From assembly GCA_020722945.1 (NCBI GenBank), contig DYJV01000019.1:1-39559 (forward strand): a stretch of 39,559 nt of DNA, written 5' to 3'. Positions 1 through 39,559 of the stretch are shown here, piece after piece (the first letter of the stretch is position 1; every line of letters starts with the position of its first letter). The notes beneath the pieces are model-generated. The model worked only from the letters and a program-made list of their open reading frames with translations, searched no databases and was not told the DNA's origin. The DNA is from Candidatus Methylomirabilis sp. Lineage in GTDB: Bacteria; DYJV01. A program made the translations under genes and the position numbers.

Positions 1-29
1 GGAGCTTATCAATTTTCCTCCATTCTGTT

Positions 30-60
30 GATACAACAATAAATTAATTTTGTATCTTTT
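30..60 (+). terminator. Possible intrinsic terminator of an upstream gene
   Basis: GATACAA (30-36) is complementary to TTGTATC (50-56) and is followed at once by a T-rich run (57-70). This fits a terminator for a gene lying left of the window. The stem is short and AT-rich, so the call is moderate. The rest of 1-156 shows no gene; a TATAAT at 130-135 could be the -10 element of the next gene, but no good -35 pairs with it. Confidence 0.4.
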
Positions 61-156
61 TCTATTTTTCTTGTTTTAAAATCTTTTTTCTGTTATTTGC
101 TATTTATAGCAGTATAAAAATTTTTTTAATATAATTTTTGATAAAAGGGGTTTATA

Positions 157-711
157 ATGCTTATATTGATTACAGCATTGTTTCTTTTGTTGGGTATTAT
201 GTTTTATCTTATTGCTATTTATAATGCTTTAGTAAAGCTAAAAAACCAGTCAGAAGAAGCGTGGTCAAGTATAGATGTCCAACTTAAAAGAAGATACGAT
301 TTGATTCCTAACCTTGTAGAGGTGGTAAAAGGTTATGCAGGGCACGAAAAGGAGACGTTGACCAAAGTAATAGAAGCAAGAAATATGGCTATGAGAAACT
401 CTTCTGATATTGCTAAAAAAGCTCAAAATGAGAATTTCTTATCAGACACACTAAAATCTCTTTTTGCTTTAAGTGAAAATTATCCTGAATTAAAAGCAAA
501 TGAAAATTTTTCTAAGTTACAAGGGTCATTGGAAGAGATTGAAGATAATATTCAAAATTCGAGAAGATATTATAATGCTGTTGTAAGAGATCTAAACATT
601 AAAATTGAAGAGTTCCCTTCAAATATTGTAGCTGGAATGTTTAAATTTTCCAAAAAAATATATTTTGAAATTGAAGAGAAGCAGAAAGAAGCTGTTACAG
701 TAAAATTCTAA
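157..711 (+). CDS. lemA: LemA family protein
   Basis: A 184-residue protein with one N-terminal membrane segment (about residues 2-24) followed by a mostly helical domain. Just after the helix comes the family signature, with the segments EEAWSSIDVQLKRRYDLIPN and LVEVVKGYAGHE, typical of LemA proteins. These are small membrane-anchored helical-bundle proteins with an exposed soluble domain and unclear function; in several bacteria they neighbour metalloprotease or TPM-domain genes, which is not the case here. An AAAAGGGG ribosome site at 143-150 supports the ATG. coaE starts 4 bases after the stop, so the two are probably co-transcribed. Family assignment is firm; cellular role unknown. Confidence 0.9.
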   Translation: MLILITALFLLLGIMFYLIAIYNALVKLKNQSEEAWSSIDVQLKRRYDLIPNLVEVVKGYAGHEKETLTKVIEARNMAMRNSSDIAKKAQNENFLSDTLKSLFALSENYPELKANENFSKLQGSLEEIEDNIQNSRRYYNAVVRDLNIKIEEFPSNIVAGMFKFSKKIYFEIEEKQKEAVTVKF

Positions 712-715
712 TTTT

Positions 716-1327
716 ATGACTGAAGTCTTTGATTACAAAAGGGTATATGGGCTTACTGGGTCAATTTCATGTGGGAAAACAACTGTTGCTTCAATATTTA
801 AAAAATTTTCTATACCTGTTTTAGACCTTGATTTTGTTAGCCGTAAAGTTGTAAAACAAGGCTCACAGGGGTATAAGCAGATAATTGAAGTTTTTGGGGA
901 ATTGTATCTTGATTCTTATGGTAATCTTGATAGGAAAAGGCTTGGAGAGCTTATCTTTAAAGATAAAGAGGCAAAAAAGAAGTTAGAATCTATCTTACAT
1001 CCACTTATATTTGAGTATGAGAAGAAATTTATTTATAATTATAGAAAAGTTTTCCCTGATAGACCTATAATTGTTGATGCTGCTCTTATGATAGAAACTG
1101 GTAGTTTTAAACGGTATAGTAAAATTATTCTTGTTTATATCCCTGAAAATATTCAGATAGAAAGATTGATGAAAAGAGATAGTATCTCTTATGCTGATGC
1201 AGAAATCAGAGTAAAAAATCAGATTTCTATAGAAGAAAAGAGGAAATTTGCAAATTATATTATAGATAATTCAAAAAATTTAGATTATACAGAAGCACAA
1301 GTTAAAAAAATAGCAGAGGAGCTTTGA
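716..1327 (+). CDS. coaE: Dephospho-CoA kinase
   Basis: CoaE phosphorylates the 3'-hydroxyl of dephospho-CoA, the last step of coenzyme A synthesis, in the cytoplasm. The 203-residue length is normal. A P-loop is visible at residues 12-22 (GLTGSISCGKT), followed by the DLDFVSRKVV segment and a central VDAALMIETG segment typical of the family. The lid region carries basic residues (around IERLMKRDSI) as expected for the nucleoside-kinase fold. The gene lies 4 bases after lemA, and its TGA stop shares one base with the ATG of the next gene (TGATG), implying translational coupling. Confidence 0.93.
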   Translation: MTEVFDYKRVYGLTGSISCGKTTVASIFKKFSIPVLDLDFVSRKVVKQGSQGYKQIIEVFGELYLDSYGNLDRKRLGELIFKDKEAKKKLESILHPLIFEYEKKFIYNYRKVFPDRPIIVDAALMIETGSFKRYSKIILVYIPENIQIERLMKRDSISYADAEIRVKNQISIEEKRKFANYIIDNSKNLDYTEAQVKKIAEEL

Positions 1328-2163
1328 TGATAGTAGATGTTCATACTCATATATTCCCAGACAAAATAAGAGTGAGCAGAGAGCAATTTTTTTCTAATGA
1401 AGCAGAGTTTAAATCAATTTATCAACATAGTAACTCTAAAATGATTTCTTATGAAGAGTTAATCCATTCTATGGATACCAATGGTATAGATAAATCTGTT
1501 ATATTTGGTTTCCCTTGGAATACCCAAGAATTTGCAACTCTTAATAATGATTATATAATTGAAGCTGTTTCAAAATATCCAGATAGGTTTATCGGTTTTT
1601 CTTGTGTTAACCCTTTGTCAGAGTATGCACTTTGTGAGGTAAGAAGATGTTTTGATAATGGATTAAAGGGTTTAGGAGAGGTAGCATTTTATAATAGTGA
1701 TATTACTGATGAGATTATCTCTAAACTTAAGCCTTTTATGGATATTTTAATAGAATTAGATTACCCTTTTATGCTCCATACTAACGAACCTGTTGGTCAT
1801 AAATATCCGGGTAAGGCTGATATGTGCCTCAAAAACATATATAATTTTCTAAAATCTTATCCAAACAACAAAATTATCCTTGCTCATCTTGGGGGTGGTA
1901 TTTTCTTCTATAATATAATGAAAAGAGAAGTTAAAGACATTCTAAAAAATGTATATTTTGATACTGCTGCAGTTCCTTTCCTGTATGATAAAAATATCTA
2001 TTTTGAAGCTTCAAAATATGCTGGTGAAAGTAAAATATTATTTGGAAGTGATTACCCTCTTATAAATCCTTCAGTATATCTAACTGATATTGATTTGCAT
2101 GTCCCCTCCACACAATTAATTGGCCAGATAAAAGGAGCTAATGCATTAGCTATTCTAAAATAA
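1327..2163 (+). CDS. Metal-dependent hydrolase, amidohydrolase-2 family
   Basis: A TIM-barrel amidohydrolase of 278 residues. Near the N-terminus DVHTHIFPDK gives the HxH metal site; a central MLHTNEP, then ILAHLGGG, and near the C-terminus LFGSDYPL give the other metal ligands and the catalytic aspartate. This pattern is that of the COG2159 amidohydrolases, which include decarboxylases and hydrolases of cyclic or aromatic substrates; the substrate here cannot be read from sequence. An in-frame TTG at 1324 is possible, but ATG 1327 is preferred: it lies 5 bases after GAGGAG (1316-1321 region) and overlaps the coaE stop by one base. Family sure, substrate unknown. Confidence 0.85.
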   Translation: MIVDVHTHIFPDKIRVSREQFFSNEAEFKSIYQHSNSKMISYEELIHSMDTNGIDKSVIFGFPWNTQEFATLNNDYIIEAVSKYPDRFIGFSCVNPLSEYALCEVRRCFDNGLKGLGEVAFYNSDITDEIISKLKPFMDILIELDYPFMLHTNEPVGHKYPGKADMCLKNIYNFLKSYPNNKIILAHLGGGIFFYNIMKREVKDILKNVYFDTAAVPFLYDKNIYFEASKYAGESKILFGSDYPLINPSVYLTDIDLHVPSTQLIGQIKGANALAILK

Positions 2164-2239
2164 AATTTTTATAATACCTAAAAGTAAAAATGTAGTTTAA
2201 AATCTTTACAGAAAGAATTTTTTAAGTTATATACCACTT

Positions 2240-3217
2240 ATGACATTAAATGAAATCTTTTCAATCATTGATGAAGATCTTAAATTAGTTGAAGATAGTA
2301 TTCACCATAATATTCAAAATAAAATAGAGCTCATATCATCTATTGGTAGTCATATATTTGGTAGTGGTGGGAAAAGATTAAGACCTGCTCTTCTTCTTCT
2401 GGCGTGTAAATTATTTGACTATAAAGGACCAGAGAGAATTTATTTAAGCTCTGCTATTGAATACATTCATACTGCGACACTTTTGCATGACGATGTAGTT
2501 GATAATTCTGTTTTAAGAAGGGGTAAACAATCTGCAAACTCTATCTGGGGGAATGAAGCAAGTGTCTTGGTTGGTGATTTTTTATTTGCTAAAGCATTTA
2601 TTCTAATCGTAGGCTCTAAAAATATAAGAGTTTTAAATATCCTCTCAAATGCTACAGGTAATCTTGCTGAAGGTGAGATCTTTGAATTAGTTAAAACAGG
2701 TGATTTACAAACCTCGATTAATGATTATTTTGAGATCATCAAAAATAAAACTGGAGTTTTATTTTCTGCTGCTTGTGAAATAGCTGCTGTTTTGGCAGAT
2801 GCACCGCACAATTTGTTAAATTCTATCAAAAGTTATGGTGATAAAATTGGAGTGGCTTTTCAACTTATAGATGATGCACTCGATTATGCCTCTACTGATG
2901 TAGAGTTGGGGAAAAAGATAGGTATAGATATCCAAGAGGGTAAAGTTACTCTACCTCTAATAGCAGCCCTTACGAATGCTAATTCTGATTCACTTTACTC
3001 TAATGTTAAAGAGATATTTTATAAAGATTCCATCGCTGAAGATGATATTAATTTTTTAAAGAATTTTGTTTTAGAAAATCGTGGAGTGGAAGATACGATT
3101 AAACAAGCACACAACTTTATTAGCCAAGCAAAGGAGGAGCTATCTATTTTCCATGATTCACCTGCAAAAACATCCCTTCTTTTACTTGCTGATTTTATCT
3201 TAAAAAGGAGATTTTAA
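2240..3217 (+). CDS. ispB: Trans-polyprenyl diphosphate synthase (long chain)
   Basis: This enzyme condenses isopentenyl diphosphate units onto an allylic primer to make the polyprenyl side chain of respiratory quinones. It has 325 residues, normal for octaprenyl/heptaprenyl synthases. Visible motifs: GGKRLRPALL (about 44-53), the first aspartate-rich motif DDVVD (84-88) within TATLLHDDVVDNSVLRRG, and the second, DDALD (211-215). The small residue five before the first motif (Ala79) fits a long-chain product. The upstream gap of 76 bases has no strong ribosome site, so the start is less secure than the family. Exact chain length and the symbol ispB are inference. Confidence 0.85.
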   Translation: MTLNEIFSIIDEDLKLVEDSIHHNIQNKIELISSIGSHIFGSGGKRLRPALLLLACKLFDYKGPERIYLSSAIEYIHTATLLHDDVVDNSVLRRGKQSANSIWGNEASVLVGDFLFAKAFILIVGSKNIRVLNILSNATGNLAEGEIFELVKTGDLQTSINDYFEIIKNKTGVLFSAACEIAAVLADAPHNLLNSIKSYGDKIGVAFQLIDDALDYASTDVELGKKIGIDIQEGKVTLPLIAALTNANSDSLYSNVKEIFYKDSIAEDDINFLKNFVLENRGVEDTIKQAHNFISQAKEELSIFHDSPAKTSLLLLADFILKRRF

Positions 3218-3218
3218 A

Positions 3219-3371
3219 ATAGTACTTTCGATCATAATCGGTGTAATTATTGGTCTTGCTTACGGTTTGTTGCTTAAATATGGGAAAAGCACTTGAGCTT
3301 GTGCGACTATTCCGGTATGGTTGTTCGGATTAATTGGTGGTATTATAGGTTTTTTAATAAAAAATAATTAA
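3219..3371 (+). CDS. Small two-helix membrane protein with in-frame TGA: candidate selenoprotein, or broken gene
   Basis: Reading 3219-3371 with TGA at 3294-3296 as an amino acid gives about 50 residues: a glycine-rich hydrophobic helix (SIIIGVIIGLAYGLLL), a polar turn KYGKST-X-ACATIP, and a second glycine-rich helix (WLFGLIGGIIGFLI), ending in TAA. Both halves make one coherent hairpin, so the frame is real on both sides of the TGA. AAGGAG (3205-3210) sits 8 bases before ATA 3219; no ATG, GTG or TTG suits, so the start is odd. A hairpin at 3309-3331 (TCCG paired with CGGA, G-rich 11-base loop) begins 12 bases after the TGA, as bacterial SECIS elements do. The shape resembles small glycine-zipper proteins carrying a GKC..GAC turn; TGA could also be a mutated GGA (Gly). 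trxA follows 12 bases on. Confidence 0.4.
3309..3331 (+). promoter_or_regulatory. Possible SECIS-like hairpin downstream of in-frame TGA
   Basis: TCCG (3311-3314) pairs with CGGA (3326-3329); beyond a T-T mismatch, A3309 pairs with T3331. The 11-base loop GTATGGTTGTT starts with G and holds a GG. The loop begins 18 bases after the TGA, inside the spacing known for bacterial SelB-binding elements. The stem is modest, so this supports but does not prove selenocysteine decoding. Confidence 0.3.
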
Positions 3372-3383
3372 AAGGAGAGAGTT

Positions 3384-3707
3384 ATGAGTGAAAAAGTAAT
3401 TCATGTTGATGATGGCAGCTTTAAAGAGATAGTTTTAGATTCTGAAATTCCTGTGTTAGTTGATTTCTGGGCATCATGGTGTGGACCTTGCCTTGCTCTT
3501 GCTCCCGTTATTGATGATATTGCAGAGGAATTTGGCAAAACTATAAAAATTTGCAAGCTTAATGTTGATGAAAACCAGAAAACTGCTATGCAGTATGGGA
3601 TCAAAGGGATACCTACGGTTCTTTTCTTTAAAGGTGGCAAAGTAGTTGACCAATCTGTTGGTTTAGTTCCAAAAGAGCATTTTAAAGAGATTATTGGAAA
3701 ATTGTAA
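3384..3707 (+). CDS. trxA: Thioredoxin
   Basis: A classical 107-residue cytoplasmic thioredoxin that reduces disulfides using electrons from thioredoxin reductase. The active site WCGPC is at residues 32-36, preceded by LVDFWASWCG and followed by the cis-proline segment GIKGIPTVLFF. No signal peptide. AAAGGAGAGAG just upstream is a strong ribosome site. It lies 12 bases after the stop of the small TGA-containing ORF, so the two are very likely one transcript; the neighbour's possible Sec/Cys turn would be a plausible thioredoxin client. Confidence 0.95.
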   Translation: MSEKVIHVDDGSFKEIVLDSEIPVLVDFWASWCGPCLALAPVIDDIAEEFGKTIKICKLNVDENQKTAMQYGIKGIPTVLFFKGGKVVDQSVGLVPKEHFKEIIGKL

Positions 3708-3761
3708 TATATATTTTTTGTAACTTAGTATCTCTCTTCTAATAATGCCAATTATATTGTA

Positions 3762-3807
3762 GGGAGTAAGTTTATTATACTGTTTTATATAAGTATATTC
3801 TACTCCC
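3762..3807. terminator. Inverted repeat between convergent trxA and lon
   Basis: GGGAGTA (3762-3768) and TACTCCC (3801-3807) are perfectly complementary, with further AT pairing inside (TTATAC against GTATA). It lies between convergent genes and probably ends transcription or folds the 3' end of one or both messages. No long T-run follows directly, so it may act as a 3' stabilising stem. Confidence 0.5.
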
Positions 3808-3867
3808 TTCCTAATTTATGTAAAATTGTTTTCTAATTTTTTCCTGATAGTAGATATAATTATAGAG

Positions 3868-3893
3868 TCTTGAGATAAAATTTTCTCTCAAGA
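3868..3893. terminator. Second inverted repeat, probable lon terminator
   Basis: TCTTGAGA (3868-3875) and TCTCAAGA (3886-3893) form a perfect 8-bp stem; the loop contains AAAATTTT, which can extend it. It lies 16 bases past the lon stop on the minus strand. With the 3762-3807 repeat it forms a pair of terminators between convergent units. Confidence 0.5.
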
Positions 3894-3909
3894 TATTTTG
3901 AAATGATTT

Positions 3910-6336
3910 TTAGTTGTTCACGAGAGGTATTTTCTGGTAATCTTTCATTATCAAACGAGCAAGTTTTCTTTGAGATAGATTGTTTTGTAGTTTGTTGTTT
4001 ATTGTCTCTTTCAAAGATTCACTAATATCGAAAACTTCAAAAAAAAGTTCATCCATATGCTTGACCGGCTTTATAATAAGTGTTTCTTTAATATTGTCTG
4101 AAATTTCTTTGAGATCTTTGATATTCTCTTCTGGGATAATGATATTTTTAATTCCAAATCTCTTTGCAGCAAGAAGTTTCTCTTTTAATCCACCAATTGG
4201 AAGAATATCTCCTCTGAGGGTTATTTCCCCTGTCATTGCATAATTCCCTGATACAGGAAATGATGTCAAGGCAGAGATAATTGATGTTGCTATTGTGATA
4301 CCCGCAGATGGACCATCTTTAGGAGTTGCTCCTTCAGGGACATGGATATGAAAATCAAGTAGTTTATAGAAATCATCTACAAAGCCCAATATATCTGATC
4401 TTGTTCTTACATAGCTTAAAGCAGTTTTTGCAGATTCCTGCATTATTTCACCAAGTTTACCAGTTATATAGAGGTTCCCCTGCCCTTTCATAACAGAAAC
4501 TTCTATTGATAATATATCTCCACCTGATTGAGTCCATGCAAGACCATTTGTAACTCCAACCTTGCTTATTTTGTCGCTCGTCTGATACTTGAATTTCTTT
4601 ACTCCTAAATATTTTTCTATATTTTCTTCGTCTAAATGTATATCCTCTTCAGGTTGTATATTTTTTTTGAGAAAATCTTTTGCTATTTTTCTTAAAATTT
4701 TTTCTATCTCTCTTTTTAGATTTCGGACACCAGCTTCCCTTGTATAATTTCTTATAATTTCTAAAATAGTTTTGTCAGGTAATAAAACTTTTATGTTGTT
4801 AATCAGACCACTATTTTTTTGTAGTTCAGGGATAAGATAATTTTTTGCAATTTCCACCTTTTCATACTCTGTATACCCCTCTATTTTTATAATTTCCATT
4901 CTGTCTCTTAGTGGGTAAGGTATTGAATCGAGAGTATTTGCGGTAGATATAAATAAAACTTTCGAAAGATCGTAATCCATGCCTAAATAGTGGTCATTGA
5001 AAGTATTATTTTGTTCAGGATCTAAAACTTCAAGAAGAGCACTTGTAGGATCTCCACGATAATCAGAGCTTAACTTATCAATCTCATCAAGTAAAAAAAC
5101 AGGGTTTGATGAACCTGCCCTTTTCATCCCTTGAATTATTTTACCGGGCAATGCCCCAAGATATGTCCTTCTATGACCTCTTATCTCTGCTTCATCTTTT
5201 ACTCCACCTAAAGATATTCTGACGAATTTTCTATTTAGTGAGTTGGCGATCGATTTTCCAAGAGAAGTTTTCCCGACTCCGGGTGGTCCTACTAAACATA
5301 ATATTGGTGAATTAGTTGATTTGGAAAGAATTCTTACTGCGAGATATTCTATGATCCGATCTTTTACCTTTTCAAGACCATAATGATCTTTGTTAAGAAT
5401 CTCTTCTACTTTGGTTAAATTTTCCTCTTCCTCTGTATATTGGTTCCAAGGGATGTCAGCTATCCATTCAAGATAGTTCCTTATTATAGAAGTTTCACCT
5501 GAAAATGGGTGCATATTTTTTAATTTTTTAAGCTCAGCTTCAACTCTGTTTTTTGCTTCAGGTGGTAAAATAAGTGCTTTTAATCTCTTCTCAAATTCTA
5601 TTAAATCAGATTTAGGGTCAGATTTGAAACCAAGTTCATTATGGATTGCATTTAGCTGTTCATTTAAATAAATTTCTTTCTGATTTTTACTGATATTGTT
5701 TTTTACCTGATCTTTTATCTTTTTCTCTATTTCAAGAATATCTATTTCACTTGCCAAAGCAGAATAAACATGGCTTAATTTTTCGGTTATTTGGTTGGCT
5801 TCGAGAATGCTCTGTTTATCAGATATCTTAAAATTGACTTTTGCAGCTATTCCATAACACAATTGGTATGGATCACCTTTTGAGATGATATTGATAACGT
5901 CTTCAATGTTTATTTTCCCATTTATCTTTGTATAAATCTGAAAATTTGAAATGACATTCCTCATAAGAGCTTCAATTTCTACTTTATCTTTTCCCCAATC
6001 GTAAGTTTCATTAATTACTTCACCCTCTACACTATAAAAGTCATTATCAAAAAGGTTGGTGATATCGAAAGGTTTTAATCCTTCAATAGATACTTTGTAA
6101 GTTCCATCAATTAATTTGATAACTTGCTTTATCTTTGCGGTTACACTTTTAGTAAAAATATTTTCAATTTTAGGGTTGTTTATGTTAGGGTCTTTTTGAC
6201 AGCTCACAACGATAATAGAGCCTTTATCAACTGCGTATTCAATCCCTTTTATTGAATTTCTTCTACCAAAAAATAGATTTGCTTCTTGAAAAGGTAGCAA
6301 AATAAAATCTCTTAAAGGGAGAAAAGGGTAAATCAT
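3910..6336 (-). CDS. lon: ATP-dependent protease Lon
   Basis: Lon is a cytoplasmic homo-oligomeric AAA+ serine protease that degrades misfolded and regulatory proteins. The 808 residues match the family. The N-terminal substrate-binding LAN domain starts at [13 protein letters not shown]; the AAA+ module has Walker [10 protein letters not shown] and Walker [10 protein letters not shown]; the protease domain has PKDGPSAG with catalytic Ser677 and [11 protein letters not shown] with catalytic Lys720. The 43-residue spacing is the same as in E. coli Lon (S679/K722). TCCTCC at 6347-6352 (GGAGGA on the coding strand) supports the start. It follows clpX after 77 bases, so the two proteolytic genes may share a transcript. 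Confidence 0.97.
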
Positions 6337-6413
6337 AAATTAAATATCCTCCGTAAAATATACTTAAAAAAGAAATTGATGATAGAGTATTTAGGTTAGT
6401 AATAAAGTCAGTG

Positions 6414-7679
6414 TTATGCGATCTTATGCTCTTTGTAAATAAAAATTGGTTTTAGGTTTTTTGATACAACTTCTTCGTTTATTATCACTTCTCTGATATT
6501 TTTTTTGGAAGGGATTTCAAACATAATATCAGTCATAATATTTTCAACGATACCTTTAAGCCCTCTTGCTCCAGTTTTCCTTTTTATTGCTTCTTTGGCT
6601 ATCGCTCTTAATGAATCTTCAGAAAATATAAGCTTGACATTGTCAAATTCAAGAAGTTTTTGGTATTGTTTGATTATTGCATTTTTGGGTTCGGTAAGTA
6701 TCCTCAATAAAGCTTCCTCGTCAAGATCTTCAAGTGTAGAGATCACAGGAACACGACCGATAAACTCAGGTATTAGACCGTATTGCATCATATCCTCAGG
6801 CTCAAGGGACTTAAGTATCCCCTCTTTCATTTTATCCTTTTTAGTTTTGGGAGTGCCATGAAATCCTATTGTTTTTTTACCGATTCTTCGCTCAATAATA
6901 TCTTCGATGCCGACAAATGCCCCCCCAAGTATAAAAAGGATATTTGTAGTGTTTATCTTTATAAAGTCTTGGTTGGGATGCTTTCTTCCACCTTTGGGTG
7001 GGATATTTGAGACAGTCCCCTCTATGATTTTCAGTAAGGCTTGTTGAACACCCTCTCCAGAAACATCTCTTGTAATGGAAGGGCTGTAAGATTTTCTTGC
7101 TATTTTATCAATTTCGTCAATGTATATAATCCCCTTCTCTGTTCTTTCAATATCGTAATTAGCTGCCTGGAATAGACTCACTAATACATTTTCTACATCT
7201 TCTCCTACATATCCAGCTTCTGTAAGTGTAGTCGCATCTGCAATAGTGAATGGGACATCAAGAATTTTTGCAAGGGTGCTTGCGAGTAATGTTTTGCCAC
7301 ACCCTGTGGGCCCAATAAGGAGAATATTACTTTTATCAATCTGAATATCATTCTCTTTATCTTTTTTCTCAGAAGAATTGTAGTTTATTCTTTTGTAATG
7401 GTTGTAAACAGCTACTGATAATTTCCTTTTGGTCTCATCTTGTCCAATTACATATTCATCAAGTGCTTTTTTTATCTCTTCAGGTTTTTGTAGAATATTT
7501 TTAAGATTTTCAACCTTCTCTTTTTCAAATTCAGTAAAGATTATTTCGTTACATAGATTAACACATTTATCGCAAATATATACTCCGTTGGGACCTTCAA
7601 TAAGTTTTTTAACAGATCTTTCGTCTCTTTCACAAAAAGAGCATTTTATCCATCTGCGTTTACTATTTTCATAAGCCAT
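6414..7679 (-). CDS. clpX: ATP-dependent Clp protease ATP-binding subunit ClpX
   Basis: ClpX is the hexameric AAA+ unfoldase that feeds substrates to ClpP. The 421-residue protein starts with the zinc-binding domain (Cys13, Cys16, Cys36, Cys39: CSFC and CDKC), followed by Walker A GPTGCGKT, Walker [10 protein letters not shown], the pore-loop segment AGYVGEDV and the IGF loop region (KKTIGFHG), which contacts ClpP. clpP is not in the window, although it commonly sits immediately upstream of clpX; here ilvB takes that place, 31 bases away. A GGAG site precedes the ATG. Confidence 0.97.
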
Positions 7680-7710
7680 TTACTATCTCCATAAAAAATT
7701 TTTATTTAAT

Positions 7711-9408
7711 TTAAACTAATAACATTTTGTTTAATGGTGCACCAGCAGGAACCATTGGATAAACATTTTCCTCTCTATCTATTCTGAAATCAACAATTAC
7801 AGGTTTGGGAGTCTCTAATGCCTGCCTCAAAATAGACTCAACATCCTCCTTTTTATCACATCTGAACCCAACTGCACCGTAACTCTCTGCTAATTTTACA
7901 AAATCTGGTGTAACCTCCATGATCGTTTCGGAGTAATTTTTGTTGAAAAATAGCTCTTGCCATTGCCTTACCATTCCAAGATAATTGTTATTAAGTATTA
8001 TAATTTTTATTGGTAATCCAAATTGAATTACGGTTGCTAATTCTTGGATATTCATCTGAATACTTCCATCTCCAGCAATATCAATTACAGTTTTGTCAGG
8101 AAATGCAATTTGTGCACCTATTGCAGCGGGAAAACCGTAACCCATTGTCCCTAATCCACCTGATGTCAAAAATGTCCTTGGATTTAGGAAGGTGTAATAT
8201 TGAGCTGACCACATCTGATTTTGACCAACTTCTGTTGCTATAATTGCTTTGCCTTTAGTTAATTCAAAAATTTTTTCTATAATGTATTGAGGTTTTACTT
8301 TACTGCTTTCTGTGTCGTATTTTAATTTGTGTTTATCTCTCCATTCGTCAATCTTATGATGCCAATCTTTTATATTATTGTGAAAACTCTCTATCTTATC
8401 GGAAAAATCTGTATTAAGTAAAGCATTAAATTTCTGGAGGGCAATAAGGGAGTCCCCCACAATAGGGATATCTACAACAACATTTTTACTTATTGATGTG
8501 GGGTCTATATCTATATGGATTATTTTTGCATTTCCGGCAAATTCATCTGTTTTACCTGTAACCCTATCATCAAATCTTGCTCCGATTGCAATGAGAATAT
8601 CACAATCAGTAACAGCCATATTTGCTTTGTATGTTCCATGCATTCCAAGCATTCCAAGAAAAAGCTTATCATTTGAGGGGAAAGCACCAAGCCCCATTAA
8701 GGTAGATGTTATAGGGATATTGGTTGTTTGGATAAACTTTCTCAACTCTTCAGAACTATTTGATGAGATTACCCCACCTCCAATATATACTAAAGGTTTT
8801 TTTGAGTTAAGAATTTCAGTTAATGCTTTTCTTATTTGACCAATGTGACAATCGTAATTAGGTCTGTAACTTGGTAGATCTATATCTTTGGGGTATTCAT
8901 AGTTTTTGGTTTTTGATGCAACTATATCTTTTGGTAGATCTACGAGAACAGGGCCTTTTCTTCCAGTATTTGCAATGTAAAAAGCTTCTTTTATTATTCT
9001 TGGAAGATCTTTTACATCTTTTACTAAATAGCTGTGTTTTGTGCATGGTCTTGTAATTCCTACAATATCAGCCTCCTGAAAAGCATCATTGCCGATTAAG
9101 GTTGTAGGAACTTGCCCTGTAAATAAAACAAGAGGGATAGAATCCATATATGCAGTTGCTAATCCAGTAACAGTATTTGTAGCTCCAGGACCTGAAGTTA
9201 CTAAAGCAACCCCAACATCCCCTGTAGCCCTTGCATATCCGTCCGCAGCGTGGACAGCTGCCTGTTCATGCCGGACCAAAATATGTTTAATTTTGTGATT
9301 AGGTAATTCATCGTAAATATTTATGACTGCTCCACCAGGATACCCAAAAAGATACCGCACATTTTCAAGGGTTAAGCACTCTAAAAGGATTTGAGAGCCC
9401 GATTTCAT
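7711..9408 (-). CDS. ilvB: Acetolactate synthase large (catalytic) subunit
   Basis: Thiamine-diphosphate enzyme that joins two pyruvates to acetolactate (or pyruvate and 2-ketobutyrate), the first common step of branched-chain amino acid synthesis. The 565 residues span the three domains: the N-terminal PYR domain with [15 protein letters not shown] and the catalytic glutamate Glu48 ([19 protein letters not shown]), the central domain, and the PP domain with the thiamine-binding GDGSIQMN followed by [18 protein letters not shown] precedes the start. The regulatory subunit gene ilvN, usually next to ilvB, is absent, and the neighbours are protease genes. A catabolic acetolactate synthase is less likely given length and motifs. 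Confidence 0.93.
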
Positions 9409-9431
9409 TAAACAAAATCCTCCAAAAAACT

Positions 9432-9656
9432 TTATTCTTTTCTGTTTTTATAGGCATCAAGCATTTTTACAAGCTCCTCTTTGCCTTTTAATTTTGATAA
9501 TTTGAGCTTTTTTAACTCTGCTTCCTCTTCAGGAGATAAGTAAACTTTTGAAGACATCTCATCAACTTTCAAATTTAGCTCCTCATGCTCTTTCCATAAT
9601 TTAGAAAATTCTTCATCTTTTGAGATTAATTCTAAAACAACGGGAGATTTCTCCAT
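9432..9656 (-). CDS. YdcH/DUF465 family small coiled-coil protein
   Basis: A 74-residue, highly charged, fully helical protein. The C-terminal part, [20 protein letters not shown], is the recognisable signature of the DUF465/YdcH family: short helical-hairpin proteins without an established biochemical role. The N-terminal half ([18 protein letters not shown]) has heptad-like spacing. It is packed between the lipoprotein gene (17 bases) and ilvB (23 bases), so all three are probably one transcript. AGGAGG-type bases precede the ATG. Confidence 0.75.
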
Positions 9657-9673
9657 TTTAAGCCTCCTTTATT

Positions 9674-10108
9674 TTATTTTGACTTAGGACCTATTGCTAT
9701 TGAAAGAAATGTTTTGCTGCTTTTTTGTTTTATGCTGATGACTGAAATCCAAGAATCTTTTTCAAATATCAATTGTAATATATTTTGAAATTCTATGGAA
9801 CTTACCAAGTTCCAATTGTATTTGGGAAGTTCACCCTTAAAAAAATTAGCAACATTTTTGTAGTCATCTTTTGCTTGATATTTTAGAATTCCTGTTCTAA
9901 ATTTGTCAGCTTCATAAGAAAAAGATTCATCACCTATAAGCGTAAAGTTGTTTGGTATAGGGAGGTCATCGTATCTGAAATTTGGTAGTGGTGTAGTTTG
10001 GGAACTACTGTTAGTTTCATCTGATTTTAAGTTGATACTGCTAAATTCACAGGAAAAAAAGCTAAATATAATAAAAAATAAAAAGATTATAAATAGATAT
10101 CTTTTCAT
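9674..10108 (-). CDS. Putative lipoprotein of unknown function
   Basis: A 144-residue protein starting with a lysine/arginine-led hydrophobic segment (MKRYLFIIFLFFIIFSFFSC) that ends in a lipobox-like FFSC, so the mature protein probably starts at Cys20. The remainder is a small alpha/beta domain with PIPNNFTLIGDESFSYE, GILKYQAKDDYKNVANFFK and LPKYNWNLVSS segments, a layout I associate with small lipoproteins of delta-proteobacteria-like genomes but cannot name. AGGAG precedes the ATG. It is the first gene of the minus-strand run that leads to ydcH, ilvB and clpX. Confidence 0.7.
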   Translation of the reverse strand: MKRYLFIIFLFFIIFSFFSCEFSSINLKSDETNSSSQTTPLPNFRYDDLPIPNNFTLIGDESFSYEADKFRTGILKYQAKDDYKNVANFFKGELPKYNWNLVSSIEFQNILQLIFEKDSWISVISIKQKSSKTFLSIAIGPKSK

Positions 10109-10496
10109 GATACGCTCCTATTTTACAGAGATATCTGATTTCAATATATTAAAAAGTTTTTTTATGCAATAATTTTTTATTAAAAAAAGATCTGTTGGAA
10201 ATTAAAAATATTTCAGATTTAGTGTGAGATTGATGTTACTGTGAGATTTTATAATATCTATTTTTACTTTTTTCTCTCTTTATAATATGAAATTTTCATT
10301 TCATATTATAAAAAAAGGCTTTTCTTCTTTTAAAATTTAAGTGTTTACCTTTTGCCCTCCGGTTTGTTAAATAAAAATCTTGATTATTTGTTTAAAGTTT
10401 TATAGTTTTTGTATGATTACTTTTTTATTTTTTGAATAAAAGAGTGAAGGTGAAAATCTCTCAGTTTAATTTGTAGAATATATAAAAGGAGTGGGT
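10109..10496. other. Divergent intergenic region, no gene
   Basis: This 388-base AT-rich stretch separates two divergently transcribed units and should carry both promoters. The only striking structure is the perfect 28-base dyad at 10279-10312. On the plus strand TTGATT (10380-10385) and TATAGT (10401-10406) are promoter-like, but their 15-base spacing is short. I see no open frame with a ribosome site. Confidence 0.5.
10279..10312. repeat. Perfect 14-bp inverted repeat
   Basis: TTTATAATATGAAA (10279-10292) and its exact reverse complement TTTCATATTATAAA (10299-10312) flank a 6-base loop. It lacks the flanking T-run of a terminator in either direction and lies between divergent genes, so an operator or cruciform-forming site is at least as likely. 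Confidence 0.6.
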
Positions 10497-10925
10497 ATGC
10501 CGGAGATTGTAAAAAATTTTTGTGATAAGTTTTGTCATGTTGATTCTGATAGTTTTGCAGATATGTTTATAGATGATGCTGAGTATATTGATTCTCTGTA
10601 TGGCCTATATAAAGGTAGAAAGAGTATAAAAGATTTTCATAAAAGATGTCATCATGAGGCTATAAATTACAAGTTCATTCCGAAAGATATTTTCCCTTTA
10701 AAAAATAAGTTTGCATTTGAATGGGACTTCTATTTTACCCCTTTAACATCTTTTTCTGATAAAAAGGGAATTTATATAGTAGGTTGCAGTATCTTAGAAG
10801 CTGAGGGTGAGAAAATTTCTTCTTACAAAGAGTATACTGATAGCATTGCAATACTATTGGGTGGTGGTGTAGCAGATGATAAGATTATAAGATTTTATAG
10901 GAAGAAATATTTTTGTGGCAGATAA
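10497..10925 (+). CDS. NTF2-like (SnoaL-type) domain protein
   Basis: A 142-residue soluble protein with the look of the NTF2/SnoaL cone fold: an N-terminal helix (EIVKNFCDKFCHVDSDSFADMF), the DDAEYIDSLYGLYKGRKSIKDF segment typical of a fold whose pocket is framed by an early aspartate and a helix, then strands ending in EYTDSIAILLGG. Members are isomerases, dehydratases or ligand binders, and no catalytic set can be assigned. GTG 10491 is an alternative start, but ATG 10497 lies 5 bases after AAAGGAG (10485-10491). Function unknown. Confidence 0.6.
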   Translation: MPEIVKNFCDKFCHVDSDSFADMFIDDAEYIDSLYGLYKGRKSIKDFHKRCHHEAINYKFIPKDIFPLKNKFAFEWDFYFTPLTSFSDKKGIYIVGCSILEAEGEKISSYKEYTDSIAILLGGGVADDKIIRFYRKKYFCGR

Positions 10926-10996
10926 AACTATTATTGGAGACACTCTTGTTTCTATTGTATTTTTAAAAATTTTAAATATCTCTTTTGGGTGAGAGT

Positions 10997-12055
10997 ATGG
11001 TTTTTATAAGAGAGTTGAGAAGTTACGATTTTGAAAATATAAAAGATATTTTTTACGAATATTTACAGAGTTTACCGTTTACATTAAAAAATCAGAAAAT
11101 TCTTCTTAAACCAAACCTTATCTCCCCTAAAAATCGTGAATCTTGTGTGAACAGTGATCCTATTTTGGTTGCTGCTATCGGGGATTGTCTAAAAGATTTT
11201 GGAAATAAAATTTTTATAGGTGATAGTCCGGGCGTAGGGACATTAAATTTAAATTTAAAGGTTGCAGGATACTCAGAGTTAATAAAGAAATATGGAATAG
11301 AGATTTACAATTTTAGAAATAGTGTTACAGTTGAAAGAGTTGAAAATAAAGTATTGAAAAAATTTGATATATCAAATGCTGTTTTTGAATTTGATTCAAT
11401 TGTAAATATTGCAAAGTTGAAAACTCATTGCATGACTGGAATGACTTTGAGCGTTAAAAATCTTTATGGCTTTATTACTGGTAAAGATAAAATTCTTTAT
11501 CATTTAAAGGCTGGTGCAAATGTAGAGTATTTTGCTGATATACTTTTGGATATTTCTGAAACCGTAAAACCCATTTTAAATGTTGTTGATGGTATTTACG
11601 GAATGGAGGGTGATGGACCTACATCGGGAACTCCAAGGTTATTTGGATTTATTGGATTCAGTCACAATCCTTATACTCTTGACAGGGTGGTTGAGAAGGC
11701 AGTCAGTTTCCCCAATAAAAGTGTAATAGTTAAACAAGCTTATAAAAGGGGTTTAATTAATGATGATGATTTTAAAGACATTCCCATTCCTTCTAATATT
11801 GGTAGGATAAAGTTGGCAAAGACAAAATCTGCAAATTTCAACATTCCAAAATTTATAAGTGATATATTTTCAGCTAAGCCTATAATAGATTCACAAAAAT
11901 GCAAAAAATGTTTTAAATGTCTTGAATCTTGCCCACCTCACGCAATATATTTAAAATCTGGGGAATTGTTGATAGATTATCATAAATGTATAAAGTGTTA
12001 CTGCTGTAAGGAGCTTTGCCTCTATAATGCGGTAGCTCTTAAAAAATTTTTTTAA
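10997..12055 (+). CDS. DUF362 protein with C-terminal 2x[4Fe-4S] ferredoxin domain
   Basis: A 352-residue cytoplasmic protein. The first ~270 residues form a DUF362 domain (COG2006), with KILLKPNLISP, IFIGDSPGVGTL, IVNIAKLKTHCMTGMTLSVKNLYG and VDGIYGMEGDGPTSGTP. Near the C-terminus two cysteine clusters, CKKCFKCLESCP and CIKCYCCKELC, give two [4Fe-4S] sites of bacterial ferredoxin type. The family is thought to act in redox chemistry, with unknown substrates. TTG 10985 is in frame upstream, but ATG 10997 follows GGGTGAG and gives the normal N-terminus. A 59-base gap separates the NTF2-like stop from that TTG; a shared transcript is possible. Confidence 0.82.
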   Translation: MVFIRELRSYDFENIKDIFYEYLQSLPFTLKNQKILLKPNLISPKNRESCVNSDPILVAAIGDCLKDFGNKIFIGDSPGVGTLNLNLKVAGYSELIKKYGIEIYNFRNSVTVERVENKVLKKFDISNAVFEFDSIVNIAKLKTHCMTGMTLSVKNLYGFITGKDKILYHLKAGANVEYFADILLDISETVKPILNVVDGIYGMEGDGPTSGTPRLFGFIGFSHNPYTLDRVVEKAVSFPNKSVIVKQAYKRGLINDDDFKDIPIPSNIGRIKLAKTKSANFNIPKFISDIFSAKPIIDSQKCKKCFKCLESCPPHAIYLKSGELLIDYHKCIKCYCCKELCLYNAVALKKFF

Positions 12056-12067
12056 AAAAATGTTTTA

Positions 12068-12096
12068 TTGACATTTAAGATTAGATTGTGTATACA
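12068..12096 (+). promoter_or_regulatory. Sigma-70-type promoter of the acyl-CoA synthetase gene
   Basis: A perfect -35 TTGACA (12068-12073), a 17-base spacer, and a -10 TATACA (12091-12096) matching five of six consensus bases. It lies 39 bases before the ATG at 12135, directly after the DUF362 stop, so prpE is expected to have its own transcript. Confidence 0.75.
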
Positions 12097-12134
12097 AAAT
12101 AAAGTTTGATACTTAAATTTTTGAGGAGGGAAAT

Positions 12135-14042
12135 ATGTCTTACAAAAATTATCAGGAGGCCTTTGATTTATCCTTTAATAATCGTGATAAATTCTGGGGT
12201 GAAGCTGCAGAAAAGATAACTTGGTACAAAAAATGGAACAAGGTTTTAGATGATTCAAGAGCACCCTATTTTTACAGTTGGTTTGAAGGTGGAGAGTTGA
12301 ATACTTGTTATAATGCTATTGATAGGCATGTTGAAGCTGGAAGGGGTGAGCAGTTTGCTATAATATATGACAGTCCTATTACAGGGACAATCAAAAAGAT
12401 AACATACAAAGAGCTACAAAATAATGTTGCAAAATTTGCCGGAGTTCTTAAATCTTTTGGTGTAAATAAGGGTGATAGGGTGATTATTTATATGCCTATG
12501 ATTCCTGAAACTTTATTTGGAATGCTTGCTTGTGCAAGGATTGGTGCTGTTCACTCTGTTGTTTTTGGTGGGTTTGCACCTAACGAGCTTGCTGTTAGGA
12601 TAAATGATGCAAAGCCAAAGATTATTTTATCAGCTTCTTGTGGTCTTGAAGGTAAGAAGGTTATCGAATATAAACCTCTTCTTGACAAAGCTATTGAGAT
12701 AGCCAAGTACAAACCTGAAAAATGTATAATTTATCAGAGACCTCAAGCAAAAGCTTCTATGATTGACGGTAGGGATTTTGATTGGAATAGCTCGTTTGAA
12801 AAGGCTACTGCTGCTGGTTGTGTTCCTGTAAAAGCTACTGATCCGCTTTATATACTTTATACTTCTGGGACAACAGGTATCCCCAAAGGGGTTGTCAGAG
12901 ATAATGGTGGACATGCTGTTGCTTTGAGATGGAGTCTTGAATATATATACGATATAAAACCTGGTGATGTTTATTGGGCTGCTTCTGATGTTGGATGGGT
13001 TGTTGGACACTCATACATTGTTTATGCACCTCTTCTTACAGGGTGTACAACTATAGTTTATGAAGGAAAGCCCATAGGGACACCTGATGCAGGAGCTTTT
13101 TGGAGAGTAATATCAGAGCATAATGTAAAAGTTTTATTTACTGCACCAACTGCACTTAGAGCTATTAAAAAAGAGGATCCGAAAGGTGAATTTATTAAAA
13201 AATATGATTTATCCAATTTTAAAGCCCTTTTTCTTGCTGGTGAAAGGCTTGACCCTGATACATACTATTGGGCAGGTGAGCTTCTTAAAAAACCTGTTAT
13301 TGACCATTGGTGGCAGACTGAGACAGGATGGGCGATTGCGGGTAATTGTGCAGGGATAGAATTACTACCTATTAAAGCTGGGTCACCTACAAAACCTATT
13401 CCAGGTTACGATGTTAGAATCGTAAATAGTGATAACCAAGAAGTTCCTAATGGACAAGAGGGAATTGTTGTAGTAAAATTGCCATTGCCACCAGGATGTC
13501 TCCCTACTCTTTGGGAAAATGACCAAAAATTTATAGAATCTTATCTTAGTCCTTTTCCGGGTTACTATTTTACTGGTGATGGTGGCTATAAAGATAATGA
13601 TGGTTATGTATATATAATGGGTAGAGTAGATGACATTATAAATGTTGCAGGGCACAGACTCTCTACGGGGGGAATGGAGGAGGTTATTGCAAAACATCCT
13701 GATGTTGCTGAATGTGCAGTAGTTGGGGTTCATGATCAACTAAAGGGTGAAGTTCCTATCGGATTTTATGTTTTAAAGGCAGGTGTCAATAGGGATTCAA
13801 AAGATATAGATAAAGAGTTAGTATCTATGATAAGAAATGAGATTGGTGCACTTGCTTGTTTTAAGCAAGCCTCAAATATAAAAAGACTTCCTAAAACACG
13901 ATCAGGTAAGATATTAAGAGGCACAATCCGCAAAATAGCAAATGGTGAAGAGTATAAAGTCCCTTCTACTATTGATGATCCTGCTATTCTTGATGAAATA
14001 ACAGTTGCATTGAAAAATATGGGCTACGCTAACAAAAAATAA
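12135..14042 (+). CDS. prpE: Propionyl-CoA (or acetyl-CoA) synthetase, AMP-forming
   Basis: Activates a short-chain fatty acid to its CoA thioester through an acyl-adenylate. The 635 residues cover the whole adenylate-forming fold: ILYTSGTTGIPKGVVRD is the P-loop motif, WWQTETGW the adenine-binding motif, YYFTGDGG the hinge region, and PKTRSGKILRG the C-terminal catalytic lysine, a known site of reversible acetylation. Segments such as SCGLEGKKVIEYKPLLDKA, DVGWVVGHSYIVYAPLL and IVYEGKP resemble PrpE more than Acs, so propionate is the likelier substrate; acetate cannot be excluded. GGAGGG precedes the ATG, and a strong promoter and terminator make it monocistronic. Confidence 0.85.
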   Translation: MSYKNYQEAFDLSFNNRDKFWGEAAEKITWYKKWNKVLDDSRAPYFYSWFEGGELNTCYNAIDRHVEAGRGEQFAIIYDSPITGTIKKITYKELQNNVAKFAGVLKSFGVNKGDRVIIYMPMIPETLFGMLACARIGAVHSVVFGGFAPNELAVRINDAKPKIILSASCGLEGKKVIEYKPLLDKAIEIAKYKPEKCIIYQRPQAKASMIDGRDFDWNSSFEKATAAGCVPVKATDPLYILYTSGTTGIPKGVVRDNGGHAVALRWSLEYIYDIKPGDVYWAASDVGWVVGHSYIVYAPLLTGCTTIVYEGKPIGTPDAGAFWRVISEHNVKVLFTAPTALRAIKKEDPKGEFIKKYDLSNFKALFLAGERLDPDTYYWAGELLKKPVIDHWWQTETGWAIAGNCAGIELLPIKAGSPTKPIPGYDVRIVNSDNQEVPNGQEGIVVVKLPLPPGCLPTLWENDQKFIESYLSPFPGYYFTGDGGYKDNDGYVYIMGRVDDIINVAGHRLSTGGMEEVIAKHPDVAECAVVGVHDQLKGEVPIGFYVLKAGVNRDSKDIDKELVSMIRNEIGALACFKQASNIKRLPKTRSGKILRGTIRKIANGEEYKVPSTIDDPAILDEITVALKNMGYANKK

Positions 14043-14062
14043 ATATTTATTTATTCTATTAG

Positions 14063-14104
14063 TCGGAGAGTATAGTTTTTATAAGATACTCTCCGATTTT
14101 TTTT
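14063..14104 (+). terminator. Strong intrinsic terminator after the acyl-CoA synthetase
   Basis: TCGGAGAGTAT (14063-14073) pairs perfectly over 11 bases with ATACTCTCCGA (14086-14096) around a 12-base loop, followed by eight T residues. Textbook rho-independent terminator 20 bases past the stop. Confidence 0.9.
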
Positions 14105-14223
14105 ATATTTTGATATTAATTTAAAAATAATATAGGTCATTAGTGATATTTATTTGATTTTTTTATCTTTCTATATCACCAATCACAATGATTTTCAAAA
14201 TTTCTTTGTTATAAAAATTTCTG

Positions 14224-14252
14224 TTGACAATTTTGATTTAATTAGTTAGCAA
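14224..14252 (+). promoter_or_regulatory. Probable promoter of the acpP-fabF operon
   Basis: A perfect -35 TTGACA (14224-14229) lies 62 bases before the acpP ATG. The best -10 at 17 bases, TAGCAA (14247-14252), is weak. The placement between a terminator and the first gene of an operon supports it more than the -10 does. Confidence 0.4.
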
Positions 14253-14290
14253 TTTGTGCAAAATTAAATTTAATCTTGGAGGAGTTTTTT

Positions 14291-14530
14291 ATGTCATCTG
14301 AATTAGAAAAAAAGATAATTAGTATTATTGCAGAGCAGTTGGGAGTTGAAGAGGAAGCTGTTAAAATGGAATCATCATTTATTGACGATTTAGGAGCAGA
14401 TTCACTTGATATTGTTGAGCTTGTAATGGCTCTTGAAGAGGAGTATGGGGTAGAGATACCTGATAGTGATGCAGAAAAAATTAAAACTGTTAAAGATGCT
14501 ATAAATTATATCAAAGAACATAAAAATTAG
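14291..14530 (+). CDS. acpP: Acyl carrier protein
   Basis: A 79-residue acidic helical protein that carries growing acyl chains on a phosphopantetheine arm. The attachment serine is Ser38 in [10 protein letters not shown]. The upstream GGAGGAG (14278-14284) sets the start at ATG 14291; a TTG at 14276 in the same frame would place that ribosome site inside the gene. fabF follows 9 bases after the stop, the usual acpP-fabF pairing. Confidence 0.97.
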
Positions 14531-14539
14531 GAGAGAGTT

Positions 14540-15787
14540 TTGGTATCTGAAAGAAGAGTTGTAGTTACCGGATTAGGATTGGTTTCTCCATGTGGAACAG
14601 GTGTTTCCAAAGCTTGGGACAATCTTGTCAATGGAAGATCGGGTATAGGGCTCATTACAAGGTTTGATACTTCAAATTTTGATACAAAGATTGCTGGGGA
14701 AGTTAAAGATTTAGACCCTCTCAATTATCTTGATAAAAAAGATATTAAAAGATTGGATACGTTTAGTATTTATGCTGTTGCGGCTACTCATGAAGCAATA
14801 GAATCAGCAAATCTTAAAAATTATCAAGATATTGAGAATGATATAGGAGTTTGTATCGGTGTTGGTCTTGGTGGACTTGGAATGATAGAAGATTTTTCTC
14901 TTATTGTTAATGAAAAGGGACCTAAAAAATTATCTCCATTTTTTATTCCTATGGTTATAGGTAATCTTGCTCCAGGTAATGTTGCTATAAAATATGGTTT
15001 TAAAGGACCTAATTTTTCGACTATGAGTGCTTGTGCTTCAGGTTCACACGCAATAGGTGAGTCTTATCATATTATCCGTAGAGGTGATGCAAAAATTATG
15101 GTATGTGGTGGTGCGGAATCTGTTATTTCTAAGCTTGCTATTGGTGGATTTAATGCTATGAAAGCAATTTCCAAAAGGAATGATGAGCCGCAAAAAGCAA
15201 GTCGACCTTTTGAAAGAGATAGAGATGGTTTTGTTGTATCTGAAGGAGCTGGTATTCTAATAATCGAAGATTTAGAGACAGCTTTGAAAAGAGGAGCTCC
15301 TATATATGCTGAAATAATTGGTTATGGGGCAAGTGGAGATGCGTATCATCTTGTAGCACCTGCTTTAGATGGTGAAGGGATGTTTCGTTCTATGCAAAAA
15401 GCTCTAAGTAGTGCAAATATATCACCAACTGAGATTGATTATATTAATGCTCACGGCACTTCTACAGATTTAAATGATAAGTATGAAAGTATGGCTATAA
15501 AAAGATTGTTTGGTGAGTATGCTTACAAGATCCCTATCAGCTCTTCAAAATCTATGATGGGACATATGCTTGGTGCAGCAGGGGGGATGGAAGCTGTTGT
15601 TTCTGTCAAGACAATATCTGAAAATATTATTCATCCCACTATAAATTATGATAATCCTGATCCTGATTGTGATCTTGATTATGTTCCCAACCAAAAAAGG
15701 GAGAGTTCTGTCAATACTGTTTTGTCAAATTCTTTTGGATTTGGCGGAGCAAATGCAACTCTGATTTTTAGGAAGTTTTTTAAATGA
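14540..15787 (+). CDS. fabF: 3-oxoacyl-ACP synthase II (KAS II)
   Basis: Condenses malonyl-ACP with acyl-ACP in fatty acid elongation. The 415-residue thiolase-fold protein starts RRVVVTGLGLVSP and has the catalytic Cys165 (SACASGSH) and the two catalytic histidines in INAHGTSTD and GHMLGAAGG. The start is a TTG, preceded by AGGAGAGAG; no ATG lies nearby and the N-terminus from this TTG matches the family, so TTG is the best choice. It comes straight after acpP and overlaps rpiB by four bases (ATGA). Confidence 0.96.
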   Translation: MVSERRVVVTGLGLVSPCGTGVSKAWDNLVNGRSGIGLITRFDTSNFDTKIAGEVKDLDPLNYLDKKDIKRLDTFSIYAVAATHEAIESANLKNYQDIENDIGVCIGVGLGGLGMIEDFSLIVNEKGPKKLSPFFIPMVIGNLAPGNVAIKYGFKGPNFSTMSACASGSHAIGESYHIIRRGDAKIMVCGGAESVISKLAIGGFNAMKAISKRNDEPQKASRPFERDRDGFVVSEGAGILIIEDLETALKRGAPIYAEIIGYGASGDAYHLVAPALDGEGMFRSMQKALSSANISPTEIDYINAHGTSTDLNDKYESMAIKRLFGEYAYKIPISSSKSMMGHMLGAAGGMEAVVSVKTISENIIHPTINYDNPDPDCDLDYVPNQKRESSVNTVLSNSFGFGGANATLIFRKFFK

Positions 15788-16212
15788 TCATAGGTGTAGG
15801 TTCTGACCATGGTGGTTTTGAGCTTAAAGAATTTATAAAGGATTATCTACAACATATTTCCTACCATGTTTCTGATTTTGGGACTTACTCCAATGAATCT
15901 GTTGATTATCCGGATATTGCCAAATTACTTTGTAAAGATCTCATTTTGAATAAAATTGATTGTGGGATATTAATTTGCGGGACAGGTATAGGTATGTCAA
16001 TTGCTGCAAATAGATTCAAAGGTATAAGAGCGACCCTTACAAATGATATGTTTACTGCCATAATGTCAAAAAGACATAATAACTCCAATGTATTGGTTAT
16101 GGGGGGAAGAGTAGTCGGTAAGGATCTGGCAGTTAAAATAGTTGATTGTTGGTTAAACGAAAAATTTGAAGGAGACCGACATATCAGAAGATTAAATAAA
16201 ATAGATGCTTGA
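15784..16212 (+). CDS. rpiB: Ribose-5-phosphate isomerase B
   Basis: Interconverts ribose 5-phosphate and ribulose 5-phosphate in the pentose phosphate pathway. 142 residues, normal length. SDHGGFELKE (7-16) and the active-site cysteine Cys65 in ICGTGIGMSIAANRFKGIRA are diagnostic of the RpiB/LacAB family. The ATG overlaps the fabF stop (ATGA) and glyA follows within 16 bases. RpiB paired with glyA is a common arrangement. Confidence 0.95.
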   Translation: MIIGVGSDHGGFELKEFIKDYLQHISYHVSDFGTYSNESVDYPDIAKLLCKDLILNKIDCGILICGTGIGMSIAANRFKGIRATLTNDMFTAIMSKRHNNSNVLVMGGRVVGKDLAVKIVDCWLNEKFEGDRHIRRLNKIDA

Positions 16213-16228
16213 TTTTTAGGAGAGATTT

Positions 16229-17491
16229 ATGCTGAGTTACTTAAAGAAGACAGATCCAGCTGTTGCAGAAGCAATAAGGAACGAAATAATCCGTGAAGAA
16301 TCGAAACTTGTTTTAATTGCATCGGAAAATTATGTATCTGAAGCTGTTCTTGAAGCTGTGGGTTCTGTTCTTACTAATAAATATGCTGAAGGTTACCCTT
16401 TCAAAAGGTATTATGGTGGTTGTGAGAATGCAGATATAGTAGAAAAATTAGCTATTGATAGAGCAAAAGAGTTATTTGGTGCTGACCATGTAAATGTTCA
16501 GCCACATTCTGGTTCTACAGCAAATATGGGTGTTTTTCTATCTGTTCTCAATCATGGAGACAATATACTTGGTATGGAGTTGTCGCACGGAGGACATCTT
16601 ACACATGGCTACAAAATAAATTTTTCAGGTAAATTGTTTAATGCATTTTCATATTGTGTTGATAGAGAAACTTTTCTTATAGATTATGATGAGCTTCTAA
16701 AAGTTGCTAAGCAAGTAAAACCTAAAATGATTATTGCAGGTGCTTCATCATATTCAAGATTTTTAGATTTCAAAAAATTTTCAGAGATTGCCGCAGAGGT
16801 TGGTGCATATTTTATGGCAGATATTGCACATATTGCAGGTCTTGTAGTTGCGGGAATACACTCTTCACCGGTTCATTTTGCAGACTTTGTATCAACTACT
16901 ACACACAAAACACTTCGTGGTCCAAGGGGGGGGATGGTTCTTTGTAAAGAGAAATATGCTAAGAATATTGATTATGCTATTTTCCCGGGGATACAGGGTG
17001 GACCTATTGTGAATATTATTGCTGGAAAAGCTGTTGCATTTAAAGAAGCTTTGACTGATAGTTTCAAAAAAGATCAGCACCAAATTGTTAAAAATGCAAA
17101 AGCTTTGAGCAATTCTTTGATGCAGCTTGGTTATAATGTTGTTTCTGGCGGCACAGACAACCATCTTTTTGTTATAGACCTTTCAAATAAGGGACTAAAT
17201 GGTAGTGAAGCTCAGAATTTTCTTGATAATGCGGGCATTGTCCTTAACAGAAATGCTGTTCCTTACGATTCACTCCCTCCTGCTATTACAAGTGGAATAA
17301 GATTAGGCACCCCCATCGTAACTACTCGTGGGATGAAAGAGGAGCAGATGAACAAGATAGCTCTTTTTATAGATAAAGTATTATCTTCACGGGGTAATGA
17401 GAGTGTTGTTAAACAAGTTAGAGAAGAGGTAACTCTCTTAACATCCCAATTCCCATACTACAAGAATTTACTTTCAAAATATGATCAATGA
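16229..17491 (+). CDS. glyA: Serine hydroxymethyltransferase
   Basis: PLP enzyme that converts serine and tetrahydrofolate to glycine and 5,10-methylene-tetrahydrofolate. The 420-residue protein has the PLP-binding lysine at Lys227 in [15 protein letters not shown], plus HSGSTANM and [15 protein letters not shown] near the N-terminus. An AGGAGAG site precedes the ATG. The stop overlaps the next start (ATGA), coupling it to the dCMP deaminase: both feed thymidylate synthesis, one with the methyl donor and one with dUMP. Confidence 0.97.
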
Positions 17492-17943
17492 GTAGACCTG
17501 ACTGGGACCAATATTTTATGTCAATAGCCTCTTTAGTTTCGACTCGTTCGACTTGTATCAGACGAAAGGTTGGGGCAGTAATTGTAAATGATAAACGTAT
17601 TTTAGCGACAGGTTACAATGGTGCCCCGTCAGGGATAAAGCATTGTATTGAGACTGGATGCCTAAGGGATAAACTTGGAGTCCCTTCTGGTGAAAAACAT
17701 GAATTATGCAGAGGGTTACACGCAGAGCAAAATGCGATAATTCAAGCTGCTTCCAATGGAATATCAATAAAAAATTCTTATCTTTACTGTACCAATCAGC
17801 CTTGTATAATATGCACCAAGATGATAATAAATTCTGCTATAAAAAAAATTTTTTTTAAAGAGGGGTATCCAGACACTTTAAGTCTTGATATGATAAAAGA
17901 ATCGGGAATAGAGCTGATCTGCCTTCCTTTTGATGAAGTTTAG
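17488..17943 (+). CDS. Deoxycytidylate (dCMP) deaminase
   Basis: Deaminates dCMP to dUMP, the thymidylate synthase substrate. The 151-residue protein has the zinc site of the cytidine/deoxycytidylate deaminase family: His78 and catalytic Glu80 in HAEQNAI, and Cys106/Cys109 in [10 protein letters not shown]. The conserved RRKVGAVIV and [10 protein letters not shown] segments are those of dCMP deaminases (ComEB-type). An extra cluster CIETGCLRD lies between. It overlaps glyA by four bases at its start and the CCA nucleotidyltransferase by eleven at its end. Confidence 0.92.
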
Positions 17944-19126
17944 ATATACACCTGATAATGTTTATTTGGTTGGTGGTAGTGTAAGGGATATGATTCTTGG
18001 CAAAGAGGTAAATGATTACGACTTTGTCATAGATACTTCTTTGGAGAACTTCCAAAAAGAGTCAACTCTATTTTTAACTAATAATTTTAACAAAAAAGGC
18101 TTCCAGATAGGGAAATTTTTCCCTCCCACCTTAAGAGCTGTCTCTGAAAATAAAATAGTAGCTGATATAACATTGATGGATGGTGATATCAGAAATGATG
18201 CGTTAAGACGTGATTTCACTATCAATGCTATTTTTCTCTCTCTGAAAGACTCTAAAATAATTGACCTTTTAAATTTTAAAAAAGATATTCTTTTAAAAAA
18301 AATAAGGATTACATCTCAACACTCTTTTACAGATGATCCCTTAAGAATGTTAAGAGCAGTGCGTTTGATGGGTCAGTTGGATAATTTTACATTAACAAAA
18401 GAGACTTTTAATGAAATAAAAAAAAATAGTGCACTTATAAGAAAAGTTTCTTCTGAAAGGATTAGAGATGAGATAGAAAAAATTTTCTCCAGCAAAAAGT
18501 GTTATATTTTATTAAAAATCCTTGTAAAAACAGCTCTTATATACCAAATTTTCCCTGAGTTAAAATGTGTAAAAATAAATTTTAATTCATTTAAACTACT
18601 CGATAAAGAAAGTTTTCTTAAAAAAGATAAAGTATACGCATATTTACTGCTTTTTGATGGGGTAAAAAATTTTACCCTCATCAATAGTGCATTGTCCAGA
18701 GTAAAGCTCCCAAATGGATTGAAAAAATTAATTATTTCTATCCATTTAAAACAAGATGAGTTTTCCCTTTTATCAAGAAATTATAGTGATGAGATTAATC
18801 TAAAAAAATTTGTCTTTCAGAATTACGATATATTGGAGTATCTGCTCTATGCTTTTAAAGTTAGAGAAATAGAAGCTGATTTTACCCAATTTTTTGATTC
18901 TGTAGATAAGATAAAAGCAGATTTTAAAAAAATGAAGCACTTTATTTATAATATAGTAACAGGTTATGACATTATAAATCTTGGTATTCAAAATGGTAAA
19001 ATAGTAGGCGAACTTTTAGCTGAGTTAAGATTTATAATTTTTCTTGAAAAACTTAAAGATAAGGCTACTATAATGGAAAGGTTAAATGAAATTATTAGAC
19101 AGAAGGAATTTTCTCAAAATATTTAA
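17933..19126 (+). CDS. cca: CCA tRNA nucleotidyltransferase / poly(A) polymerase family
   Basis: Adds nucleotides to RNA 3' ends, most likely the CCA of tRNAs. The 397-residue protein shows the class II nucleotidyltransferase head: [14 protein letters not shown], the metal-binding [20 protein letters not shown], then [15 protein letters not shown] and the RNA-binding segment around [11 protein letters not shown] cannot tell from sequence whether it is a full CCA-adding enzyme, a split CC- or A-adding enzyme, or poly(A) polymerase. No HD-domain motif was found in the C-terminal half. TTG 17930 is an alternative start one codon upstream. Its 3' end overlaps the Rieske gene by 41 bases. Confidence 0.85.
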
Positions 19127-19502
19127 AATCTCTAATATAATTTTACTCTTCTCTTCACTACTCTTTCTATTTTACAAATTTACACGCTTTTCATCTTTTC
19201 CCAAAAACAGATTGTTTAAAATAGATAAGAAGAAGCTTTCAAGAGTTGTAAATGAGTTTAATGAATCTAAAATAGCAATTACACTTATTGATGGAAAAAT
19301 AAATATATTGAGTCTTGTTTGCACTCACCTTGGGTGCACTTTAAAATGGAACGAAAAATTAAAAGTATTTGAATGTCCATGCCATAGGAGTATTTTTGAT
19401 ATCAATGGTAAAGTATTAAAGTCTCCAGCAGAAAAAGATCTCCAAATCCTAAAATTTATAGAGAAGAAAGATATCATTACAGTATGGTTAGAGAATTTAT
19501 AG
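19086..19502 (+). CDS. Rieske [2Fe-2S] iron-sulfur protein of a bc-type complex
   Basis: A 138-residue high-potential electron carrier that takes electrons from quinol. The N-terminus has LDRRNFLK, a twin-arginine-like motif, followed by a single membrane helix (about 16-31). The cluster ligands are clear: Cys79 and His81 in CTHLGC, Cys97 and His100 in CPCH, with Cys84/Cys99 forming the conserved disulfide. After CPCH the usual Gly is Arg101 (CPCHRS), unusual next to the cluster. The gene starts 41 bases inside cca and overlaps cytochrome b by 19 bases, so the pair is translated together. Confidence 0.92.
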   Translation: MKLLDRRNFLKIFKISNIILLFSSLLFLFYKFTRFSSFPKNRLFKIDKKKLSRVVNEFNESKIAITLIDGKINILSLVCTHLGCTLKWNEKLKVFECPCHRSIFDINGKVLKSPAEKDLQILKFIEKKDIITVWLENL

Positions 19503-20452
19503 AGCATCTAAGACCCAAAATGATACCAGATGAAGCAGCTAAATTTACTGTTACATATGGTCTTGGTGGAATTTTGACACTGCTTTATTTACTACTGCTG
19601 ATTACGGGTGGTTTGCTTATGCTTTTTTATATCCCGTATCCTGATAAAGCTTACATTAGTGTAAAAAAAATTACAGAAATTGTTCCTTTTGGTCGAATAG
19701 TAAGGAATATTCATAGGATTTCTGGAGATTTAATGATACTATTCTCTTTTATTCATATGTTAAGAATATTAGCACAAGATGCAATTAACAATAAAGTAAG
19801 GGAGAGAAACTGGATTACTGGAGCTGTTCTATTCTTTCTCCTGTTTCCTTTTAATTTCACAGGTTACCTCCTTCCTTGGGATACATTAAGTTATTGGGGT
19901 GCTTCGATAGTATTGAATTTACTAAATAATATCCCTTTTTGTGGTGAGAGTATCAGAGTGCTTATAAGTGGAAGTGTGAGTATTGATGAGGTAACTTTAA
20001 TCAGATTTTATAGTTACCATGTTTTTATTTTACCTGTTATCTTCTCTTTTTTTCTCATGAATCATTACTATCTAATAAGGCGGGCTGGTGGTGTCCATAC
20101 CAACAAAAAAGATAAGAGAGTCAGTATTGATATATTATACAGAAAAGAGGGTATTTTACTATTTTTAATTCTTATTTTACTACTAATTTTAACAACTTTT
20201 TTTTACGATGCTCCACTTTATCAGAGCATATATTCTGATAAATTTCCTGATATAATCAAGGCTCCATGGTATTTTGCTGCTATTCAATTTATGCTTACCT
20301 ATATCAATCCTTTAATATCTGGATTAGTAATACCTTTTTTTTACTTGATTTTTATAATTTTTTTCTATAAAATAAAAAAATTAACTTTATTTATAGTTGT
20401 AAATATTATATTTGTTTTATTTATTCTTGTTGAACTATTTATTAAAACTTAA
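19484..20452 (+). CDS. Cytochrome b (b6-type) of a bc complex
   Basis: The membrane subunit that binds quinol and two b hemes. In 322 residues the first helices carry heme ligands His77/His91 and His179/His194. The spacings (13 and 14 residues between) are those of cytochrome b6, not the 13/13 of mitochondrial-type cytochrome b. Three further helices after about 220 correspond to the subunit IV part, fused here. The Qo motif usually written PEWY reads APWY (260-263). No cytochrome c subunit follows; hemB does. Confidence 0.92.
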
Positions 20453-20471
20453 TCAAACCTTGGAGATTACG

Positions 20472-21440
20472 ATGTATTTTCCTATTTATAGACCGAGAAG
20501 AACCAGACAAAATAATTTTTTTAGGGATTTAGTTAGAGAGACATATCTTAATAAGAATGACTTTGTATACCCACTTTTTGTTTGTCCGGGTAGTAACATA
20601 AAAAAAGAGATCAAATCAATGCCTGATGTTTTCCAATATTCAACCGATAATATTTTAAGGGAGTTAGAAAGTTTGATCAAATCAGGTTTAAAATCTGTTA
20701 TCCTTTTTGGTATCCCTGAATATAAAGATCCTACTGGCAGCAGCGGAGCAATCAATAAAGGTGTTGTTCAAGAGTGCACCAGAGAGATAAAAAAATATTT
20801 TTCAGAATTGATAGTTATAACCGATGTATGTTTATGTGAATATACATCTCATGGGCATTGTGGTGTTGTCAAAGATAGTAAAATATTAAATGATGAGACT
20901 CTTGAGCTTTTGGCTCTTCAGGCTTTATCACATGTTGAAGCTGGTGCTGATATGGTTGCACCATCAGATATGATGGATGGAAGGGTTGGAGAGATTAGAA
21001 AGATACTTGATAAAAATGGTTTCTTTAATATCCCAATAATGGCTTATTCGGCTAAATATGCATCATCATTTTATGGTCCATTTAGAGATGCTGCTGAGTC
21101 TCCACCGCAATTTGGAGATAGGAAATCTTATCAAATGGATATGGCTAATAGCCGTGAAGCATTAAGGGAGGTTGAACTTGATATTCAGGAAGGTGCAGAT
21201 ATTGTGATGGTCAAACCTGCTTTATCGTATCTTGATATTATTTATCAGGTAAAGAATAAGTTTAATAGACCTGTTGCTGCATATAATGTAAGTGGAGAAT
21301 ACTCTATGATAAAAGCTGCAGGGAAACTTGGGTGGATAGATGAGAAACAAGTTATGTATGAAACTTTGCTCTCGATAAAAAGAGCTGGTGCAGATATAAT
21401 TTTAACATATTTTGCTAAAGATATACTCAAAATGATTTAA
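20472..21440 (+). CDS. hemB: Delta-aminolevulinic acid dehydratase (porphobilinogen synthase)
   Basis: Joins two aminolevulinates to porphobilinogen in heme synthesis. The ATG 20472 follows TTGGAGA, giving 322 residues. Key residues: zinc-site cysteines Cys120, Cys122 and Cys130 in [13 protein letters not shown], and the two catalytic lysines Lys195 (AYSAKYAS) and Lys248 (VMVKPA). An earlier in-frame TTG at 20412 would overlap cytochrome b and lacks a ribosome site. It follows a heme protein directly, a sensible pairing. Confidence 0.96.
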
Positions 21441-21518
21441 CTCGATAAAAAATACTTGATTTTTTTTTAGAGTTATTAATAATAATCATATTATAAAAGT
21501 TTTCAAAAGGTTTTTATA

Positions 21519-22580
21519 ATGAACTTCTTTAAAAAAGAGGATTCTTTTCTTGGTATTGACATTGGCAAATACTCCATAAAAGCAGTTGAAATAGGTTTGT
21601 CAAAAGGTGAAGCATATCTTAAGAATTTAGGTCATTCCAATTTATCATTAGAAGCTATTGTTGATGAGATGATCATCAACAGTAACGAAATAATAGAAAA
21701 AAATATTAATCTTATAAAGCACTACAAGATAACAACCAAAGAGACTGCAATATCGCTACCTGGGAATGCTGTAATTATCAAAAGGTTAAATATAAAAGGT
21801 GAGACATATGAAGATATATCAGCTAATTTGCAAGCCGAAGCCTCCAACCATATCCCCTACAATCTTAACGATGTTCAGATGACTTTTCATATATTTGAAG
21901 ATGATAATTCAAAATCTGATTCTAATGAGCTTTTATTGATAGCTGTTAAAAAAGATGTCCTTAATGACTATATTACTATTCTTATTGAGTCAGGGCTCAG
22001 ACCTGTTGTAGCAGATGTAGATTTTTTTGCTTTACAGAATATCTTTGAGTTTAATTATAAAGATGAGATAGATTCTTCAGAGGTTGTATCTATTCTTAAT
22101 ATAGGGTCTAATTTATGCAATATTCTTGTTTTAAAAAATTTTAAAAGTTTATTTTATAGAGATGCTAATATTGGTAATTTTGTTCAATACCAGAGGGCAG
22201 TAAAAAATTTAAATCTTAAATATGAAGAGATCGAAAAATTAAAGATAGAAAACAGCAGTAATAAACATATAAAAAATTTAGTAGAAACCATCAACAAAAA
22301 TCTTATTACAGATATTGCAAAAGGTTTAGATTTATTTATCAACTCTTCAGGTATCTCAAAAATTGACAAATTCTTAATCTCTGGTGGAGGTTCATTTTAC
22401 AAAGATATAAAAAAATCTTTATCCTCTAAATTTCCTAAATCATCAATAGATTACCTTGACCCTTTCAAAAAGATAGCTATTGATGAAAGCAAATTTGACA
22501 AAGAGTATATAGATTATATTAAGCCTATGTTTGCTGTATCTGCTGGTTTATCTATACGAGGTCTTAATGGTAAAGATTAA
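21519..22580 (+). CDS. pilM: Type IV pilus inner-membrane platform protein PilM
   Basis: Actin-like cytoplasmic ATP-binding protein that docks to the PilN tail under the inner membrane. 353 residues, with the phosphate-1 loop LGIDIGKYSIKAVEI at the N-terminus, a middle SILNIGSNLCNILVL segment, and the adenosine-loop-like FLISGGGSFYKDIKKSL near the end. First of the pilMNOPQ cluster; the 79-base gap before it is AT-rich. It overlaps pilN by 14 bases. Confidence 0.92.
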   Translation: MNFFKKEDSFLGIDIGKYSIKAVEIGLSKGEAYLKNLGHSNLSLEAIVDEMIINSNEIIEKNINLIKHYKITTKETAISLPGNAVIIKRLNIKGETYEDISANLQAEASNHIPYNLNDVQMTFHIFEDDNSKSDSNELLLIAVKKDVLNDYITILIESGLRPVVADVDFFALQNIFEFNYKDEIDSSEVVSILNIGSNLCNILVLKNFKSLFYRDANIGNFVQYQRAVKNLNLKYEEIEKLKIENSSNKHIKNLVETINKNLITDIAKGLDLFINSSGISKIDKFLISGGGSFYKDIKKSLSSKFPKSSIDYLDPFKKIAIDESKFDKEYIDYIKPMFAVSAGLSIRGLNGKD

Positions 22581-23127
22581 TCTTTTCCCTATTAAAGAGG
22601 CTAAAAGAAATTATCTTACCAGATTGACGATTGTCTCTAATGTTATTATTTTTGGAGTTGTTATTGGAATATTTGCATTGATATTTATTTTTAATAGTAT
22701 GGAGATATCTGAGCTTGATGGGAAGATAGTATCTAATAAGAAAAAACTTGAAGAGTTGAAACAATTAAAAGTTCAGCTCAAAAAATTTCAGAGTGATAAG
22801 GAGATCATAGAGACAAAATTTAAAATTATTAATGATCTTGATTCTATGAGAATAGCATCTCCTTATGTTTTATATCAATTTTCAAAGAGTATTCCTGAGA
22901 AATTATGGTTTACAAAACTAAATATTAATGAAACTTCAATTTCTTTAGATGGTATAGGGATGGATGAGCCTACAATTGTTGATTTTATAAAAAATCTCAA
23001 AAAAATTAAGATTTTCTCAAAAGTAGACCTAATACAAGTCAGCCAGATAAAAGTCAAAGATTACAAATTTAAAAGTTTCTCTATCAATATACTTTTTGAT
23101 ACAAATAAGATAAGAGATATTCACTGA
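22567..23127 (+). CDS. pilN: Type IV pilus assembly protein PilN
   Basis: A 186-residue bitopic membrane protein whose short cytoplasmic tail, KINLFPIKEAKR, binds PilM (the INLLP-like motif). One membrane helix (about 22-42) is followed by a coiled-coil and a small periplasmic ferredoxin-like domain. The ATG at 22567 is chosen because the conserved tail begins there; an upstream start at 22531 would add an unrelated stretch read from the pilM end. Forms a heterodimer with PilO. Confidence 0.9.
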   Translation: MVKINLFPIKEAKRNYLTRLTIVSNVIIFGVVIGIFALIFIFNSMEISELDGKIVSNKKKLEELKQLKVQLKKFQSDKEIIETKFKIINDLDSMRIASPYVLYQFSKSIPEKLWFTKLNINETSISLDGIGMDEPTIVDFIKNLKKIKIFSKVDLIQVSQIKVKDYKFKSFSINILFDTNKIRDIH

Positions 23128-23750
23128 TGGATAAATTATCAATATTATTAGAAAAATATTTTTCTTTGCCAAATATATTTAAAATTCTTATATTTGCCAT
23201 TTTATGGCTTATTGTTGCTATAATTATCTATTTTGTAGCTATAAATCCACAGATGGACGAAATCGAAAAGAAAAAATTTGAATGTGCTAAGCTCGAAAAA
23301 GAGGCTTCAGAGATTATAGAGCTTAAAGCTAAACTCAAGAATTTTGAAAAGGAGTTGGCTCAGCTTGAAGAGGATTTTAAGTTAGCACTAAAAAAATTAC
23401 CTGATTCAAGTGAGATTACAGAGTTACTTTTTAATATATATCAGAATGGTAAAGATTATAATCTTGATTTTGTGCTCTTTAAACCTGGTGCAGTAGTAAA
23501 AAAAGAGTTTTTTGGTATTATTCCTATAGATCTTAAAATTACAGGTGATTACCACGATATTGGGAAATTTTTATATAATATCTCAAAGATGCCTCGAATT
23601 GTTAAAGTCCCTATTTTTGACATAACTATAGCAACTAACAATACTCTCAACCTAAATGGCAAAATGGAGACTTATGTATTCATAAAAGAGGATTTAGCGG
23701 CTAAAAAACAATCAGCCAAACCAAAAAATGAGAAAAATGTCAAAAAATAG
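23127..23750 (+). CDS. pilO: Type IV pilus assembly protein PilO
   Basis: A 207-residue inner-membrane protein with one helix (about 17-40), then a coiled coil (EIEKKKFECAKLEKEASEII and following) and a periplasmic domain. The DYHDIGKFLYNISKMPRIV segment is typical of PilO's ferredoxin-like domain. The ATG shares one base with the pilN TGA. The lysine-rich tail overlaps the start of pilP by 23 bases. Confidence 0.9.
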   Translation: MDKLSILLEKYFSLPNIFKILIFAILWLIVAIIIYFVAINPQMDEIEKKKFECAKLEKEASEIIELKAKLKNFEKELAQLEEDFKLALKKLPDSSEITELLFNIYQNGKDYNLDFVLFKPGAVVKKEFFGIIPIDLKITGDYHDIGKFLYNISKMPRIVKVPIFDITIATNNTLNLNGKMETYVFIKEDLAAKKQSAKPKNEKNVKK

Positions 23751-24267
23751 AAGTATAATCAAATTATTTATTTTTATTATTATGCTACTTTTTCTGCTAC
23801 TCTCTTGTGAAGAGAAAAAGGAGATAGCGAAGAAAGTTATTATTAAGCCAAAACCTATTAAAAAAGTTGAAAAATCTGTGGATAACAAAAGCTCTGATAA
23901 AGAAGCTATTTTTGTTTATGAAACAAAAGATCTTAGAAATCCATTTACAGCTTTTGTTGAAATACAGAGTAGTCAAGATGACGAAGAGGAAAATATTCCC
24001 CAAACTCCCCTTACGATGTATAGTATAGAGCAGATAAAATTAAAAGGGATTATGGGAGCCAAAGGTAAAAATCGTGTTGCTATGTTTGAGACTCAAGATG
24101 GCTTAGGGCTTTTTGTAAAGAGTGGAGATTACCTTGGGATAGAGCTCTTTAAAGTTATTGATGTTTCTAATCTTGGAGTTTTTCTTGAGAAGAAAAATAG
24201 AGGTCAAAAAGATATTCAGATTGTAAAAAAAGAGTTTCTATTAGATGAGCAAAAAGGAGAACAATAG
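23728..24267 (+). CDS. pilP: Type IV pilus lipoprotein PilP
   Basis: Lipoprotein linking PilN/PilO to the secretin PilQ. The 179-residue protein has a signal peptide ending in a lipobox LLLSC (Cys27), then a disordered lysine-rich linker and the DLRNPFTAFVE motif of PilP. The compact domain LKGIMGAKGKNRVAMFETQD to the end is the HR domain that binds secretin N-domains. ATG 23737 is an alternative start three codons later. It ends next to the pilQ ATG with no gap. Confidence 0.88.
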   Translation: MRKMSKNRSIIKLFIFIIMLLFLLLSCEEKKEIAKKVIIKPKPIKKVEKSVDNKSSDKEAIFVYETKDLRNPFTAFVEIQSSQDDEEENIPQTPLTMYSIEQIKLKGIMGAKGKNRVAMFETQDGLGLFVKSGDYLGIELFKVIDVSNLGVFLEKKNRGQKDIQIVKKEFLLDEQKGEQ

Positions 24268-26016
24268 ATGGCCAAAATTATTTTTCAGATAATCCTCTTT
24301 TTTATATTTTTGATATCGATACTGAATGCTTCAAATAATTTACCTGAAAAAGTTACATTTTCATTTAAAGATGCGGATCTGAAGAATGTTTTACTCTTTT
24401 TTGCAGAGTTTGAAGATAAAAATTTCCTTATTGATGAAGCAATAAATGGTAAAATTACAATTAGACTCAAAGATGTCCCATGGAAGCAAGCTCTTGATAT
24501 TATACTTGGAATGAGAGATCTTGTAAGACTTGAAGAGGGCAATATCATAAGAATTGTTCCGATGGCAGTTATCAAAAAACAGGAGCTTGAGAAGATAAAG
24601 GATGAGGAGAGAAAAAAGCAGTTAGTCCCACTTGAAACAAAGGTTATCTATATCAATTTTGCTAAAGCTGCGGATATTGAAAAGAGAGTTGCAACTCTTC
24701 TCTCTCAAAGAGGGAAGTTAATCACAGATGAGAGGACAAATTCAATTATAGTTACTGATTTACCTGATAATATAAAAGAGATGCTCAAAATAATTGACAA
24801 TATGGATCAAGCTACAAGGCAGGTTATTATAGAAGCAAAAATTGTTTATATAAATGATACAGCCTCAAAAGAGCTTGGTATTCAATGGGGTGGGTCATTG
24901 GGCCAGAGGATAACCTCTAAAGATTTCTTTTACGGTATAAGTAGTGGTTCAGAGGCAAGCACCTCGTTAAATATTTATCCACCCGGTTCAGACCAGAAAG
25001 AAAATAATTACAATACTATCTCACTCCCTACTGGGTATGCTGTTAATACTCCTACTATTCAGGCCCCTACAGGGACCCTCGGGTTGATCTTTGGTAAATG
25101 GGGTTACTACAACCTTTCTGTAAAATTGAGTGCATTGAAAGCAAAAAATATAGCAAAGGAGATATCTTCACCAAAAGTTATTGCACTTGACAATGAGAAG
25201 GCTCTTATACAGCAGGGTCAGGAGGTTCCTTACAAAACTATTAGTGATGGGGGGACAAAAACAGAGTTTAAAGAAGCTACTCTTAAACTTGAAGTTACTC
25301 CTCATATTACCTCAAACAAAATGATCTCTCTTGATATAAATCTAACAAAAGATTCAATTGGTCAGCAGACTACAGATGGTCCAGCGATAAACAAGCAGCA
25401 GGTTACTACCAAGCTATTGCTTGCAGATGGAGAGACTGCTGTAATAGGTGGTATTCTTTCCAACTCTGAAGCACAAGGTGAAGACTCTGTTCCATTCTTT
25501 TCTGATATTCCATTACTTGGAACAATATTTAAAAATAACACCAACTCTGCAGTTAAAGGTGAGCTTTTGATATTTATATCCCCCAAAATTGTTGCAAGAG
25601 AGAAGATATCACATTTAGATGAAGAGAGTAATGCTCTAAATATTAACAAAATAGATAAAATAGGAAATTCTTTATCTAATAAAGCTCCTAAAAAGGTTGT
25701 CAATTTATCTGCTGCTAACAAACAGAGTCAAACTTCTGATATTTCTATAACTTCTGACAATAAATCTTCAAAAAATGAAATTAAAGAATCTAAACCATTA
25801 CAAAGTAGTCAAACAGGGGATAACCTTAATGTAGGTTATATAAATGTAATTTCTCTAAATTTAAGGGAGAAACCTGATATTAATTCTAAAATTATAGCTG
25901 AGATAAAGTCAGGTGAGAAAGTTACTATAATTGATAAAGATAAATATCCATGGTATTATGTAACATACAAGGGTAATAATGGGTGGGTATTTAAATATCT
26001 AAAGTTAGTTAACTGA
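24268..26016 (+). CDS. pilQ: Type IV pilus secretin PilQ with C-terminal SH3 domain
   Basis: Outer-membrane channel through which the pilus passes. 582 residues: a signal peptide (1-21, ending LNAS), an STN/N0 domain (about 25-100, VTFSFKDADLKNVLLFFAE), an N1 domain (about 125-190, with LITDERTNSIIVTD), then the secretin core with SPKVIALDNEKA, IGGILSNSE and VPFFSDIPLLGTIFK, ending about residue 450. After a 70-residue Ser/Asn/Lys linker comes a bacterial SH3 domain (about 521-582: NLREKPDINSKIIAEI, NNGWVFKYLKL). No N-terminal AMIN domain is present, unlike most PilQ. Confidence 0.94.
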   Translation: MAKIIFQIILFFIFLISILNASNNLPEKVTFSFKDADLKNVLLFFAEFEDKNFLIDEAINGKITIRLKDVPWKQALDIILGMRDLVRLEEGNIIRIVPMAVIKKQELEKIKDEERKKQLVPLETKVIYINFAKAADIEKRVATLLSQRGKLITDERTNSIIVTDLPDNIKEMLKIIDNMDQATRQVIIEAKIVYINDTASKELGIQWGGSLGQRITSKDFFYGISSGSEASTSLNIYPPGSDQKENNYNTISLPTGYAVNTPTIQAPTGTLGLIFGKWGYYNLSVKLSALKAKNIAKEISSPKVIALDNEKALIQQGQEVPYKTISDGGTKTEFKEATLKLEVTPHITSNKMISLDINLTKDSIGQQTTDGPAINKQQVTTKLLLADGETAVIGGILSNSEAQGEDSVPFFSDIPLLGTIFKNNTNSAVKGELLIFISPKIVAREKISHLDEESNALNINKIDKIGNSLSNKAPKKVVNLSAANKQSQTSDISITSDNKSSKNEIKESKPLQSSQTGDNLNVGYINVISLNLREKPDINSKIIAEIKSGEKVTIIDKDKYPWYYVTYKGNNGWVFKYLKLVN

Positions 26017-26053
26017 TATATTTTAAGATTTTAATTGTCTCTTGTTGTAACTT

Positions 26054-26542
26054 ATGAATAATATTATCCTTGTTGGGTTTATGGGTAGTGGTAAAAGTTC
26101 TGTTGGAAGATTCTTATCACAGCGTCTTAATCTCCCTTTTTTAGATACTGACCAAGTTATTGAGCAAGATTCCAATCTTACGATCCCTGAACTATTCAAT
26201 ATTTATGGTGAAAAGTATTTCAGGTTATTAGAGAATCAACTTTTTGAAGATATCATAGAGCAAAAATTATCAAATTATGTGATTGCTACAGGGGGAGGAT
26301 TTCCATGTTACTTAAAGAGACGGGAGAAATTTAAAAGTTTAGGGGATGTCTTTTATCTAAGAAATTCAAAAAAAGAGTTGATTAACAGAGTAAAAAATGA
26401 TAGCAACAGACCTTTAAAATTCAAAATAAATCTTTTTAATCAAAGGGAATTTTGCTACAATTCAATTGCTGATCAGGTTATTAATTGTGAGTTTATGACA
26501 GTTGAGGATGTAGCAGAAGAAATTTTGTTTAGAAGGGAGTGA
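26054..26542 (+). CDS. aroK: Shikimate kinase
   Basis: Phosphorylates shikimate for chorismate synthesis. 162 residues, on the short side. Walker A GFMGSGKSS (8-16), substrate-binding FLDTDQVIE, and ATGGGFPC are diagnostic. The order pilMNOPQ-aroK is the same as in gamma-proteobacteria; aroB, which usually follows there, is absent here. The stop overlaps the upstream end of the next ORF frame. Confidence 0.93.
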   Translation: MNNIILVGFMGSGKSSVGRFLSQRLNLPFLDTDQVIEQDSNLTIPELFNIYGEKYFRLLENQLFEDIIEQKLSNYVIATGGGFPCYLKRREKFKSLGDVFYLRNSKKELINRVKNDSNRPLKFKINLFNQREFCYNSIADQVINCEFMTVEDVAEEILFRRE

Positions 26543-26553
26543 GGAGTTTTTTT

Positions 26554-27057
26554 ATGAAAGTTTCTAAAAATATGAAAGTTGATGTCAGCTACAAATTATA
26601 TATTGATAATTTTATTGTTGATGAATCAAAAGATTCACCTTTTTCTTTTATCTTTGGATACTCTCAAGTTATCCCTGGATTTGAGAAAAATCTTCTTGGA
26701 ATGTCTATTAATGAACAAAAGAATTTTTTTGTTCAACCTGAGGATGGCTATGGTGTGGTAAGAGATGAGTTGTTTGAGAAGATTCCAGTTTCACATTTCC
26801 CACCAAATTCTAATATTCAGGTTGGTCAGGTTTTTCAGGTTTCTGATCAAAATGGGAATCCTATGCAGTTTACTGTTGAAAAGATAGAAAATGAGGAAGT
26901 TCTTGCAAATTTTAATCACCCTTTATCTGGTAAGATTCTGAATTTTGATGTTACAGTCAAAAATATTCAACCTGCTGGGGAGAAAGAGCTTTCAATGTTA
27001 ATTAATGGCTCTAATTGCTCAAGTGGCTGTGGAAGCTGCTGTTCGGACTGCCATTAG
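26554..27057 (+). CDS. slyD: FKBP-type peptidyl-prolyl isomerase, SlyD-like
   Basis: A prolyl isomerase/chaperone of 167 residues with an FKBP core (PFSFIFGYSQVIPGFEKNLLGM), an insert-in-flap domain (GQVFQVSDQNGNPMQFTV) and FNHPLSGKILNFDVTV, then a cysteine-rich tail CSSGCGSCCSDCH. SlyD tails bind nickel or zinc; this one is short but rich in cysteine. GAGGAG (26541-26546) is 7 bases before ATG 26554; the in-frame GTG at 26539 overlaps the aroK stop and is less likely. Confidence 0.88.
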   Translation: MKVSKNMKVDVSYKLYIDNFIVDESKDSPFSFIFGYSQVIPGFEKNLLGMSINEQKNFFVQPEDGYGVVRDELFEKIPVSHFPPNSNIQVGQVFQVSDQNGNPMQFTVEKIENEEVLANFNHPLSGKILNFDVTVKNIQPAGEKELSMLINGSNCSSGCGSCCSDCH

Positions 27058-27064
27058 TTGACAC

Positions 27065-27850
27065 ATGCAAGTTATTGCAGACAATCTCACTATTTCAAAT
27101 CCTGTAATAGCTAATAGTATCAAAAATAGAGATAAAAATTTCTTTTATCCTCTCTTTAAGAGAGCAGAAGAGGAGGGGTATCTTGTAGACGTTAATCTTG
27201 GTCAGCTCAAAAGAGATATCCCTGATGTAGTTAAATTTTTATTTGGCTTAATAAATGAATTTAAAGATATTAAAATAGTAATAGATACGATTAATCCTAC
27301 TACTATTGAAGAGATCCTTAAATATTGTCAGACCCCACCGATCTTAAATGCTTTTTCAAAAGATGACTTCAAATTAAAAGAGCTTCTCCCGATTGCTGTA
27401 AAGAATGAGCTTGATATTGTTGCTCTTGTTATGGATAAAAGTATCCCACTTACTGTTGATGAGAAGATTAATCTTGCTATTGAATTAGTTGATATTTTTA
27501 CTCAAAATGGAGTCCCTTACAGTAAAATTATCCTTGATCCTGTTGTTGCTCCTATTGGATGGGAAAATGGAGCAATGTATAACCGAAACAATCTTGAATT
27601 TCTAAAATTAGTAAAGGAAGCAATATCTCCAGATATCAGGAGTATGATGGGGTTATCAAACCTCACTACTGGTTCAACAGGTAAAGATAGAAGTGTTAGA
27701 AAGCTTGATTCACTCTATCTTGCTATGGCATACTGCAACTCTCTCGATTACGCATTAGTCAATATCAATGATCCTGAGATAGTAAATGCAATTACTTTTC
27801 TTAATATCCTCGAAGATAAAACGATATTTACACCTTCACTTTTTAAATGA
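27065..27850 (+). CDS. AcsE-like pterin-binding methyltransferase (dihydropteroate synthase-like TIM barrel)
   Basis: 261 residues resembling the methyltetrahydrofolate:corrinoid iron-sulfur protein methyltransferase AcsE and the MetH pterin domain. Segments DVNLGQ, IVIDTINPTTIEEIL, ALVMDKSIPLTVDEK, YSKIILDPVVAPIG and MMGLSNLTTGSTGKDRSV align with the AcsE pattern. No corrinoid iron-sulfur protein or CO dehydrogenase gene is nearby, so its methyl acceptor is unknown. The ribosome site is weak. The stop overlaps the next start (ATGA), so it is coupled to the TtcA-like gene. Confidence 0.8.
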   Translation: MQVIADNLTISNPVIANSIKNRDKNFFYPLFKRAEEEGYLVDVNLGQLKRDIPDVVKFLFGLINEFKDIKIVIDTINPTTIEEILKYCQTPPILNAFSKDDFKLKELLPIAVKNELDIVALVMDKSIPLTVDEKINLAIELVDIFTQNGVPYSKIILDPVVAPIGWENGAMYNRNNLEFLKLVKEAISPDIRSMMGLSNLTTGSTGKDRSVRKLDSLYLAMAYCNSLDYALVNINDPEIVNAITFLNILEDKTIFTPSLFK

Positions 27851-28617
27851 TAATGAGAGAGAATTTTTTCCTTAAAAATTTTAGAGCTACCTTTGGTAAA
27901 GCTGTAAATGATTACTCTATGCTTGAAAATCATGACAGGATACTTGTAGCTTTTTCAGGTGGTAAAGATAGCATAGCTCTTTATGACCTCCTAAATTCAA
28001 GAAAACAGAGAGTTCCCATAAGCTATGAAATTATTCCTGTTTTTGTGTATAATGGTGATTATGAAGAGACAATAAGAGAGGTTGAGGAGTTTTTTAAAAA
28101 AAAATACTCTGTAAATGTCATTGTCAAAACTGTTGATATAAAAAGTTTTGTATCAGGAAATTCTGCAAAAGAGAACCCATGCTTTGTCTGTTCAAAGATA
28201 CGGAGAAAGATTCTATTTGACTTGGCTTATGAACTGAAATGTAACAAACTTGCTCTTGGGCATAATATGGATGACACAATAGAAACTTTAATGCTTAATA
28301 TTTTTTATAGTGGTAATATTAGCACAATGATGCCAAAGCAGAAACTTTTTAATGGACAGCTTACAATCATCAGACCTCTTGTTTACTTATCTGAAGCCCA
28401 GATCCTCAAATATATAAAAATGAATAAATTTGATATAATTGAAAAGAAGTGCAGCTATAAGGGGAAAAGTAAACAGAGAGAGAAGGTAAAAGAGATAATT
28501 GAGATGTTGAGTAAAGAGAATAAAAAAGTCAGAAAGAACATTGCTAATTCAATAAGAAATGTCAACCTTGATTATTTACCTATAAAAAAGGCTGCAGTGC
28601 AACAATCTGATAATTAA
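27847..28617 (+). CDS. PP-loop ATPase, TtcA-like (tRNA 2-thiocytidine synthesis family)
   Basis: 256 residues with the ATP-pyrophosphatase loop SGGKDS (37-42), the pair Cys112/Cys115 in PCFVCSKIRRKIL, and ALGHNMDDTIETLMLNIF. These are marks of the TtcA/TilS group, which adenylates a tRNA base and, in TtcA, thiolates it using an Fe-S cluster. TtcA has a further cysteine (CNLCG in the family); here the corresponding region reads KKCSYKG, so one ligand is less clear. It may be a variant subgroup. Coupled to the AcsE-like gene by a four-base overlap. Confidence 0.8.
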   Translation: MIMRENFFLKNFRATFGKAVNDYSMLENHDRILVAFSGGKDSIALYDLLNSRKQRVPISYEIIPVFVYNGDYEETIREVEEFFKKKYSVNVIVKTVDIKSFVSGNSAKENPCFVCSKIRRKILFDLAYELKCNKLALGHNMDDTIETLMLNIFYSGNISTMMPKQKLFNGQLTIIRPLVYLSEAQILKYIKMNKFDIIEKKCSYKGKSKQREKVKEIIEMLSKENKKVRKNIANSIRNVNLDYLPIKKAAVQQSDN

Positions 28618-28734
28618 AATTTCTAACTCAATAAGCAAAATTAAGTTAAAAGATAAATCTCCAACAGAAATTGAAAGAGATAGATATAATACAGGTTCAA
28701 AATTACATATTTACTTCCAAAGTTAAAAAGCAAC

Positions 28735-28753
28735 CTAACCTCAAATAGGTTAG
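28735..28753 (+). terminator. Probable terminator after the TtcA-like gene
   Basis: CTAACCT (28735-28741) pairs perfectly with AGGTTAG (28747-28753) around a 5-base loop, followed by an AT-rich stretch (TAATTATTTAAAATTT). The stem is 118 bases past the stop, so a longer 3' end is implied. No other feature seen in 28618-28865 except the dyad at 28816. Confidence 0.45.
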
Positions 28754-28815
28754 TAATTATTTAAAATTTCATTTTTATCTGTATAAATTGCTTTTTGTAG
28801 AAGAAAATTGTTATA

Positions 28816-28839
28816 TTCATTATTATCATAGATAATGAA
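28816..28839. promoter_or_regulatory. Perfect 8-bp dyad in front of the thioesterase
   Basis: TTCATTAT (28816-28823) and ATAATGAA (28832-28839) are exact reverse complements around TATCATAG. The dyad is rich in ATTAT/ATAAT hexamers, as Fur-type sites are, but does not match the classic 19-bp Fur box well. It lies 27 bases before the GTG start. Confidence 0.3.
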
Positions 28840-28865
28840 AGAGTATTATTTTTTAAGGGGGTATT

Positions 28866-29321
28866 GTGGAAAGAGAACTCACTTCAGAGAGAAAATTAAT
28901 AATTGAAAATGATTTTAAACGAGGTTTCATTGAATATTGTGGTTTTGAAGGTGAGATACCTGAATCTGGACATTTTATATCGAGAGTAAAGGTCATGCCC
29001 CACCACAGACAGCAGGATGGGTATATTCATGCTGGTGTTATGGCTACAATGGCGGATCATACAGCAGGTTATGCCGCATATACACTTACTCCTGATGATT
29101 TTAGAATTTTAACTATTGAATTTAAAATAAATTTTCTAAAACCTGCTTTTGGGGAGGAAATGTTTTGCCATGCTAAAATTATAAAGGGTGGAAAGCAGAT
29201 ATTAGTCGCTGATTCAGAAGTTTTTGATCTAAACAGAGGGGGTAAGTATTTAGTTGCAAAAGCTATTGTCACTTTAATGGCGGTTCACGATAGTAAAATG
29301 AAAAAGATTCCCCTCTCATAA
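28866..29321 (+). CDS. PaaI-type hotdog thioesterase
   Basis: A 151-residue protein with a hotdog fold. The central motif DGYIHAGVMATMADHTAGYAAYT is the PaaI/YigI-type active site (the HAG...D pattern that binds the acyl-CoA thioester). Its likely job is hydrolysing acyl- or aryl-CoA; the acyl group is not clear. The start is GTG, preceded by AAGGGGG (28855-28861). It reads in the same direction as the lactate permease, 71 bases on. Confidence 0.8.
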   Translation: MERELTSERKLIIENDFKRGFIEYCGFEGEIPESGHFISRVKVMPHHRQQDGYIHAGVMATMADHTAGYAAYTLTPDDFRILTIEFKINFLKPAFGEEMFCHAKIIKGGKQILVADSEVFDLNRGGKYLVAKAIVTLMAVHDSKMKKIPLS

Positions 29322-29345
29322 AAATATCAGAACCCTCTCAAAATT

Positions 29346-29376
29346 ACTTTATTTGCTCTTGAAATAAAAGTAGTTT
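29346..29376 (+). terminator. Weak terminator-like hairpin after the thioesterase gene
   Basis: ACTTTATTT (29346-29354) can pair with AAATAAAAGT (29362-29371) with one unpaired A; AGTTTTAT follows. The stem is AT-only and may be an attenuation point rather than a full terminator. Confidence 0.3.
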
Positions 29377-29392
29377 TATAATATTGGAAGAT

Positions 29393-30877
29393 ATGGCTTT
29401 TTTATTTAGTTTATCTCCGATATTTCTGATATTTATCCTTGTAATTTTCTTCAAGATAGATATTCTAAGATTATCTTTAATTTCATTTATATATTCTGTT
29501 CTCCTTACAATGACATATTTTGGGACACCATTTAATGTTGTTCTTTTATCATCATTTGATGGGATTTTGACTACTTTACCTATCTTGCTTGTAGTTTATA
29601 CAGGGATACTCCTTTCCAGTTTCTTGATACAGAAAGGTTCACTTCAGAGGCTTACAAAGATATTCTCTTCAGGATTGAAAAATAATCTCCAAAAATCACT
29701 TGTTATTGGCTGCGGTTTTGGTAATTTTTTTGAAGGAGCTGGAGTAATTGCAGAACCTGTAGTTGCACCGATGCTCTACTCTTCAGGAATTGCCCCTGAA
29801 GGTTCTGTAATACTAAGCATACTTGGATACTCAGGGCTTATGCACCTTGCTCTTGCGGGTGTTATCGTAACTGTTTTATCTGCAGTTACAGGGATTAGTT
29901 ACGAAATTTTATCGATTGACCTGATTAATCTATCTATCCCCGCAACAATTTTTTTATTTTTATCTATACCTTACGTTATTGGTCAGCCTGATATCATGAT
30001 AAAGAATTTTCCTCTTATTCTTGTTTCTGCATTTGTTGTAATTCTATTTGCATTTCTTACTGTAAAATTTGTTAGTTACTCAGTATCAGGTATGATTGGC
30101 GGTCTTGGAGGATTAATTTTCCTATTTACCCTTTTTAAAATAAGACCACTATTTACAAAAGATAATTTTAAAGATATTCTCCCGTTTGTTGCTATTTTTA
30201 TCTTTTTATCAAGTGTTAATCTTATTCCTTACCTAAAAAACCTTACTTTTAATAAACTTGTTTTTAAAATTACCCTTATCCCTCTCCATACAATCAAAAT
30301 TACCCCTTTTTATAGTGCTTATGTCTATCTTTTTATATGTTTTCTGCTCTCTTTTTATCTTTTTGGTGATAAAGAAGATAAATTAGTTGATTATCTTTAT
30401 GCTTCTATAAAGAAAGGTTACAATCCGGTGATGAGTATGGCTCTTTTTGGTGCTATGGGGTCTGTGATTGCATTTTCAGGGATGGATGGCTCACTACAAT
30501 CGATTAACAATTTGAATAACATTGCTTACTGTCTCGCAGATGGGTTTGCTTCTTACACTGGAAAGCTTTATCCAATTTTTGCACCATTACTTGGCTGGAT
30601 AGGGACATTCCTTACAGGATATGGGGTTGCGTCAATACTCCTCTTTGGAAAATTGCAGTTACAAACTGCTGATATCTTGAATATATCAGGTAGTTTCCTT
30701 GCATCATCACTTACTGTTGGTGCAAGCATAGGTAGTATTTCAAGTCCGTTTAAGGTGGCACTTGCTGTCCCACTTTGCAATGCTATGGGTAAAGAGAGTA
30801 AAATTTTAAATAAAACAATCCCTATCGGGATTATTGCATCTTTATTTGTAGGGGTTTATACATATTTTATGATTTAG
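29393..30877 (+). CDS. lctP: L-lactate permease family transporter
   Basis: A 494-residue, about 12-helix inner-membrane carrier of the LctP/LldP family, which takes up lactate (and glycolate) with protons. Family motifs: GCGFGNFFEGAGVIAEPVVAP, AMGSVIAFSGMDGSLQSI and the C-terminal GASIGSISSPFKVALAV. ATG 29393 gives a normal N-terminus; an in-frame TTG lies at 29384. It sits after the thioesterase, and lactate use would fit an anaerobic respirer, but the substrate is inferred from family only. Confidence 0.85.
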   Translation: MAFLFSLSPIFLIFILVIFFKIDILRLSLISFIYSVLLTMTYFGTPFNVVLLSSFDGILTTLPILLVVYTGILLSSFLIQKGSLQRLTKIFSSGLKNNLQKSLVIGCGFGNFFEGAGVIAEPVVAPMLYSSGIAPEGSVILSILGYSGLMHLALAGVIVTVLSAVTGISYEILSIDLINLSIPATIFLFLSIPYVIGQPDIMIKNFPLILVSAFVVILFAFLTVKFVSYSVSGMIGGLGGLIFLFTLFKIRPLFTKDNFKDILPFVAIFIFLSSVNLIPYLKNLTFNKLVFKITLIPLHTIKITPFYSAYVYLFICFLLSFYLFGDKEDKLVDYLYASIKKGYNPVMSMALFGAMGSVIAFSGMDGSLQSINNLNNIAYCLADGFASYTGKLYPIFAPLLGWIGTFLTGYGVASILLFGKLQLQTADILNISGSFLASSLTVGASIGSISSPFKVALAVPLCNAMGKESKILNKTIPIGIIASLFVGVYTYFMI

Positions 30878-30879
30878 TT

Positions 30880-32199
30880 TTATAGACTCCAATATATGTA
30901 ACCTATCTTTTCAGCATCCTCTTTTTTATAAAAGTTTTTAACATCTATCAAAACAGGATTTGGACTCATTATTTTTATTAGCTTCTCTAATGAAAAATTG
31001 TCGTTGAAAAATTTATGTTTTACCGCAAAGACAACTGCGTCGTAAGGTTTGAAAGTTTCAACATTGGTTATCAGGTCAATTTTGAGTATATTCTTTACTT
31101 CATCCATATCTGCATAAGGGTCATAGATGAATGTTTCTATCCCGTAATCTTTAAGCTCATGGTAGATATCTGTTACTTTTGTATTCCTAATGTCTTTTAT
31201 GTTTTCTTTAAAAGTAAGACCAAGTATCAAAACTTTGCAGCTTTTCAGAGATTTGCCAAGTTTAATGAGATTTTTTAATGTGTTTTCTGCTACAAATTTA
31301 CCCATATAATCGTTTATTTTTCTCCCTGCAAGAATTGTCTCAGGGTAAAATCCTATCTCTTTTGCTTTGAATGTAAGGTAGTATGGATCAACTCCTATGC
31401 AGTGACCACCTACAAGCCCTGGTTCAAATTTAAGGAAATTCCACTTTGTGCTTGCAGCTTTTATTACTGATAATGTATTTATTCCCATCTTGTTGAATAT
31501 AATTGCAAGTTCATTCATCAAAGCAATATTGAGATCTCTCTGTGTGTTTTCTATAACTTTTGCAGCTTCTGCTGTTTTGATATTTTCTGCTTTGTGAATA
31601 CCTGCTACTACAACAGAGGCATAGAGATCAGATAAAAAATCGAGAGTTTGGGAAGTGTCTCCTGAAACTATTTTTTGGATTTTATCTATGGTGTGCTCTT
31701 TGTCTCCAGGATTTACACGTTCGGGAGAGTAACCTACAAAAAAATCTTTTTTCCATTTGAGTCCGCTTCTCTTCTCTATGATGGGGATGCACTCCTCTTC
31801 GGTAAGACCTGGGTAAACAGTTGACTCATAAACAATTATACCCCCTTTTTTTAAATTCTCCCCAACTATCCCTGAAGCTCCCAAAATAGGTGTTAAATCA
31901 GGGTTTTTATGCTCATCAATAGGCGTAGGAACAGTAATACATACAACATCAGCGTTATTTAGCTCTCTTGGGTCATTGGTAAAATTGATTGTGCAATTTT
32001 TTAAACTCTCCTCAGATATCTCGTTGGTTCTGTCAAAATTTTTAGTTAACTCTTTTATCCGCTCCTGTTTTATATCAAACCCAATAACATTGAATTTTGA
32101 ATTAAATAGTATTGCAAGTGGAAGCCCTACATAGCCGAGACCGACAATTGCAACCTTTTTGCTCCCTTTATCTTTATAAAAATCAGCAATATTAAACAT
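30880..32199 (-). CDS. UDP-sugar dehydrogenase (UDP-GlcNAc/GalNAc type)
   Basis: NAD-dependent enzyme that oxidises the C6 of a UDP-sugar to the uronic acid for surface polysaccharides. The 439 residues show the Rossmann loop VAIVGLGYVGLPLA (about 16-29), the central VPTPID motif, GYSPERVNPGD, and the catalytic cysteine in GGHCIGVDPYYL. These match WbpA/TviB-like UDP-N-acetylhexosamine dehydrogenases better than plain UDP-glucose dehydrogenase. GGGAG precedes the start. It converges on the lactate permease with a 2-base gap, leaving no room for a terminator. No other polysaccharide gene is in the window. Confidence 0.88.
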   Translation of the reverse strand: MFNIADFYKDKGSKKVAIVGLGYVGLPLAILFNSKFNVIGFDIKQERIKELTKNFDRTNEISEESLKNCTINFTNDPRELNNADVVCITVPTPIDEHKNPDLTPILGASGIVGENLKKGGIIVYESTVYPGLTEEECIPIIEKRSGLKWKKDFFVGYSPERVNPGDKEHTIDKIQKIVSGDTSQTLDFLSDLYASVVVAGIHKAENIKTAEAAKVIENTQRDLNIALMNELAIIFNKMGINTLSVIKAASTKWNFLKFEPGLVGGHCIGVDPYYLTFKAKEIGFYPETILAGRKINDYMGKFVAENTLKNLIKLGKSLKSCKVLILGLTFKENIKDIRNTKVTDIYHELKDYGIETFIYDPYADMDEVKNILKIDLITNVETFKPYDAVVFAVKHKFFNDNFSLEKLIKIMSPNPVLIDVKNFYKKEDAEKIGYIYWSL

Positions 32200-32475
32200 T
32201 TAATCTCCCTCATTTGTAAAAATATAATTTGTTATATTAAAAATGAAAAATAACATAATTAGAAATATAAATAAATAGAAAATATCAAAATATGGTAAAA
32301 GAGTCGGTAATATTAAGTAATAACAGATAAATATTTACATTGAAGCTCATTTAATTTTTAATTATTTAAATTATGACAAAAGGGGAGGGGTATAATTTTA
32401 AGGTTCAAAATTAAATTATAACGATAAAGTCTAAAGAGAGACTTATAGTTAAAATTAAAAGATTGATAAAACAGA

Positions 32476-32567
32476 GACAGGTAGGTTTGTGATGAGTACA
32501 AAAAAGCAGATCTCTCACCTGCCTGTCAGCAGGTTTGAGATGGCAAAAACTTGGATTGAGGTTTTTT
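32476..32567 (+). repeat. Mutually exclusive hairpins followed by a T-run, with a 25-codon ORF
   Basis: GACAGGTAGGT (32476-32486) can pair with ACCTGCCTGTC (32517-32527), one mismatch. The second arm also pairs with GCAGGT (32529-32534), extended by TCTC/GAGA to 10 bp. Only one stem can form at a time, as in attenuators. A third stem, AAAAACTT/AGGTTTTT, ends in a T-run (32562-32567). The ORF at 32492-32569 (25 residues) spans this block; no plus-strand gene follows for 1.8 kb. Confidence 0.4.
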
Positions 32568-32794
32568 AAAGTTGTTGGTTATCTTTTGTGAAGTGTTTAA
32601 ATAATCAGCAAAACTACAAAATAGTGTCATTTCGACAAACAAATTGAGGAGAAATCTGGCCAAAAGATATTCTGAAAAAGTGGTTCAGGTGTTCCCAACA
32701 TACTCTTGCAACTTTGACAATTCAAATTGTATTAAATAACTAAATAATTGTGAGTTGTAAGACTCTTTATAAAAGTTAATTCTTCTTTATTAGC

Positions 32795-32914
32795 CCAAGT
32801 TTGTCAAAAGTGTTTATAAAGCATTGATATTATTAGATACCTAAAATCATTCTACACTACAAATTTTCTTAAACTATTGTTTTTAATATTTTTATCTTTT
32901 TTTGACAAACTTGG
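32795..32914. mobile_element. 120-bp element with perfect 15-bp terminal inverted repeats (MITE-like)
   Basis: CCAAGTTTGTCAAAA (32795-32809) and its exact reverse complement (32900-32914) bound an AT-rich 90-base interior with no frame. ATTAG lies one base left of the left repeat (32789-32793) and directly right of the right repeat (32915-32919), like a 5-bp target duplication. A third copy of the right end plus flank (AAACTTGGATT.AGGTTTTT) lies at 32547-32566. Size and layout suit a non-autonomous transposable element; no transposase is in the window. Confidence 0.4.
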
Positions 32915-33000
32915 ATTAGGTTTTTACTTTTAATATACTGTTACTCATAAATATTCAGATTTGAGAAATTTTAATATTTGATTTGATTCATAGGGTTGAT

Positions 33001-33543
33001 TTACCACCAATATTCTGGATATCTTCTATTTTGGGGAATATTGTTTACTATGAGTGCTATTATAAGCATGATAACTGCCCCTATCCCTACTGGAATAATA
33101 ACATAAAGATAGCCAAGTGAATGGATCTCTTTCCCACCAATAACTGCTATTAATGCAGTTGCTCCACCGGGTGGATGTAAAGTTTTGGTTGCATGCATAA
33201 GTGCAATTGCAGTTGCTACTGATAGTGCTGAAGATACCCATATGGCATCAGGGAAAATTTTATAACAGCTAACGCCGATTATTGCAGAGATTATATGCCC
33301 TCCTAAGAGATTTCTTGGTTGGGCAAGTGGGCTTTTTATTGCACCATATATAAGGACAGCAGAAGCTCCAAATGAACCTATTATCATGACAAGTTGATCA
33401 CCTTGACACCATCTTGAATGTATGTACCCCAATGCACCAATCCCAATCAATGCTCCTATCCACGACCAAACTATTTCATAAAAATTTATGATAGGTGGGC
33501 TCTTGGCATTCCCTCTCATTTTTGAAAAAAATTTTTCGAACAT
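33001..33543 (-). CDS. HPP family integral membrane protein
   Basis: 180 residues with about four or five membrane helices and the eponymous motif in TLHPPGGATALIAVIGG (about 120-136), as well as SFGASAVLIYGAIKSPLAQPRN. Plant and cyanobacterial HPP proteins move nitrite across membranes; in many bacteria the role is undefined. A single domain is present, with no C-terminal CBS pair. AAGGGA precedes the ATG. An FNR-like site with a -10 sequence at the matching distance lies upstream, which supports a link to anaerobic nitrogen metabolism. Confidence 0.85.
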   Translation of the reverse strand: MFEKFFSKMRGNAKSPPIINFYEIVWSWIGALIGIGALGYIHSRWCQGDQLVMIIGSFGASAVLIYGAIKSPLAQPRNLLGGHIISAIIGVSCYKIFPDAIWVSSALSVATAIALMHATKTLHPPGGATALIAVIGGKEIHSLGYLYVIIPVGIGAVIMLIIALIVNNIPQNRRYPEYWW

Positions 33544-33660
33544 CTTTATCCCTTGTATTCTATTAAATCAGATATAGTTAATATCACAATTTGCTACAAT
33601 ACTTGTGAGTTTCACCTTACTATCTAAAATTGAGGTTATGTCAATTTTTTATTGTATATT

Positions 33661-33710
33661 TAGAAGCTTTATAATCATATTTACAGAGTAAAAACATTGA
33701 TTTGAGTCAA
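33661..33710 (-). promoter_or_regulatory. FNR/CRP-type site and -10 element upstream of the HPP gene
   Basis: TTGATTTGAGTCAA (33697-33710) matches the FNR consensus TTGAT-N4-ATCAA at nine of ten positions. On the minus strand, TATAAA (33673-33668) is a good -10 for a start at about 33661-33662; this puts the FNR dyad centre at about -42, the classic activating position. The leader would be about 118 bases. Confidence 0.5.
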
Positions 33711-33766
33711 GTATTTATTTAAAATAGCAGTTGTTGATTTATGAAAATAGTTAGCAATCCTTTTAT

Positions 33767-34186
33767 TTATTTTATTTTTAAATATATTGTCTGGTAGTTT
33801 TGATTTTGGGAATATGAACGCATTACACTTCCATATTGGTAGGAATAATCTACTTGGATAAAAGGGATACCTTTTGTATCCACTTCAAAAGTGTTTTCAA
33901 ATTTCTGGTGTAAGTCGAGGGAGCCGATATATTTTTCTTGTGTAATCCCAATTTTATTCAAATTTTGATCAACAGTTGTAATAGATATATTTACATCAAA
34001 TATAGGCACCCAAAAATCATTTACACCTGTCAATAGTAGAATCTTACTATCTCTTAATTCCCAATCAAAAGATATATCAAAAGAGCCGTATTTACTCTGA
34101 TTTACAATTGTGGGGGTGTAGAGAGAGTTGATGCATCCAGATAAAATTAGTATAAAAAGAGTAAGATAAAAAAATGGTTTTTTCAT
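33767..34186 (-). CDS. Putative lipoprotein of unknown function
   Basis: 139 residues starting MKKPFFYLTLFILILSGC, a signal peptide with lipobox LSGC (Cys18). The mature part looks like a single beta-rich domain (GSFDISFDWELRDSKILLL, FDVNISITTVD, YIGSLDLHQKFENTF). An upstream start at 34291 is open but adds a non-signal-like extension; a G-run (GGGGGG) before ATG 34186 supports the shorter form. I do not recognise the family. It is separated from the HPP gene by 223 bases. Confidence 0.7.
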   Translation of the reverse strand: MKKPFFYLTLFILILSGCINSLYTPTIVNQSKYGSFDISFDWELRDSKILLLTGVNDFWVPIFDVNISITTVDQNLNKIGITQEKYIGSLDLHQKFENTFEVDTKGIPFIQVDYSYQYGSVMRSYSQNQNYQTIYLKIK

Positions 34187-34380
34187 AAGTGCATCCCCCC
34201 TTATATTTAAAAATATGTTAAAAAACATTCTATTTAGATGTATAAAAATCTCTTTTGAGGAGATAGAGTATATTACATAATGGATAATCATTTATTTTTC
34301 AAATGAAATGTTGGGTAACTGATAATTTCAGACTAATAAATTTTAAAATAAACAATATAATTAACCGATAATGATTTAAA

Positions 34381-34427
34381 TTGACAAGTTATCTTTTTTT
34401 TGGCATTTTAGGTTACTTTTATATAGT
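34381..34427 (+). promoter_or_regulatory. Promoter region of the transaldolase gene
   Basis: Two overlapping options. TTGACA (34381-34386) is a perfect -35 but lacks a good -10 at 16-18 bases. TTGGCA (34400-34405) with TATAGT (34422-34427) has a 16-base spacing and five of six matches each, but would start transcription at about the ribosome site (TTGGAGG, 34434-34440). I cannot choose between them. Confidence 0.35.
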
Positions 34428-34446
34428 AAAAAATTGGAGGTTCATA

Positions 34447-35085
34447 ATGAAATTTTTTATTGATACAGCAAATGTTGAGGAGATCAAAAAAGCAAAAGAT
34501 TATGGTCTTGTTGACGGTGTTACTACCAATCCATCTTTAGTTGCAAAAGAGAAGAGTGATTTTAAACCTTTGATAAAAGAGATCTGTTCTATTGTTGATG
34601 GTCCGGTAAGTGCTGAAGTGATATCTCTTGAGTATGAAGGGATGGTATCAGAAGCGAGAGAGCTTTCAAAAATAGCAAAAAATGTAGTAATCAAAGTTCC
34701 TATGACTGAAAATGGGATTAAAGCAGTAAGAACTTTATCTCAAGAGGGTATCAATACAAATGTTACACTTATCTTCTCACCCCTGCAAGCACTTCTTGCT
34801 GCAAAAGCTGGAGCTTCATATGTCAGTCCATTTGTAGGTAGACTTGATGATATCTCTCATATTGGAATGGAGCTTGTTTCCCAGATAATGGATATTTATG
34901 CCAACTACTCATTTACCACTGAAATCATAGTTGCAAGTGTCCGTAATCCAATACATGTTCTTGAAGCTGCTACCATTGGGGCTGATATTGCTACGATACC
35001 ATTTAATGTTATGATGCAGTTTGTAAAACATCCACTTACAGATATAGGTATTCAAAAATTTTTAAATGACTGGAAAAAAAAGTAG
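34447..35085 (+). CDS. tal: Transaldolase (TalC / fructose-6-phosphate aldolase family)
   Basis: Transfers a three-carbon unit in the non-oxidative pentose phosphate pathway. The 212-residue short form shows [26 protein letters not shown] and the Schiff-base lysine Lys83 in VIKVPMT, then [19 protein letters not shown] and SPFVGRLDD. The start is ATG 34447, 6 bases after TTGGAGG; the longer in-frame reading from 34381 has no ribosome site. With rpiB it gives two pentose phosphate enzymes in the window. Fructose-6-phosphate aldolase activity is an alternative that sequence alone does not settle. Confidence 0.92.
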
Positions 35086-35139
35086 TAAAATGTGATTGCG
35101 ATTACATAAATTTATTAAAAATTTGATTATATATAGAAT

Positions 35140-35162
35140 TATACTCTTAGTATAGTTTTTTT
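35140..35162 (+). terminator. Terminator after the transaldolase
   Basis: TATACT (35140-35145) and AGTATA (35149-35154) form a short stem with a 3-base loop, followed by G and seven T residues. Small AT-rich stem, but position and T-run fit an intrinsic terminator 55 bases past the stop. Confidence 0.5.
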
Positions 35163-35257
35163 AAAGGGGGTATTAAAGGTTTAAATTTATCTTGTTAAGA
35201 TGCTACCTTTATTTTTTGCTGTTTTTATTTTTCACTCCTAACAATAAAGAGGTAATT

Positions 35258-35638
35258 ATGAAAAGATCAATTTTTTCTCTTATTTTTTTACTATTTTTCT
35301 TCACACTTCTATTTTCTGCTCCCCCTGTTCCTGAGGAGAATATTTTAAATAATGTTGTGATAACATCTACACCTATTGAAGATAGTATAGGTATAGATAA
35401 CAAAAGTTATATTATATCTCCCAATATTAAGATTTTTGAAAAATCGGGGAGGGAAATTCCTCTTAAAAATTTAAATAAAGGTGATAATGTTGATATCAAA
35501 TATCATACAGGTGCTTACTCTGAACTTTTCCCTTATAAAAAGGGGGAAAAAGTTGTTTTTTATATCAAAAGGAATTTGCTATTCTCTTCTATTACTGGTT
35601 CAAAGGGGGAAGTAAAATCATCTCCCAGAAGGAGATAG
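35258..35638 (+). CDS. Small exported protein upstream of pilY1 (possibly PilY2-like)
   Basis: 126 residues with a clear signal peptide (MKRSIFSLIFLLFFFTLLFSA, cut about residue 22). The mature domain, NNVVITSTPIEDSIGIDNKS to FYIKRNLLFSS, has repeated short strands with a GDNVDIKY turn, which resembles a small OB-like barrel. Its place 84 bases before pilY1 recalls PilY2, a small protein next to pilY1 in Pseudomonas; homology is not shown. The start is ATG 35258 after AAAGAGG; an open upstream extension has no ribosome site. The tail is basic (SSPRRR). Confidence 0.6.
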   Translation: MKRSIFSLIFLLFFFTLLFSAPPVPEENILNNVVITSTPIEDSIGIDNKSYIISPNIKIFEKSGREIPLKNLNKGDNVDIKYHTGAYSELFPYKKGEKVVFYIKRNLLFSSITGSKGEVKSSPRRR

Positions 35639-35722
35639 ATTTTTTTAAGTTTACTATTCCAATATTTTGATAAAATATATTTTTTCTTCTCTTTATTAAC
35701 AGAGTAGAAAGGAGACTAAATT

Positions 35723-38700
35723 ATGAATATAAAAAGAAAAATTCTCCTTGTATTTATATTCAATTTTTTACTTTCATCACCTCTATTTTCTGCTACAAAT
35801 ATGACCACATACTGCTCTACTCCACCATTTATGACGCTCTCAGTTGACCCCAATGTTCTTTTTATCCTTGATAATTCAGGGAGTATGAATGAGTTTGCGT
35901 ATAAAGAAGTTGAAGGTGAAAGATGTAATAGTGGGGTGGCTTGGACAGGTTTCGATGAGAGTAAGAAGTATTACGGTTATTTTGATCCGGACAAAACTTA
36001 CAAATACAATAATACTTCACACTACTTTTATGAATTTGGGACAGTAGTTGATGATAGCTCTACTGACAATATCACAGAAAGGGCAGTTTGTCTTGCTGCT
36101 TCATGCTCTATCCGTGCTTTTTCAGGAAATTGGCTTAATTGGTGGACATCAAGAAGGACAGATGTTGCTAAAAAAGTTCTTACAGGTGGCAATGTTGACA
36201 ACTCTTCGGGAGAGTATATCCTCTTGGGGACTGTTACGGATAGGGATACAAGAAGAATTTACAACGATTATGCTTCATCAGATTCACCTACAGATGGGAA
36301 TATTGTTCCTTCTAATAAAAATGTTTACTACACTCCATTTAGGAGAGCATTTTACTCATATTTTGCTAATACAACGAGAAGTAGTAGAGATGTAGTAGGA
36401 TTTAATATTGCTGTTGCAAAATTTAATGAAGAGTCAGATTTTACAGGTGAGTCTTGTGTTGATGCATATATTTCAGCTTCACCTGACGGTGATGAATATC
36501 TTGCTGATGATTCTGTTTATGAGAATGTTGGAGATACTTTAAGTCTTGGTGGAACTAATTATCCATCATACTACTTTGCAGTCAAATCTGAGACTTCACC
36601 ATCAGCTCTTGTCCAGAGTGTCCAAGATAAAATGAGAATAGGACTTATGAATTTTAATACTGACCAAGGTGGAAAAGTTTTAAATAAGATTGGGGATTCT
36701 GCTCAAACAATAATTTCTAATATTAATGCCGTTGAAAATACCACATGGACACCACTTTCAGAAACTCTTTGTGAAGCAAGGCGTTACTTCAAACAAGAGG
36801 CTCCTTACTACTTCCCTTCTGATTATACAGTGAGTAATAGCTGGGACCCCTACTATTTTGACAATGTAAGTGCGAAAGTGAGATGTGTAAAATCTTTTAT
36901 TGTGTATGTTACAGATGGAGAGCCGACTCAAGATTCTGACCTACCATCTGGTCTTGATGTTTCTGTTGCTGGAGATGGGAATAATTATATGGATGATATT
37001 GCTTACAAGATGCATACTGAAGATTTGAGATCAGATATCACTGACAACCAGAGTGTTACAATATACACTGTATTTGCATTTGATGAATCTGAAACAGCAA
37101 GAAATCTTTTAAAAAGAGTTGCAATGTTAGGTGGATTTACCGACATTGATGGAGATGGTGAACCTTATTGTGATGAAAATTGTGAATCAAATTGGTGGAA
37201 TAATTTTTATTCAGGTTCATGTAGTAGTGGTCTTGCTTCTTGCAATCCCAACTGTGCTGAGTGGGATGCTGATTGTGATGGTATCCCTGACAACTACTTT
37301 GAAGCATCTGATGGATATGCCCTTGAGGAGAAGTTGGGGACAATTTTTGCAGATATACTTAAACAGCCATCTAGTGGGACATCGCTTGGGATATCTTATA
37401 CAGTCAATAGGACTGATAGAGCTGATGGGGTTGTTCAGGCTGTCTTTTATCCCGAAACTATCTTTGATGATGGCAGCAATCATTACAAGGTTCAATGGTT
37501 GGGTGAGCTGTATAAATATTCTCCGAAAAAAGTTGAAAAAGGTTTTGAAAAATGGAAAGCAGGGGTAAAACTTTCAAATAAAGCTGCAGCCGACAGGGTG
37601 ATATATGTAAAGGATGAGTCTTCTTCCTCTCTTGTCCCTCTGAGCTCTTCAGCTATTCAGACAAGAGCTTGTGGCACAGATACAAGTTGTGTTGCCAATA
37701 TTGATAATATAACCTCTTTTCTCAAAGGGACTCAAATATCTGGTAAAAGAAATATTACCATAGATAATTCAGGGAAAACTTGGAAGCTTGGAGATATAAT
37801 ATATTCCTCACCGAAGGTTCACAATTTTAGTTCAGGGAGATATGTATTTGTAGGTTCCAATGATGGAATAGTAAGGATGTTTGATTACGATACAGGTGAA
37901 GAGAAGTGGGGGTTTATACCTGATAGCACTATGCCTTACCTTAAATATCTTTATGAGCCATCATATTGCCATATATACTGTGTTGATGGGGAATCTTATA
38001 TTTATGAGTATACAAGCAGCACAGATAACTCTACAAAAATCATTCTTATCGGTTCTATGGGTTGGGGTGGTGGTTGCGGCACCAATGATTCATCTGATAT
38101 TCGTCCACCTTCAGAGACATGCAGCAACCCGACAAACTCTTCTTGTGTAGGGCGATCCTCATATTTTGGACTTGATATTACAAATCCTTTGTCTCCATCT
38201 TTTATGTGGGAGTTTAAAGATGCAGATCTTGGTTTTGGATGGTCAGGTCCTGCAATTATAAAGAGGGTAAATCCAACAACAGGAAAGTATAATTATTTTG
38301 TTTCTGTTGCTTCAGGACCTACTACTTATGATGGATACTCTTCCCAAAGATTGAGAATATTTACTCTTAATCTGGAAACTGGGTCATTACTTCACACTGA
38401 GCAATTTACTGGATTAGACAATGCTTTTGGTGGAAGGCTATTTACAGAGGGGCTTGATGTAAATGAGGATAATCAGACAGACTTCTTTTTTGTAGGATAC
38501 ACCAAGAAAACAGGTTCTGCCACATGTCACGGAGGTGTTATTAAAGTATGGACAGGTGATATTGACCCTTCAAACTGGGATTACAATGATAACTTTTTTA
38601 ATTTGGCTCAAAATCCTGTGGTTGCAAAGATTGAGACAATGAAGTGCTACGATCATTGGTTTGTATATTTTGGAACAGGTAGATATTTTAGTAAAAATGA

Positions 38701-39259
38701 TAATGATCAAGATATAAACCATCTTTTTGGGTTGCCATTTCCATGTGATTACCAAAACAATTGCTCTCCAAATACTATAAATTCTGCTCATGCTTCAGAT
38801 GAAACTGTTGATTGTCCAAATGTAATGACTTTCCAGTCAAACAAAGGTGGATGGGATATAGAATTACCTGATGATACATCCAGTTCATTAAAGGAGAGGT
38901 GTTACTCTGACCCGCTGATTGTTGATGAAAAAGATATTGTGTATTTTATAACTGCTACACCTACAAGTGATGTGTGCGATTTTGGTGGACATTCTAAAGT
39001 TTATGGGCTCAACTGTGCTACTGGTGAGTCAATTGACAATCAGAGCTGCACTGCCTATAAATCAAAACCACCTGTGCATTCTAAGCTCCTTCTTCCTACT
39101 TCTACAAGTTACATTTACCCTGTTCCACCAGAGATAAATCCTAATGGTGGGGATGATTTCCCATCATTTTACCAGTTACCGGGGCTCCCACCTCCTGGTG
39201 GTGGTGGTTTCTTTGCTCCTGATGTAAAAGGTAAGGTTTTATTATGGCTCGAAAAGTAG
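35723..39259 (+). CDS. pilY1: Type IV pilus tip adhesin / biogenesis factor PilY1
   Basis: 1178-residue exported protein that sits at the pilus tip with the minor pilins. Signal peptide 1-24 (LFSA), then a von Willebrand A-like domain with the metal site DNSGSM (Asp50, Ser52, Ser54), TWTPLSETL and VYVTDGEPT; calcium-loop-like acidic runs (DIDGDGEPYCDENCE, DADCDGIPDN); and a C-terminal PilY1 beta-propeller from about 670 (SSGRYVFVGSNDGIVRMFDY, DTGEEKWGFIP, LDVNEDNQTDFFFVG). The C-terminus ends KGKVLLWLEK. AAAGGAGAC precedes the ATG. Its end overlaps the minor pilin gene by 16 bases. Confidence 0.92.
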   Translation: MNIKRKILLVFIFNFLLSSPLFSATNMTTYCSTPPFMTLSVDPNVLFILDNSGSMNEFAYKEVEGERCNSGVAWTGFDESKKYYGYFDPDKTYKYNNTSHYFYEFGTVVDDSSTDNITERAVCLAASCSIRAFSGNWLNWWTSRRTDVAKKVLTGGNVDNSSGEYILLGTVTDRDTRRIYNDYASSDSPTDGNIVPSNKNVYYTPFRRAFYSYFANTTRSSRDVVGFNIAVAKFNEESDFTGESCVDAYISASPDGDEYLADDSVYENVGDTLSLGGTNYPSYYFAVKSETSPSALVQSVQDKMRIGLMNFNTDQGGKVLNKIGDSAQTIISNINAVENTTWTPLSETLCEARRYFKQEAPYYFPSDYTVSNSWDPYYFDNVSAKVRCVKSFIVYVTDGEPTQDSDLPSGLDVSVAGDGNNYMDDIAYKMHTEDLRSDITDNQSVTIYTVFAFDESETARNLLKRVAMLGGFTDIDGDGEPYCDENCESNWWNNFYSGSCSSGLASCNPNCAEWDADCDGIPDNYFEASDGYALEEKLGTIFADILKQPSSGTSLGISYTVNRTDRADGVVQAVFYPETIFDDGSNHYKVQWLGELYKYSPKKVEKGFEKWKAGVKLSNKAAADRVIYVKDESSSSLVPLSSSAIQTRACGTDTSCVANIDNITSFLKGTQISGKRNITIDNSGKTWKLGDIIYSSPKVHNFSSGRYVFVGSNDGIVRMFDYDTGEEKWGFIPDSTMPYLKYLYEPSYCHIYCVDGESYIYEYTSSTDNSTKIILIGSMGWGGGCGTNDSSDIRPPSETCSNPTNSSCVGRSSYFGLDITNPLSPSFMWEFKDADLGFGWSGPAIIKRVNPTTGKYNYFVSVASGPTTYDGYSSQRLRIFTLNLETGSLLHTEQFTGLDNAFGGRLFTEGLDVNEDNQTDFFFVGYTKKTGSATCHGGVIKVWTGDIDPSNWDYNDNFFNLAQNPVVAKIETMKCYDHWFVYFGTGRYFSKNDNDQDINHLFGLPFPCDYQNNCSPNTINSAHASDETVDCPNVMTFQSNKGGWDIELPDDTSSSLKERCYSDPLIVDEKDIVYFITATPTSDVCDFGGHSKVYGLNCATGESIDNQSCTAYKSKPPVHSKLLLPTSTSYIYPVPPEINPNGGDDFPSFYQLPGLPPPGGGGFFAPDVKGKVLLWLEK

Positions 39260-39559
39260 ATAAAAAGGGTTTTACCCTCATAGAACTTTTGGTTACGTTA
39301 GCGATAGTTGGGATATTGACCTCTATTGGGGTAGGCTCATTTTTAAGTTCTAAAAGTAAGAGAGAGATGGAGAATGATATAAAGAAAATTTATGCTATTC
39401 TCCAAAAATATAGAATTAAAGCTTACTCTGAGAAGAAAGTTTTCACCACAGATCTAACTAACAGTAAACTTTTTAAAGTAATAAATATTTCAACAGCTAC
39501 AGTTGAAGAGAGTGTTACTTTGAATCAAGATTTTGGATTTAAATCTTCATCTGTTGTTT
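39244..39559 (+). CDS. Minor pilin / pseudopilin (GspH/FimU type), cut by the window end
   Basis: The visible 105 residues start MARKVDKKGFTLIELLVTLA: a short basic leader, then the prepilin peptidase site G|FTLIE and the hydrophobic N-terminal helix of a type IV prepilin, with the conserved Glu at mature position 5. It overlaps pilY1 and is therefore likely a tip minor pilin that primes the pilus with PilY1. The C-terminal part lies beyond the window. Confidence 0.85.
   Translation, partial: MARKVDKKGFTLIELLVTLAIVGILTSIGVGSFLSSKSKREMENDIKKIYAILQKYRIKAYSEKKVFTTDLTNSKLFKVINISTATVEESVTLNQDFGFKSSSVV

Follow-up and report, generated by a model that had tools for sequence, protein, structure and literature searches.

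A candidate selenocysteine-containing DUF6132-like membrane hairpin encoded beside trxA in Candidatus Methylomirabilis sp.

Known selenoprotein families and the DUF6132 hairpins

A 2026 catalogue lists 119 prokaryotic selenoprotein families and subfamilies, and gives the UxC motif, where U is selenocysteine (Sec), for the PF13192 thioredoxin-like family and for SO_0444 (PMC13188914). Like the locus described here, the catalogued proteins place Sec in a redox-type motif and have Cys homologues (PMC13188914). A Sec-containing DUF6132 protein is absent from the 119 families, NCBIfam holds no model for the TGA forms described below, and a full-text search of the openly accessible literature found nothing on DUF6132 or PF19628, its lone match being to DUF6.

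Our subject is a small open reading frame (ORF) at positions 3219 to 3371 of the forward strand of the window, by which we mean the whole 39,559-nucleotide stretch analyzed (Candidatus Methylomirabilis sp., contig DYJV01000019.1). The Cys form of DUF6132 (for example L113 and L121) shares with this ORF a two-helix hairpin of about 55 residues with G-rich helices, a reactive residue that occupies the second-Cys column and precedes a Pro by six residues, and a frequent position beside trxA. The ORF differs from the Cys form in that TGA replaces the second Cys, the first Cys is missing, the start is ATA, an extra Cys lies two residues past the TGA and the score falls below the Pfam cut-off. Also close are DUF6132 genes that carry an in-frame TGA (for example L118, L139, L145 and L190), which share with the ORF the TGA column, a small residue next to it and a genome that decodes Sec, as well as, in many of them, a SECIS-like hairpin at the same place and, in family f83, a thioredoxin neighbor. 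Unlike the ORF, all of these but L190 keep the first Cys.

The reading frame and its decoding context

A single frame is open from 3219 to 3371 across one stop, the TGA at 3294 to 3296, and reads IVLSIIIGVIIGLAYGLLLKYGKST-TGA-ACATIPVWLFGLIGGIIGFLIKNN up to its terminator TAA at 3369 to 3371. Translation gives a 50-residue product with the proposed Sec as residue 26. In an AlphaFold model (mean pLDDT 79.6), residues 2 to 21 and 33 to 49 are helical and residue 26 sits in the loop that joins them. From the translation, this model and profile scores set against shuffles and decoys, we annotate the ORF as a putative Sec-containing, DUF6132-like two-helix membrane protein. Relative to the codon usage of the window, the ORF frame scores +8.6 bits, as compared with -16.6 and -13.3 bits for the other same-strand frames, a value equaled by 0.3% of shuffles; most of this signal comes from the part before the TGA, and the part after it contributes a small +1.2 bits.

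The ORF lies in a run of genes on the forward strand. Upstream, a polyprenyl synthase gene (2240 to 3217), named from its DDxxD motif and the original prediction rather than from a family search, ends with its TAA 1 nt ahead of the proposed ATA start. Downstream, the thioredoxin gene trxA (3384 to 3707; PF00085, 107.5 bits), whose product is the proposed redox partner, begins 12 bases 3′ of the ORF end. A Shine-Dalgarno-like AAAAGGAG is located at about 3203 to 3210, 8 nt ahead of the ATA. The open frame, the TGA, the terminator and the neighboring genes are exactly as originally predicted, and the ribosome site in front and the 12-base distance to trxA hold as well. Farther along the window, at 3910 to 9408 on the minus strand, genes that by eye are lon-like, clpX-like and acetolactate-synthase-like converge on trxA.

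The start codon is a weak point of the gene, as the original prediction had recognized. Reading the frame from the upstream stop to the first helix, we found no ATG, GTG or TTG, which leaves ATA 3219 as the presumed start, a codon suitably spaced from AAAAGGAG and either non-canonical or altered; the TGA relatives examined begin instead with ATG or GTG. AUA starts are documented in Staphylococcus aureus infC, ccpN and citZ, and in reporter tests such a start gave roughly 10 to 30% of the AUG level (PMC13009471).

The genome that contains the window encodes SelA (596 bits), SelB (351 bits, above cut-off), a tRNA-Sec found by Rfam (72.8 bits) and also by ARAGORN, and SelD (334 bits). SelD has one in-frame TGA, within RAAGUAGK, which we take to be its Sec position. 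The contigs that carry this apparatus resemble the window in GC content (31 to 35%) and tetranucleotide composition (r 0.965 to 0.986), and this speaks against errors of binning. Because SelA, SelB, tRNA-Sec and a TGA-bearing SelD are all present, UGA is decoded as Sec in this genome, and the apparatus to which the original prediction had tied the selenoprotein reading is in place. The only same-order genome, G001 (L020 and L156), has tRNA-Sec and a TGA-bearing SelD, with no match for SelA and only a C-terminal piece of SelB, and may be incomplete or losing the Sec trait.

We scanned the sequence 3′ of the TGA with the bacterial SECIS model, which asks for an apical loop of 3 to 9 nt with a G in the first two positions and a stem of at least 4 pairs, located 16 to 37 nt from the UGA and folding at -7.5 kcal/mol or lower (PMC13188914). 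A SECIS-like upper stem-loop at 3311 to 3329 on the forward strand, with the apical loop GGUU at 3319 to 3322, has all of these properties: 3311 to 3315 and 3317 to 3318 pair with 3323 to 3329 (7 pairs), the hairpin lies 22 nt past the TGA and the 48-nt fold reaches -9.0 kcal/mol. The original prediction had described a hairpin starting 12 bases after the TGA; the one that fits the bacterial model is instead that at 3311 to 3329, placed 22 nt from the TGA. The RNAfold optimum for the first 45 nt is another hairpin, at -8.8 kcal/mol. When 300 other TGAs of the window were scanned, 19 preceded a hairpin that satisfied the same constraints (6% by chance), and the strict filter was passed by 13 of the 20 TGA genes tested, a comparison in which the null, being drawn from an AT-rich window, is too kind to GC-richer genomes. 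The window hairpin falls at about the same codons (Pro-x-Trp) that form a hairpin in the relatives of family f210. In those relatives and in L117 the loop is GGUC, which we presume to resemble the hairpin loop of E. coli fdhF.

Kinship with DUF6132 and the competing readings

The sole sensible match to the ORF was a weak one to PF19628 (DUF6132), which with Cys placed at the TGA scored 11.9 bits, below the gathering cut-off of 23.2; the ORF matched no model in NCBIfam or Rfam. Using a profile built without the window and with the null2 correction off, the ORF score was reached by none of 10,000 shuffles and topped 13,014 unrelated frames outside the training set, and the ORF can be aligned over both helices to DUF6132 members better than chance. 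Kinship falls short of certain because with bias correction on the ORF scores are unremarkable, near those of the best shuffles. Together, the sequence comparisons support a relationship between the ORF and DUF6132, if not beyond doubt.

Across DUF6132, searching first for PF19628 and afterwards with alignments to which the window had been added, we found 20 other genomes whose DUF6132 gene has just one in-frame TGA. They belong to nine GTDB families: f83 accounts for nine genomes, f210 for four, and f150, f199, f105, f197, f130, f37 and f42 for one apiece. Weak matches at L004 to L010 and at most of L124 to L135 were rejected as chance on reading, L129 being a real member, and the TGAs inside L110 and L113 are ordinary terminators. 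In 19 of the 19 representatives aligned, the TGA occupies the second conserved Cys column. Cys and TGA have been exchanged within f83, where L143 and L147 have Cys and all remaining members TGA; seven Cys/TGA changes are required on the tree, at least three of them on well supported branches. Between pairs of relatives, dN after the TGA is 0.05 to 0.26, well below dS (0.5 to 2.6 where computable), so purifying selection acts on the protein sequence encoded past the TGA. SelB scored above cut-off in 19 of 20 TGA genomes, leaving out that of the window, and in 10 of the 20 with a Cys form (p 0.0017), and by family in 9 of 9 versus 8 of 17 (p 0.008).

The ORF fits this pattern in most respects. 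Aligned with 19 TGA and 19 Cys forms, its TGA at 3294 to 3296 falls at the second conserved Cys column, the proposed Sec codon, and lies 6 residues from the conserved Pro, as does this column in 18 of the TGA and 16 of the Cys forms. Immediately after the TGA comes Ala, a residue found there in 8 of the 19 TGA forms and 1 of the 19 Cys forms; Pro follows the column in 17 of the Cys forms versus 1 of the TGA forms (p 2e-7). The six-residue spacing, this Ala and the GGUU-loop hairpin 22 nt past the TGA are three features that specifically favor a Sec form. The two conserved loop Cys of DUF6132 are not found, the first column being Tyr and the second the TGA. Absence of the first Cys has a precedent in the TGA form L190 (RYAGGSGUAITCNP, to be compared with LKYGKSTUACATIP in the window). 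The tree places the ORF among mostly TGA forms (90/90) on a long branch, with the reservation that proteins of 50 residues give a tree of low resolution. The ORF is at most 38% identical to any TGA form. G001 has no homologue of the ORF, none of 80 relatives recovered by a prenyl synthase search has it, and a profile search of those 80 loci returned just DUF6132 members already known.

We think it probable that the ORF is a divergent Sec-containing relative of DUF6132, with UGA 3294 to 3296 read as Sec and a product that forms a two-helix membrane hairpin. Of the two branches of the original prediction, selenoprotein or fresh pseudogene, the first is favored by a genome equipped for Sec and by the many TGA/Cys pairs that the family shows in the matching column, frequently with trxA as a neighbor. 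The second survives as the foremost competitor, an unlikely one: a freshly decayed DUF6132 gene whose start and second-Cys (or Gly) codon were each hit once and which makes no product. The ATA and the TGA occur together, a single change would turn TGT, TGC or GGA into TGA, the first Cys is missing and G001 is without the gene. A decayed gene would nevertheless have to keep its frame whole on both sides of the TGA with no further lesion, and to have acquired that TGA at the one column that carries it in nine other families, followed by an Ala typical of TGA rather than Cys forms and a SECIS-like hairpin, in a genome that decodes Sec. A fresh pseudogene retains an appreciable share of the probability because of the ATA start and because no close relative is among the genomes compared.

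Considerably less plausible is an unrelated membrane ORF, small and rich in glycine, or a lookalike spacer, that ends at an ordinary TGA stop and resembles DUF6132 in composition. The low bias-corrected HMM scores would suit such an ORF, Gly-zipper hairpins are common, and the stretch before the TGA could by itself be a one-helix peptide; however, same-composition shuffles and real frames fall short of the ORF score, the length, spacing and terminator suit DUF6132, and trxA adjoins the ORF as it adjoins DUF6132 genes in six other families. That the TGA is a sequencing error for the Gly of an STGAC motif in an ordinary Cys protein is very improbable and was set aside: STUAC does match the STGAC of L110, L113 and L121 letter for letter, and Gly scored slightly above Cys with our first, smaller profiles, but the Gly register puts Cys 4 rather than 6 residues from Pro, breaking a nearly fixed spacing, leaves the first Cys still absent, and with the full 38-member profile scores 25.3 bits against 27.1 for Cys.

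Proposed function and significance

Returning to the Sec reading, SelB and tRNA-Sec would read UGA 3294 to 3296 as Sec, aided by the hairpin just 3′ of it, and the product would be a two-helix membrane hairpin with Sec in the connecting loop, where the Cys two residues past Sec may stand in for the first Cys usual in the family. Barring a one-base error in the assembly, initiation would be at AUA 3219, weakly, and possibly coupled to the end of the preceding gene. We infer that electrons or sulfane sulfur may be exchanged between this selenol and the product of the adjacent trxA.

In 15 of 38 relatives, which belong to families f83, f146, f184, f106, f171 and f131, a thioredoxin gene lies on the same strand at a distance of no more than 900 bases. 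In f83, OsmC and ArsR-type genes are nearby (checked with Pfam in L118 only), and some other DUF6132 genes are near a gene for a metallo-beta-lactamase-fold protein or a pyridine-nucleotide disulfide reductase. The common theme of these neighbors is thiol and sulfur chemistry. A selenol or thiol in the loop would, we propose, be served by thioredoxin and function in the membrane as a redox or sulfur carrier.

Several individual loci have unusual neighbors. In L143, L145 and L150 (f83), two or three successive thioredoxin-like genes lie upstream of DUF6132, one of which carries the motif ADWCFQC or ANWCFQC. In L123 and L129, the gene after DUF6132 encodes an atypical thioredoxin-like protein, in which DWCKWCK or DWCHWCK replaces WCGPC. 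On a Riemerella plasmid (L192, 3684 to 4159), a Cys-form DUF6132 gene comes directly after a heavy-metal-associated-domain gene.

On balance we lean toward DUF6132 being an unrecognized and widespread selenoprotein family, a minimal membrane hairpin with a selenol that works with thioredoxin and in which Sec and Cys have been exchanged several times; the ORF in the window would be an extreme form, with U-x-C replacing C-x(3-7)-U and an AUA start keeping its level low. Gene callers are expected to stop at the TGA, and the family would therefore be missed or truncated in genomes. Its recognition would add a membrane-embedded class to the selenoprotein catalogue. Genome context ties the family to thioredoxin and also, though this has been checked less, to genes of the OsmC and ArsR types, and the function of DUF6132 thereby becomes testable as that of a membrane thiol/selenol carrier.
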